From Tilletiopsis washingtonensis (lineage: Eukaryota; Basidiomycota; Exobasidiomycetes; Entylomatales): a stretch of DNA of 64,000 bases. The notes beneath the pieces are model-generated. The model had not been told where the DNA came from and ran no database searches. It saw only the letters and a list, made by a program, of their open reading frames with translations. The stretch spans positions 240,845-304,844 of the forward strand of contig NW_020312017.1 in assembly GCF_003144115.1 (NCBI RefSeq), given 5' to 3'. Positions 1-64,000 of this stretch are shown one piece after another. The position numbers and the translations under genes were made by a program. Each line of letters begins with the position of its first letter. Position 1 is the stretch's first letter.

Positions 1-1078
1 CGTGAGGCACTCGCCGCCGGCGGCCTCGACGCGGGCGCGCGCCGTCTTGGTGAAGCGCAGCGCAGCGATGGAGAGCTTGGGCAGCTCAAGCACGCGGTTG
101 TCGTCGGTGATCGAGCCGACCACGACGACGGTCTTGGGGGCCTCGCCAGCCTTGGCGACGCCGCCCTGGTTGCGCGACAGGTACACGACGCGCGAGACCG
201 ACACCGGCGGGCGGTTGATCTTCGACATAAACAGGCGGCGCAGGACGACCTTGTTGAAGCGCGAGTCCGTGCGGCGGGCAAGGAAGCGGTAGAGCTGCAC
301 GCTGTGCGTCAGCAAGTGGTCTCACCAAGTAATGGGGCTGCACCGACGCAGGCAGAAGCGCACGCAGACGCCCGACATCCTGTCCTTTCAGCGCCTCTCA
401 CAGCGTCATCTGCCCGTGCCTCTCTGTCCGTCTCGTCTCGAGCTGGCCTCCGCGCCTTCCTCCATCGTCCCAACTGCCTGGCCCCTCGCTCCTGCACCAG
501 AGGCTTCCTCCATGCCCCTCGGCCGGACCTCGTCTGTCTCCTCTTTCTTCCCAGCCAGGCGTGCTCACCTTCACGAGCAGGAGCAGGTACGGGTCCTCGC
601 TCTTGGGCGCCGTGCGGCGCCCGTTCTTGACGTGGTGACGGGCGATGTCGATACCCTAGAGAAGCAGAAGCGTATGTCAGTGCCGCTCTCGCAACGCAGG
701 TCAGACCTGCAGGTATGTCTTCTCCTCGCTCGCCCATCCGGCCCCATTGTCTCGCTGCAGCTCGGCCCCTCGCCCTCATGTTGCCTCTTCGCCCTCATGT
801 TGCCTCTTCGCCCTCTTGACCAGCAATGATCCTCGACCCATCTTCCATCACATGCCGCGCCTTCCATCGCCCAGCAACGCCCGCCGCGCTGCGTTGAAGC
901 ATCTGCAAGCGACTCAAGCCAGAAGGGCGAGTCGCGGCGCAGGCCAGCAGCAGAGGGGCGACATGCCCTCGAAACAGCGCTGCGATGTGCCAGAGCAACG
1001 ACTGCCGCGCTACGTGCTCGCAGCGGCGAGTGTGGTGCGGCGAGCGGAGGCGTAGAGATGGCGCGCAGTGCTCACCAT
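1..1078 (-). CDS. RPL18: 60S ribosomal protein L18 (eL18), 3'-truncated by window edge
   Basis: Structural protein of the large cytosolic ribosomal subunit. Three exons are visible on the minus strand: the ATG alone (1078-1076), then 655-569, then 294 to the window edge, joined by introns of 420 and 274 nt. The encoded start reads [16 protein letters not shown], followed by [11 protein letters not shown] and [18 protein letters not shown], which is the highly conserved eL18 N-terminus. About 128 of the roughly 185 residues of the family are present; the remainder lies left of position 1. The second exon boundary was chosen because only an acceptor at 295 gives the conserved [11 protein letters not shown] junction in phase. 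The intron placed directly after the start codon recurs in two other genes here. Identification is firm; the isolated ATG exon rests on its strong GTGAGC donor and on the lack of an in-frame ATG before GIDIA. Confidence 0.93.
771..817. repeat. 19-bp tandem repeat in eL18 intron 1
   Basis: The unit cgccctcatgttgcctctt occurs twice back to back (771-789, 790-808), followed by a partial third copy. It lies inside the first intron of the eL18 gene. It is probably a simple local duplication; no function is evident. Confidence 0.8.
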
Positions 1079-1436
1079 GACGGAAGCTTGAGGCTGGTGG
1101 TGGGGATGGGAGGCAAGAGGCGGAGCGCACCGCCGCGCCAGCCTCGGCGGCGCAGCGCAGCGCCAGCAGCAGCCGCCGCGCCGCCAGCGCCGCGGCCGCA
1201 GCCAGCGCGAAAAGGCGCGCCGCCCGCGAAGCACTGCACGTGATGCGCGCTCGCCCGCCCTCCGCCCCGTCCCGCGACCGCCTCGGCTGCAGCGTGGGAG
1301 CAGGGCGCGACCCCCGCAGCGGCACTTCCGGTTGTGGAGCTCATCATCGCCGAGGCGCGACGTCGCGTCTGTGCACGCTTGGCGTGGCTGCTGCACTCCA
1401 CTCCGCACCCCATCCACCCTTCTCACCCGCGACAGC
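1079..1436. promoter_or_regulatory. Divergent promoter between eL18 and Tra2-like gene
   Basis: A 358-bp gap between two divergently oriented start codons, GC-rich with CGC/GCC runs on the eL18 side and a pyrimidine-rich stretch (about 1388-1430) just before the Tra2-like ATG. No clear TATA element. It must carry both promoters and 5' UTRs. Confidence 0.55.
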
Positions 1437-2722
1437 ATGGTGAGTGCACCGTGCGACGCTGCCATGACGCATCTGACCAACTCGTCGTCGCCAGGACTAC
1501 GCCGACATCGACCCGCCGCGTGGCCGTGCCTCGCGCTCGCCGCGCTCGCCGTCGCCGGCGCCGCGCCGCGCCACGCCGTCCCGCTCGCCGCTGCGCAACC
1601 GCTCGCGCTCGCCCGTGCGTGACGGCGACGAGGACCGCCGCATGCGCGACCGCTCGCCGCCGCGCTTCCGCGACCGCAGCCCGCCGCGCGGCGCCTCGTA
1701 CGGCCGGTGAGTGGCGGCACCCCGGACATGCTCCGCCTCCACAAGGCACATCTCGCTGACAGCGACGCCTGGCAGTGACCGCGAGCCCCTGCGCGCTCCC
1801 ATTGGCCCGCCGCCGCCGCGCCCGGCGCACGCGCCCGAGAACCCCGACCCGACCAACGTCGTCGGCGTGTTCGGCCTCTCCATCCGCACCACCGAGCCCG
1901 AGCTGCACAAGGTCTTTGACGACATTGCGCCGGTCGAGAAGGTCGTCATTGTGTACGACGCACGCGTGCGTATCGTTGACAGCTCAAGCTTCAGATTTGG
2001 CGCTGATCCCCTCGCCTGCAGTCGGAGCGCTCGCGCGGCTTCGGCTTCATCACGATGAAGGACACGGCCGCCGCCGAGAAGGTCATAAAGGCGCTCAACG
2101 GCCTGGTGAGCAAGGCGCAAGACGCACAGCATGAACTTCACACTGACCACACCTCCAGGACCTGCACGGCCGCCGTCTGCGTGTCGACTTCTCCGTCACG
2201 AAGCGCCCGCACGAGCCGACGCCGGGCGAGTACCGCGGCAACCTGCGCGACGGCGACATGCACGGCGGCTACCCGCCTCGCGGCCCGCCCGGCGGCTACG
2301 ACCGCTACGGCGGCCCGCCGCGTGGTGACTACGGCCCGCCGCGCGGCTACGGCCCGCCGCCGGGAGGCTTCGACTCGCGCTACGGCCCGCCGCGCGGCTA
2401 CGGTCCGCCGCCGCCGCGTGGTGATGACTGGGGCCGCCCGGCGCCGCCGCGTGGCGGAGGCTGGGAGCGCGGACCGGGCGACTACAACCGCCCGCCGCCG
2501 CCGCGCCGCGATGGCCCGGACTCGTCCGAGGACTGGCGCCGCCGTCCCAGCCCGCCGCGCAGACGCTCGCGCTCGCGCTCGCCGGCTCGCCGCTCGGTGC
2601 GCCGCGAGGACTCGCCGCCGCGCCGCCTGCGTGACGACGACGACGACTTCCGTGCGGCGCCGCGTCGCCACCGCGACAGCCCGCCGGACGCCCGTCAGGA
2701 GTCTCGCCCGCTGCGCGACTGA
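1437..2722 (+). CDS. Tra2-like SR splicing factor (RS-RRM-RGG/RS)
   Basis: Predicted 350-aa nuclear RNA-binding protein of the transformer-2/SR family, expected to bind exonic enhancers and help splice-site choice. Exons: 1437-1439 (ATG only), 1495-1706, 1776-1965, 2022-2105, 2159-2722. The N-terminus is RS-rich with many SPR/RSP dipeptides. One RRM follows (about residues 95-175) with RNP2-like VVGVFGLS and RNP1 RSRGFGFI; the sequence after it, LHGRRLRVDFSVTKRPH, is typical of Tra2. The C-terminus begins with a glycine/proline/tyrosine-rich segment containing repeated YGPPRGYGPPP units and ends in a second RS-like tail. The N-RS, RRM, C-RS order matches Tra2 rather than classical SR proteins, which start with the RRM. 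The intron directly after the start codon is supported by a perfect GTGAGT donor and by phase. Other RRM families cannot be excluded without a search. Confidence 0.88.
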
Positions 2723-3527
2723 AGGCTGCGCCGCCTCGCGATCTTACTCGCTTCCCATTCAAGAAGCCTCGCGTGCCGCTCTCGTGTGATCTTCCAAATG
2801 GCCAAGCCTGAAGCACAAGCCTTCGCCCGTCCGTGCTATGTACCAACGCGTCTCATACCGTCTCGTCCGTCCTGTCGTGCCTTCTACTTTCGCTTTCAAG
2901 TCCGCGCTGTGGGCGGAGGCATATGTCGTGTTGCGTCAAGCCCTTGTGTCTCGTTTTATTCTCGAGGCCGACCTTCGAAAATCCAGCCCCTCAACTATGC
3001 AACTCTGAAGCGCCGAGAAGGGCAAGTGCAAGCGTAAGAAGCGGACGCGGTAGAAGAGGCTCAATGTGTGACAAGAGCAAGCTCACGGGCAAGAGCAAGA
3101 CGTAAGATGGCAAGCAGGGCAGCCGCAGTCGTGAGCAAGACCAGCAGGCAGAAGAGGCAGTCCGTCTCAAGCGTGAAGCAGCGGCAGTCGTGAGGCACAA
3201 GCGGAACCTGAGGCCTCCCCTGAGGTGTGTCTGCGGCTTGATGCGCTCACCTTCCCGCAGAATGAATGCAGTCGCCTTTGCGAGGGCAGCCCGTGCAATG
3301 AGATCAGGTGAGTGAAGCCTCCACAGAGCCGAGACTTGGACTCGTCTATGGACTTGCAATGAGATGAATGAGTGAACAAAGCGTGAGGTCGGCAGTGTGT
3401 CTGTTCGTCGAGCGCCCTCCAGGTCACACTGCAGGCTGCACCCAGTCTTGACCAGATCACGCAGTGCGTCGAGCAAGCGAATGATATTGAGCAGCGGGTA
3501 TGAGGAAGGGCAGAGCGCGCGTGCAGC
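2723..3527. other. Intergenic, convergent 3' flanks (805 bp)
   Basis: Lies between the stop of the Tra2-like gene and the stop of the Pmp3 gene, which converge. The first part is T-rich with short C/T runs, as in fungal 3' UTRs; from about 3000 it becomes AG-rich on the plus strand. Open frames here lack codon patterns or family motifs, so I see no supportable gene or RNA. Confidence 0.5.
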
Positions 3528-3911
3528 TCAGTAGACGACGACGGGCCGGGGCGGCCGGTCCGGAGTCTTCGCGATGATCCACCAGGCGTGGATGCTGAAG
3601 GAGGCGAGTCAGCGCACGAGAGGAGGGAAAGAGAGCGCGCTACGCACACGCCAGGGATCCAGCCGAGCACCCAGAGACAGATGTTGATGAGGATGTCGGC
3701 GCCGCAGCCGCGCTTGATCAGCACGGACGCTGGCGGCACGAAGCTGCGCAGGAGACAGACGTCAGCGTTGCGTCACTGCGGGAGGCACCTCGGCTGCGTA
3801 CATTGCGAGGAAGTAGAGGAGCACATCAGAGGTGCTGGACGGTTCGGCTGTGCGTCGCTCGTCAGCATGTGCCACATCGCGCTGCGGGCGACCTGACTGA
3901 CTGCGAGCCAT
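3528..3911 (-). CDS. PMP3: Pmp3/UPF0057 small membrane proteolipid
   Basis: Small hydrophobic plasma-membrane protein of the Pmp3 family, linked in yeast to membrane potential and salt tolerance. Exons 3911-3802, 3743-3648 and 3594-3528 give 90 aa. Two membrane spans are clear: DVLLYFLAIFVPPASVLI, then the family signature KRGCGADILINICLWVLGWIPG followed by a second hydrophobic stretch HAWWIIAK. The gene encodes a roughly 36-residue hydrophilic N-terminal extension before the first span, longer than in yeast Pmp3 (55 aa in total); a start inside this extension or an extra 5' intron is possible. Both junctions are phase-checked (AT|C and GT|C). The short tail ends in a run of valines and a tyrosine. 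It is transcribed towards the Tra2-like gene. Confidence 0.88.
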
Positions 3912-4261
3912 GGTTGTTGGGTAGTGGATGTCACGCAGGTGAGAGCTTGTGAGTGGTGGTGGTGAGAAGGCAAGGCCTGTGCGCTCGGCGACGAGGCGCT
4001 TGCTCCCCTCTCGAGGCGGCCGCCTTGCCCAGATCTCGGCGCCGGATCATCTACGCCGCCGCCGCGGCACGCCGGCACGCTCGCGGCGCATCTCGCTCTG
4101 CCGCTGCGCCTGCGCTGCGCCGGCGATCGTGCGCTGTGGCGGCGGCGCGTGCCCTCCACTTCGTGCACCGCCACGCCAACCTCTCCTGCTTGCCGCTCAC
4201 TGCCCTTGCTCTCACACACACGACGCTGAGCAATGGGTACTATTCTAGGCCGCGACTGCGT
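3912..4261. other. Intergenic between Pmp3 start and MDR stop (350 bp)
   Basis: Contains the promoter of the minus-strand Pmp3 gene and the 3' end of the upstream dehydrogenase gene. Central part (about 4010-4160) is a GC-rich CGCC/GCCGC tract. No other feature seen. Confidence 0.45.
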
Positions 4262-5503
4262 CTAGTGGTCAATGCGCACCACGACCTTGCCGGCGTGCGC
4301 GCCGCTCCACTGGTAGGCGTACGCCTCGCGCGCCTCCTTGAAGGGGAAGACCTTGTCGACGAGCGGCTTGATCTCGTGTGCCTCGATGACGCGGTTCATG
4401 TCCTCGAACAGCTCCCGAGAGCCAACGAGCACGCCGCGGTAGATGGCACGCTGCTGCAGGGCCAGCAGGCCGACATTCGGCGGCTCGCCCGCAGCGACGA
4501 AGCCAATGTCGCTCACGACGCCGCCTGGATGAAGGGTGGGGTGAGCAGGCGGCCGGACGCGTGACCCGCACACGATACGCACCAGGCCTGATGCTCTGGA
4601 ATGCCTTCTCCAGAGTGCCCGGACCGCCGACCTCGAGCACATGGGCCGCGCCCTTGCCCTTGGTCACCTCGAGCACCTTCTTCTCCCAGTCCTTGTCCTT
4701 CTTGTAGTTGTGCGTGTGCAGGCGCTTCTGGTGCTCCTGCGGCACGAGCTTGCGCACCGTCTCGAGCTTCTCATCGCTCGACGACGTGATGACGACGTGG
4801 CCACCGGCGGCAAGGCCGAACTGCAGGCCGAAGACACTCACGCCGCCGGTTCCCTGTGCCACGAGCGTCTCGCCGGCCTTGAAGCCAAGCTCCTTGAGGC
4901 CGTAGAGGCCGTTCCAGGCAGTGACTGCGGCACACGGCAGCGTAGCGGCCTCCTCGTAGGAGAGGTGGTCGGGGATGCGCACGAGCGCCGTCTCAGGCAG
5001 CTGCAGGGCACATCAGCATGTGCATATCGGCACAGCATTATGTTAGCCACTCACCACGCGGTACTGCGCAAGCATGCCATCGAGACCGCCGCCGAGGCCC
5101 GACTGGATCTCAATTTGGTCCGGCACGGCGCCCTTCTGGTGCGTGGCGTTGAAGATGCTCGTGACGCGGTCGCCCGTCGACCACTCGGTGACCTCGGGGC
5201 CGAGGGCAACGACCTCGCCGGCGCCGTCAGAGAGCGGCACCAGCTCGCCCTCCTTGAGATGCAGCGGGTACAGGCCCTTGGCGATGATCTGGGAGCGTGT
5301 GTGAGCGGGCGGCGCTTCGCTCGACGACTGTGGCGAGGACGCACCAGGTCGCGGTAGTTCAGCGAAGTAGCATGGACCTTGACGAGCACCTCCTTGTGGC
5401 CGGGCTTGGGCACGTCGCCCTCCTTGAGCTCGAGGCTCTCGAAGCCCTTGCGCTCGGCGGGCGCCGGCAGCTGCCAGAAGGATGCACGGGTGGGGATCGA
5501 CAT
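4262..5503 (-). CDS. Zinc-independent medium-chain dehydrogenase (quinone-oxidoreductase-like)
   Basis: Predicted 357-aa cytosolic NAD(P)H-dependent oxidoreductase of the MDR superfamily, close in pattern to the fungal zinc-type alcohol-dehydrogenase-like group (for example S. pombe SPBC1773.06c). Exons: 5503-5345, 5288-5055, 5000-4583, 4524-4262. The GroES-like N-half carries HATSLNYRDL and VPLSDGAGEVVALGPEV; the Rossmann half carries the nucleotide loop AQGTGGVSVFGLQFG followed by HVVITSSSDEK. The cysteine/histidine ligands of catalytic or structural zinc are not present at the usual positions, so it probably works without zinc. Substrate cannot be told from sequence. A TATA-like GGTATAAG lies on the minus strand at about 5559-5567, roughly 60 bp before the ATG, unusual for this window and consistent with a regulated gene. 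Confidence 0.9.
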
Positions 5504-6532
5504 GGCGTGTGGTGGTGGTGTGGTGGGGAGTGAGGGTCCGATGTCGGCCGCGCGCTGGTCTTATACCGCCGGCGTCCAGCGAGACGATGCCCGAGTCTGT
5601 GCACGCTTCGTGGCGCTTCTTCCTGCTCCGGCTCGCCGGTGCGGTCGTCGTCGGGCAGCCTCGGCGTCTCGGGCATAAGATCGCGCCATGATGTGGAGGT
5701 GCACGCAAGCGCCACGGTACACGCACACGCTCGCCGAGCTCGTCCCCGGCCGCGGGTGGATCCCGCTCGCTGCCTGCATGCTGACCTCCTTCTTCCTGGC
5801 TTGGCCGTTCACGGCCGTAGCGAGGCAGATGCCCTGCAGCTCACCGAGCCAAAAGGGCTGGATGCTGCTGGCCGCCGGGCGCGCCGGCGAAATGCGGTTG
5901 CGCGCGGATGTGAGCGTCGAGCGAGGAGCTGGGAGCTCGAGGTGTTGTTGCGCAGGTCGCATCGCCTCTGCAGGCCGGACGTCGTCCTGGCCCAGCGCAT
6001 GATCAGTGAAGGTGCTCATCATGGGAGAGCAGTCAGCCTCCTGGCGAGAGCACTTAGATCACCCGACATCGCGTGCCGTCGCAGGCACAGCAGACGTGGC
6101 GCATCGCTCGCAGGCGGTGTCAGTCAGAGCATGCGGCTCGCTGCCGCGAGGAGGCGAAAGTCGCACTGCCCATGGCCGTTGCCGCGAATGGGGCGCTGCC
6201 TGGGCGTGGAAGGCAGGCGACGATGGCGGAGCTGCGCAGCTGCATCATGGCGTACGCGGCAGATCATGGCGCGGCGGTAGGCGAGCTGTGGCCGCGCGGC
6301 GCTGCATCCGCTCCTCTCGCGCGCGCCGCGGCGCGCCGCCGGCTGCTGAAGCGTCGCTGTCGAGGGCTCGGCCCGGCTGCAGCAGATTCGCAGATTCGCG
6401 CGGCTGGGCTCGCACTCTCACACTCCCACATCCGCCTCGCCTTGCCCGCCGCTCGCCGCTCTTTCTTCAGCCCATACCCGCAGAGCCTCCTGCACCACTA
6501 GTCCCCACTCCGGCTCCTCCGACGCGCCCATC
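5504..6532. other. Divergent intergenic region MDR / ERV14 (1029 bp)
   Basis: Separates two divergent start codons. The 130 bp before the ERV14 start (6400-6530) are C/T-rich on the plus strand, as is usual upstream of starts in this window. No further gene, repeat or RNA recognised. Confidence 0.45.
5559..5567 (-). promoter_or_regulatory. Possible TATA element of MDR gene
   Basis: Minus-strand GGTATAAG about 60 bp upstream of the dehydrogenase start codon. The distance suits a basal promoter with a short leader. Support is the motif and position only. Confidence 0.35.
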
Positions 6533-8035
6533 ATGACCGGCGAAGGTGCGCCCTTCGCGCAGTCGACTGCACACGAGTGCGGCCCGGCTGACTCGCACGC
6601 ATTGCGGCGCTCTCTCCGCAGGCTGGCTCTTCCTGCTCGCCGTGCTGCTCGCAGCCGGCCTGCTCTTTACCATGGTCTTCTATGTGCGTCGCAGCGCGCG
6701 GACGCGCGGGATGAAGAGGGGCGGGAGAGGCTGGGCGCGGGTCGAGGAAGGAAGCGGCAGCGGCATGCGCTCAGACAGGGTCGACGCGCAAGCGCAGTGC
6801 GCGCTTTCGATGGCGAGCAGTCGCAGGAGCAGGGCATGGTGTAGCCTGCGTTTTAGGAAGAGCGGACAAGACAGGAGAGAGGTAGCGCGGCGCGAAGGCA
6901 TTGCGGCACTGCGCCGTGCTCGGCGGGACGGATGTCTGGCCTCGCAGCGTGCAGTGTCTGCGCAGCAGAGCCGCTCGCAGCGTAGTGGCGCGAGAGCGGT
7001 CATCAGCTGTACCTCTCTGTGAGTAGTCGCTGACCTGCGGCCCTCCGCGCACAGATCATCATGTTCTCCGACCTCGAGTGCGACTACATCAACCCCATCG
7101 ACCTCTGCAACAAGCTCAACCAGGTGCGTGCAGAGCAGCTGCGAGAGAGACAGTGCCAGCGCGGAGCTGGGAACGTGCTGCTTGGAGGAGCGGACGCGGA
7201 TAGGGCGAGCAACTCGGTCTGTGCTGGGACTGCGGATGGGCAGCTGCCTCGTGCTGCGAGTGCGGTAGCGGCAGCGGGTCTCAAGCCGGACGCATGTGTC
7301 GCCATGTCTAGCAGGCGTGTCCGCAGAGGAGAGGCCCTGCTTTCCAGGTCGCGCGCCTTCTTCGGCTCGGCGAGAAGCCCTGTCGCTCTGAGTGTACGCC
7401 TGCTACGGCTCGTCTGGAGTCCGGTACGACACAGCGCGACGAAGGCTGCGGGTCCAAAGAGGTGCGAAGGCAACGGAAAACTGGCGCGCAAGACGCGGTA
7501 CTTCTTGCGCATCGTGCGGCAAGAGACCTCGTACATCGCAGGGCGCTCTCAGGCGCATAGAGGCAGCGTTCTGGAGGAGGCACGCAGCTGCAGCTGTCTC
7601 CCCTCTTGCGACTCTCATCTGCGCTGCGTTGCATGCTGACATGTCCTCGCCGCAGTTCACGCTCCCGGAGATGATCGCGCACGCCGTCCTGACCGTCTTC
7701 TTCCTGCTTGGCGGGCAATGGGTTGCATTCCTGTTGAATGCGCCGCTCGTTGCCTTCAACGCAAACAAGTGCGTCTGTCCGCCACGCTCACTCGCTCTGT
7801 GCGCTGACGCGTGCCCGCAGAGTCATGAACAAGAACCACATGCTCGACGCCACGGAGATCTTCCGGACGCTGAGCGGGCACAAGAAGGAGTGCTTCGTGA
7901 AGCTCGGCTTCTACCTGCTCTCCTTCTTCTACTACCTGTACCGGTGCGTGCTGGCGCTGCATCGCTGCCGTACTTCCGCTGACCACGCGCTGCAGGATGA
8001 TCGTGGCGCTCATCGGCGAGACGGACAGCGCATAG
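6533..8035 (+). CDS. ERV14: ERV14/cornichon COPII cargo receptor
   Basis: Integral membrane cargo adaptor that loads transmembrane proteins into COPII vesicles at the ER. Six exons (6533-6545, 6622-6683, 7055-7123, 7656-7768, 7821-7943, 7996-8035) give 139 aa, the family length. Diagnostic cornichon sequences are present: [37 protein letters not shown], then [11 protein letters not shown] and [20 protein letters not shown], then a C-terminal span ending [16 protein letters not shown]. Three membrane segments are visible. The first coding exon is just 13 nt. Introns 2 (371 nt) and 3 (532 nt) are far longer than the typical 50-75 nt elsewhere in the window. It converges with NOG1 downstream. 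Confidence 0.95.
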
Positions 8036-8389
8036 ATGGGCAGTGTGTGGCGCGCACCTTGGATGGACGACGGCTGCCCTGCCAGTGCGCGCTCTCGTGC
8101 GCTCGCACTGGGCAAGCCGGCTGGACAAAAGGGAAAGCGGGCGGAGGCAGCGCGGGCGGGACGGAGGCGGGCGCGTCTCTCACACGAAGCTCAGAGGCTT
8201 GGCCTGCGACACGAATCCAGACTCCTCTCGCAAAGCCTAGCACGCGGCGCGGTCTGAAAGCGAGGCTGGATTGTACAAGAGCGGAGCAGATGGTCGGTAA
8301 CGGGGGCGTGAGGCAGACCGGGAGCACAGATAGATGTAGGGGTGGGACAGGTCGTGCAAGGAAGCGGAGCCGGCGAGAGATGTCTGCGC
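8036..8389. other. Convergent 3' flanks ERV14 / NOG1 (354 bp)
   Basis: Lies between two facing stop codons; presumably both 3' UTRs and terminators. No gene or structured RNA recognised. Confidence 0.5.
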
Positions 8390-10834
8390 TCAGCGGCTGC
8401 GCGACGTGCCCTTGCCACGCTTGCCGGCAAAGAGCCATTTCGCTGCAGAGACGAGGCGAGGTCAGCAAGGCGAATGCAGACACCACAGCAGCAGCACTCA
8501 CGCATCTTCTCCTTGATGGCGCGGTCGGACTCGGATGCCTTGGCGAGACGGTTGCGCTCGCGCAGCGACAGGTCGTGCAGGTCGCGCGCCTTGCGGATCT
8601 GTGCCGGGCCCTGGAAGCCCTCGGTCTGCCGGTTCTTCGACGGCGTGCGCACGGGGCCGGCGCGTGCCGACGGCCGGCCGCCGGACTTTGTGGTTGTGCC
8701 GATGCCGGCAGTGGCCGAGCGCACCGTGGCCAGACGCTTGCCGGCGTTGCTCTTGCGCGACTTGGCGCCCCGGGCAGACGCGGCAGCGTCGTCGACGTCC
8801 ATCGACTCGTCCTCGTCGGACCAGGCGGCCGAGTCGTCGGCGGCGCCGGCCTCGCTGTCCACCTCCATCTCCTCGGCCTCCTCTCCTGTGCGCTTCCGCT
8901 TGCCGGCCGTAACAGTGATGCCCTTGGCCTTGGCGAGGATCTCGGCGCGCGCCGTGATGCTGCTCGGGTCGATGCCGAGGCTGCGCAGCTTCTCCTCCAT
9001 CTCGCCGAGCGTGCGCGACTGCATCTTGCGCGGCACGCGTGCGCGCGCCTTGAGCGACTTGCGGTCCTGGCTCATCAGCTTCGCCTCGTCCTTGCGCTTG
9101 CGGATCGACTCGGCCGCTTCCCGCACTTCCCGCTCCTCGTCCTCCTCCTCCTCCTCCTGCTCGACGTCGTAGAAGCCCTCGGCCTCGAGCCGCTCCTCCT
9201 CCCGCTCGAGCTCCTCGAGGCGCTCCATGATGTCCGGGTCGACAAAGTCGGCGATGTTCTTGCCGTGCGCGAACTCGGGAATGACGTCCCAGCGCTCCTC
9301 CTCGGGGATGAGGTAGTTCTTCTTGAGGTCGATGTTGTGCACACCGGCACCGCCGCGCTCCTCCTGCTCGTCGCGCTCGAGGCGGCGGCGCTCCGGGTCG
9401 TTCTTGTCGTACTTCTTGCGCGTCGCCACGCCGGCCGGGATGAACGGCTTGCGCTCGATGTCGTCGCGCGCCTTGGGCTGCGAGACGTGCACGCGGTTGA
9501 GGATGGCATCCACCTTGCCGCCCTTGCTCTTCGCCTCGACACGTGTCTCGAGTAGCGCGTCGCACGCCGTGTTGCGCGCCGCCATCACGCCCTCCTCGGT
9601 GAAGGTGCTGATCTCCGCCATCACGACCTTGCCGTCGCTGTCGTCAGCCAGGCTGCGCACAAGCGCCGCACGCTCCGGCTCGAGGTCGCTCAGGCGCCGC
9701 ACATCAATCTTGTTGATGATGAGCATCGTCGGCTTGTTGGCGAAGAGCGGCTTGATCGAGTTGAACAGGGCGACCTGCGCCTCGATGGTGTAGCCGCACT
9801 GCTCGCTCAGGTCCATGAAGTACAGCACGGCGGAGCGCAGATGCGCGAGCGCGGTGATGGACTGCATCTCGATGGTGTTCATCTCCTCGAGCGGGTGGTC
9901 GAGGATGCCGGGCGTGTCGATGACCTGCCAGCGCAGGTATTTGTAGTCCATGTGGCCGACGAAGAGCGACTTGGTGGTGAAGGCGTACGGCTGCACGTCG
10001 ACGTCGGCGCGCGTGACCTTGTTGATGAAGCTCGACTTGCCCACATTCGGGTAGCCGCAGATGAGCAGCGTGCGCGTCGAGGGGTCGATCGACGGCAGAC
10101 GCGAAATGTGCTGGCGCACCTGCTCGAGGTAGGCGAGCGGGTCCTTCTGCCGGCGCATGATCGTCGCCATGCTGCGCGCCGCCAGGTGTGAGCGCCCTGC
10201 TCTGCTGCACCCACCAATCTGCTCTACACGCCAGCCTGTCTGCTGTCACTCACCGACCAAGCGCAGCACGCTTCAGCTGCTTGCAGCGGTACAGCGAGTC
10301 GCCGAACTTGATGAGGCGCGTGTAGTCCTTGGCCACCTGGTCGATCAGGTGGCGCGCCGTGTTCAGCTGGCCCAGCGCCAGCTTGTAGTGGTTCTTGTCG
10401 TACAGCACGCTGGCAGACGGTCAGCCGAGCTCAAGAGCGGGGGCGTCATGGCGGCGACTCACTTCATCAGCGACGAGATGAACGGGTGCAGGTTCTGTAG
10501 AGGTGCGGCGTCAGACGAGGCAGCGCAGGTGCCGGCGCCGCCGCAGCACGCACGTCAAGGATCGGGAACTCGGCGAGGATGGCGTCGAGCTTCTCGCAGA
10601 AGGCATCGCGCGTGAACATGGCCTTGCGCATGTAGAACGACCTGATACGAGTGATCTTCCTGCAGCACAGAGACGCCAGTCAGCAGCAGCAGCAGCGGGC
10701 GCTGACCCTCGCAGGCCCACGCACCATCCCGGGTGCACGACGGTGGGCGTCTTGCGCTGCGTCTTGCTCAGCACAATGTCGAGGAACTGCGCCGCGCTCG
10801 GCACGGGCGCGATGTTGGGGCGGAAGGTGGCCAT
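8390..10834 (-). CDS. NOG1: NOG1 nucleolar GTPase, 60S ribosome biogenesis
   Basis: Essential nucleolar GTP-binding protein that travels with pre-60S particles. Exons 10834-10725, 10659-10554, 10494-10463, 10409-10254, 10171-8502 and 8442-8390 give 708 aa (yeast Nog1 is 647). The helical N-terminal domain begins [19 protein letters not shown] and includes [19 protein letters not shown]. The Obg/TRAFAC GTPase domain follows, with G1 [13 protein letters not shown] near residue 174, G3 DTPGILD, and G4 INKIDV. The C-terminal third is lysine/arginine/glutamate-rich with coiled-coil tendency, has a small serine/aspartate-rich insert (around [11 protein letters not shown]) and ends [17 protein letters not shown], the usual basic nucleolar tail. 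All five junctions keep phase. Identification is secure; the acidic insert accounts for the extra length. Confidence 0.96.
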
Positions 10835-11344
10835 CGTGGCGTGCGGGGTGTGGCTCGGAGAAGGTGCGGGAGAGGGGGCGCTCGCAGAGGGCGGGCGGTG
10901 CGCGCGGGCGAGAGAGCTCGCAGGGCCACGACTAGACGGGGCCGATCAGAGAGGCACGAGTGGAGTGCCGGTGCGAGTGAGGCGAGAGGAGGCAGCGGCT
11001 CAGAGCTGCGCTGCGAGGAGTGGGAGGCGGGAAGAAGGGTGGTCGGCGCCGTCGTCCACGGCAGAGGCGGCACAGCAGCAGCCACCGGCTGCCGAGCGGC
11101 GCCTCGCCGAAGCGCCGCACAATTCGCGTGAGCTTTTTTGGCGCTTACCTAAGCACACGCGCGCACCCTGAGCCGGTGAGAGCGGCCCGAGATGCACTTT
11201 CCGCGCCTCCCTCAGAGCCCTCTGCCTCGCACACAAGACCGTCAAACCTCGCCGAACGCAAGCGGAGAGACGTGGACGGAAGCAGCTCAGTGCAGCTGGC
11301 TCAGAGCAGCGCTAGGTCCCCGAGCATAGCAGACAGGCCGGACG
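10835..11344. other. Divergent intergenic region NOG1 / unknown gene (510 bp)
   Basis: Promoter-containing gap between two divergent starts. AG-rich on the plus strand near NOG1 (that is, C/T-rich in the NOG1 sense), then mixed. Nothing else recognised. Confidence 0.45.
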
Positions 11345-12766
11345 ATGGCGTCGAGCCTCGCATCAGCGGCAGGATGGCGCAGTGCTGCTCGCCCCGCCTG
11401 GTCGTGGGCGCAGACGCCGCTGCGCAGCCTGCTTGCCTCGGGTCTGGCTCCACCGTCGTGTTCATGTCCTCGCCGAACTGTGGCCTCTAAGACACCACGG
11501 GCGACTGCTGAGCCGCCGGCGCTGCATGCCTTCGAGACAGAGGTGGAGACTGATGCGCACAGTGCGTTGCGTGGGCAAGCGAGAGACGAGGCCGGCTTCA
11601 GCTTACTGAGTGCTCCTGTAGTGCACATGCTCGCATCGCCGCTCAGACGCTGCGCTGTCTCGCAGGCCGTGCTGCCCTCCGGTGCGTCTGAATCAGCTTC
11701 AGTCAAGGCTTCTCAGCTGACACACCTGCAGCTCTGATGATGCGTCTTGAGCCGGTCGACCTGCCGGCCTCTGAGGCGAGCGACAAATCTGACAGCACGC
11801 GAGCAGAGGAAGCCACAAGTCCAGGTGACGAAGGCTCTCCTGCGGCTTCGAAGGCAAAGGCAGAAGCTCTGGGCCCCGACGTGGAGATCGCTCCGGCAGA
11901 GGCGATTCGACAGCGCATACTGCTCCCGTCCAAGCTACCGTCAACTCAGCGGACATTGGGCCGGCATGGGCGTGGAGTCTGGGTCTCGCTTGACCACGAA
12001 CTCGCCAGATTGGCGACGGTGCGGGGTGAGTGAACAATCGACTTCAAGCGGCGTGATGCTGCTCTTACTCACACCTCTTTGCGCAGGCGTGAACCGCAGA
12101 CATGTCGGCTGTGCACCGCCGCCCGAGAATCTGCCCTCGCTGATCTCCGACGAGCTATGCAGGCAGCTGCTAGACACGGCGAGATCTTTGCACGGTGCCA
12201 AGGCGGGCAGGAAGCAAAATTGGCTCGTTCGGCGCGTCAAAGGCCGCGCCTGGCAGGAGCTGCTCGGCGTCACCAGCCAGGAACACGATGCGCTCGCTAC
12301 GGACACGCCAGACGACGCCGTCTGGCAGGCCCGGCAACAGGTCTCGGCCGTCCTGGTCTTCCCGGGCGAAAACGCGCCAAGCCCGTTCCCAGACGACCTG
12401 TCCGGCTCTGCGCCTCCAACCGAAGGGAACAGCACGCCGCAGGCTGATCAGTCTCCGCCTTCGGACCTGCCTCCCGCGCTTCGACACATGAGCACGCCGC
12501 CAGTCTACGAGATGGCGAAGCTCCTTCCTGCGGCTGCAGTGCAGACGCTTCATGAAGCTCTGCGCGCTGTCAGCATCAATCTGCAGCAGACCAAGCCGGC
12601 TAAGGTCTCCAAGACTCAGGCCGAGCGCACAGATGCTGCGGCCGAGGGCTTAGCAAACGCATCAGCGCAGAGCAGCAAGCCACGCGTGATCGCTCTCCAG
12701 CGAAGCGCCACGATTGTCCCTTTCGCCATTGCGCTGCATCGACTCGCGCTCTGGCAAGGCCCGTAG
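11345..12766 (+). CDS. Uncharacterised protein with likely mitochondrial presequence
   Basis: I do not recognise this 436-aa protein. Exons 11345-11681, 11732-12025 and 12087-12766 join in phase (G|CT and G|GC). The first 50 residues (MASSLASAAGWRSAARPAWS, continuing arginine/serine/alanine-rich and without acids) look like a mitochondrial targeting presequence. Next comes a less biased region with an acidic patch (SEASDKSDSTRAEEATSPGDE), a segment LPSKLPSTQRTLGRHGRGVW, and after the second intron NRRHVGCAPPPENLPSLISD. The C-terminal half is alanine/serine-rich with helical stretches and ends IALQRSATIVPFAIALHRLA. No catalytic motif or clear membrane span is seen. The gene runs tail to tail with the lipoate enzyme, with 39 bp between their stop codons. 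The first-intron donor GTGCGT and CTGAC/CAG acceptor are strong. Confidence 0.65.
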
Positions 12767-12805
12767 GTAGCACGGTCGCACCGCCAGTTGTCTTCATGAT
12801 TGATT

Positions 12806-14135
12806 CTATAATGCACACTTGAGCCATGCGACAAGCGAGCGAGCGGTGCGGCTCTCGGCATCTCCCTCGCCCGTCTCGGTGTACTGCAGCTCGCGCAAGG
12901 CCCGCTCAGTCTCCTGCTGGGTGTCCGCTGGCGTCTCGCCGCCCTCTCGCAGCGGCGCAGTTGCCAGCGTGTCGTAGCGTGCACCTGACATACGAGCCAC
13001 GACGGCCCGGATGGCTGTCTCATCGCCGGCGGCTGACACGTCTGCCAATGTCGCCTCTTCGATGACGCCGCCTTTGACGCGGAGAGCGAGGCTGAAGCTT
13101 GCGTTCCGAAGATCGGCTGCGCTGGCCTTGGCCGCAGCGGCATCGAAGCGCAGCTCGTGCGTGAACTCGGGTGTCTGTCCGTGCGTCCACTGCCAGCTGC
13201 GAAGCTCCTCGCGTCCCTTGACGAAGCGCTCTTCCTGAGCAATCGCATGCGTCTCATCGACATGCTCGACGCGGCCTGATCCATAGACGCGGGCGAACTC
13301 GGCGCTGACGCTCTCTTCGAATACCTCGTGCGTCAGGGCGTGTGCCCGATGCGGATACGCCGTCGATAGGTTGACGACGGGAGACGGCACGGATGCCACG
13401 CCCTTGGACACCAGTGCAGCGCCGCGAGCATCATGCAGACTCGAGCCGAGCGCCGAGAGCTGCGCCGACAAGAGCATCGTGCCGTGGTGGTACGCCCGCG
13501 CGCTGATGAGCTTGTACGCGCTGCCTGAGACCTTGCGTTCTGCGCCTTGATCCGCCGCAGCGCTGCCACCCATGCGCACGCGGACGCAGATGTCGTTGCG
13601 CGCATTGACGTATGCACCGCTGGGGGTGCCGAGTAGCTGGTCTGACACGGCGGAAGGGTCTGCCGGCGCTGTCAGCTCGATTGGCGCTGCATTGAGCGCA
13701 CGGACGACGAGCTCCGAGTGCGTGGCACGCAGAAAGTCATCGCGGGCTACGTGAAAGGAGTAATTCGAGTTGCCCAGGTCCTGTGGGCGGTCACCGTCCA
13801 GTCGAGCATTGTCAGCGGCTTAGTGCAGGGACGTCTCCGGCGCGTGGCTGTTCTCCACGCACATGATAGACAGCGCCACCACCGCTTCTCCGCCGTGTCC
13901 ACTGCAGGCCGAGTCGCCGCATCTCGCGCACATCGAGCTCCTTCCATGGATTCTGATTGCGCCCGAGCACGACGCACGGCGTGTTGCGGTAGATGAGGCA
14001 GAGTGGCGCGTCTGCTGGCCGCGTACGGAACAGATGCTCCTCGAGCGTCAGGTTGAAGCTTGGTGACGTCGAGCGCGACAGATAGACCTGTGAAGCACGT
14101 CTCAGCATGCGGGTGAAGCAGAAGAGACGGGCCAT
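12806..14135 (-). CDS. Lipoate-protein ligase/lipoyltransferase (AIM22/LplA family)
   Basis: Mitochondrial enzyme that attaches lipoyl groups to E2 subunits and the H protein. Two exons (14135-13863 and 13780-12806) give 415 aa. Family hallmarks are in order: FNLTLEEHLFRTRP, CLIYRNTPCVVLGRNQNPWK, the lipoate-binding RRRSGGGAVYHDLGNSNYSF, and the catalytic-lysine segment KVSGSAYKLISARAYHHGTM, later ASVPSPVVNL. The C-terminal third (from about residue 285) has the lower-conservation accessory domain of LplA-type ligases (QTPEFTHELRF and following). The short basic N-terminus (MARLFCFTRMLRRASQ) could serve as a mitochondrial presequence. The single intron falls exactly between AVYH and DLGNSN with good GTGCGT/CAG sites. 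Ligase versus transferase activity cannot be decided from sequence alone. Confidence 0.93.
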
Positions 14136-14598
14136 GGCGCACCTCGGGCGCGCCGCCGCTGCGAGTAGAGGCGGAGCGGGAGGCGCCTATCCGGGGCACT
14201 GGCTGAGCCAGACGTGGCAGGCCTGCAGGCGCGAGGCGCCGCAGTGCAACACCGTGGCAGGACATGGCTTGTCCGAGCGAAGTAGCAGCCTCAACGACGG
14301 CGACGCTGCGGTCTTGCGATGCAGTGGCAGCAGAAGCAGGCTGTTGGAGAGAGCTGCAAAGAAGCGGCCTCAGCGCCGCGCCGCGGCGTGGCTGCGCGCA
14401 GAGCGCAGGTGTTGGACTCCACCGCCGGCGGGGGAGTCGCGACGCGCCAGCGGACGCGTTAAGAGCTGCGCAGGTGCCGTGGCGCAGCTCGAGCTTGGGC
14501 CGCCGGCTCCTCCTTCTGCTCCACACTACTCCCCTGGCTGCTCTTGCTCTGCACGTCTGCCGCAGCACAGCCCTTCTCTCCCGCACAGCTCGTGCGCC
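14136..14598. promoter_or_regulatory. Divergent promoter lipoate enzyme / SMC5
   Basis: A 463-bp gap between two start codons. The 80 bp before the SMC5 start are C/T-rich; the rest is GC-rich with alternating GCCGC blocks. No TATA element seen. Confidence 0.5.
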
Positions 14599-17500
14599 AT
14601 GCCCCGCCGCCGCGCGACCGGCTCGTCGTCGACGGTCAAGGATGCCTCGCCACCCGAGGCCGCGCCCGTGGTGAAGCGCAGCCGCAGGGTGGCGCCTGCC
14701 ACGCAGGACGACGAGGGCGAGCAGAGCAGCAGCCCGCAGGGTGCCAGCGCTGCATCGCATCGCAGCAAGCGCAGGCGCGCGGACGATGACGATGAGCTGG
14801 AGGAAGACGAGCAGGACGAGGGCGCCGCCAGCGGCGACGACGCCGCGGCAGCAGCAGAGGAGGACGAGGCGGCGGACGAGGAAGAGCAAAGCGCCGCAGC
14901 AGGCCCTTCGCGCTCGTCGCGGCGCTCCGGCGGAGCCAACGGAGTAGACCAGGAGCGGGACAAGGACGGGTGAGCCGACTCCATGCCTCCCTTGACCGCG
15001 CAGGCCGGCGCTGAGGCCCTCCACCGCCAGCTTCCTGCCTGGCGCAATCGTGCGCGTCAAGCTGCTCCACTTCGTCACGTACGACGCAGTCGAGTTCCGC
15101 CCCGGCCCGTACCTCAACATGGTCATCGGGCCGAACGGCACGGGAAAGTCGACGGTCGTGTGCGCCATTGCGCTGGGCCTCGGCTGGAAGCCGGCTGTGC
15201 TGGGCCGCGCCAAGGACGTGGCGGCCTACGTGAAGCAGGGCTACGACGACGGCTCCATCGAGATCGAGCTGAAGGGCCCGAAGGGCAAGAGCAACCTGAT
15301 CATCAAACGCTTCATCAGCAAGCGCGACAACAAGTCCGACTGGCAGCTCAACGGCAAGAAGAGCACGCAGAAGGACGTCACCGCCAAGGTCGCCGAGCTC
15401 AACATTCAGATCGAGAATCTCTGCTCGTTCCTGCCGCAGGACAAGGTCGCCGACTTCGCGCGCATGGCACCGCCGGAGCTGCTCAAGGAGACGCAGCGCG
15501 CCGCCGGCGAGGAGCGCCTCAGCGAGTGGCATGCTAAGCTGATTGAGCTCGGGAAGGGCGACCGCGAGCTGTCGGAGAGCCTCGACAAGGAGAAGAGCGA
15601 GATGCAGAACCTGCAGGAGCGCAACGACGTGCTGCAGCGCGACGTGCGCAGGTACGAGGAGCGTCGAAAGATTGAGGATGCCGTGAGTGGCCTGGCGCGC
15701 CTCAACACCAGTCAAGCTCTGCTCTAACACGCCTTTGCCTCAGATCGAGAATCTCAAGGTGGCCATCCCCTTCGCCAAGTACGCCGAGATCAAGGCCCGC
15801 TACGACGAATGCAAGAAGGACCGCGACGCCCGCAAGAAGGAGCTGCTCGAGCTGCGCAAGGAGCAGGAGCCGACGGAGACCATCCTGGAGTGAGTGCTGC
15901 CGTCGTGCTGCGTGCTCTCCACCGTGCTGATCCCCTGCCGCAACCAGGGAGCTCACGGACTACAAGGAGAAGATCGAGCTGCGCCGCAAGGCCGTCGAGA
16001 AGTCGATCGAGAAGGACGTGCGCGCGCTGACCAAGCGCCAGGAGTCCATTGACGTGCTGGTGAGCGTCACGCTGTGCCCTCGCGCAGCTGCGGATGCTCA
16101 TATGCCGCGTGCGTGTGCAGGAAGGCAAGATGTCCGACACGACAGAGAAGCTCGACACTGTCAAGCGCCGCGAGCTCGAGCGCACGCGCCACATGAAGAC
16201 GCTTCAGGACTCTATCCGCGATCTGCAGGCAGGCCTCGGCGACGAGTCGCCGCGTCAGGAGACTGCTGCGCTCGACCGCTCGCTGGTGCGTCTATGCCCA
16301 GCTGTCGCGAGCGTCTTGCCTGGCCAGTGCTGACACGCCTTCATGCTTCAGCGTGAGGTCAAGGAGAAGATCCGCACCATCACGCGCGACAACCGCGAGA
16401 AGCAGACGGCGATGGAGGAGATCGCCAACGACTGCCGTAGTCTGCACCGGCAGAAGACGGAGATCACGCAGAAGTGAGCAGAGCACTGCTGCGCCTGCGT
16501 TGCCCTGCTGACACGCGACTGTGCCAGACTAACTGAGCTCGACAATGTCAAGGGCCGTCGGCTGAAGATCCTTGAGCAGGCCGACAACCAGGCCTTCCGC
16601 GGCGTCATGTGGCTGCGCGAGAACCAGGGCATGTTCCAGGAGAAGGTCTACGAGCCCGTCATGCTCGAGCTGTCCATCAACGACACGCGCCGCGCCGCCG
16701 CGGTGGAGAGTTGCATCAACTGGCAGTCCATGCGTGTGGGTGCTGCTCGACGAGCGCTAGCTAGCGGCCTCGCGCTGACATGTCTCGCCCCTGCAGACCT
16801 TCGTGTGCCAAACACGTGCGGACTACGACCTGTTCACGCGCGAGCTGGTCGACAAGCAGAAGCTGCGTCTCAACGTCGTCGAGCAGGAGGGCGGCAAGAC
16901 GCTGTCGCAGCACAACCGCCCGTGCTCGCAGGAGAAGGTGAGTGTCAGCCAGCAGCCTGACAGTCGCTTGCGTGCTGACAAGCGATGCGGCTCAAGCTCG
17001 AAGAGCTAGGCTTCCAGGCCTTCGTCATCGACCTGATCGACGGGCCGGAGCCTGTGCTCAACTACCTGTGCAGCAGCGCCTACCTGCACACCATCGTGAG
17101 CAGCACGGCTGTAGTACTGCCGACTTTGCTGACCTGTTCCGCTTCAGCCCGTCGCCGCGGATGAGCGCGGCGTGAACGCGGAGGCGGTCGAAGAGTCGCG
17201 CCTGTTCAAGCGCTTCATCGTCGGCCAGACGAACCACACGATCTCGTACTCCAACTACGGCAACCGCTCGGCGCAGACGCTGTCGCGCGGCCTGAAGGAC
17301 GCTCGCACGTTCAATGTGTCCGGTGAGCTCCTTTGCGGCCCTTGGCTGGTCATCGCTGACGGCCTTGCGCGACAGTCAACGTGCAGGAGAAGCGGCAGCT
17401 TGATGAGCGCATGCAGGACTTCGCTGACAAGCTCAAGTCGAACGAGAAGGACCAGGGCAAGCTGCAGAAGGAGCTGCAGGTCAACCAGAAGAAGCTTGAC

Positions 17501-19375
17501 GAGCTGGAAGCACGCAAAGTGAGAGCTAGCTGCGCGTGGCCTTGCAGAAGCGTGTCTGCTGACCTTTGCGCTAGAACGAGCTTGAAGAGGAGCGAGTCGA
17601 GGTGCAAGGCGCTCGCAACAGATGGGAGAAGGCCAAGGTGGCGCTTGGTGAGCACGTCCGAGGCGCTGCACGCGCAGGCTGCCTTTGCTGAGCCCGCCCA
17701 CCAGACACCAAGCGCGTGTCGCTCAAGAGAGAGCAGGAGAAGCCCAGCAGCGCCGTCGAGCGCCAGAAGCTCAAGGAGACCGTTGTCGAGCTCGTCCGGA
17801 AGCATGCTTCGGTGACCCAGGAAGTCAAGGTGAGCGAGCTCGCGAGCTAAGTTCTCTCCCGCCCGTCTCGCTGACGCTGCACTGCTCTTAGGCCTACATC
17901 ACGCAGCAGGTCAAGCTTCGTGCTCAGCACGAGTCTTTGATCCTGCAGGGTTTGCAGCACGACGGCAAAGTGGCTGCTGTGCGTGCGCTGCTCAAGGCGC
18001 AGGCTGCCAGCCACAAGGACGCAGAGCGAGCTCTGGAGCACGGTGAGCGCTTGTGTCGTCCGCATGCTGCCGCCGTCGTGCTGATGCTCGCCTCGCAGCC
18101 GCCGCTCTGCTGCATGAGGTCAAGGGCCAGGCTACCAAGGCGCAAGCCTATGCGATGACCATGTACGACAACCACGAGCAAGCCTTTGTCACTGGGGCCC
18201 TCGAGGCATCCGTCAGTGTAGCGCATGCGTCTGCTCTGCCGCCTGCTCACATCTCGCACATTGCTTCCAGATGGACCGGAGCGTGCAGGAGCTCGAGGAT
18301 GAGCTCATTGCAAACAAGGCGCAGCTCAACCTCGTCTCGGGCGTCAGCGCCGGCGTGATCGAGACTTACAACAAGCGCAAGAAGCTGGTGCGTGAGACGC
18401 TGTGGTGCAGATGAGCAACCACTGACAGCGGGCCGCAGATCGACGCTCTAGAGAAGAAGGTCAACGAGAAGGAGACCGAGAAGGCGCGCTCGGAAGCGGC
18501 GCTCAAGAAGTACAAGGTACGACGCTGCGCTCGTCTGCCCCTCACGGCCGCTGCTGACAAGCTCGCAGGACCGCTGGCTCTCGGCGCTCACTGAGCTCGT
18601 CTCGGCGGTCAGCGAGAAATTCTCGCAGGCATTTGAGCGTGAGTCGCCGTCGCGCGCCGACGCCGAAGCCGGCAGCTGACGCCCTCTCCGCAGGCATCGG
18701 CTGCTCAGGCGAGGTCCGCATCTCCGAGAACGCAGACTTTGACCTCTGGGGCATCGACATCCTCGTCAAGTTCCGCGACACGGAGGCCCTGCAGCTGCTC
18801 ACCGGCCAGCGACAGTCGGGCGGCGTGAGTCGGACGCTGCGACGGTCGCGCAGAGCAGCCGGCTGACTTTGCCCACAGGAACGCTCGCTGTCGACGATCC
18901 TGTACCTCATGAGCCTCACGGAGCTCAGTCGCAGCCCCTTCTCGCTCGTCGACGAGATCAACCAGGGCATGGACCAGCGCGCCGAGCGTGCCGTGCACGA
19001 CCAGATGGTCGAGGTGACGTGCAAGGACACCGCGAGCCAGTGCGTCTCGCCTTCGGCACAACTGCAAGAGCGCGGACTGACGCTCGCACTGCAGGTACTT
19101 CCTCATCACGCCCAAGCTGCTGCCCAACCTGCGCTTCCACGAGCGCATGAAGGTGAGCCGTGCCGTCACGCTGCTGCTGCACTCTGCTCATCCGTGCGTT
19201 CAGGTCCTCATCATCAACAACGGCGAGTGGCTGCCCGAGACGTTCAACTGTGAGTGTCGCAGATAGCAGCCGCGGCGTGCGCCTCTTGACATGCGTGCCC
19301 TGCGCAGTCGGCTCGTACATCCAGCGCAAGAAGCGCCGTCTCACCTCGTCCAACGCCGTCGCCAGCGCTGCCTGA
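14599..19375 (+). CDS. SMC5: SMC5, structural maintenance of chromosomes protein 5
   Basis: ATPase subunit of the Smc5/6 complex, which acts in homologous recombination repair and rDNA stability. I resolve 23 exons: 14599-14969, 15004-15682, 15744-15889, 15948-16059, 16121-16285, 16352-16473, 16528-16735, 16797-16937, 16997-17095, 17148-17322, 17376-17518, 17575-17647, 17705-17829, 17892-18042, 18099-18211, 18271-18387, 18439-18516, 18569-18638, 18694-18824, 18879-19039, 19095-19152, 19204-19249, 19308-19375, giving 1183 aa. After an acidic, serine-rich extension of about 125 residues come PGAIVRVKLLHFVTYDAVEF and Walker A GPNGTGKS (near 165). Long coiled coils flank a hinge (about 550-700). 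The C-terminal head has the signature SGGERSLSTILYLMS and Walker B FSLVDEINQGMD. The first intron is only 34 nt. The acceptor of exon 9 (AAG at 16996) is the weakest call; it avoids an in-frame stop and restores LEELGFQAF. Confidence 0.95.
14970..15003 (+). other. 34-nt intron of SMC5
   Basis: Starts GTGAGC, ends GCGCAG and contains a TTGAC branch-like motif. Without removal the frame meets a stop at its second to fourth bases. Splicing restores the frame into PSTASFLPGAIVRVKLL. It is well below the usual 50-75 nt in this window. Confidence 0.75.
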
Positions 19376-19673
19376 GCGCTTCCATCACACGTTCCGGCCT
19401 GTCACCATACCACCGCGTCACATCCCTGTACTACACCCATCGCTGCGTCCGTCCGATCACCATCTCCATCAACGCGACCCTCTCGTCCTGCGCCCTGGCT
19501 CTCTCATGACCCGCTGGCCATGCCTCACGCCACAATCGGTTGGGTGAAGGATGAATTCGAGCTCCCCTCACGCCGACAGCGAGGTCGACGCTGGGTAATG
19601 CGTGCGCACGCCTTGCTTTGATCGGTTCATCGCAGAGTGAAGAAGCGGCCCGCCGCAGACGCAGAGGACGCGC
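19376..19673. other. Convergent 3' flanks SMC5 / uL1 (298 bp)
   Basis: C/T-rich on the plus strand directly after the SMC5 stop. Presumed 3' UTRs of both genes; nothing else seen. Confidence 0.5.
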
Positions 19674-20469
19674 TTAGTACAGGCGGATCGGCTTGCCCAT
19701 CGAGCTCTTCACGTGGAGAGACTTGATGTTCTGCCACTGCTTCTTGAGCAGCGAGATGAGGAAGTTGATGGCCAGCATCACGTTGGCGAGCAGCTGGTCG
19801 TCGGACATCTGGATGTTGCCGATGGCGACGCCGAGGCAGAGCACCTTCTTCAGCTGGAACTTGATCGTCGACTTGACCTCCGTCACGCGCTTCTCGAGGT
19901 CGTCGGCGTGCGAGACGGGCGTGGGGAACTTGCCGGCCTTGGACAGACCGGGGCCGAGCAGACGCGGGATCTGCTTGATCAGGGCCTCGGAAGCCAGGAA
20001 GGCGTTGTACTTCTTGGCCAGCTGCGGGTGCACCAGGTGTGAGACACCGCTCCGCCGACAGCACACATCGCCTGCCCCTCCTTCGCTCTGCACGCCACTC
20101 ACCTTCTTGACGAGCTTCTTGTTCTTGTTGAGCTTCTTCAGGTCCTCAACAGTCATGAACTCGAGCTCAATCAGCTTGGCGCGGTCGACGTCGGCGGCGT
20201 CGGCAAGAATGCACATCGACATGCGCGGGCGCGGAACGTGCGGCAGCTTGATGGTGCCGCTGAAGCGCTTGTCGCGCTGCGGGTCGTAGTTCTTGAGTCC
20301 GATCTGCAGCTCGACGGTCTCGTAGAAGTTACGCTTCTTCTCCTGCGAGGCCTGGAGCAGGCCCTGAAGCTGCGTGCGCACTTGGGAGACCGAGATCTTG
20401 GACACTGCGGGCGCGCATGGTGAGCCAGGGTGCGCAGGGACGGCCACAGCAGCAGCGCGGGGACTCACT
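19674..20469 (-). CDS. RPL10A: 60S ribosomal protein uL1 (L10a/Rpl1) with start codon split by intron
   Basis: uL1 forms the mobile L1 stalk of the 60S subunit near the E site. Exons 20469 (one base), 20404-20103 and 20021-19674 give 216 aa, the normal length. The protein reads [18 protein letters not shown], then [20 protein letters not shown] and [20 protein letters not shown], then the [19 protein letters not shown] loop, and ends [11 protein letters not shown], all diagnostic. No ATG stands in frame before SKIS in the second exon; the acceptor is followed by TG, and an A precedes the upstream GTGAGT donor, so the start codon appears to be assembled by splicing (A|TG). Start assignment is an inference; identity is certain. 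Confidence 0.94.
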
Positions 20470-21080
20470 CTTGACGGTCGCTCGAGGTTGATGGTGAGGA
20501 GATGAGCGAGAGGCGCCGGCGCTGCGAAAAGGCAGCCAGCGGCGCCGCGCCACGCCAGCCGGCCGGGAGGCGCAGGCGCGTGCGACTCCCGCGTCTCGCC
20601 TTCTCTCTTTCCGCCCCGCAGCCCCGTTCAAGCCATTCACGTGATGCTTCCCACGGTCCGGCGCCCGCTGCCCCACGCTGCGCCCAAATCCCTCCTCGCT
20701 CCTTCCTCGCTGCGCCTCTGCACCTCCATTGATCTGCCGTGGCCACCTGAGCCGACATCCCTGCGAGAAGCGCCACCGACAGCGTACTGGCATGACAACA
20801 GACATAGTTGAGAAAGCGACAGCCTCGGCCAGGAAGCAAAGAGAGTGTGTCAGACAAGCGGCTCGAGGAGCAAATGGGATGGCGACGGCGAGCGGGCGTG
20901 AAGGGCTACAGGCGTCGGACATGAGGAGGAATGCGAGGCGAGACAGAAAGGTCATACGAGACATGCGCAAGGAGGGGGGGAGGGGGGAGAAGTGGCGTAC
21001 GCCAGCGCCGCCGAGCCTTGCGAGAGAGAGGCGTGAAGATGGGATGCGACGGCCGCCATTGACGAGACCGCACGGCGCCA
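20470..21080. other. Intergenic between uL1 start and repeat-protein stop (611 bp)
   Basis: Promoter of uL1 (minus strand) plus 3' flank of the repeat-protein gene. On the minus strand the uL1-proximal 20470-20560 is C/T-mixed; 20960-20990 carries a G-run on the plus strand. No gene recognised. Confidence 0.45.
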
Positions 21081-23037
21081 TCACTCTGCAGCTGGCTCGG
21101 CGGCATCGCGACGGACCTCTTGCGGCGATGGCTCCGTGCGCTTCGCCTCGTCGTGGTGCTTGTCTGCGTCGCTGCGAGGGAGCGCGACGTCGCGCACAGC
21201 GTGGATGAGGGGCTCGCGCTTGTCGACGTCATCATGGTCGGTGTCGATGATGTCGCGACGACCGCCCGAGCCGTTCCAGTCGGTCGCGCACCACCAGCAG
21301 CTGAAGGGCGAGTGCTTGTCGGCGTCAAGGTCGCGGCGAGTGCCAGAGCCGACGAAGTTGTGAGCCTTCCACCAGCTGAAAGGCTCGCGCTTGATGGCGG
21401 TGACGTCGCGGCGAGAGCTGGAGCCGGTGAAGCGATGCTCCTTGTCCCAGGTGTGTACGTCACGCCTGTCGAGCGGCTGGCCGCCGGCGGTGGCGTTGCG
21501 CTCCGAGAGGTGCTGTTCGCCAGCCTCACGGCGAGGCGGGGCCCAGGGGCGCGGGAACCATGGGCTGAAAGGGCTGCGCGGCGCCAGCCAGGCGTCGTCG
21601 ATGTCACGGCGGTGAGAGCCCCACGGACCCCACTGGCCCGTCCACCACGAGCCGAATGGCTCGCGCACTGCCAGCGAGGCGTCTTCGGTGGCACGGCGGT
21701 GAGAGCCCCACGAGCCCCACTGGCCCACCCACCACGTGCCGAATGGCTCGCGCGCTGCGAGCGAGGCGTCTTTGGTGTCACGGCGATGAGCCCACTTGCC
21801 GGTCGTGCGCCAGACGGCGAAAGGGCTACGGCCTGCGAGTGTTGCATCGTCGGCGGCGCGGCGGTGACCGCCCCAGCGGCCCTTGTCGAGCCACCAGTTG
21901 AACGGGTTGCGGGTTGCGAGTGTCGGGTCGGCGGCGTCGCTGCGGCGACCGTTCCAACGACCAGCATCGAGGAGCTTCCAGCTGAACGGACCACGGCTTG
22001 CGAGGTGGGCGTCGGCAGCGTCACTGCGGCCGCCGATCCAGGGACCAGAAGTGCGCCACCAGCCGAAAGCGGCGCGGCGTGCGAGCGCTGCGCCGAGCGT
22101 GTCGAAGCGGCGACCGATCCAACGACCGGAGTCCTTCCACCACGCGAAGGGGCTGCGACCGATCCAGCGATGAGTGCCCTTCATCGTGGCGAACGGGCTG
22201 CGACGGTCACCGGCAGGGTGATGCCACCATGGGCTGGCCCACAGGCTGGCGCTGAACGGCGCACGGCTTGCGACCTTGTGGGACACGCCGGGATTGTCGA
22301 AGCTGCTGGACGGCGGCTGGTGGACAATGTCGCGCTTACGGTGGCCGGCGCCCCAGTTGAAGGGGCCCTTGACGAAGATCCAACCGAACGGTCCGCGCTT
22401 TGCGGGCGAGACGGCGTCGAAGTCGCGCTTGTGGCCGGCCGACCAGGCCTGGCTGCCCTTGATGTCGACCATGCCGAAGGCGTTGGCATCGCGCTCGGCC
22501 GGCGAGACGTCGCGGAGGTGCGTAGCAGCATTGGCTTGAGCGGCGCTGGTCCCAGGAGTTGCACCGGCCCAGATGTCGACCCAGCTCGTGGCGAGGCTGA
22601 ACGGCGAGCGCTTTGCTGCAGAGTGATCGTCGCGAGAGAAGCCGGCCGTCGAACCTACGGAACCGACGGCCGCGCCGTCACCGACACTGGTAAAGCCGAC
22701 CATGTTGGCCGCCGCGAACACGGCGAAGGGCTTGCGCTTCACCGGCGAGTTGTCACGACGACCATCTCCGGCGCTGGTCCAGCCGACCTTGCTCTCCTCC
22801 CACAAGGCGAACGGCTCGCGCTTCGCCGCCGAGTCTTGCGGCGCCACGGCGTCGCGAGGCAGGATCGGTGCGCCGACAAACGGTCCGAAGAGCGGCCTCT
22901 GCGATTGAGTCAGCACAATGCAGAGCGCGAGGAGCCAGACGCTGCAACACAGGACTGACCTCATGCTCAGCGGGGACCGGCAGCGCAAAGACACACGAGG
23001 CCACGACGAGCAGGCAGACGACGATGTAGAGACGCAT
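21081..23037 (-). CDS. Secreted Kex2-processed repeat protein (Rep1/KEP-like), aromatic PF..W peptides
   Basis: Two exons (23037-22960, 22898-21081) give a 631-aa precursor. It begins with a clear signal peptide (MRLYIVVCLLVVASCVFA, then LPVPA). The rest is an array of about 17 peptides that each start x-PF (or x-AF) and contain two or more tryptophans, such as EPFALWEESKVGW, SPFAWWKDSGRWIG and EPFGSWWTGQWGPW. Each ends in G-x-RR or KR and is separated from the next by a short acidic spacer (for example DASLAAR). KR/RR sites fit Kex2 cleavage in the Golgi. Central copies are near-identical with an exact 87-nt period; N- and C-terminal copies are more diverged. Size, secretion and dibasic layout resemble Ustilago maydis Rep1 repellent and the fungal KEP class, but I see no close sequence match by memory. 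No CAAX box, so not a basidiomycete lipopeptide pheromone. Function unknown: repellent, surface peptide or signal. Confidence 0.82.
21605..21778 (-). repeat. Exact 87-nt period tandem copies in repeat-protein gene
   Basis: Two adjacent 87-nt units (21605-21691, 21692-21778) differ at few positions and encode the EPFGTWWVGQWGSW and EPFGSWWTGQWGPW peptides. Flanking units (up to about 22240) keep the same plan at slightly different lengths. This points to recent unequal exchange within the array. Confidence 0.85.
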
Positions 23038-25912
23038 GATGCTGTGCTACGCCCCGGCGCGGGATCGACGGGGAGAGGCAGCGAGCGTTGACCGATCCGG
23101 AGCGAGACGTATGGTGGATGATGAGGAGCGTTGTGTTGCAGAGCCGGGACCAGACGCAGACGGGACGAGATGACGGTAGCAACGGAGGGAGAAGGCGCGG
23201 CCAACGCGTCTCTTGAGAGGCGGTGCGCTTGCAGCGAGGTGAGCTGGACACCGCTGGCCTGCAGTCTGCGAGCGCCATCGACGAGCACCCTCCTTCTCTG
23301 CAGCAGGCGCTCTGAGGAGCCGGCTCGTGTCCGTCTCCTTGCGCGCCGCTGCAATCGCGTGGGCGCAGCTGCTCGGTCTCGAGAGACGTTCCCTGCGCAC
23401 CACTTGCCAGGCTCCCGCGCAGCAGCAGGCCGTCACTGTGCCCTGCTCCCATGCCCCACATCACTTCTCCCTCTCGCTCCTCGTCATGCCACAAATGCCC
23501 TCGGGCGCACGCCCTGCCCGTCTCCTGTCTCTCGTGCTCAAGCCGGCCGGAGTGTGGAAGTGGTGCCGCAAACGGAGCAGCAGATAGGCAGCACAGCGCT
23601 CTCCTCTCGCCTGCGCTGCTCGTGGCGTGCTCATCAGCGCTGGCCGGCGGCGCTGCCGTCTGCAAGAGAGGGGTCAGCGCGGCTTGCCCGATGGCGCAGC
23701 GCCGTGTATACGAGCGATAGCGGCCGAGAGTGTGTGGCACTCGATGTGTACCTGCTGCGTCATGGGCGCCACGTGGCCCTGGGCACGGCGTCAGGAGGTG
23801 CCCTCCTTTGGGCACATCGATATCTTCGTCAGCTCTGCCTCACGCTGGCCGGCCGCTTTGCCCCCGTGGCGCGGCTGCAGGTACGTGTGGACGAGTGGCA
23901 TTCGCAACTCCGCTTCGCAAAAGAACGACGACGACGTTCCCGACCCCGCGGGCGTCGCGGAAGTGATGCTCAGCCCGGCTCCGTGGCGCATGCCGGCGGT
24001 GTTCAGCCCGCTCTGGCCGGCGGCAACGCAGCAGGCAGCACGGCCGCAGAGCCGTGAGCTAATGTCGGGCACAGCTCCTCTGCGGCGCTCGGTGTCCCAG
24101 CCGCTGGCAGTGATGAGAGCCCTGTGCTGCGTGCGTGCGCTGGCTGCGCGGCGTGCGACCTGAGGGGCGATGAGCGCGGCGGCGAGGAGGTGGGAGTCAG
24201 GAACAGAGAGCGGCGGCGGCGCGGCGCGCTGAGTGCCTCGCTCGCCCCTGGCCCCTGAGCGGTGCCGTGCCGGCGCTGCCGCTGATGCCGCGCCCCTCTG
24301 CACTGCGCCACCACACCCCTCAGCAATCGCGCAAGCCAGCCACTCGCCGCACTTCGTCTCACGGCCGGCTGCGTACGCTCGTCCGGCTTGAGCGGCTTCA
24401 GCTCTGCTCCTGTGCGCCTCGGGGCATCCCTGCGCCGGCGCCGGCGCACAAATGCATCGTCCTCAGCCCACGCTTCGCATTGCCAGCGCTGCAGCTCGCA
24501 GGCAGGTGTGACGTGGCATGCCCCTCACCTCGGAAAGGCGCGCACTCCGCGAGATAGCAGCGGGTGCGGTGCCATGCTGGTGCTGGCAAGGAGGCGTGTG
24601 GGGCCCGTGGGCAAGCGATAGGTGCAGCCCGTTTTAGCGCTCGCACAGTAGACAGCAGGGAAAGGAGGGACTCTGCACCTGGCATTGGACGGCTGCGAGT
24701 GGGATGCTCGGAGCCGCGCGGTCCTCACCTCTGGCTCACATCCGACGCGGCACCGAGCGGCGACCGCTCGGCTGGTTGAACGTGCCACCGCGCGGCGACG
24801 AGCGCTTCCAGCTCATCGGCCAGCTCCCACAGGCCAGCCTCAGCGTGCAAGAACGTGCCACGTAAGAGAGCAGCAGCTCAGGGCAGCACATGCGACCCCC
24901 TCTGCTCGGGCCCTGGCACGTTCTCTCTCTTCAGCAGGGTGCAGGTGCAGCACGGATGAGGAGAGCCACCAGGTGCAGAAGCGGCCAACGCCCGCCGCCG
25001 TTGAGTGCCACTTCTTCACAAAGAGATCGCCTGCAACTCCTATCCCCGCAAGAGGAACTCGCGCCATCGCCATCATCGCCCCTATCGCTGCGCCCGGCAG
25101 AGACAGGAGATGTCAGGTACGAGCAGCAAGGCACCCGCGGAACCCACGATCTCGACGCTCTCCTTGGCGGCCCACTTCGAGCGCCCTCATGGTGATGTGA
25201 CCTCAGCCCTCGAGAGCTGTGCAGCCGCGCAGAGCCAGCACGCAGTGAGAAGGCAAGAGGTGTGTGAGGGGGCGCAGCGAGATGTGGGTGGCCGCTATCA
25301 AGCACAGCAGACACGCCCGCCTGCCGTCGCTGCGCACCGGCAGATCGCGTTAGGAGTCTAGAGAGAGCCACTTTGCAGCGCCAGCGCCGACGGCAATTCC
25401 GTTCTGCGCCGCAGCACCACCTCTGCTGGCCGGCATGACGATACAGGCGCCAGAGCACGCAGCGGCAGAGGTCTCCGAGTCACCCTTTTGGTCCTCGAGA
25501 GATCCGCGCCGCCGAATGAGGGACCTTGCCCCACTTGAGGCACCGGCAACATCCTCCCTCAACTAGCAGGGCGCAGCATCAGCCAGCAGCAGTGACGGCC
25601 GCCACACGCAGGTTCTGACAGTCACCTCTCCAGTCCCCGTCGCGCCACCTCTGGTGCCGTAGCAGAGAGTGCTGCTCGTCGATCGACGATATCTAGACGG
25701 CTGCTCGACGCCGCCACGCTTGGCTTCCGACCTCGTCGTCGATCGTCTCTCCGTCCGAGTCACCTCCCCCGTCGTGCCCTCTCGCTCCTCTCCTCTCGTT
25801 CCTCAAGTTCAAGCATCTCTCGGGTGGCCCGTCGCATCCTCGCTCCTCGTCTCGCTGCTGTATTCTTTCCTCGCCTCTCTCGCGCTCGCTCGACGGAGCG
25901 CACCCACCCACC
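23038..25912. other. Long divergent intergenic region (2875 bp) repeat protein / 7-TM gene
   Basis: Separates the starts of the secreted repeat-protein gene and the seven-TM gene. It is one of the longest gaps here. Open frames in it have arginine/alanine-biased, patternless translations and I reject them as genes. The last 170 bp (25742-25912) are strongly C/T-rich on the plus strand, like other promoter-proximal leaders here. I recognise no tRNA, transposon or structured RNA. It probably holds two regulated promoters. Confidence 0.45.
25742..25912 (+). promoter_or_regulatory. C/T-rich leader upstream of 7-TM gene
   Basis: Plus-strand pyrimidine-rich tract (runs of CTCTCTC, TCCTCTC) immediately before the ATG of the seven-TM gene. 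Pyrimidine tracts near the transcription start are common in strongly expressed fungal genes. Inferred from composition and position only. Confidence 0.4.
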
Positions 25913-28131
25913 ATGGCAAACCCACCGAGCACGGATGCGGTGCTGGTCCCGCCGCAGCTATTCCCCTCGACGCTCTTCGATCTCAACCATGCCATCATCT
26001 GGTGTGTACCGGAGCGCAGCCCGCGCTCTGACTGAGACTGACAGATGCTTCCACACAGGCAGTACCCCATCATTGCGGCTGAGGCGCTCATCCTCTTCGA
26101 GGCGCTCCGCACCGTGCCCGCCGAGGCTCGCATGTGGATCCGCGCCAAGGGCCGCGGACGCCTCAACGCTGCAGAGCTCATCTTCCTGACGATCAAGTGA
26201 GTGGCCGTCTTTCCGAGCGTGCCTTGCGCCTGCTGACGGCCCTGCTCTGCAAGGTACGCGGCTATCATCGGCATGACGCTGGACTGCGTGATCCAGCTCA
26301 CCCAGATGCTGCCCTCGTCCAAGGCGTGCCACGGTGAGCACGACGCCTGCTGCAGTCGCTGCCGGGCCGCTGTTCACGTTCCCTCCCCTGGCAGACGCGA
26401 GCTGGGCCAGCGAGTTCTTCGTCTTCTTCGCCGTCACCTTCGTCTCGGCCGCGCTCGGCTGGTGAGCTTGCCGAAGGCGCCAGGCCGTCGCAGCATCTCG
26501 CTCACCACGCTCCTCCCAGGCGTGCTCTGATCATCTTCCAGCGCTCCCGCACGGCACACGTCATCCTCGTGCTCGGCTTCGCCGGTCAGATTGCCGTCTC
26601 GTTCGCCACCTTCTGGAAGTCGGACAAGGTGAGAGCGATGCTCGCCGTCAAACTGCTGCTGTGCGCTGACCTGCTCCACAGTACGACCTCCTGATGTACG
26701 ACCCGTCGGCGCACTACTGCGTGCAGAGCTCGGGCGACCTCAAGCCGTGGTACGAACTCACATCGTTCTGGTACCTGCTGTACAGCCTGCTCTTCGACCT
26801 CTGCATCGTCAGCTTCACAACGCGCCGGCTCTTGCGCTCCTCGCGCGGCCCGTCGGGCCTGGCTCGCATCAGCCGCATGCTCTTCCAGAACGGCATCGAG
26901 TATGCCATCGCCGTCTGCTGCCTTGTGAGTTCAGTTACCTCCAGCTGAGGCTTTTCGACGGCAGGCTGACCGCATTGTGACACCAGAACTTCGCCGAGCT
27001 CATGGTCGTCCTGACCGCTCGCACCAAGACGCCGTCGCTGCTGCACCTGACGATCGTGATCCAGATCATCTGCGCCATGAACCTGCTCATCGAGGAGCAG
27101 GACGCCGTGCACGGCCACGGCACGTCGATGACCTCGATGGCGCGCCCGCCGCCGCAGTACTCGCACGGGCCCTCGGTGCTGCCCACCGTCAGTGTCATGA
27201 CGAACAACAGCGACTTCCACCACGAGGTCAAGCGCACAAACCAGCGCTCGCCGCCCAATTTCAGCACCTTCTCGCGCGGCTCGCGCAGCGGTGGTGCGCT
27301 GCCGCTGTACCCCGTCGGCCGTGCGCCTGACGACATCTCGATCAGCACCGAGGTCATCGAGAAGTGCCCTCTGACGCCGGCCGCAGATACTCTCGGCGGC
27401 TGCTCGTCCACGACCTCGTTCAACGGCGACCCCTTTCCGCACCTCCGCCGCGAAGCCGCACAGGCTGCTGCGAAGCCGAGCACCGACCTTGGTAGAGGCC
27501 TCTCGATCCGTGACATCCGCAACCGCATCGGCTCTGAGGAGATTCAGCAGGACGACGCGGCTCGCCACGGCAAGCGGGTCAGCGGTGCACCGAGCATGTG
27601 AGCACCAAAGCTAGCAGGCAAGCTGCCGCAGACACTGACGTGCCTTCCCACAGCCCGCCGCTCCGTTCGGCCTCGCCCATGAGTGGACCTACGTCGGCCG
27701 ATGCCTGGCCGCTCGACATGGGCCGCATGTACAGCACGCCCGGCGACGGCGACATCACGAGTGCCACGTACGCGCTGCGCTCCATGTCGCCCGACGAGAC
27801 GCAACCGTTCAGCGTGTCGCCGCGCCAGGACTCAATTCCCGACGCCACGAGCCCGCACCGTGTGGAGCACGAAATCATGGCCGCCAGCGCCTCGCACCAC
27901 CGCCGCCGCTTCTCGCTCGACGACAGCGAGGCCGAGGAGCAGCAGAGCAGCCGCGGCCACGGCTACGGCTACGGCGTCGAGCTCGACCCCGCACCACGCC
28001 GCCACCGCCGGCCCCGCACCAGCGACTCGGGCCGCTCGGCCACCAGCAGCAACGGGCCCTTCATGACTGTGTCGCAGCGCAGCATGGTTTTCGCCGCGAT
28101 GCGCAATGCGACCGCCCACAACAGCCTGTAG
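25913..28131 (+). CDS. Seven-transmembrane protein with long cytoplasmic tail (receptor-like)
   Basis: Eight exons (25913-26001, 26059-26196, 26254-26333, 26395-26461, 26520-26628, 26682-26924, 26987-27597, 27654-28131) give 604 aa. Seven hydrophobic segments are visible: WQYPIIAAEALILFEAL; LIFLTIKYAAIIGMTLDCVI; EFFVFFAVTFVSAALGW; HVILVLGFAGQIAVSFATFW; FWYLLYSLLFDLCIVSFTT; FQNGIEYAIAVCCLNFAELM; LLHLTIVIQIICAMNLLI. A cysteine sits in the loop before span 3 (SSKACHDAS) and another in the long loop before span 5 (AHYCVQSS), as in many receptors. The last 290 residues are hydrophilic, serine/histidine-rich and probably cytoplasmic. The span 1-2 region recalls the basidiomycete-expanded DUF6533/6534 membrane families, but I cannot assign it to a known GPCR class. 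Function is unknown; receptor is an inference from topology. Confidence 0.75.
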
Positions 28132-28353
28132 TCTTCCAGCTCCGAGAGCCCCCGTGCTGCGCCGCCTTCGGCCCAGCCCCACCATCCTTTCCCTCCCGCC
28201 TATTGGTCCTACAGGCGCGAGCCGCCTACCCTACCGTTGTTCTTCCCGTTAACTTAGTGCCCTGCCTCAGAAATGCCATCTACCCTCTTGCACCCGCCGC
28301 GTGATTGACGAGCGGCAGTGGTTGTGACGCGGTTGCATTGCAGAGCGCCGTGC
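28132..28353. other. Convergent 3' flanks (222 bp)
   Basis: Between facing stop codons of the 7-TM and NUP58-like genes; C/T-rich and presumably both 3' UTRs. Nothing else seen. Confidence 0.45.
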
Positions 28354-29925
28354 TCACAAGGTGCTCTCCATGCCCGCCATGCCGAAAGGATCCCGCACGG
28401 AGCGGTGCGTCGCGGCATACCACTTCGAGTAGTCGCGCTTGAGCGCCTCGACCTCGGAGTGCAGCGACGCGACGTTGGACGCCAGGCCCATGAACGACTG
28501 ATGTTGTGACTGGATGACCTCGGAGATGGCTGCAGGTAAGGCGTCAGTGCCCGTGCTGCGCTGCTGCCTCAGAAGATGCGCACCTTGCGGGCTGTGCGAC
28601 TCTTTCGAGTCGAGCGAAGAGAGATGCCGCTCGATTTGCTGGCGAGCACGACGCAGCGTGAGCGAAACGCCTGGCTCCAGACAGACCGCAGTGCTCACCT
28701 CCATCGTGCTGCGGTAGTTGCCGATCCGATCCCGGAAGGTGTCTGCCTTCTTCTCGAAGAAGCTGACGACAGATGTCAGCCCGAGCTGCTCGACCTGTCA
28801 GCAGCGACCGCTGCTCACCTTCGCGGCCACTCCTTGTTGCCATTGCCGCGCAGCGCCTCAAACAGAGTGGCGTTGTCTCTCCTGTCCTCCTCCACGCGGT
28901 TCACCACCTCCTTCGCAGCCAAGACGTCGAGCTCAAGCGACGCTCGCAGCGCAGCGACTTGTGTTGCGAGTGAGTGCGCCTCGTCGAGTACGCGCGGAAG
29001 GCCAGAGGTCGGCGCTGCCGACAGGGTGCCGTGCAGTGCCTCGCGCGTGAGCTGCTGCTGGCGGATGTACGAGCTAGAGCTCCGTCAGGGCGCTGCAGAC
29101 TGGCGCTGGCGTTGTGCAGACTTACTCGAGCTCCTCCACCATGTTCTTGACCTCGTCGGGCAGATCATTGAAGCGCTCGCGGGTATAGAAGGGATGCTGC
29201 AGGAACGGCGAGTGCGCCTGTGCAGCTTGTTGCTGCTGCTGCTGTTGTGGCTGCTGTGCTTGGGACTGTGACGCTCTGCAGAAAGGACGGCGCATTAGAC
29301 AGCTGCACGAGTCTCGAGGCTGCGAGGCCGCAACTGCTGAATATGCTCAAGCCAGCAGCTTGGAGCTCCCTGCCTGGCCGTCAAATAAGAGCGCAGCATT
29401 CAAGAGTGCAATTCCGCCCGTGCGCCCCAACACACGCATCGCGAAGGCCTCGCAGACTCACCCGAAGCCGCCCCCGCCAAACAAGCTTCCAGATGCAGGT
29501 GCAGTGCTCTGCGACGCGCCAAACGAGAAGAGGCCGCCTGACTGCTGCTGCTGTTGCGGCTGCTGCGCCTGCTGCGTCGAGGCACCGAAAGAGAAGCCGC
29601 CCGACTGCTGCGGCTGCTGCTGTTGTTGCTGCGGCTGTGCTGCGGGAGCGCCAAACGAGAAGGCTGGCTTGGCCTGAGCCTGCTGCTGCTGCGCTGGCGT
29701 CTGGCCGAACGAGAAGCCGCCGGCAGCGGGCTGCTGCGGCTGCTGTTGCTGAGCAGCAGGTGCGCCGAACGAGAAGCCGCCAGCGGCAGGAGCAGCAGCA
29801 GGCGCCGCAGAGGCAGCCGGTGCGGCCGACGAAGAGGCCGAGGCGCCAAAGGAGAAGCTGGGCGCCTTGGACGGGCCCTGCGTGGCGCCGCCGAAGGAGA
29901 GAGAGCGCGAGCCGAGAACCGACAT
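28354..29925 (-). CDS. FG nucleoporin NUP58/NUP49-like
   Basis: Central-channel nucleoporin of the Nsp1/Nup62 complex. Exons 29925-29462, 29275-29126, 29073-28819, 28762-28699, 28638-28584 and 28529-28354 give 387 aa. The N-terminal 150 residues contain repeated SFSFGA/GGFSFG motifs spaced by alanine and glutamine runs (FG repeats), followed by a polyglutamine stretch. The C-terminal 220 residues are helical/coiled coil: LPDEVKNMVEELDSYIRQQQ, FRDRIGNYRSTMEQIERHL, FMGLASNVASLHSEVEALKR, matching the Nup58 pattern rather than Nup54 or Nsp1. The third intron uses the second of two possible acceptors, since the first gives a stop. Transcribed divergently from a second nucleoporin gene with 266 bp between the starts. 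Confidence 0.88.
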
Positions 29926-30191
29926 GGCGGGCAGCTAGACGTGCCGGCGCGGCCAGACGTGCTGTGAGGTGGAGAGGCGCAGGCGGGTGTGGTGGAGGGA
30001 AGGTCGCATGCCATGCGGGCTCAGCGCGCGTCTGGCGAGCGAAGACGGCGCGCGCCTGAGAGCATCTCGCGCGCGCGCCGCACGGCCACGCGTGAGCCGC
30101 ACACGCGCAACGCTTCGCTCCGCACCGTCAGCTCTGTCCTCCACCGCCGCCTAGCACAACCTCCATCGGCCCGCAGCAGGCTCAAGCGCCC
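29926..30191. promoter_or_regulatory. Bidirectional promoter shared by two nucleoporin genes
   Basis: Only 266 bp separate the NUP58-like and NUP42-like start codons. The segment is GC-rich with several CGCGCG runs (about 30040-30090) and no TATA element. Co-regulation of the two genes is an inference. Confidence 0.55.
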
Positions 30192-32131
30192 ATGGCGGTG
30201 TGCCAGTTCTTCCTGCGTGGCCAGTGCCGCTTCGGTGACTCGTGCAGGAACGAGGTGCGTCCCTCGGCCGCCGGCCATGAGCGACCCGCACTGACATTCC
30301 GCAGCACCCACGCGGCAACCCGTCGACCGCCTTCGGCGCTCCCTCGGCCTTCGGCGCCACCTCAGCCTTTGGCTCCTCGGCCGCGCCATCTGCATTCGGC
30401 GCCGCAGCGCCATCTGCCTTTGGCGCTGCCGCTCCCTCGGCCTTTGGAGGCGGCGCGCCGTCCGCCTTTGGCGGCAGCAGTGCGCCCTCTGCCTTTGGCC
30501 AGAGCACGGCCAACCGCGGCGCCTCGGCCTTCGGAAGCTTCGCCTCTGCAGCACCGCCGGCGACGTTTGGCGGCGCAGCAAGCCAGCCCCGTCCCTCAGC
30601 GTTCGGCGGCTCGGCCGCACCCACATCCGCCTTTGGCAGCTCTGCTGCGCCCGCATCTGCCTTCGGCAGCACGCCTCGCGGCGGCAACGCGACGCAGAGT
30701 AGCGCAGCGCCTCACACTCTGGGCTCGGGTCCAGCATGGGCCGCCGGTCAGGTGGCACTCAATGCCGACACGATCTTCGAAGACGTGCGAGCTCAAGCGC
30801 TGCCCGTCTGGAGGCTCTCCTGCTACGGCCCGGCGCGCAATGAGCCGAACCTGAAGGATGGCGACTATAGTCCGGAGGAGATGCGTTGGAACGCATTGCA
30901 GGCGCTGAAGGAGGGCAAAGGCGCTGAATACGTGAGTTCGGGCCCAAGAATGCGAAGCGGCTCGAAGCGGTCGCTGTGACGCCTCGCTCGGCGATTCTGA
31001 CACACCTGCACCCTGCAGGTCTCGCAAGAGCAACAGCTCGCGGCGAGCGCCCAGACTGCGTTCCAGACGCTTGCACAAGATCGCAGCGCAGCGCTCAGAC
31101 AGGCGGAGGCGAACCGGGCAAAAGCGCTGGGCAAAGACGCTCCGCCGGCTTCGCAGCCTGCTGGCGCCTCCGCTTTCGGTGCGAGCGCACCATCAGCGTT
31201 CGGCGGGCAGGCTGCTCCATCGGCTTTCGGAGCGCCATCAGCGTTCGGTGCACCGTCTGCGTTCGGCGCTGCGAAGGCGCCATCAGCGTTCGGCGGCGCT
31301 CCGGCTGCCTCAGGAGCGTCTGCGTTCGGCGGCACCTCGGCTCCGTCTGCCTTTGGCGGTACCGCTGCGCCGAGCGCCTTCGGCTCGACATCAGCGTTCG
31401 GCGCACCATCAGCATTCGGTGCGGCAGCAAACAGCGGCGGCAGCGCATTCGGATCCACGAGCGCGTTCGGCGCCGCAGCGAAGCCGAGCGCCTTTGGCTC
31501 GTCCACCAGCGCTGCGCCATCAGCATTCGGCGCACCCTCTGCTTTCGGCGCTGCTGCTGCTCCGCAGGCCTCAGCGTTCGGCGCGCCCTCGGCCTTTGGA
31601 AACGCAGCCGCCACGAGCGGTAGTGCTTTCGGAGCCACATCCGCAGCACCTGCCACATCGACTGCTGCTCCTTCGGCCTTCGGTGCGCCGAGCGCCTTTG
31701 GCGCAGCTGCGAGCGGTGGGAGCGCCTTTGGCTCCACGAGTGCCTTTGGCGCTACAGCTGCTCCGAGCGCATTTGGCAGCACCAGTGCATTCGGCAGTCA
31801 AGCTCAGCCGCAAGGCACACCCGCATTCGGCGCAAGCAGTACGCCAGCTTCAGCATTCGGAGCTGCGGCGGCGCCTGCCCCGACTTCTGCCTTCGGCGGT
31901 GCCAGCGCCTTCGGCTCTCAGGCGACTTCTGCCTTTGGAGGCGGTGCCTTCGGAGGCGGCGCAGCCACGCAGAGCGCCTCGATGCCAGCTGCAAAGCGCG
32001 GCGCAGACGCCTACGCCGACAGCGCACCCGCAGAGAAGGACGTGCCGCCGCCGATCCTGGACCTCTTCAAAGCCGACATCTTCGAGTGGGGCGCCGTGCC
32101 CGGCGTCGAGCCTCCACTCGCTGTCCGGTGA
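30192..32131 (+). CDS. NUP42: CCCH zinc-finger FG nucleoporin, NUP42/Amo1-like
   Basis: Predicted 600-aa cytoplasmic-face nucleoporin involved in mRNA export with Gle1 and Dbp5. Exons 30192-30254, 30305-30931, 31019-32131. The first 22 residues form a CCCH zinc finger (C4, C12, C18, H22; MAVCQFFLRGQCRFGDSCRN then H), the arrangement of yeast Nup42 and human NUPL2. Long arrays of SAFG repeats (PSAFGA, TSAFGS) flank a folded linker at about residues 175-270 that includes WAAGQVALNADTIFEDVRAQ and EMRWNALQALKEGK. The C-terminus ends with IFEWGAVPGVEPPLAVR, resembling the Gle1-binding tail of the family. It shares a promoter region with the NUP58-like gene and converges with AP-2 alpha. FG repeats are here mostly of the SAFG type. 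Confidence 0.9.
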
Positions 32132-32242
32132 CTGATCGCATTGTTCCGCTGCCTTCTCCATCACTCTGTACAACACTAATTGCATGCTTCTCTCGTATCG
32201 TGACGTGGTGCATTGCTGCGCGTGTGCGACAAGAAGGTAGCA
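32132..32242. terminator. 111-bp convergent 3' region NUP42-like / AP-2 alpha
   Basis: Only 111 bp lie between the facing stop codons, so 3' UTRs of the two genes probably overlap. Some AT-enriched patches (ACTAATTGCATG) could serve polyadenylation. Confidence 0.4.
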
Positions 32243-35200
32243 TTAGATGTCGCGTGCCTCAGCTGCAAGCACGGCTGTGAGCAGACGCAGCAGCTCTGCC
32301 GCCACGAGGTCGTTCGTGGCTCGCACTGTGAGCCGGCACAGCTGAGTGCCAGGCGTGTCAGCGATGGGCCGACGCACTGGTGCCCTGTGCTGCTGGCACT
32401 CACCTTGGCCTCCCTGTTTGGCTCAGAACGCAGCAGGCAGCCGACCTTGCCGGCGTTGGACATGTGCAGCACGCCGGCGCCGACGAGGTTGACTGGGTTC
32501 GGATCGACATTGTCGAGGCAGCCGACGCGCGCGCCCGTGACGACCTTGCGATGCCGCTTGGTGTCGACCTCGCCGGTGGACGTGAGTTTGAAGGCGAAGA
32601 TCTGCTGAGCCTCGCGCGGGGGACCGCCGATCTGCTTCCACCGCTCGAAAAAGTCCGCAGCGCCGAGCTGCACGGGCTCGACGAACTTGGTCAGGATGAC
32701 GGGCAGGCGCAGCGAGATCTCCTGCATGCTGCCGGCGAGGTAGTTGATGCGCAGCACCGGCGGCTTCGAGAAGAAGTCGTGGCACTCGAGCTGCACCACC
32801 TGCTGCACCTGCGTGCCGGCGGCGAGAGTGTTCGTCGGCAGCTTAGGCAGCGTGACGGACAGCGCATCGGGCTCTTGCGACTTGATCGAGAGCGTGAAAG
32901 ACGAGAAGCCGACGCTGATCTTGTTGCCGAAGTAGAGCGTGATGCGGCCAAGATGGCCGTGGTATTCGCTCTTGAGCCCGATCTGCAGCTGGTTGTCCTC
33001 GAATAGCACGCCCTCGTCGGTGAACGCGAGGCGGTTGAAGTTCCGGTTGAAGCCAGGCGTGAAGCGGGGAGCTGGCGTGACGGTGGTCGGCATTGTGCTG
33101 CTTGACGAGCCGAGCCCAGAGGACAGGGATGGCGCACGCTCATTGACTGGCGATGTGGCAAGCGGCGACTGAACGTAGTCTCCGCCCCGTGCCCCGTTCG
33201 AGGCGGAGTCCAGGATCGGCTGACGGGCAGCGATCCCAGAGCTGGCAGCCTCGGAAGTGGGTATCAAGGCGGTCGTGCCCGTGCTCATGTCCAGGCCCTC
33301 GAGGCCCGCAAGGATGTCATCCGCGGTCTCAGTGTTCGATCGGTACGCAGAGCCGCCATAGTCGTCGCCGCCGTTTGTGCCTGCCGTCACATGGTCGGGC
33401 CCGTGTGGCCGGATGACAGATGTCGCGGGCCCTGTCGGCATGGCGCCGCCGTTGGCCATGCCCTTCTTGCGGCTCTCCTCGCGTGCAGCCTCGCGCTCGC
33501 GGTTGACCTCCTTGCCGCCGATGACCCACGTGCGCTTGTCGCCGGTGTCTCCGTGCTTGCGCTGCAGCCGGCTGACCAGCAGCGCTGCGATGGAGCGGTC
33601 AGCAGACGCTCAGGCGCGGCAGGCACGACGGACTCACAGGACTTCTCGGAGAAGGGCGGCATCTCGTCACAGACTGCCTGCAGCAGCTCGTCGTTCTCCA
33701 TCGAGGCCAGCGCGACGTACTCGCAAGCGCGCTGCTGCAGCTCGGCGTCCAGGACGTGCCGGTAGCGGTTGAGCACGTACATGATCTGCTCGCGGATCTC
33801 GGGGAAGAGGTTGAGCCACTTGACGTAGGTAGACAGCAGCAGCGCGCGCGTAGACTGAGAGCACAGGTGTGACCGCGAGTGCAGCGCGTGGAACTGCTCG
33901 ATCGGACTCGCACCCGGCTCGTTGGCGATGAGGTGGCCGAACTCGCCGAGCACGTAGCCGCCGACCTTGATGAGGTTCTCGTGGCACGAGCTGGACTTGA
34001 GCAGCTTGAAGACCTGCGTCGCCGCGTACTCCTGCACGTCCTCGTTGTTCGTCACGATCTGCACGACGCGGTACCACACCTCCTCGCCGACATGGTCGCC
34101 CGCAGAGCTGATGAGCTGCAGGATCGTGTCGACGTACCACGAGTACTCGGTGGCGAACTGCAGCAGTGTGTCAGAGCGGCGCACTGGCTCTCGTGTGCTG
34201 CCTGACTCACCTTCTCCGTCAGGATGGCAATTTTGAGCACCATCTCCTCGCGCAGCGCGTAGTCGGCCACGTGCAGGTAGCGCAGCAGCTCGGCAACGAC
34301 GACCTTGGCGTTCGTCACGTCACACATGCTATACAGCAAGTCGAGGCCCCGCCGCCGCACGCTGATGTCCTTGTCGCGCAGCGAGAGGATAATGGTATCT
34401 TGGTGCATCTTGATGGGCTCGAGGCTCTCTGCGCACGCAGCCAGATGCGCCATCGTGTCCAGGCCGAGGTATCGGACATTCGTTTCGCGCGAAAGAATGA
34501 AGCGGCCGAGGAGCACAGCAGCCTTGGCGACCACTACCGACTCGGTGTCGAGGTGAATGGCGAGGTTGATGGCCTCGAAGAGCACCGCATTCTGCGCGTT
34601 GTTGTGCTGCACGTTCTTTGGCGTGTCCTGCGAGTTGTCCAGGATGGTCTCGAGCACGTTGTTGATCGTCTTGCGGATCGTGGCATCGTCTACAGAGAGC
34701 GTCAGCATGCATCGACGATGGGAGCAGTCCAGAGCGCGCACCTGACGGAGGGTAGTACTGCAGCAGCCGCAAGCACTTGATCTGCAGCCACGGCACAGGC
34801 ACCTTGTAGTACACGTACTCGTTGCTGTAGTCGTCGTCGATGACGATCTGTAGCTGGCGTGAGCTTGGCTTTCTGCGTCGGCTGCACCTCGACGCGACTG
34901 ACCTTCTGCAGCCGGTCGACGGCCTTCTGGTAGGCAATGGCGAACGCATCAGGATGGTCCTGTGCCAGCGTCATGACCAGACTTGTCACAGCGAGCGCCA
35001 CACCCTGTTGACCGCTGCGTCAGTCCCAGGTCTGATCGCTTCTAGACAGCGGACGCACCATGTTCTCGTGGTCCATGATCGCCACGATGCGCGCGGCCCA
35101 CTCGTCGGCCGGGATGACCTCGGGGTGCTTGCGGTACAGCCGCAGGAGCGTGAGCGCTGCCTTTTTCCGCACAAAGCTCTTCGACGTGCTGTAGCGCAGC

Positions 35201-36109
35201 CGTCAGATCGCAGAAGCTGATGCTCGCCAGCGACGAGACTCACGGCGAGATCAGCAGCCGGTGCACGTCCTCCGCAAGGGCTTCGGCCATCTCCTTGCCG
35301 CCGATGTTCGCAATGGCGTGCAGCGCGAGACAGTTGTTGATCTCGTTGATCTCGTCCAGATCCTTGCGTATTGAGTTGACCACCAGGCGCACGAGGTCGG
35401 AGTCCTCGTTCATCAGCAGTGTGATCGCCAAGTATCCCTGTGCCAGAGTCAGCTGCTGTGCACGAGCGAAGTGGAGGCAGACTCACGATCTGCTTCTCAG
35501 AGTACTTTGGGCTGGCAATGAGGTTGACAGCCTCCATGTGGCCGATGTCGACTGAGTAGCCGAGGATCGAGGTGAACAGGATCTTGGAGAGGTACTTCTT
35601 GCGCGAGTAGCCGTCCAGCTGTCCCTCTGCGGAGCGCTGTCAGCCCGTGCTCCTCCACCACCAGGCTGCGCGCTTGCCGTGTTTCGTCAAGTCGAGCCCA
35701 GCTCCAGACGAGCCTTTACGAGTGACGTGCGCCTCGGAGCGCAGGAACCGCCAGGGCATCGCACATGCTTCCTTTGTCAGACACGCCGGTCACGACACAC
35801 GCTGGTCGAGCGCGGCCCTCGCTGGGCCAGTCGAGAACACGCTCTGCTCACAGCACGGCGGCTGCTGCTCCCCACCGTCTCTCTGCATCACGCACTTCTG
35901 CCTGATCGTGCGGTCCCTTCCAGCTGGTAGCTCGTCTCGTCTCTCGTCTTCCCCGCCCGAGCCCACTCGCTGCTCCACTCACCCTTGAACTTCTGCCGGA
36001 TGTGCGCCATCTCCTTGTTGATGCGCTTCTCCTCAAGCTCGCGCACGCGGCATGCTCTGAGGTCCGCGATGAACGAGGTCAGGCCCCGCATCGACGTTTG
36101 CGACGCCAT
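32243..36109 (-). CDS. APL3: AP-2 complex subunit alpha (alpha-adaptin)
   Basis: Large subunit of the AP-2 clathrin adaptor at the plasma membrane. Ten exons (36109-35983, 35626-35487, 35437-35244, 35188-35059, 35004-34903, 34847-34742, 34689-34211, 34157-33638, 33584-32404, 32341-32243) give 1025 aa. The trunk begins [20 protein letters not shown] and carries [40 protein letters not shown] and [20 protein letters not shown], typical of alpha rather than gamma or beta adaptins. A serine/threonine/glycine-rich hinge (about 655-785) precedes the appendage, which has [20 protein letters not shown] and [16 protein letters not shown] and ends [20 protein letters not shown]. The last acceptor was chosen to give [13 protein letters not shown], as in homologues. 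Intron 1 is 356 nt, much longer than the others. Confidence 0.96.
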
Positions 36110-37043
36110 GGCGGCAGCGGCGGAGCTGCGAGAGCGCAGCAGAAGACGTAGCGGCGGCCAGGCTCAGGCGCTCTTGCGCTGCGGCTCGTGCACTCGGGAC
36201 AAGAGCGAGAGAGAGACACGGACTGGCGGTAGAGGCTTGGGCAGTGAGCGCAGATGGCGAAGCGCGTACGCAGTGGCAGCCGAGCGAGTGGGTGAGGCAG
36301 GGTGGAGTGGAGTGGTGTTGAGGGACGCCGTGCTGGCCTGACCCCAGACCGAGCTCGAGCATCGGGCTCATGGCTGGCGCGCGCCGTCTCGCTGTGCCGC
36401 CGCACGGCAGGCGCCACCCGCGGCATGCAGCGCACGCGGGCAGGCGCGCCGCCGGTCTCGCGACGCGCCTCAGGAGGCCGTGCGCGAGCTGCATGCTGGA
36501 GATCAAGGCCCGCTGCACCTGCCTGCTTGCACCGCCATCGCTCTCCCTCGCTCCTGTTCGTCTCGACACTCAGAGACGGGTCGGTGACGGGGGCAGGAAG
36601 CGGACTGCTGGGCGAGCATGCAGCTGCGCTCGCCGTGCGCCTTTAGTGGACGGCTCAGCTCACAGAGCGGCTCGCAGCGCGGCGCGGCTCGCAGGGTCAT
36701 GCGCACGAGCCCACGATGAGGATGCACACTCCGACACCGCTCACACACGCAGGTACGCAACGAGTGCCTTCAAGAGCCGAACGCAGCTACTCTAGCACAC
36801 AAGACAGGACAACAGGAGGTTGGGAGCACCGTCCGCACGGCGAGGGGTACAGCCTGGCGCGGCGAACAGCATCGCGAGTGGGGAGAGACGACGATTGGAT
36901 ATGAGGACTGAGGGACGGGATGGAGAGCGTCGAGCAGCACAGAGGCCGACCGCAGCGGGTGGAAAGGGAAGCGTGCCTTTGCTTGTGTGGAGGGCGTGAC
37001 TGGACTGAGTGAAGAAGGGACCGACGACGCAGCGCGCTTCGCT
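36110..37043. other. Intergenic between AP-2 alpha start and 14-3-3 stop (934 bp)
   Basis: Promoter of AP-2 alpha plus 3' flank of the 14-3-3 gene. Mixed composition; 36980-37040 just after the 14-3-3 stop is AG-rich on the plus strand. Overlapping open frames have no convincing coding pattern. Nothing further recognised. Confidence 0.45.
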
Positions 37044-38448
37044 TTAAGCCGCCGTCTCGTCCTTGGCCTCAGCCGCGGCAGGTGCCTCGGTGGCCTCGGG
37101 CTTCGACTCGGTGGCCTCGGCCATGTCCGAGGTCCAGAGCGTCACTGCGAGGGAGTGTGGCGTCAGCCTGTGTGGGAGCGCAGTAGCGACAGGCAGCACT
37201 CACGGTTATCTCTGAGCAGCTGCATGATGAGCGCTGTGAGGGGAGAGCGGTCAGCAAGAGTCGCAGAGGCAGCAGGATCGAGTTGGCCGCAAGCGCGATG
37301 GGCAGCGCTGCCGCGGATGCCCGGGCTGCCCGTCGTCGTGACTCACTAGAGTCCTTGTAGCTGAGAAGGGCAGGAGCGTCAGTATGAAGTTGCAGGTGTG
37401 CACACGCGTCGCTCGACTCACCTCTCCTCGGACAGCGTGTCGAGCTCGGCAATGGCGTCGTCGAAGGCCTGCTTGGCGAGGTGGCACGCGCGGTCGGGCG
37501 AGTTCAGGATCTCGTAGTAGAAGACCGAGAAGTTGAGGGCCAGGCCGAGGCGGATGGGGTGCGTGGGCGGCAGCTCCGTGACGGCGACGTCCGAGGCAGC
37601 CTTGTAGGCCTCGAGCGACTTGTCGGCGGAGTCCTTGCGCTTGTCGCCCGTGGCGAACTCGGCGAGGTAGCGGTGGTAGTCACCCTTCCTGTGGGCGGCG
37701 AGAGGATGGTGAGCTCACGAGTGCGCCAGCCAGAGGCGCGGCGCCACGCACATCTTGTGGTAGAACACCTTGCTCTCGCCCGAGGCGGCCGAGGGGATCA
37801 GGTGCTTGTCCAGAACGTCAAGGATGTCCTCGCAGATCTGAGCCAGCTCGGCCTCGATCTTCTCGCCTGTGAGGTCGAGATGGTGTGAGTCGCGAGGGCC
37901 GACAGCGCGTGCCTGCGTCTGCAAGGCACGCAGCAAGGCTGCAGCAGCACTCACGGTACTTCTTGATCATCGTGACCTGCGACTCGTTGCCCTTGCTCTC
38001 CTCCTTCTGCTCGATGGAGGAGACAATGCGCCACGAGGCGCGGCGGGCACCGATGACGTTCTTGTAGGCGACGGAGAGCAGGTTGCGCTCCTCGACGGTG
38101 AGCTCCTGGTCGGACGAAGCGACGCGCTTCATGTTCTCGACCATCTCTGCAGGCGGGCGAGGCATGGTCAGACGTCTGTCGCACGGCTGCACGACCGGCG
38201 CACGAGCCTCCAAACCCGCGTCTTCGGGTCCTCCGCCCGTCTCGCGCCCACCTGGCTCCCTCAGCTTATCATGCGACCCTTTCCTTGTTCCTCCGCCCGG
38301 CAGACCTTCTCTCTCGATGCAGCGCGCAGCTCAAACGCAGACTGCTTCTTCCTGCGCTTCCGTGCCCGTGCGCAGACTCACCCTCGTAGCGCTCAGCCTG
38401 CTCGGCGAGCTTGGCGAGGTAGACGGAGTCCTCCCGGGTGTCGGTCAT
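37044..38448 (-). CDS. BMH1: 14-3-3 protein with 14-nt microexon
   Basis: Dimeric phosphoserine-binding adaptor. Seven exons (38448-38382, 38146-37955, 37866-37752, 37688-37422, 37360-37347, 37233-37204, 37144-37044) give 261 aa, the normal length. Hallmarks: [20 protein letters not shown], then [20 protein letters not shown] and [50 protein letters not shown] and the signature [21 protein letters not shown]. Phosphopeptide-pocket residues (K in NVIGARR context, R and Y in [11 protein letters not shown] context) are retained. The C-tail is glutamate/alanine/threonine-rich. The fifth exon is just 14 nt and the sixth 30 nt; both are needed to keep YKDSTLIMQ in frame. The plural paralogues of other fungi cannot be assessed from this window; the symbol follows yeast. 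Confidence 0.97.
37347..37360 (-). other. 14-nt microexon of 14-3-3 gene
   Basis: Encodes C-TAC-AAG-GAC-TCT-A, the YKDS of the conserved YKDSTLIMQ signature, and is flanked by CTCAG acceptor and GTGAGT donor. Skipping it would shift frame and remove universally conserved residues, so its use is well supported. Confidence 0.88.
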
Positions 38449-40064
38449 GATGACGAAGTGTGGGGTGGGGTGGTGGGGTGCTGCAGTGCGATAAGTACGA
38501 ATTTGCAAGGGGCAGCGTGATGGCGCGAGGTGGTGAGGAGTAGAGAGGAGCGGAAGAGAGATGCGTCAGCAATGCACGATAGAACGCGGTGCGAGAGGAG
38601 CAGCAGCGAGTCTCCGCCAGAGCGTGCGCAGCACGGAGAACAGCCTGCATCACAAGCCAGCGAGCCTGGCGCAGAGGCTGCCCTGTGCAGCCCGCCAGGC
38701 GCGGCGCTGTCTCTCCATCGCCAACTGCCTGCGGCACGGCGGCGCACTGTCGCGTGTGGCCGCCACTGGTGGCCCGACCGCAGCAACAACACCTGCCCTG
38801 CCGCCCCCTACGTGCTCGCAGGGCACGCCTCGTTCCGCCAGCCTGCGCGATCGCGGCAGAGAAGCGAGACTCACGGGTGTGAGGGTAGCGGGAGGGGCAG
38901 TGAGAGCCGGTAGTGGTGGTGATGGAGCAGCGTGCTGCGCGCGGCGACGGCGGCGACGCAGAGGCGCGCGGCGGCTGCGCTGGGGCCTCGGGCGCCGCGG
39001 CGGCGTGCGCGTGCCTCCTCACACGGCGGCGCGCCGTGGCGGCGGCAGGCCAGCAAGGCACGCAGAGACGCGCGGCGTGGCGCGAACGGCTCGGCAGGCA
39101 GGCAGCGGCAGAGCGGCCTGGGCCAGCAGGCAGCTCATCGAAGGCACCAGAGCCAAGGCCGCGCCGTCGCCGCACGCCGCCATCATGCACGTCTCGCTGT
39201 GCGCCGTGCGCATGCGGCACCCAGCGACCGCCTCTTGATGCCAGCGCCCGTCGTGCCAGCTGCTCATCATCCGCGAGCTCTGGCCTCGCCGTGACGACGA
39301 GCAAGCGCGCCTCTTGTGCGATCGCAGGGCGATGTCTAGCTGCTGCTGCGCTGCGGCAGCCTCTCAGGGGCCGAGCTCAATCTCGCGCTGCGGCTCCGAG
39401 GCTGAATGCTGGCCCGGGCGCAGCGGCAAGCACCTCCTTGCCGCGCGCGCCGGCACGCTGCGCGAGAGAGCGCGTACCTCGCAATACGACCTTCAGAGGC
39501 AGCGCAGCACGTCTTGACAGCACCTGACGCTCTCTCGCCTCGCTCAGCTGCGACAAAGGCGAGCGATGGCCCGTCTGATCCCTTGTCCGACAGCTGTCGG
39601 CGTCCGAGACGGCTGCGATGGCGCTGCAGCGGGCTGGCTGTGCAGCAGCGGCACGGTCACGCGCCCCTGACAGCCTGCCGCGCCGCTTGCGTGTGAGCAG
39701 CGCGCGGCGTTGGGCAGAGCGCGACGTGGGTTCAGGGCGAAAATCGGCCGTCTCGTCGCACACGCGTCACCCCGTCGCCTGGCGCGCCGACTGCCGTGCC
39801 CCCGGATACGGCCGCAGGGCATCTTGCGTGGGCTTTGACAGACTGATGAGCCTTCTATTGACATCAAGAGGCTTTCCAGATCTGGTCTGAGCTCCTTCTC
39901 GGCCTGTCGGAGGAACAGAGCGTGGCCGGCGAGAAGGTGGTCACGTGGCCTCGACCCGTGAGAACTCGCCTTGGGGCGCGAGGTGTGGAGGCGGCGCCCG
40001 CTCTGCGGCACTCCCTTCGACCACACCTCAACGACCCGCAAGTCAAGCAGGAGAAAGATGGAGG
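38449..40064. other. Long divergent intergenic region (1616 bp) 14-3-3 / polymerase iota
   Basis: Carries the promoters of two divergent genes. GC-rich with CGGCGG-type patches around 38930-39060. Several long open frames are present on both strands, but all have arginine/alanine-biased translations without motifs and mutually overlap, as expected by chance at this GC content. No RNA gene or repeat recognised. Confidence 0.4.
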
Positions 40065-42194
40065 ATGGCACTAAGCAGCGAAGGCCCAGATGGGCTGCAG
40101 GATTGGCGTCGGGCCTCGGTTGTGCCGGGCGGTAACAGATTGCCAACTCGAGACACGGCTGCACTGAGGGATCCTCGCGCTGCTGAAGAGCAGACTGCTC
40201 TGCCTCCTGATCTGCCGCTCGAGGCACCGCCTGGCCGCATCATCATCCACCTGGTACGCTTCGTCATGTCCTCAGTCTTTCATTCACCACTCATCGTCGT
40301 CGCCTGACAGGACCTGGACGCGTTCTACGTCGGCGCCTCTCGACTGCGCGACGCAGACCTGATCGGCAAGCCTGTCGGGATCAAGCAGAAGGGTCTGCTG
40401 GCGACTGTCTCCTACGAGGCACGGGCGCTCGGCTGTGCAAAGCTCGGACGAGTGACAGAGTCGATCGAGAGGTGTCCAGCGCTGATTCTCGTCGACGGCG
40501 AAGGTGCGTCGCCATGCTGAATGACTGCAGCAAGCGAGGCAGCTCACGTCGCCGGCTGCAGATCTGAGCTTTTTCCGAGCGACCAGTCGCAAGGTCTTCA
40601 GCCTCGTCTCGACTTCACTCGGCCCTGCCACGCCGGTAGAGAAGCTGGGCATGGACGAGCTCTGGATGGACGTGACGGCGCTCATCGACGGGCACCTCAA
40701 TGCGTGGCCTGCCGCTGACGCCGACGGCCAGCGCTGGTTCTCTCTCCCGGGCAAGCATGCTGCGCTCAAGGGTGACGCAGCGTCGTCGACGGGCTTTCAC
40801 TATTCAGCAACAGCAGCTACGGGCCATGTCGACTCTGCTCTGCCGAGTCTGCGCTTCATCATCGCTTCCTATCTCGCCGCGCACTTGCGAGAGCTGCTCC
40901 AGTCCCAGATGTCGCTCAGCGCCAGCGCCGGCATCGCGCCGAACAAGGCTCTGGCCAAGCTTGCAGGAGCAGCGCACAAGCCTGCCCAGCAGACTCTCTT
41001 CGCGCCCAGCGATCCGCGCGACTACGCCGCATACGTGGCCAAACGGCGACTACGCTCGCTCGGCGGCTTCGGCTCGTCGATCGTCGAGCGCATCACGGAT
41101 GCTCTTGCTGCTTCTCGCGGCAGTGAACCTTCTGCCGAGCAACACCCGGCAGACGCTAGCAGCTTGACGACGGCAGAGGTGCGCAAGCGCATCGACCGGC
41201 AGGCGTTCATCCACGCCTTCGGCACTGCAGGCCCGCGGCTCTGGGCGGCGCTCTGGGGCCAGGACTCGACGTCCGTCGTGCATGCTCCCGAGTTCCCTTC
41301 GACGATTTCGATTGAAGACACCTACGCGCCGACCGGCGCGCCCGCCTCTGCGCTCAGCACCTTGACAGCCGCGCTGATGCGCCGCCTCGACTTCGAGCTG
41401 CGCGGTAAGGAGAGCAAGGCGCCGCGCTTTGTGCGCACCGATCGGCCGGCCTGGGGCGAAGGCGGCGGCCCGCTCGTGCGGTGCTACGAGCAGATTGATG
41501 ACGGCGAGGTCGGGCCATGGATGCGCTGGCCGGCCGGCTTGAGGCTCAGCACCATGAGCGGCGGCTGGGGCTCGCGCGTCAGCAGGCAGACGGCCATGCC
41601 CGTCGAGCTCTTGTGAGTCGTGTACGTGTGCTTAACCGCGCTACGCTGACACTGTGCCTCAGTGACGAGACTCTGACGCGCGAAGCTCGCCACGCTGCCT
41701 TGCTGCGCACCCTCGAAGGCCTGCAGCGCCTCATGTGCAAGCCTGGCGCTCCGGTGCGTCTGCTCAACATCGCAGCCTTCGAGCTGCGCACCGTGCCGCC
41801 CGAGAGGGCCATTGGATCATGGCTGGCGGCTGCCGAGGCTCGCACCGCCCAGCGCCAGAGCATCGACATGGAGTTCCTGCTCTCGCTGCCCGCAGACATT
41901 CGCGCTGAGGTGGCGGCGCAGCACGGCATCGACCTCGACGACACTCGGCCCACGCAGCAGGTAGCGTGCCTCGTCTGTGGCGCTCTCACGCCGCCGTACC
42001 TGCTGCACGACCACGCCATGTGGCCGGCCACTGGCGCGCCCGATGCCGAAGCCGAAGAAGCGTCCGACCATGACGACGCCGAGCAAGACGACTTGGCGCA
42101 CTGTCCGCTGCCCTCGTGCGGCATCTCCCTGCCCGCTCGTCTCGTCTACGAGCACAGGCGCTGGCACGAGGCTCGCGGCTCGACATCACCCTGA
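40065..42194 (+). CDS. POLI: Y-family DNA polymerase, iota-like, with ubiquitin-binding motif and zinc-finger tail
   Basis: Predicted 654-aa translesion polymerase. Exons 40065-40253, 40311-40503, 40562-41612, 41663-42194. Palm carboxylates lie in IIIHLDLDAFYVGASRLR and in LGMDELWMDV; the finger strand has GLLATVSYEARALG. Helix-hairpin-helix-like segments follow: SASAGIAPNKALAKLAGAAH and RLRSLGGFGSSIVERI. A little-finger domain comes next. From about residue 560, FLLSLPADIRAEVAAQHGID fits the ubiquitin-binding motif (UBM) of polymerase iota and Rev1. The C-terminus has two Cys/His clusters (CLVCG...HDH and CPLPSC...EHRRWH) that could be small zinc fingers. No BRCT domain, arguing against Rev1. 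The start at 40065 is the ATG closest to the catalytic core; an in-frame ATG at 39945 would add 40 residues. Confidence 0.85.
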
Positions 42195-42368
42195 GCGTAC
42201 CTCTAGAGCAAGCTCGCACACCTCAAATGATACCCTGATGCCAAGCTTCCTCCTCGATACCTCCGGCGCGCTGTCAGCAGCGGCGACGCTGTAGAGGGCT
42301 CTGCGACTGGAGACTTCGCGGCTGCGCTGAGCGGATCAGATGTTATTGCTGAGAGTGGTGCTTGATGC
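42195..42368. other. Convergent 3' flanks (174 bp)
   Basis: Between the facing stops of the polymerase and the CsbD-like gene. Presumed 3' UTRs; nothing else seen. Confidence 0.4.
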
Positions 42369-42744
42369 TCAAGCGGAGCCGACGCCGTCGCCCGTCTGCG
42401 GGCAGGCTGCGAAGGTGGTCAGCGCGGAGGCCTGCCGCCAGCACACGCAGGAGCACTCACCCTTCTCGGCGAGCTCAGCGGCCTTGCCCTGCACGCCGCC
42501 CTGCGCCTGGGCGTCGGGGGCCGAGTTGAAGGCCTCGCGGATCTCCTCGGTGGCCGCTGCCTTGGTGTCGGCGCCCGACTGCTGCCACTCGGCCGAGCCG
42601 GTGACGTTGCCGATCGTCTCGGACGCGGCGCCCTGGGCGTACTTGGCGTGGCCGGCGGTGATGCCAGCTGAGAAGGGGGTCAGCGATGTCGCAGCGCAGC
42701 GCTGCGAAGGCGTGCTCACCGGCGGAAGAGAGCTGCTCAGACAT
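42369..42744 (-). CDS. CsbD-like small stress protein
   Basis: An 89-aa protein from three exons (42744-42720, 42667-42461, 42406-42369). It is hydrophilic, alanine/glycine/glutamate-rich with the repeated pattern HAKYAQGAASETIGNVTGSA followed by EWQQSGADTKAAATEEIREA and QGGVQGKAAELAEK. This matches fungal CsbD-like proteins, sometimes annotated as mismatched base pair and cruciform DNA recognition proteins; bacterial CsbD is a general stress protein. No catalytic residues are expected. Small, probably soluble or loosely structured. Both junctions are phase-checked. Its upstream region is over 3 kb long. The biochemical role of the family in fungi is not well established. Confidence 0.85.
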
Positions 42745-43474
42745 GGTTGCTTGTGTGAGGTGGTGGTGCGGACGCAAGGAGGTGTGTGCTTGGCCTGGGC
42801 GGTCGAGGTGCGGGGGGGGCTAGGGTCCATGTGGAGAAGCGGATGACGCAGCGCTGCGCCAGCGTCACGTGGCAAGCCGCGTCTGTGCGGCCCAGGCGCG
42901 TCCACCTCCTGCGCTGCGTCCCAACAACCAACTCCCACGCCGGCGGAGGTGTCGGTCTCGCCCGCACGCCGACGGGTGACGCCGAGCAGCGCCGCGTTTC
43001 ACACCAATATTGTCTCGCCGCCGGTCTGAGGTGAGTGGCAGCGGACGGGCCTCGCTGCGGCACGTTGCGGGTGGCTGCGGCCCTCGGCTGCATGAGAAAC
43101 GGCGTGCGAGCGTGCAGCAACTCGCTGGCAGCACCCGGCGCGGCCTTTCTCGTGCCAGATCCCGGGCGACTGTCTGTGTCCTGGAAATGACCCGGCGACC
43201 GCGAGTGACCCGCTCGCGCTGCTGCGGCCGCCTCTGCCACAGCGTGCTGGTCACCATCACCCGATGCCAGGGGCTCCATGCGCTCACGATGATCCGCGTT
43301 GCTGCGCGGGCATCCCGGTCGCTCATGCGCAGACCGGCTGTGCCGCCGTATGCGTGTGCCGCAGCGCGCATGGGCGGGGCGTGCGAGAGGGTCCGACGTC
43401 GAGCGCTTTAAGCTTAGAGCGAGACACATAGATGATCGCCCTTCGCCCTCGCTCGAGCCATGCAGCGAGCAGCT

Positions 43475-43500
43475 ACGCCGACGCCGACGCCGACGCCGAC
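43475..43500. repeat. Hexanucleotide microsatellite (acgccg)4
   Basis: About 4.3 perfect copies of acgccg within the long intergenic region. Confidence 0.9.
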
Positions 43501-45169
43501 GGCAGAGGTGTGGCTCTCGGCGGCGGCACCCTCGCACCTCCGCTCGACGATCACCGCATGCAAGGCGCCACCTCGTGATCGTCGCTGCGAGTTCGTGCTG
43601 CGCCTTGCTTGTCACGCTGCGGAGGCATGCACGCACGCCTCTGCCGTCTGCTTCCGCCGATGCAGCCGCTCAGCGCAGCACAAGCGCTCCTGCCGCTGCG
43701 AGCACCTCTCCTGCACCAGCCGCTCAGCGATGCCGCTTGGCGCGGCCCACGTGTAATGCGCCGCTGCGTTCCGCCCAACGGCCGAGGCGCATCCAAACAG
43801 ATCGAGGAATCGGGCACCCTCGCCTCGCCCCCTCGGCCCCGCTCTCCCCTTTGTCGTCGGGCGCCATGCGCATGCCTCTCGCCAAAAGGCACACAAGGGG
43901 CGTCGCATGCGGCACTGGCTCCCTTGTTTCTGCCGTGCGCCACAGCCCGGCGCTGCGGGTGCTGCTGCAGGCGCGGGACAAGGGCGGGACGCACAGCAGC
44001 GTGACTTCAAAGGAAGAGGCGTCGTGTGCGTCGGTGCTGCGCGGCTCCGGAACGGCGAGCTGCGCCTCTGGGGCCCGGCCGAGCGGCACGGCGTCGGCTG
44101 CGGCTGCGGCCCGGCAAGCTGCAGCCGCATGCAGCAGCGCCGCAGCAACAGCGGCAGCATGCGCCGCATCGCGTGTGTGCTTCTCGGCGGCGGCGAGCGA
44201 GCATCACGCCCTCTCAGCGCAGCGCCTAGCCTGCAATGCCGACGATCAGCGCTCCAAGGAAGCGTAGCTCCTCTGCTGGAGCTCGGATGCGCCGTCGGGA
44301 GCCCCCACCGCTGCTCAGCAGCCTCGCACTTGATAGGTCCAGCTGTGCCGCGACGGCTCGCCACTCCACACCTGGCTGTATGCTGCCTCGCGCGGGCCTC
44401 GGCAGCGACAAAGGACGGCGGTGCTCGTCCTCCAGCGCAACCTCAGACGCAGGGTCGGTGCCGGCATGCGCTCCTTGCTGCGCCGCCGAGCGGCTTGGCG
44501 GTGCCCGGATTTGTGAGGCGTCCGCCGGGGCCATCTGCCTCTCGCAGCTGTCACGGCGCCAGGGCGGCATCTTGCCCTCGCCCGCAGCCGCCGCTGCAGC
44601 GGCAAGGGCATGGTGGCCCACGGCCGCGTCGGGGCAGCGGCCGCGCGAAGAAGAAGTGCCCGCGGGAGGCGTGATGATCTGCAGAGGTGCAGCATGCTGC
44701 ATGCTAAGGCTGCCTTTCTGCTGCTGCTGCCGCGGCCCCGGGCTGCTGCGATGCTGGGACAGAGGGGAACACGGCGGCGCGCGAGCAGGCAGACCGCAGC
44801 AGAGAGACCGCAGGCTGCAGCTTGTAGCGGGCCAGAGACCAACACCTCGGCATCGGATCACGCGCACGAGCTGCGCTGCCGACGCGCCCGCTGCCGACCC
44901 GACTCACCCTTTGTCGCCATCACCCGTCCCGCGTGTGCCGCATCCGCCGCCCGGCTCATCTGTCCGCCGAGCCACAGCTCAGCGGGAGGCTGCCTGCCCG
45001 CGCTGGCACATGCACGCCTGCTGCAGGCCCATGCACGAGCGCTCATCATGCTGCCGCGATTCGCTCTCGACGGCGGCCCGGTCCGTGCTCGCGAGGCCGC
45101 GGCCGGCAGCGAGACAGGATGTGATCTCCATGCTGCTCGGCTGCCGCGAAAGGGTATATGACATGGCTG

Positions 45170-45999
45170 GCTCGCCTCGAGAGGCCCACTCTGTCCCTCA
45201 CTCCCGCTCACCTCTCTCGTCGAGTCGCCTCTCTGCTCTGCCTCGCTGCTCTCCTCTCGTCGTCGCCGTCTCGCAGCTGCCATCCAGCCACGTCTCTCGC
45301 CTCGTCTGATCTGGAGCCCGAACCTGCTCCGCCGCTGTCGCTCCGCTCTGCCCCGTGCTCAGTCTATATAGGCCGCCTTCGCCGATCCTCAGACGGCTCG
45401 AGACGACCTCGCCTCTGCTCACTCGACTCCTCACTCGCGCCCCTCTCACACCTCCCGGCCGAGTCTCCACGCCGCAGCCCGCCGCTCTCGCACTCCACAC
45501 CACGCCGCAGCAGCCTCTCGCATCCGCTCCGACCACCGGACCCTCGGATCCGACCCTCTCCACAGTGCCCTCACCCGCACACGCACTCTGCTGCTGCTCT
45601 GCAAAAGCACCCTCGTGCCTGACACGCGCCCGAATCTCTCGTGCGAGCCTGCTCGCCGCAGCGTGCCTGCCTTGCCCGGCTCTCGCCGCGTAGGTGTTGG
45701 TCTCGAGCCGCACGGTTTTGTGTCACCTCATCAGAGAGGAGCCCGCCGCACGCCGGCAGGTCCCCGCCGCCGCGCGAAGGAAGCGCCTCGGCAAGAAGAG
45801 CAACATCTGCGCACGTCGCTTGCCTCTTCCCTCTCCTCTGCTCGCTGCTCGCTCGTCGCCGCGCCCTGTCACACCACTACCGTCTACTCTGCTCATTGCC
45901 TCGTCTCTCCCCGCCTATTTCGTCTCGCCCAGCCTCCTATCATACGCTCTGCCAGTCCTCTCCCTACTCGCCGGCATCGGTCGACGTTCTCTCTGCTGA
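45170..45999 (+). promoter_or_regulatory. C/T-rich promoter/leader with TATA-like box upstream of 46000 gene
   Basis: About 830 bp of plus-strand pyrimidine-rich DNA (many CTCTCG, CTCGCCTC blocks) ending at the start codon at 46000. TCTATATAGG at about 45363-45372 resembles a TATA box; if used, the leader would exceed 600 nt or contain introns. Inferred from composition. Confidence 0.4.
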
Positions 46000-48957
46000 A
46001 TGTCTTCGACCGTTCGGCGCCCATCCCACATGTCAGGCTCGACGGTCGTGCACCTGACGGACCACGCCAAGCTCACGGCCGTGCGCCGCGTGCCGTCTTC
46101 GAGCAACACCTCGGCGCCCGTCGCTCCTCTGACGTCGAGCGGCCACGCTCCGCAGCTCGGCGGCAGCGGCAACAACACCTCGCTCCGCGCCCAGCTGCGA
46201 AGAGAGCGCGAGGCTCGCCGCGAGACGTCGAGCGCCAGCGAAACCAAGGTCGCCGGCCACCTGCCATCTCGCGCGAGCGAAGACATGAGCCACAAGCCCA
46301 TGCACGGCGAGCCTCTCCAGGCCAGCGGCGCCGAGAACGTCGCGCCGGGCGTGCTCGACCCGCCCGAGGCCTTTGAGCAGAGCGTGAGTCCACCAGCGAC
46401 AGGCAGGCATGCAGACCGCGATGCTCACCGTCCGCGCCACACAGTTCGGCCTCGAGGCGCTGCAGTCGGCATTCTCGGCCAAGTACTACGAGTTCAGCGC
46501 CAAGTACTACGAGCTGGCGAAGAAGTGCCGCGAGTGGGAGCGCTTCGCGGCCAAGCTGCGTGCTCAGGTGAGTCGGCGTCCTGGCCTCTCATTCGGAGCG
46601 CTCTCCATCAGCCGCATCGAAGGACCAAAGCTGACCGTCCATCGTCTGCCGCAGGCCGAGGCCCTCGCATCGGAGACGCGCCTTCTACGCGGTCTGAACT
46701 CGCAGCAGGAGAGCGTCATCGAGCGCCTCGAGCGCGAGAACATCGCCCTGCGCGAGGAGGCCCACATCCGTGAGGCTGACCGTCGCCGGCTGTCTGAGCG
46801 TGTGAGTGCTGCCAGCGACTTCAGCTCGGCGGCATCGTCGCTCACCAACCCCATCTTCTAGCTCGCTGTCTCGCAGGCTCGACTTGCTCACAGCAGCTCG
46901 GGCGGCGACCTCCACGGTGCCGGTCAAGGGCCGTCGTCGGGCAAGCGCGATGTTCGCGCGGCGTCTGCTTTGGACCGCTACCAGCCGCCGTCGCCTCTGG
47001 CCGCTTCCTCCTCGATGTCGATGTCGACGTCAATCGAGGGCAGCGGCGAGGCAGGTCTCGGCGAGATGACCATTCCCTGGTGCAGCAGCAACCTCATCAA
47101 CATGTCGCACGGCCTTGTTGAGTTCGGCGAGCAACAAGACCTCCGTCCGCCGACGCCGCTGGGCCAGCTGGCATCGCTCGTCGATGAGCACCAGAGCTTC
47201 ACAAATGTCAGCGGCACATTCGCCCACCGGGATCGCAGCGTCTCGAACGCCGGCAGCCATCTGAGCGGCATCGGCAGCGACGTGCTTGACGCTGCCCGCC
47301 GCGACGCAGATGCCATGCTCGCCGACGCACGCTCGTCGTGGCCCGGTCAAGGCAACAGCCATGTGCGCGACGCTTCGCGCAGGTCGCGAGAAGGCCCGAT
47401 GGACCAGGACACGGACTCGTTCAGCGGTCGTGTCCGCCAGCCGTCGCATGGCCCCACCGGTACACACACCCTCGTCAACGCGCCTCAATCAGGCATGCCT
47501 AACTCCCAAAGCGCTCCGTCCGCCATTTACGCGCAGCAAGGCCAGCAGCCGCCGAGCCCTGGTCGCACGGGCAAGCGCCACGTCAGCACCGAGGGCAGCG
47601 GCGCAACGGCGCCCAAGCGTCGCAGCACCAACGTCGGCAGCGGCAACTTCGCACAGCAGACCGCCGGCGCAGTCGGTGTCAGCGCGAGTGCTAGCCTGCC
47701 GAGCCTCGTCCAGCACGCCAGCGGCCTTGCCTTGCCTGGTAGTGGACCGCCGCCGACCGAGGCGGCAAGACGCCGTGGCAACAGCTCGACGGCAAGCGAC
47801 GTGGCAGTCACCGGAGAGTACCTCGCCGGCGCTCTCGAGGCACGCAAGCAGCTGCGCCGCACCAGCCTGAGCCAGCAGCAACAGCTACAAGCCATCCAGG
47901 CCCAGGAGCGTCAGACCGCCGCCATGGCAGACCTCGGCCACGGCTTCCCGCCGATGGTGCAGCCGCCGTCCCGCGCCGGCAGCCGCATGAGCAACGTCAG
48001 CACCGGCGAGCGTGCCCGCTCGCGCTCGGGTCGCAGCCGCGCCGGCAGTGCCAGCGTGCACGACGCAATCCCGATGGTCAAGGACGACATCTTCTCGGAC
48101 CTGCCCGCCAAGCTCGCTGCCGCCGCGGCATCCCGCAGCGAAAGCGTCATGAGCATGGCAAGCACGCGGACTGCAGGCCCCGTCAGCCATGCGCCCCCGG
48201 TCGCTCGTCCGGGCAGCAGCATGCAGCGCGACTCGTTCCCCACGAGCGTCAGCGAGCCGGTCGCGCTCCGCGTCGTCAGCGGCGGAGCACAATCGCTTGT
48301 GCACCAGCGCAGCGCTGACCTGCGGCAGCAGCAGGCTCCCAGAGCCTCGTGGCCGGACCAGTCGAACGGCGCCACCGACGGACGCGAGACGCCGTCGCCG
48401 CCGTCGCGTCCCCGCAGCTACGAGGCTGCCAAGCAGGCGCAGCAACAGCAGGCCGAGCAGCCTCATGCTCCTTCGCACTTTGCGCCGCACCTCCAGCCGC
48501 GTGCACCTATCAGCCGCTCCACCTCGGCCAGCAGCGGCTTCCAGGACGCGTCCGACGTCGCCATCTCGGTGTCGGGCAGCGACGACGGCCGCAAAGCCAA
48601 CCAGCCCACTGGTCCGCAGTCAGACGAGGACCGGCGCAGCGCCCACCGCCGCCTGTACATGCGTCTGCGCGACGAGCTCGACGCCGCAGACCTTGTCAAG
48701 TTCGAGCGGTGCGTCTCGACCTCTTCTCGCCGTTCAGCACAAAGCTCACGCGCCGTTCCTTGCACAGATACGTCCACCGCTACGACGCCCTCGAGATTCC
48801 CATCGACGGCCCGCGCGGCCTCGTCAACCGCGTCAAGAAGCTCCTGCTGCTCTCCGACGCCAAGATGCGCGAGACGAACCCGGAGCGCTTCCGTCTGCGC
48901 AAGGACATCGCACGCGAGTTCGAGCGCATCGTCCGCGTCGATCTCGACTACGAGTAA
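46000..48957 (+). CDS. Large mostly disordered protein of unknown function with conserved-looking C-terminal domain
   Basis: I do not recognise this 891-aa protein. Exons 46000-46383, 46445-46567, 46655-46801, 46877-48708, 48768-48957. Residues 1-128 are serine/arginine-rich and polar. Residues about 129-220 form a helical segment with a small internal duplication (FSAKYYEFSAKYYELAKKCR) and a coiled-coil stretch (QESVIERLERENIALREEAH). Residues 220-810 are low complexity, rich in serine, alanine, glycine and glutamine. The last 80 residues look folded: LYMRLRDELDAADLVKFER, then YVHRYDALEIPIDGPRGLVN and RVKKLLLLSDAKMRE, ending FERIVRVDLDYE. Such a layout suggests a scaffold or regulator. The long pyrimidine-rich upstream region hints at complex regulation. 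All four junctions keep phase. Confidence 0.75.
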
Positions 48958-49287
48958 AGCTCTGCCTGCCTCGCCAGGCTGCAGCATCCCAAATCACGTC
49001 TACGACACTCTCACGCTCTATTCACGGCCGTCTAGTTTAGCTCACGTCCCTTTGCTCTGTCACTCTGCCTTCGCTCCGTCCACTCAAGTCGCGCGCTCGT
49101 CCACTCATTTGTCCATGCTTCGTACCACATCCTTCCACGACACACATCATTCCCCGCTACCCGCCGCTGTGCCGGCACAGGGCCTCACCCTCGTACATTG
49201 CTTGCTTCATATCTCCCCTGCCGCACGTCCTCCCCTTTCGCTGCTCGTCTGTACGTCGCTTGTTCCTTCAAAGTGACTGTTTTTCAT
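48958..49287. other. Convergent 3' flanks (330 bp)
   Basis: C/T-rich after the stop at 48957 and AT-enriched compared with its surroundings; 3' UTRs of the two facing genes. Nothing else seen. Confidence 0.45.
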
Positions 49288-51276
49288 TCACGTTGCCAGA
49301 TCGCCAGCGTGGAGCCGTGCGAACTTGAAGCACTGCAGCGAGGCGTAGCCCGTCGAGACGGCACCTACGAAGTAGATCGCTGCGTACGCTCGGATGCCGC
49401 TCGCCTTGACGACGGACTCGGCCGCCGCCGACGCTGTGTCCGAGTGCACGGGCAGGGATGACCGGCCAGGGTCCACCAGAGCAAAGACTGGGCGGCAGTG
49501 GGGTCAGCATTGATGCCACAAACGGCCGCAAGACACTCACTGATCGTGCTAAGCAGGGTGACACAGAACTGCGGCAGCACGAGCGCGACCTGCGAGACGA
49601 CGCTGTCAGACATGAAGTAAGATGGAAGCCGACCTAGGCCGCTCACGTTGTGCAGCCCAAGCACGGTGCCTGACTGATCGTGCGCAGGCTCGTGCACCTG
49701 GGCCTCGGGCGCAAATGCTAGGACATCGCCTGCATCACTGCCTTCATCCTCGCTGGCCCTCGCAGCTCGCTCGCTCTCGTCGAGCAGGCCTTCTCTCTCG
49801 GCGCTCTGCGGTGCAGCTGTCCCTCGTGCAGGCAGCTCCACCACCGATGGCCGTGATGCGGAGGACAGACTGGTATGCGGCACGGTGCGCTGGATCAGGA
49901 CGCCGAGCTGCAAGGCCAAGAGGTCAGTCGTGCATCAAGCGAGCGGCGTGCTTGCCACTCACGATGGCGAACGGCGCCCAGATGGTGACGGCCCACGCCA
50001 CGCCCGTCATCGCTACGAAGATGGCCACACTGATGCTGTTGCCCATCACGCCGCCGACAGCCATTCCGGCCAGCAGTGCCGAGAGCAGCGCGAGACTGGC
50101 GGCCCACAGCGAAGGCAGTGCGCTTGGTGCCCATCGCTGCAGCGCCGGCGGCAGCCCGATTGCTGCAGCGAGCGAGAGGAACGCGTGCGTGGCCAGCACC
50201 ATGGCGGCTGTCCGTGTTGGCGTGCCGTCTGCTGGGTCGGCGAAGACGGAGGTGCGAGGCAGTGGCCGAAGCGAGACGAGCGACGTAAGGTATGCTGAGG
50301 TGTAAGTGAGGAACGGGAACCAGGCGACCCAAGCCCAGACTGCGGAGCTCGATCAGCTTGCGAGCCGACGAGGTTCAGGCCAGCCTTGCACTCACACTGA
50401 ATGTAGAAGATGAAGCGGATCGGCGGCGGCAGCCACTTGGCCGCCTGTCGCAGCTCACTGACCGCCGCCTGTATCTGTCTCTTGACCGGCAGACCGCCGT
50501 ACGAACGCAGTGGCGCCTCGTCAGCGGCCCAGCAAGTGACGAGGTGCGTCGAACACAGCAGGAAGACAGTGATGACGGCCGTGCCGCGCAGCTGCGCCTC
50601 GTCTGCGTTGCCGCTGGCGCTGCTGCTGAAGTCTGACTGGCCCACAAGGTAGCCAAGCAGTGCGCCAACGCCAGCTAGCCGTGCTGACCATGCATGCGCA
50701 ATTGCTTGCCGCGATGGCGGTAGGAGGTCGAGAAGCAGAGCGCGGTCAAGCGCGTTGACTGTACGGGCAGGCATGAGCCAGCGATCATCAGCATAACAGA
50801 CACGGCACTCACTTGCGTTGACGCAGAAGTCTATCCCGAAGATGCTGATGATCGCGACCAGTCTAGCGCCAGCGTCTCCGAGCCCGACAGCCCCTGCGAT
50901 GGGCCGAGCCCAAGCGAGACAGAGCGTGCTGATGCTCGTGGCCGCCGTGCCCGCAGCGATGAAGGCACGCCGACGGCCATAGCGCGAGGTGCAGGCGTCG
51001 GAGAAGGCGCCGACCAGCGGCTGCACCACGAGGCCCGAGATGGGCCCGGCGAGAAAGACGAGGGCCATGGCGGCGCGCGACATGCCCAGTGAGAGCAGAT
51101 ACGGCGGCGCGAAGGCCAGCTCCAGCGCTGCTCGGCCACGAGGCGTCAGCAGCCGGCAGGGCTGTGTACGTGTGCAGCAGCTACTCACACCAGACGGCCT
51201 GCGTGCCCAGCGCCCCCACAGTGAGAAGAGGCAGCGCCAGATGCGGCGGGCCGCGCACGGCGCCGACGGTGCGCAT
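49288..51276 (-). CDS. Sucrose/alpha-glucoside transporter of the SLC45/SUT type
   Basis: Predicted 570-aa proton-coupled disaccharide transporter. Exons 51276-51189, 51130-50813, 50758-50396, 50339-49963, 49907-49541, 49487-49288. Family features: WSALELAFAPPYLLSLGMSR, then LVFLAGPISGLVVQPLVGAF and the loop SDACTSRYGRRRAF between spans 2 and 3; NALDRALLLDLLPPSRQAIA; FIFYIQFWAWVAWFPFLTYT. About 12 membrane segments can be counted. A long acidic cytoplasmic loop (LLDESERAARASEDEGSDAG and surroundings) lies between spans 10 and 11, as in fungal Sut1-type carriers. Sugar specificity (sucrose, maltose) cannot be decided. First junction was set at TGG T|CA to restore VWSALELAF. Divergent from the LAA2-like gene. 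Confidence 0.87.
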
Positions 51277-51621
51277 GCTGGCAAGGGGCGCGCAGCGGAG
51301 CGGCGCTCAGCCAGCGAGGGCACACGCAGCAGCTATGGGCAGCGCAGCTGCGGTGGTGGTGCAGAGGATCGGACGACGGCGGCGGCGGCGGCTGTGCGCG
51401 GGCTGGTCATTGAGTGCTTGAGGATGAGGCCGGAAGGCAAGCCGGCTGGCACCTGCACATCGTCGAGCTGGCCATCAGCAAGGAGGTGCACCGCGCACGG
51501 GCCGGGCACGCCACGAACTGCAGGCTCGCGCGCGCCTGGCCCGCACCGAGCCGGCTTCCTTCCTGCACGCATCTCCCTCTCCGCGCTCACCTCACGCACA
51601 GCCGCGCAGCGCTCGCTCCCC
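51277..51621. promoter_or_regulatory. Divergent promoter transporter / LAA2-like gene
   Basis: A 345-bp gap between divergent starts. GC-rich near the transporter (GGCGGCGG at about 51375), C/T-rich in the last 70 bp before 51622. No TATA element. Confidence 0.5.
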
Positions 51622-53225
51622 ATGGCCGACGATCCGTGGGCCGATCCGGCGCCAGCACTACACGCCGGCCCCACTCCGGCGCCGCCGCGCGATCCGTCGC
51701 GTCTCTTTGACGACGGCCTTGATGCCTGGGGCAGCGCCGACGACGAGGCCCCGGCTGCGTCATCCACGGCCGCCGCAGACAGCACACTCGCCGTCACAGA
51801 CGACGCCGCGCCCGCTGTAGGCCAGCTTTCGTCGGCCTCGTCGGCGCGCGGCGATGCCGAGCTCGACGAGTTTGCCTCGGCCGCTCCGTCGCCGACCACT
51901 GAGGCCGCGCAGCTGCCCGACGCGCCAGCGGCAGATGGCTTTGACGCTGGCGCTGGCGGAGCAGACGACGACTTTGATGGCTTTGGAGACGTCGCCGGTC
52001 CTTCCTCGGGAGCGGTGAATGGCGACGCCGACGACGACTTCGGTGACTTTGGTGACTTCGACGAGGGTGCTCCGGCGTTTGTAGAGCAAGAAGCGGCGCC
52101 TCTGCCCGCAGCCCAGCCGCCGGCAGATGCCAGCTTGGTGAGTCGCCGGAAGTGCGAAGCGAGAAGGAGTGATGGCTCACGCCTGACTGCTATCAGACGC
52201 CACTGCAAGTGACGTCCGCCTCGACCGCTTCAGATCTCGCCGCGCAGATCAGGAGCATCCTGTCGCCGCCCATTCCGTCTGAGCAAGGCTCAGCGTACCC
52301 TTACCACGATGGAGCAGCAGCCGCTCTCGGTACAGAACGGATACGGGAAGGCCACACTGTGCGCAGCGGACGGAAGTGAGTCGCCCGTGGTAGCGGTCAG
52401 TCGGGAAAATCCGCGGCGCTGATGTCCGCTGCCGTGCCTCAGCCAAGCCATGTTCGACATGCTCACCGTCGTGCCGAAGCTGCGGCCCGTCGACTATCAG
52501 CGGTCGACGACGCGGCGATCGCATCTCATTGCGCTCGGCGTGCCGATCAACCTCGAGGAGTTCGCGGCTCCATCTTCTCGCGCCCGCGCACTGCCGCCGC
52601 TGGCGCTCACGCTCGACAATGGGCGGCCAGCCGCGGGACCCTCGTCCGCCCCTGCTGGCGGCCAGCTTGGGGGTCCAGGCGCAGGCAAGGGCCCCGGCGA
52701 GAGCTCTCTTGCCACGCCGCGGAGCGCCAGCCCGGCGTCAGGGCTCAAGCGGGAGCGGATGGCTGCACACCGAAGGGAGGAGCTCGGACTGGGGCCTGCT
52801 CCGCAGCTCGATGTTGCGCGAGCGGAGGAGCTGGTCGCGCTTACCGAGGGTGAGTGTGTCTGCAAGCGTGCGCTGACGTTGGCTCACGAATGCCGGCCCT
52901 AGATCAACTCACGTTGCAGTCGCTGCCGTATCTGCGATCCGTGCAGGCCGAGCTCAACGCGCTCACCGAGTCAGCGAGCCTGCTGCTCACGCACCACCTC
53001 ACGCTGCGCGAGTCGCACGCCGCCGACTCGGAGATGTACAACGGCCTCATCCGCGATCTCGTCGCCGGCGCCGCAAGTCGCCTGGCCGGCGCTGGCTCGG
53101 GACGCGATCGGCGACACACGAGCATGAGCGCGCAGCGCAAGTCGTCTGTGCGCCGGCCTGCGAGCGGCGCGCCGCAGAGCGGCCGCAACAGTCCGGCGCT
53201 GGCGGAGGCGAGCCCACGGCGATGA
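51622..53225 (+). CDS. LAA2/DUF5102-like clathrin adaptor accessory protein
   Basis: Predicted 474-aa cytosolic protein. Exons 51622-52137, 52197-52375, 52443-52849, 52903-53225. The N-terminal 170 residues are acidic and disordered with repeated short clathrin/adaptor-type motifs: DPWADPAP, DDDFDGFGDVAG and DDDFGDFGDFDEG. The middle includes MFDMLTVVPKLRPVDYQRST followed by THRRSHLIALGV-like sequence (actual TTRRSHLIALGVPINLEEF), which fits the conserved core of fungal DUF5102 proteins such as yeast Laa2 (YBL010C), an AP-1 partner. The C-terminal part (LQSLPYLRSVQAELNALTES and following) is helical, followed by a basic tail. Aftiphilin-like function in clathrin traffic is inferred from the FGDF motifs and this core. 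The window also encodes AP-2 alpha, but at a distance of 15 kb and without a shared promoter. Confidence 0.75.
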
Positions 53226-53443
53226 CGGCGACAGACATGCAAGCATTTCATCCAGCTCAGCGTTGCATTTTCGTGACGGGAGGGACTGGCGCGGCGGCTG
53301 GGCGACTGCGCGACGTGCTCCAGAGAGACAAATAGCGTTAGGGAGAAGCACGTGAGGGCGAGAGCAGCGTGTCGTGGGCAGCGGAAGATTAGGGGAGCGA
53401 GGCGAGGTGGAGACGTGGGAGAAGGAGAGTGCAGCGCCGCTGC
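53226..53443. other. Convergent 3' flanks (218 bp)
   Basis: Between facing stop codons of the LAA2-like and giant MDR-fusion genes; AG-rich on the plus strand towards the latter. Nothing else seen. Confidence 0.4.
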
Positions 53444-56400
53444 TCAGGAGACGCGCACCACGATGGCGCCCGGCTCCTCGTCGGCGCCGCGGATGACGGC
53501 GTCAAAGGCGCGCGGGGCGTCGGAGAAGGCGAGGATGGAGCGCAGGCGCGGGCAGATGTCGCCCGCCTCGGCGGCCGCGCGCACGGCCTCGAGGGCCTCG
53601 CGGCAGTCCTCGCCCTGGTCGGCGCCCACCCACTCGTAGCCGATGTTCTTGCGGTCTTTCTTGAAGAAGCTGCGCTTGAGCGAGCGCAGATGCGAGCGCA
53701 GGTTCGGGTTGGCCGTGTTGTGCTCGTCGCCGAAGCACGTGGCGAACTGGCCGTCGTTGGCGAGGATGCGGCGCGCGGCGTCGTACATGCGGCGGCCGCC
53801 GATCGTGTCGATGACGAGGTCGAAGCTCGACTCGTGCAGCGAGTTGAGCGCCCACAGCGGCTCGCCGATGACGACCTCGTGCGCGCCGTTGGCCTCGCAC
53901 ACGGCGACGCCGTCCGAGATGCTCTCGGGGCAGTGCGCGACGATGATGAGGCCCAGCGGCGCGCAGCCCTGCATCGTCAGCAGGCCGATGCCGTCGTGCG
54001 CGTTCATGATGAGCACGCGCGCGCCACGCGCCAGCTGCGAGGCGTGGTTCGTCATGAGCTGGTACGCCATGACGCCCGTCGACGGCAGCGCGGCGATCTG
54101 CTCCGTGGTGAGGCAGTCCTCGGGCGCCTTGGCGACGAGGTCCTGCTGGATGACCATAAACTCGGCGAGCGCGCCGCACTTGCGGCTCGACTGCAGGCCG
54201 AAGACGATGTCGCCCTTGCGCATGCGCTTCACCTCCCAGCCCGTCTCCATGACGCGGCCGCAGAAGCTGCGGCCGGGCACGAAGCCGTACGCCGACTCGG
54301 TGCGCACCTTCTCGCGCAGCAGCATGCGGTCGAGCTCGTCGATGGACACGGCGATGATCTGGCACAGCACCTGCGTCGAGCTGATCTTGCGCGGCGGCGG
54401 CGTGTGCGCCGTGAGCGCCATCTTGGTGTTCGCCAGATCCTCCTGCAGCTGCTCCGGCAGGGCGTCCATGGACGCGCGCCCAGTGACGGCACCAGTGCCC
54501 TGCGTCGCATCAATCGAGGCACGCTTGCCGCTGCGGCTCGGGCTGCGGAAGGCGCCGCTCGATATCGAGATCGTGTTCATCGTGGTGCGCGCGTAGAGGC
54601 GGTCGTCGATCGTGTTGCTGGCGCGCATCGGGTCGCGCGGCCGATACGCGGACGACGAGACGGGCACTGACGGCAGGCTCATTGCCGACTGCGATGCAGA
54701 AGGACTCGAGTCTCGCGAGACGAACGACTCGGCGTATGGCCCGCGCGAGTGCCCGTCCAGGCTCATCGGCCCCGGCGAAGCGTCGATGCGCAGCGCGGGC
54801 GAGTTGCGGCCGTCGACGCTGAGACGCGAGCGCGGCACTGGCAGGTACGTGTCCGTCGACGAGCCGAGCGGCGCATCGCGCACCATGGCGGGGGTGACGC
54901 CGCTGACGATGCTGCTGTTGCTGCGCGTGGCCGTGCCGAGGTTCTGTGACACCATCGAGTACGAGCTGAGGCTCTGGGCGTAGGGGCTCATCTGGCTTGG
55001 GTCCTGCGCCATGTACGGGCTCTCGGCGACGCTGAGACGACGCGGCGAGTGCGAGCCAGGGCTGGGTGCACCGCTGTGCGGGCTGAGGCTGATCGGGCTG
55101 CTCTCCCACTCGCTGATGGCGGACATCACGGCCGTCCGCGCCTGGCCGCTCGGTCCGGCGGAGAGCGTGCGGATCTTGCGTGGCTGGTTGGGCTGCAGGC
55201 CACCGCGCGAGGATGAGGCCTCTGAGAAGGTGCTCGACACCGCGCTTCCCGCCGCAGAGGACACGACGGAGCCTGGCGCAGAGACACTGAGCGTCGGAGA
55301 AGCGGAGCGCGAGATCGAGTGTGCTGCAGAAGCGTTGGAGCCGAAGTCAGATCCAGCGTCGCTTCCTCGTCGAAGCTGCTCGGGCACAAGAGGCACGGGG
55401 GGCACTCCAGCCTGCTGTAGGGATGAAGTGTGAGCGACAGAAAGTCGGACTGGCGGACCATGCACTTACCGCTGCGCTGGAGGAGCCCGACTTGCTCTTA
55501 CTGGAGCTCTTCTTGCTCTTCTTGCGCCGCGGGACGGTGTCGTCGGGCAGGATGATCGCAGTCGTGTCCGAGGTCACGCTGGAGCGGCGCTGCGACGAGC
55601 TGGCAACGGTCGTGGCGAACATGCCCGGCGGCAGGCTGAGCCCCTTGCCCTGGTAGAGCTGATAGCCGGCGGGCGGCGCAGAAGCGCGCTTCGCGGTGCT
55701 CGTGGAAGCAGAGCGCGAGAGCGAGTCGCCCTTCTTCGAGCGCTGGCTGGCAGAGCGCTGCATAGCACCGGCCGGCGACGCGGGCGCCTCGGCGTCCTCG
55801 GCGAGCGAGCCGACACCGTCTGCCGGCGGGCGCGAAGCGCCGAAGGAAGGTCGCGTCTCCAGAGCTGGCGGCGTCGGCGGAATCAGGTTGACGTTCACCA
55901 CAGCTGCGCCGAAGCTCGGCTCAGAGCGGTCGCCGCGCGGCGTGATGACCGAGCCGTACGAGGGCTCGCCGCGCGGCACGGCCAGCGGAGTGGCATCGTC
56001 GTGCAGCGGCGGCATGGCGACGCTGTCCTCGAAGCTCGGCGCCGGCGGCATGGGCAGACGCTTCTCCGGCCCCGGCAGCTGGAAGCCGTTCTCGCGCGAG
56101 GGAGACGAGTCAATGCGGCGCTCTGCCAGCGGCTTGCGCTCGACGAGAATGTCAGAGGCGCCGGGCGTCGACAAGACGGTGCTTGCCGCGCTCGAGCCGG
56201 ACCACAGCTCGGACGACGGAGGCGGGCTGAGTGCTGCCTCGCGTGCGATCGACGGCGCTGCGTTCGCCGTCCGCGTGCTGGGAGGCATCGCGACGTCGTC
56301 GTCGCTCTCGTCTTCCGAGTCGGCGTCCGAGCCGGAGGACTCGTCGTCCATGAGAGGGGCGCGCTGGGCGACGACTGGCACGGGCGCATGCGAGATGGAC

Positions 56401-59400
56401 GTGCCGTTCGTCGCAGCACTCGACGCAGCCTTCTCGGGAGCTGTGCGCGGAGAGGCGGCGGTCAGTTCACAAGCCAGCACGGCGTTCCGGTGTGCGTGAC
56501 TCACTCTGCGCGGCGGCCGCCAGATCGCCGACTGTGTAGAAGTGCGACTCGGTCATGCCCGTCGCCGTGCCGTTCGAGGCCAGCGAGTCGTCGCCGTTGA
56601 TGGTCCCGTCAGACACATCGGCACGAGCGTCCATGTACTCGGATCTGAGCGACGGCAGCGCGCCGGTAGGGGCCGAGAGAGCGTCCAGCTCAGACGAGCC
56701 TGTGGAAGCGCGGTTCGGCGAGGGAGAGAGCCAGCTGGGCCGCTCGTCGTCCTCTGCGAACGGCGTGTTGCCCTCGTCGGCCGACTCCCAACGCTCCTCG
56801 CCGTCCGTCTCCGACATGCCTGGCGAGACTGGCCCGATCGAGGTCGAGCGAGGAAGCAGCAATGGCCTGTCCCGTACCGGCGCGTCCGCGCTGACCGCAG
56901 GAGCAACAGCTGCTGCCGGAGCGCTCGAGGCTGCCACAGCCGGCACCACGATTGCGGGCACTGCCGTGGCAGCCACGATGGCAGCGGGAGCGTCCACTTG
57001 CTTCGGCGTCTCGACGGGCTTCTGAGCCTTCACCGGCTTGGGAGCCTCGACAGACTTGGCCGCCTTCGCACTCTGCCGCTCAGCCTTGCGTTCGGCCTTC
57101 GCGATCTTGCTGTCCTTCTTGGCCCAGGCCGACGGCGGACTGGCAGGCACCTCGCCGCCGGCAGTCTTGCCGCTGGCGAACGAGGCAGCCTTCGCCTTGG
57201 CCTTCTTCTCGCGCTTCTCCTCCTTCTCCTCTTTCGAAGGGCCGAAGGAGAAGAGCGTGTCGGCGAGCGACTTGGAGTGGCGCAGCGGCTTCAGGGCCGA
57301 CTTTGCCGGCGCAGGCTTGTCCTTGCTCAGCGTCGCAGAGGCCGTGGCCTCGGGCGAGGCGGGAGTCGAGCTGTTGCTGCTCGATGACAGGCGCGAGCTC
57401 GTGCGCTGGGTCGGGGAGGCCAGCAGTGCCGACGACATGCTGGCGGGCAGCGTGCTGCGCAGATCCTCGCCAGACGCCTTGAGCTTGGGCTTAGACGGCG
57501 AGTCGGCCTCTAGCCTGCCCTGCGAGATGGGCAGGCCGCCGAGCGATTCGGGCTGCGGCGGCTTCGAGGCACGCGGCCTGTCCATGATGCTCTGCCGACG
57601 CGGCGGCGACACGGGCGCAGCAGCTTCGCCGCCCCGAGGAGTGGACGAGAAGAGGCTGCGGAAGCGGCCCGTGTGCGTTGCAGTAGACGTCTTGTCTGCT
57701 GAGGACGACGCCGAGACGGCGCTGGCGCCGGACTCTTCCCGGCGATGCGCCCGGCTCGCAGCGCTGCGGCGACTGCGCATGCTCTGGTTGTCGTCGGCAG
57801 CCATGCCGAGCAGCCAGGCGGCCGCAATGCTCGGGGCAAGGGCGCTCTCGAGGCTTCGCGTCTCTGCCGCGCCGGAAGAGCCCGCAGCAATGGCGTCTGC
57901 ACGCTCCTGGCGGACCTGCATCATCGCGTCGGACGCGCCAGCAGTGGAGCTGCCAGCAGGAGCGGCTGCAGTGGCGGAACCAGCTGCCATCGCCTGCCTC
58001 TTGGCGGCAGAGAGGTCGAGGCCGAGGCGATCAATCGTCGAGTCCGAGTAGTTCGCGGTGCCGAAGCGGTCGAGGAGGCCAGTGAGGCTCTCGCCGAAGA
58101 AGTCATCGCCGACCTTGAGGTTGCGCAGGCGATCCGCATCAGCGCGCGCCCGGGCCTTGAGCTCTGCGTCGTCGCCTGAGCCGCCCTCGCCGGCCGAGTC
58201 CGAGTCCGAGTCGCGCATTCGCATGCGCCGCGACGACGCCGTGCGGGACGCGCCGCCAGCCACCGAGCCGCGCAGCATCGCACTCATGGCAAGCGAGCCG
58301 CCCAGACTGAGGTCAGACAGGCGGCGGCGCAGCGTGGGCGGGCGCGTGCTTGCCGCGCCCCGCGACGTGTCGTCCGATGCTGCGTCGTCGTCGCTGCCAT
58401 CTGCGCCAAGCGCCTCCGGCGCGATGCGCACTTTCGAGGATGCGCCGAGCGAGCGCGCCGAGGGTGCACCCGGCGCGCCAGCCACGCCTTGCTTGGCGCT
58501 GAGCAGCGCGGTGACCGCAAGCGGCGCGTCAGCATCGGCGCTGCGCGTAGGGGCAATGATGGACTCGTCGTCGCTCGAGCTGTCCTCGTCGTCCGCTGCA
58601 GCACGAACCGGCCCGTCGACGCTGATAGCAGGCGTGACAGCTGTTGCGCGCTGCGCACCGGCGGCCTGCGACGAGCCGCTGACGTCGCTCTTGCGGATCG
58701 CCGACTCGAAGGCCGAGTGCTTGACGGGCGAGGGCAGGTGCGGCCGCATCTCGTGCCCGGCGTTGGAGCTGCCTTCCTCCTCCTCTTCGGCGACGACGTC
58801 GAGCATCTGCCGCTCCTCGTCGCTCGAGTCCTCCTCGCTCGACTCGTCGCTGCCGCTCTCGATCGTGCCCGACGAGTCGCCGTCTGGCGGCGTTGGCGGA
58901 AGGTCGCGATTCAGAGAGGCCGCTGAGATCGGCCGCGGCGGCTGTGGCGACATGGCGCGCGGAGGCGGAGACATGGCACGCGCAGGCGGAGACATGGCAC
59001 GCGGCGGCGGCGACATGGCGCGAGGCGGCGGCGACATGCTGCGCGGCGGCTCTGCCTGCGCAGCGACCTGGGGCATCGTCTGCTGCACAGCCTGCGCGTG
59101 GACTTGCGCGTGCTGCTGGAGCGCGATCGTGTGCTGCTGCAGCGCAGACTGGCTGCCGGGCGGCAGGTGGTGCTGCAGAGCTTGCGCGTGCTGCTGGAGC
59201 GCCAGGGCCTGCGCATGCTGCTGCAGCGCAAGGGTTTGCGCATCGAGCGGATGTGTCGGCAGTGCGGCCGAGGCAGGCGGCTGCGAGACTGCCAAAGCGG
59301 GGTCGAGGATGACAGATCCGGGCCGCAAGCTGCCCGGCACGAGCGCCTCGCTGACGGGCCGCTCCTGCGGCGGAAGGCTCTGCCCGATGACCTGCTGCGC

Positions 59401-60519
59401 AGCGCGCGCGATGAGGTCTTGGTGGATGACGCCAGGATCGCGCTGCGTCTGCTCGTACAGCGCGTCCTGCTCGAGCTCCTTCTGCACTCGCGCCGCAGCA
59501 GTACTCCGCCGGCGGGCCAACTGCTCAGCGGGCGGCGCCGGAGACGCAGCGCGTGCAGCGACTGCGGCCAGACTGTTGCCCTCCCACGCCTGCGCCGTGT
59601 CCGTGCCGTTCATGCTGTTGATGAAGGCCTTCCAGTCTTGTGACGAGGTCGCAGGCCCGCCGCTGCCGTGGCGCTTCCGGACCGGAGAGCCAGAAGCGGC
59701 AGCTGCAGCGAGATTCGGATTCGACACGGCGCTCAGACGCTTCGAGCGTCCCGACACGGAGCCCGAGACTGAGCCTGCCTGCGAGCCCATGGCAGATGGG
59801 CTGCTGCCGAGCGGCATCGACGGCGACGGACGCACGAGGCTCGGCGCCTGCTTGCCCAGCGGAGCCACGCCGTTCGATGGCAGCCGGCCAGGCGAGGCAT
59901 TGGCGTTCATGGCACGCAGCGCCTGCGCATCGTGTCGCGGCAGCGGCGGCATGCTGCTGCTGCCGGAGCGAGGCACGCCCGCAGTCGGCGAGCCGCCAAA
60001 GTCACTGCGCGGCGCCTGCCGCACTTTTGTGCCCGCGCCAATGCCGGCCATGCTCTTGTCCCAGGCGCCCGGAGCGGCCGGCTCGGGCTCGCTGAAGATG
60101 CTGTCGCCGGCGATGCTCGGCGCGCGGCTGCTGCGGCCAAAGCCTCGCAAGCTTCCCGCGTCCCACCAGCGGCTCTTGCGGCCCATGCTGCTGTCGGCCA
60201 CGCTGCCGGCAATGGTGCTGCTGTTGTCGTCGAGCACGCTGTTGGAGCGGCCGCGCCCGAAGCTGCGCCCAAAGTTGCGCAAGCTGCCGCCGCCGGCGAC
60301 GGAGTTGGCGCGCGAGGAGCGCCCCACGGTGCCGCTCTTGCGGCTGAACATGGAGCCCGAGAGGATGTTGGGCGAGCCGGGCGCATTGGGCAGGTCCGAC
60401 GGCGCCGTCCATCCTGCACGCGACGGCGCGCGGCTGCGCGAAGGCGTCTCAGGGTCCGCCGTGTACGTCTGCGACGGCCGGTTGAGGATGGAGTCGAGGA
60501 TGGAGTGGCCGCGCGGCAT
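53444..60519 (-). CDS. Giant disordered protein with C-terminal MDR (Ast1-like) domain
   Basis: Three exons (60519-56505, 56440-55470, 55414-53444) give 2318 aa, one of the largest proteins that could be expected in such a genome. Residues 1 to about 1990 are low-complexity: serine/alanine/proline-rich with many SRAPS and RSS motifs at the start (MPRGHSILDSILNRPSQTY), a glutamine/histidine region (QQHAQALALQQHAQ), tandem RAMSPPP repeats, acidic serine runs and a lysine-rich stretch (KEEKEEKREKKAKAKA). Residues about 1997-2318 form an MDR fold: VPGRSFCGRVMETGWEVKRM, the nucleotide-loop region ARVLIMNAHDGIGLLTMQGC, LVIDTIGGRRMYDAARRILA and a C-terminus ending GAIVVRVS. Glycine pattern of the cofactor loop is altered (NAHDGIG), so catalysis is doubtful. 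The MDR part recalls yeast Ast1/Ast2 (Pma1 targeting), but the long disordered N-region is not found there. Confidence 0.8.
58949..59050 (-). repeat. 21-nt tandem repeat encoding RAMSPPP units
   Basis: Five imperfect 21-nt units (gacatggcgcgcggaggcgg type) in the giant MDR-fusion gene, encoding MSPPPRA heptads. In-frame period, so the protein repeat expands or shrinks without frameshift. Confidence 0.85.
59050..59245 (-). repeat. Glutamine/histidine/alanine-coding CTGCTG-rich repeat
   Basis: Imperfect repeats of ctgctgcagcgc-type units on the plus strand encode LQQHAQA-type blocks on the minus strand of the giant gene. Confidence 0.75.
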
Positions 60520-62222
60520 CTTGGCGAGCGCCGCCGCTAGGCAAGGGATATGCGGGGTGGAAGGAGTCGTCGCTCGACGCCGGGCTAAGGATAGGCGTGC
60601 TGCAGGGGCATGAATAGGCGCCGGCAAGACAGAAGAGCGACGTGCGGCAGGCTGCGAGGGACGGACAGTCGTACGAGGGAGCGGCACAGCACAGCACGGG
60701 ACAGCGACTGCGGCGCTCTTCGTCGGCGAAGAGGGAGGTGGTGAGGAGAGGAGGAAGGAGCGGCTGCGGGCTGGAGCGGGCTCTGCTGCTGCAGGCGGCC
60801 AGCTGCATCGGTGACAGGCAGCAGCTGCAGCAGGCCGCCGGCGCCGCGCATCGCTGCACCCTGCCCGCCCTCGCCGCCGCGCGCCTTCTCGAGCGCTGCC
60901 ATCGCGCATCCGCTCCGTCCTCCTCTCCGGCGCTGCTGGGCTGCTGCTGCACGCATCCAGCGTCCGGCATCCCGATGCGCAGCAGCACAGCAGAGCGCAG
61001 ACCCAGCGCTCAGCGTCAGTCGTTGCGGCAGCGCCTTGCTCTCGCACGCTGCGGCGGCTTCGGCGGCCCTGCACCCCGGCGCACGCGGCGCGGGCCCTGG
61101 CGCCGCCGCGCTTACGGCGCGCAAGAGCCGAGAGACGCTGCGCTGCCCGCTGCGGCCGAAGTGCGGTTGAGCGCTCCACGCTTGCTCTTGCTCCCGCAGA
61201 GGATCTGCGTGCCGGCCTCCGCGCCGAGGAGGGCCAGCGTTCTGCTGCAGGCGCAGCACCAGCACCAGCGCGTGGAGGCCTCCGTCCCAAGATCGCAGCA
61301 GCGCCGCGTCTGCATCCTGCGCAGCCGCCTCTTGCTGCACCTTGACGCGCGCGGCGTCCGCCAGAGCAGCTCCGGCGCTGCAGCCGCGCTCCGCAGTCGC
61401 CGCGCCGGCTCCGGAGCGCAGCATCCAGCACACCAGCAGCCAGCCATGTTGCGACGGGACAAAGAGAGAGGGCGAGCGACGAGGAAGGCACGATGGGCGA
61501 ATGGCGAATCGGCCAAAGTGCAGCGCTCCGGCGCTTCAGGGTGCTTCAGGGGCCGGGCCGGCGGCTCTCCTCGCCCCACACAGCGACGAGGGCGCTGATC
61601 GGCAGCTGCGAGCCGCAACAGAGGCGAGCTCACGTCCACGAGATGCCGTGGGCTGCGCTTTGCGAGAGCCACGACTCTGCGGCGGATGTCCAGCGAGGTG
61701 CCGCGAGGGTGTCCAGGCGCAGGCGGCTCGCCTGCGCTCTGCCGCGGCACCCGGCAGCGCAGCGCCGCGGCTGCAGCGCAGCAGTGCAGCTCTCCTGCTG
61801 GCCCGCGCCTCGTTTGGCGATCTCGCAGCGCCGCAGCGGGCCCGCCAGTCCGCGAACGGCGTCGATCGGCTGTCGAGCAGCAAGAGGCGCCACACCAACG
61901 GCTCCGGCGTCCGCCGTTTGTCCGCGACGCCGCAAAGCACAGCCGCAGCAGCACCCAGGCAGATCCCGACGCCGAAGCCGCGGCTGAGCCCTGAACGCCT
62001 GAGACCGGCGCCGCACTCCTCTGTCCGAGAAGGACCAGCTGCGACAGCTGCGACGGCTTCGGCTCGGCCGAGGCGTGAAGTAATGCGCTAACAATGCCCC
62101 GGCCCCGATCGCAGCGCTGTCTGCCATCACCCCGCAGAACATCGTCCGAAGTGGTGGGTGTATTGCAGCGCATCGCGTGACAGAGGAGTACAGAAGTGAG
62201 CGGCAGTGCGGACTTTGCCTCT
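60520..62222. other. Intergenic between giant MDR-fusion start and TIM50 stop (1703 bp)
   Basis: Promoter and leader of the giant gene plus 3' flank of TIM50, both on the minus strand. Rich in GCAGC/GCTGC (for example 60790-60840, 61690-61790). Long open frames on both strands have alanine/arginine/cysteine-rich, motif-free translations and I do not accept them as genes. A CTAG acceptor-like site lies just before the giant gene's ATG at about 60537, so a leader intron is possible. Confidence 0.4.
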
Positions 62223-64000
62223 TCACGACGCCGGAGCAGCACCCTCTGGGCCCGGCGGCGGCGCCATGCCCTGGCCCGTCAGCATACTGCAAGAGGCGCC
62301 TGTGAGCAGGCGAGCAGAGCATGCAGGACGAGCAACTCACCCCCAGGCGCTGAGCTTCATCTCCTTGATCTGTCGCTCCTGATCCTCCTTGGCCTGCCGG
62401 CGGATCGCCTCGCCGTTCTCGCGCCAGTACTTTTGATCCTCCTGGAAGGCCTGCATGTAGCGCTCCCGCTCCGACTCGTACCACGACTTTTGCGGCGCGG
62501 CACCGGCGCCCTCGCGCTGGAGAGGTGATGTCAGCGCAAGCTGCAGAGCGTGGAGCACATGTCGGCCTCACCAGGCCGCCAAAGAGACGCTTCGACTGCT
62601 TGGCCTTGCGGTCCGCCTCGTCGGCCTTCAGCGTCGACGCGAGCCGCTTGGCGTGCTCTGTGGGGATGTGCAGGCCCTCGTAGCTCTTGATCGGCCTCCG
62701 CACGTCCTCGATGCCGTAGATGCCAATCGCTGCAAAGCATCAGTTAGCGCGCGTCTTGCGAGGCAGCAGCAGGCAACTCACACTCCAGGAACGGAATCAG
62801 GCCAACGAGCTCCGTGTCCTTCGGGTCGCCCTCCCACTTCTTCACCACGATGCCGTTCTCTGGCTGCAGCTCAAACGCCGTCGCATCTGTGTCGAGCACG
62901 ATGACCTTTGACAGGTCGCGGTTGAGGTAGCTGAGGTCCTTGACGACGTTGCCCGAGTCGCTCGTCTTGCAGCTCTCGCGGAAGAGCGTGTAGGCCACGT
63001 AGCGGCGGTCCGGGTCGAGCTTCTCAATCACGGGGCCGGCAATGTAGAACGGCTGGCGCGTGAAGAGCACAATCTCGTAGAACTGCGAGAGGTACGCGAG
63101 GAAGTAGTCGAGGCCGGGACGCTTGGCTGTCCGCCAGGCATCCTTGCGCGTCCACGTCGAGGAGACGAGCAGCTTGTCGACGTCCAGCACGAGCGTGTAC
63201 GGCCGCTGGTACGGGAACGGCAGCGGCTCGGGCAGCAGCTTCTCCCATGCCGGGTCCTTCACAGAGGTGTACATCGAGCGCAGGCGCGTCTGCACCCGCC
63301 CGAAGAAGCCCTGCGCTGACGGGTCCTGCAAGCAAGGAGTGTGAGATGCTGCGCATCAAAGAGCTGCGAACGAGCTCTTCTGCAGGTGCTGGGCTGCGAG
63401 CTGAGCTCCTGCTCCCAGCATGGCGCCTTTGACAGCGGCGCAACGAGGCTCTCCCCTTTCTCCCATCCTCTCACCTCTCTTCGCGATGACTCACATCTCC
63501 GTACTTCTGCCGCTCCTCAATCGTCTCCCAGTCCCGGCCCATGTTGCCCACCACAGCGCCAATGCCGACCAGGCCGAGCACGCCAAAGATGCGTGCCGTC
63601 TGCTTGCGCTGCCGGTCCTGGCTCGTCTGCGCACCACGCGCCTTGGCGTTCGTCTTGCCGCCCTTGCCTCCCATCTCGCCCTCAATAGCAGCCATGGCGA
63701 GCGATGTGTCGATGTCGGCGAAGCTCGTCGAGCGGCGCAGGTCCTTTCGTGGCGCCGCCGGCGGTGCGGCTTGCGGCGCAGCTGCGTCCGCCTGCGGCTC
63801 CGACGCCTTCTCAGCGGATGCACTGCTCTCTTCTGGCCGCGACGCGGCGCCCTTGTCCTCGGGCACGCGAGCGCATCGCGAGGCGCTGTTGCTGAGCGAG
63901 CGCGCAGCAGCGTCACCGGCAAGTGGAGCAGGCGCGCCCGCACCGGCAGCGGCCTGGCGCAGCGCAGCTCTCCGGGCCACGGCGCCGGAGCGGAGCAGCG
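62223..64000 (-). CDS. TIM50: TIM50, mitochondrial inner-membrane translocase subunit (5' end outside window)
   Basis: Receptor subunit of the TIM23 presequence translocase. Exons seen: edge (64000)-63495, 63325-62782, 62729-62572, 62516-62341, 62286-62223; the start codon lies beyond 64000. The order is an alanine/arginine-rich presequence-like region, a matrix/linker part with [20 protein letters not shown], one membrane span ([20 protein letters not shown]), then the FCP1-like domain with [40 protein letters not shown] and [20 protein letters not shown]. The phosphatase DxDx(T/V) site reads DVDKL, as in Tim50, which lacks phosphatase activity. After FLECS come [18 protein letters not shown] and a charged helical tail (CREG-type to KEMKLSAWG). 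A last intron with strong GTGAGT/TTGCAG sites adds a short proline/glycine-rich end ([15 protein letters not shown]); without it the protein would stop at 62337. Confidence 0.93.

Follow-up and report, generated by a model that had tools for sequence, protein, structure and literature searches.

A candidate Kex2-processed repeat precursor with seventeen different tryptophan-rich peptides in Tilletiopsis washingtonensis

What might a fungal gene make when it encodes, behind an apparent signal peptide, a long series of short aromatic segments set between basic residues and acidic spacers? The question is raised by a locus in a 64,000-nucleotide stretch of the Tilletiopsis washingtonensis genome, the whole of which was analyzed and is referred to here as the window. 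A preliminary description, made from the letters, had proposed about 17 aromatic PF..W peptides in a secreted precursor, and this is borne out: we count 17 cores behind a signal-peptide-like N terminus. Judged from sequence, the product is well supported as a putative Kex2-processed, secreted multi-peptide precursor. Below, we describe the gene, the array, the predicted maturation, and the relatives and neighbors of the gene, and then weigh what the peptides may do.

Gene model and strand

The precursor gene lies on the minus strand from 23037 to 21081, and the coordinates first given for it (21081–23037) match it exactly. In the spliced reading it encodes 631 amino acids, in the following parts.

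22960..23037, minus strand: exon 1, with the start codon, the putative signal peptide MRLYIVVCLLVVASCVFA and LPVPAEHE; signal cleavage likely after A18 (by eye); Kyte-Doolittle 10-residue maximum 3.39
22899..22959, minus strand: probable 61-nt intron, GTCAGT...CTGAC...CAG
21081..22898, minus strand: exon 2, with the entire repeat array and the stop codon; residues 27–631

The frame that opens at ATG 23037 reads MRLYIVVCLLVVASCVFALPVPAEHE, and the 61-nt stretch at 22899–22959 joins it to a 605-codon frame that ends with the stop codon at 21083–21081. Many GT..AG pairs would keep the frame; this one was picked because it retains the end of the signal peptide and has a branch-like CTGAC. Its donor, GTCAGT, differs from the GTGAGT of the neighboring ribosomal L1-family gene. 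The unspliced alternative starts at ATG 22964–22962, near the end of exon 1; it also gives a hydrophobic leader, and it is the gene model (627 amino acids) that JGI gives for P0001, the one relative found (see below). The repeat array and its likely secretion are independent of the choice between the two. Because in both readings the array follows a hydrophobic leader in the same frame, alternative starts or intron retention at 22899–22964 could still give a secreted product. Past the leader, the precursor has no strongly hydrophobic segment.

On the opposite strand, a 612-amino-acid frame is open from 21120 to 22958, which raises the alternative that this is the real gene and the array only its shadow. 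GC content by codon position peaks at the third position in the minus frame (0.78) and at the first in the plus frame (0.80), and in the known neighbors NOG1 and the ribosomal L1-family gene it is also highest at the third. The plus-strand frame is thus best read as the shadow. Given that the minus strand is also the one that carries the putative signal peptide, the predicted cleavage sites and the JGI model, a real plus-strand gene is scarcely credible.

Anatomy of the repeat array

Cores were recognized by the pattern (X-P/A)n-F-[A/G/S/N]..., that is, a Phe preceded by one or two dipeptides of the form X-P or X-A and followed by a small residue. The pattern gave 18 stretches, and GPFVGAPILP (residues 31–40) was excluded because no basic residue precedes it; the 17 cores counted are as follows.

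22761..22817, minus strand: core 1, EPFALWEESKVGWTSAGDG
22635..22733, minus strand: core 2, KPFAVFAAANMVGFTSV..., long, no Trp
22515..22607, minus strand: core 3, SPFSLATSWVDIWAG..., long
22431..22490, minus strand: core 4, DANAFGMVDIKGSQAWSAGH; two X-A dipeptides ahead of F
22341..22394, minus strand: core 5, GPFGWIFVKGPFNWGAGH
22206..22262, minus strand: core 6, APFSASLWASPWWHHPAGD
22158..22199, minus strand: core 7, SPFATMKGTHRWIG
22113..22154, minus strand: core 8, SPFAWWKDSGRWIG
22029..22073, minus strand: core 9, AAFGWWRTSGPWIGG; X-A replaces X-P ahead of F
21948..21992, minus strand: core 10, GPFSWKLLDAGRWNG; HLASR before
21864..21908, minus strand: core 11, NPFNWWLDKGRWGGH; TLATR before
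21786..21827, minus strand: core 12, SPFAVWRTTGKWAH; TLAGR before
21699..21749, minus strand: core 13, EPFGTWWVGQWGSWGSH; SLAAR before; within the 87-nt tandem array
21612..21662, minus strand: core 14, EPFGSWWTGQWGPWGSH; SLAVR before; within the 87-nt tandem array
21534..21575, minus strand: core 15, SPFSPWFPRPWAPP; WLAPR before
21339..21386, minus strand: core 16, EPFSWWKAHNFVGSGT
21261..21311, minus strand: core 17, SPFSCWWCATDWNGSGG; KH before in the window, KR in P0001

No two of these are identical. The Phe is invariant and is followed by A, G, S or N in all 17. The peptides had been said to begin x-PF, which is accurate for the 15 cores with Pro before Phe and fails for the two that have Ala there; the position preceding that one varies. 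In the 16 cores listed for codon use, the Pro position is encoded by CCG (7), CCC (3), CCT (3) and CCA (2), and once by GCT (Ala); because all four Pro codons are used, Pro has been conserved despite synonymous change. The length of 12–20 residues first proposed suits 15 of the cores (14–20 residues, X-P included), and two early ones run 33 and 31 residues to the next Arg. Nearly all of the Trp (39 of 41) is inside cores, with one to four per core except in core 2. Paired tryptophans hold in the sense that 14 of 17 cores have at least two, and do not hold in the strict sense, as WW is present in only eight and one core has no Trp at all. Tyr occurs only once in the precursor, at residue 4, within the putative signal peptide. 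At the DNA level, the array includes units repeated in tandem, one of 87 nt (2.4 copies) and one of 45 nt (2.1 copies), plus more diverged copies. The acidic spacers with SLAAR, TLATR and HLASR endings are all confirmed (18.6% D+E, against 5.0% in the 18 core-pattern stretches).

These features were compared with chance by shuffling the sequence from residue 21 onward 5,000 times at constant composition. No shuffle matched the counts of PF (17, with 2.25 expected), R-x-PF (14, with 0.24 expected), LAxR (7, with 0.31 expected) or KR (9, with 2.56 expected), and those of RR (15, with 6.74 expected) and WW (8, with 2.54 expected) were each reached in six. KK (0) and RK (2) showed no excess over the same shuffles.

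The peptides had also been called amphipathic. In the 15 cores scored, with the long cores 2 and 3 left out, the hydrophobic moment is no higher than in shuffles (Fisher p 0.26 for the helix angle, 0.66 for the strand angle), and an amphipathic helix or strand core was rejected. The scored cores are simply hydrophobic (mean 0.41–0.91), with net charge from −2 to +2. A Trp-zipper-like beta-hairpin, prompted by W...D-x-G-R-W patterns, was also considered and set aside: the AlphaFold2 model of one unit, built from the 17 aligned units, gave a helix instead (mean pLDDT 66.2, pTM 0.18), and at this low confidence no fold is claimed for the unit.

Cleavage sites and predicted maturation

Each peptide was thought to be bounded by dibasic sites. 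This is right for most C-terminal sides, where KR or RR follows 13 of 17 cores, and wrong for most N-terminal ones, where KR or RR precedes only seven. Of the others, nine have a single Arg in front of them, which in six belongs to LAxR, and one has KH, so purely dibasic processing had to be abandoned. LAxR precedes the core in seven of seven consecutive units (cores 9–15), where x is R, S, T, G, A, V or P and the unit with R is also dibasic. Arg, Leu and Ala are thus invariant across these units, and the P2 residue is never repeated. More generally, L or V occupies P4 at seven of nine single-Arg sites versus one of seven dibasic sites (Fisher p 0.04; p 0.06 for L alone; both comparisons were chosen post hoc).

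Work on an extended Kex2 motif, LxxR, is said to be that of Outram et al. As described in PMC8528282, Kex2 requires Arg at P1 and prefers Leu at P4, with P2 variable, and the LAxR endings appear to fit this motif. At the six single-Arg LAxR sites, T and P are among the five best P2 alternatives given in that paper, and S, G, A and V fall outside them, which slightly lowers our confidence in the overall explanation given below. Because one core follows KH and one WIGR, some peptides may stay joined, and the inner single Arg of several cores could provide extra cut sites.

All 17 cores start with one or two X-P or X-A dipeptides, 16 after R and one after KH; this count is not independent of the pattern by which cores were recognized, although the excess over shuffles is. 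XP or XA dipeptides after a Kex2 site are described as the Ste13 signature (PMC6339444), and the two cores lacking Pro before Phe match it as well, because they have Ala, the other residue accepted by Ste13. Since a variable X-P or X-A before an invariant Phe looks Ste13-type, Phe is probably the first residue of the mature peptides.

The genome has a kexin gene (S8 and P domains within one open frame) and a DPPIV_N gene, of a DPPIV-type peptidase, whose upstream frames appear, by eye, to encode an acidic tail and a membrane anchor. S10 carboxypeptidase gave nine matches, none singled out as Kex1.

On these grounds, we think the following scheme likely. The precursor would enter the secretory pathway, kexin would cut following KR/RR and LAxR, a Kex1-type carboxypeptidase would remove basic residues from the C termini, and the N termini would lose one X-P dipeptide, or one or two of the X-A kind, to a Ste13-type dipeptidyl aminopeptidase. 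The outcome would be about 17 linear peptides, each different, that start with F-[A/G/S/N] and carry one to four Trp (one core has none); 15 of them would have 12–17 residues, and the acidic spacers would be discarded. Predicted products with N-terminal Phe under this Kex2/Kex1/Ste13 scheme include FGSWWTGQWGPWGSH and FNWWLDKGRWGGH. The original view of a Kex2-processed multi-peptide precursor is therefore retained in its anatomy, its conserved presumed cleavage residues and the kexin gene observed, with the cleavage itself predicted.

Relatives and divergence

Searches of ~5.8 billion proteins with the whole precursor and with residues 260–580 each found one relative, the JGI protein P0001; scoring was confined to the 7,995 and 7,996 candidates with the most shared words and may have missed remote relatives. 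P0001, which is perhaps from the same species, is 93% identical across the whole query. When the two are compared without gaps from the array start, they agree at every one of the first 523 residues and differ at 24 positions, all within the final 82. This divergent segment (21084–21329, residues 550–631) includes the KH before core 17, which is KR in P0001, and may come from an allele that is recombinant or divergent, or from a chimeric assembly. Within it, core 17 is changed at four of 15 positions (S/T, T/S, S/G, G/A) and the next 15 residues at eight.

The window NOG1 is 100% identical to another JGI protein, from which we infer that the JGI data include this species or a strain very close to it. 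Among the best 120 of 7,706 NOG1 matches, named fungal relatives (each over ~85%) are Ceraceosorus bombacis (75%), Exobasidium rhododendri (71%), Parajaminaea phylloscopi (69%), Sympodiomycopsis kandeliae (69%) and Jaminaea rosea (68%); a match filed under the fern Adiantum nelumboides (71%) was taken for probable fungal contamination. Exobasidium, Ceraceosorus and Jaminaea are Exobasidiomycetes, within Ustilaginomycotina. As named Ustilaginomycotina proteins are in the database, yet no relative of the precursor was found among them, a narrow lineage is suggested, within the limits of the word-based search.

The precursor has no Pfam family up to E 1 and no NCBIfam match. Weak matches to PDB sequences (lysozyme, E 0.15; dipeptidyl peptidase 9, E 0.2) were taken as noise. 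Within the genome, the full-length query found itself only and the mid-array query the array only (best candidates, E up to 10). That the core matches no described family thus stands within Pfam, NCBIfam, PDB sequences and the ~5.8 billion proteins.

In units 9–15, spacers share 54% amino acid identity (pN/pS 0.62) and cores 34% (0.90), with similar pS (0.50 and 0.55); the contrast, with cores aligned by hand, is not significant by column permutation (p 0.074). Diversifying selection on the cores is suggested by these ratios and was not adopted at this significance.

Genomic context

Pfam scans of the window covered 28 frames, chosen by length and codon-position GC, plus the spliced precursor. 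Neighbors identified in this way are ribosomal L18, NOG1, lipoyl ligase, an SMC/RAD50-like ATPase, a ribosomal L1-family protein, alpha adaptin, 14-3-3, a Y-family polymerase, a zinc alcohol dehydrogenase and an NLI-type phosphatase, with a weak match to Nup49 below the cut-off. The identified neighbors are housekeeping genes. The remaining frames had no Pfam match, and no peptide-cluster tailoring enzyme or UstYa was found among the 28. On the minus strand, 56470–61545 is a 1,692-codon open frame with no Pfam family up to E 1, overlapped by an 853-codon plus-strand frame that likewise has none. The 673-amino-acid frame at 53447–55465 (minus strand) has zinc alcohol dehydrogenase domains at residues 364–660 and no Pfam match up to E 0.01 in its first 363 residues. 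Elsewhere in the genome, hydrophobin-like matches occur at two places in three pieces, of which one has an internal stop and one is below the cut-off.

Function

We favor, with some confidence, the explanation that the precursor is a Kex2-processed repeat protein (KEP) that would be matured into a surface or extracellular mixture of hydrophobic peptides. The products would act outside the cell as a hydrophobic, aromatic peptide mixture on or near the fungal surface, doing a job comparable to that of the Ustilago maydis repellents by way of a sequence without demonstrated relation to theirs. If processing takes place, a surface role is a tentative proposal, put at somewhat short of an even chance. 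The analogy is loose because Rep1 lacks the Ste13 signature and has longer repeats, and, given the hydrophobin-like matches, repellents would not be needed here to replace hydrophobins. Seventeen different cores are, in our judgment, unusual for a repeat precursor.

Should the basic residues be mere spacer composition, the product would be a Trp-rich protein, secreted or in the wall, that stays uncleaved. Walls commonly contain repeat proteins, and nine of 17 N-side sites are a single Arg; the excess of KR, R-x-PF and LAxR over shuffles, the seven LAxR units that keep Arg, Leu and Ala with P2 always different, and the lack of a Pfam domain in the precursor up to E 1 nevertheless make this reading decidedly improbable. 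A different possibility is that the peptides are signals, F-initiated hormones or quorum signals with a receptor, like ascomycete alpha-pheromones and basidiomycete alpha-like KEPs. Short, aromatic, linear peptides are typical of pheromones. Le Marquer et al. (PMC6339444) also describe X-P/X-A as a mark of candidate peptide hormones. However, all 17 cores differ, with only 34% mean identity in units 9–15, and a set of 17 distinct products speaks against a ligand for one receptor, although the same survey reports variation as frequent among pheromone repeats. STE3 matches are present in the genome, but the best STE2 match is below the cut-off (E 0.033) and the candidate was rejected, since its frames show no receptor by eye; the control genomes gave no match in either search. 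We consider the signal reading unlikely.

An antagonistic or host-directed mixture, in which cores diversify against competitors, hosts or predators while the processing spacers are conserved, seems to us unlikely to about the same degree. It agrees with the greater likeness of spacers than of cores at similar pS and with the 24 differences from P0001 in the last 82 residues after 523 identical ones; yet the spacer/core contrast has a p of 0.074 with hand-aligned cores, in the diverged tail core 17 changes less than the 15 residues that follow it, and the 15 scored cores are near neutral rather than strongly cationic. The surface or extracellular mixture is, in our judgment, most likely when set against signaling and antagonism.

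A further and rather doubtful idea is that of a lineage-specific combinatorial system, in which one precursor would yield ~17 F-x-x-W peptides that vary around a constant Phe/Trp/Gly scaffold, conserved LAxR cassettes would permit core duplication and diversification with maturation intact, and strains of one species would carry strongly different core/spacer segments. If true, such a system would parallel, in a eukaryote, the peptide natural products that have conserved leaders and variable cores, without tailoring enzymes. More immediately, the precursor offers a testable set of Trp-rich peptides, and its tandem units, with free P2 and fixed P4 and P1, make it a substrate for the study of Kex2 specificity in vivo.

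Comparison with known systems

The precursor appears best filed as a KEP, a kind described in 2019–2020 (Le Marquer 2019, PMC6339444; Umemura 2020, PMC7329392). The latter survey reports 7,878 KEPs in 1,345 of 1,461 fungal strains, 2,560 of them without any homolog (PMC7329392). KEP functions are described as largely unknown, and mushrooms have yielded peptides of basidiomycete KEPs that bear Ste13 signatures (PMC9769878). With KEPs, the precursor shares the signal-peptide-like start (a hydrophobic leader in both gene models), fragmentation by KR/RR cutting (25 fragments, where at least four are expected), the lack of a strong hydrophobic segment past the leader, and repeated cores. These cover 308 of 631 residues, where the expectation is at least 15% coverage by a motif that recurs in similar form in three or more fragments; this was judged by the shared motif, not by the FIMO step of Le Marquer or the 40-residue seed score of Umemura. 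It differs in that no two of its cores are identical, and in its sites: the Le Marquer pipeline, as described, cuts at KR, RR or KK only (PMC6339444), whereas nine of 17 cores here follow a single Arg. Such parsing may misplace peptide ends where units use the LxxR Kex2 site. Among the papers listed by the literature searches, titles and abstracts showed no PF..W or Exobasidiomycete KEP (supplementary tables of the KEP surveys, outside its scope, may include the species), and the mix of dibasic and LAxR sites with all-different Trp-rich cores seems to be a variant not found described in that literature.

Ste13-signature KEPs and alpha-pheromone precursors likewise have X-P/X-A right after the cut and before the mature peptide (PMC6339444), as do all 17 cores. 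In these precursors, however, the dipeptides form a long run, as against one here (two in core 4), and the present precursor has heterogeneous cores in a genome with only a sub-threshold STE2 match.

Dikaritins (ustiloxin, asperipin, phomopsin) are also made from secreted Kex2-repeat precursors, and the signal peptide and Kex2 repeats common to the ustiloxin type (PMC7329392) could point to cores cyclized by UstYa-like oxidases. Dikaritins carry a core Tyr for this cyclization, whereas no core here has one; Tyr is reported in 65.6% of repeats, not all, of KEPs with a DUF3328 gene (PMC7329392). The identified neighbors, in the 28 frames scanned, are housekeeping genes, and a genome search for UstYa/DUF3328 gave no match. 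As the control genomes gave none either, the missing Tyr weighs more, and a dikaritin-type precursor is very improbable.

In the effectors with a Kex2-processed pro-domain (K2PP), the LxxR recognition motif is shared (PMC8528282), but in those effectors a protein is freed when its N-terminal pro-domain is removed, and here the motif would serve a tandem peptide array.

The closest comparisons within Ustilaginomycotina are two Ustilago maydis proteins, and by the features given for them (PMC4617103) the precursor is neither. Hum3 likewise has seventeen repeats, imperfect ones, fourteen of them separated by putative Kex2 sites (PMC4617103). Its repeats are 31–36 amino acids long and are followed by a hydrophobin domain (PMC4617103), whereas the present precursor has no Pfam domain at its C terminus or elsewhere. 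Rep1 is, like our precursor, a Kex2 multi-peptide precursor, of similar size (652 versus 631 amino acids; PMC4617103). It is reported without a Ste13 signature (PMC6339444), and its repeats, of 34–55 amino acids, are described as amphipathic (PMC4617103); the repeats here are mostly of 14–20 amino acids (15 of 17 cores), Trp-rich, and start with X-P-F, and their hydrophobic moment, in the 15 cores scored, does not exceed that of shuffles.
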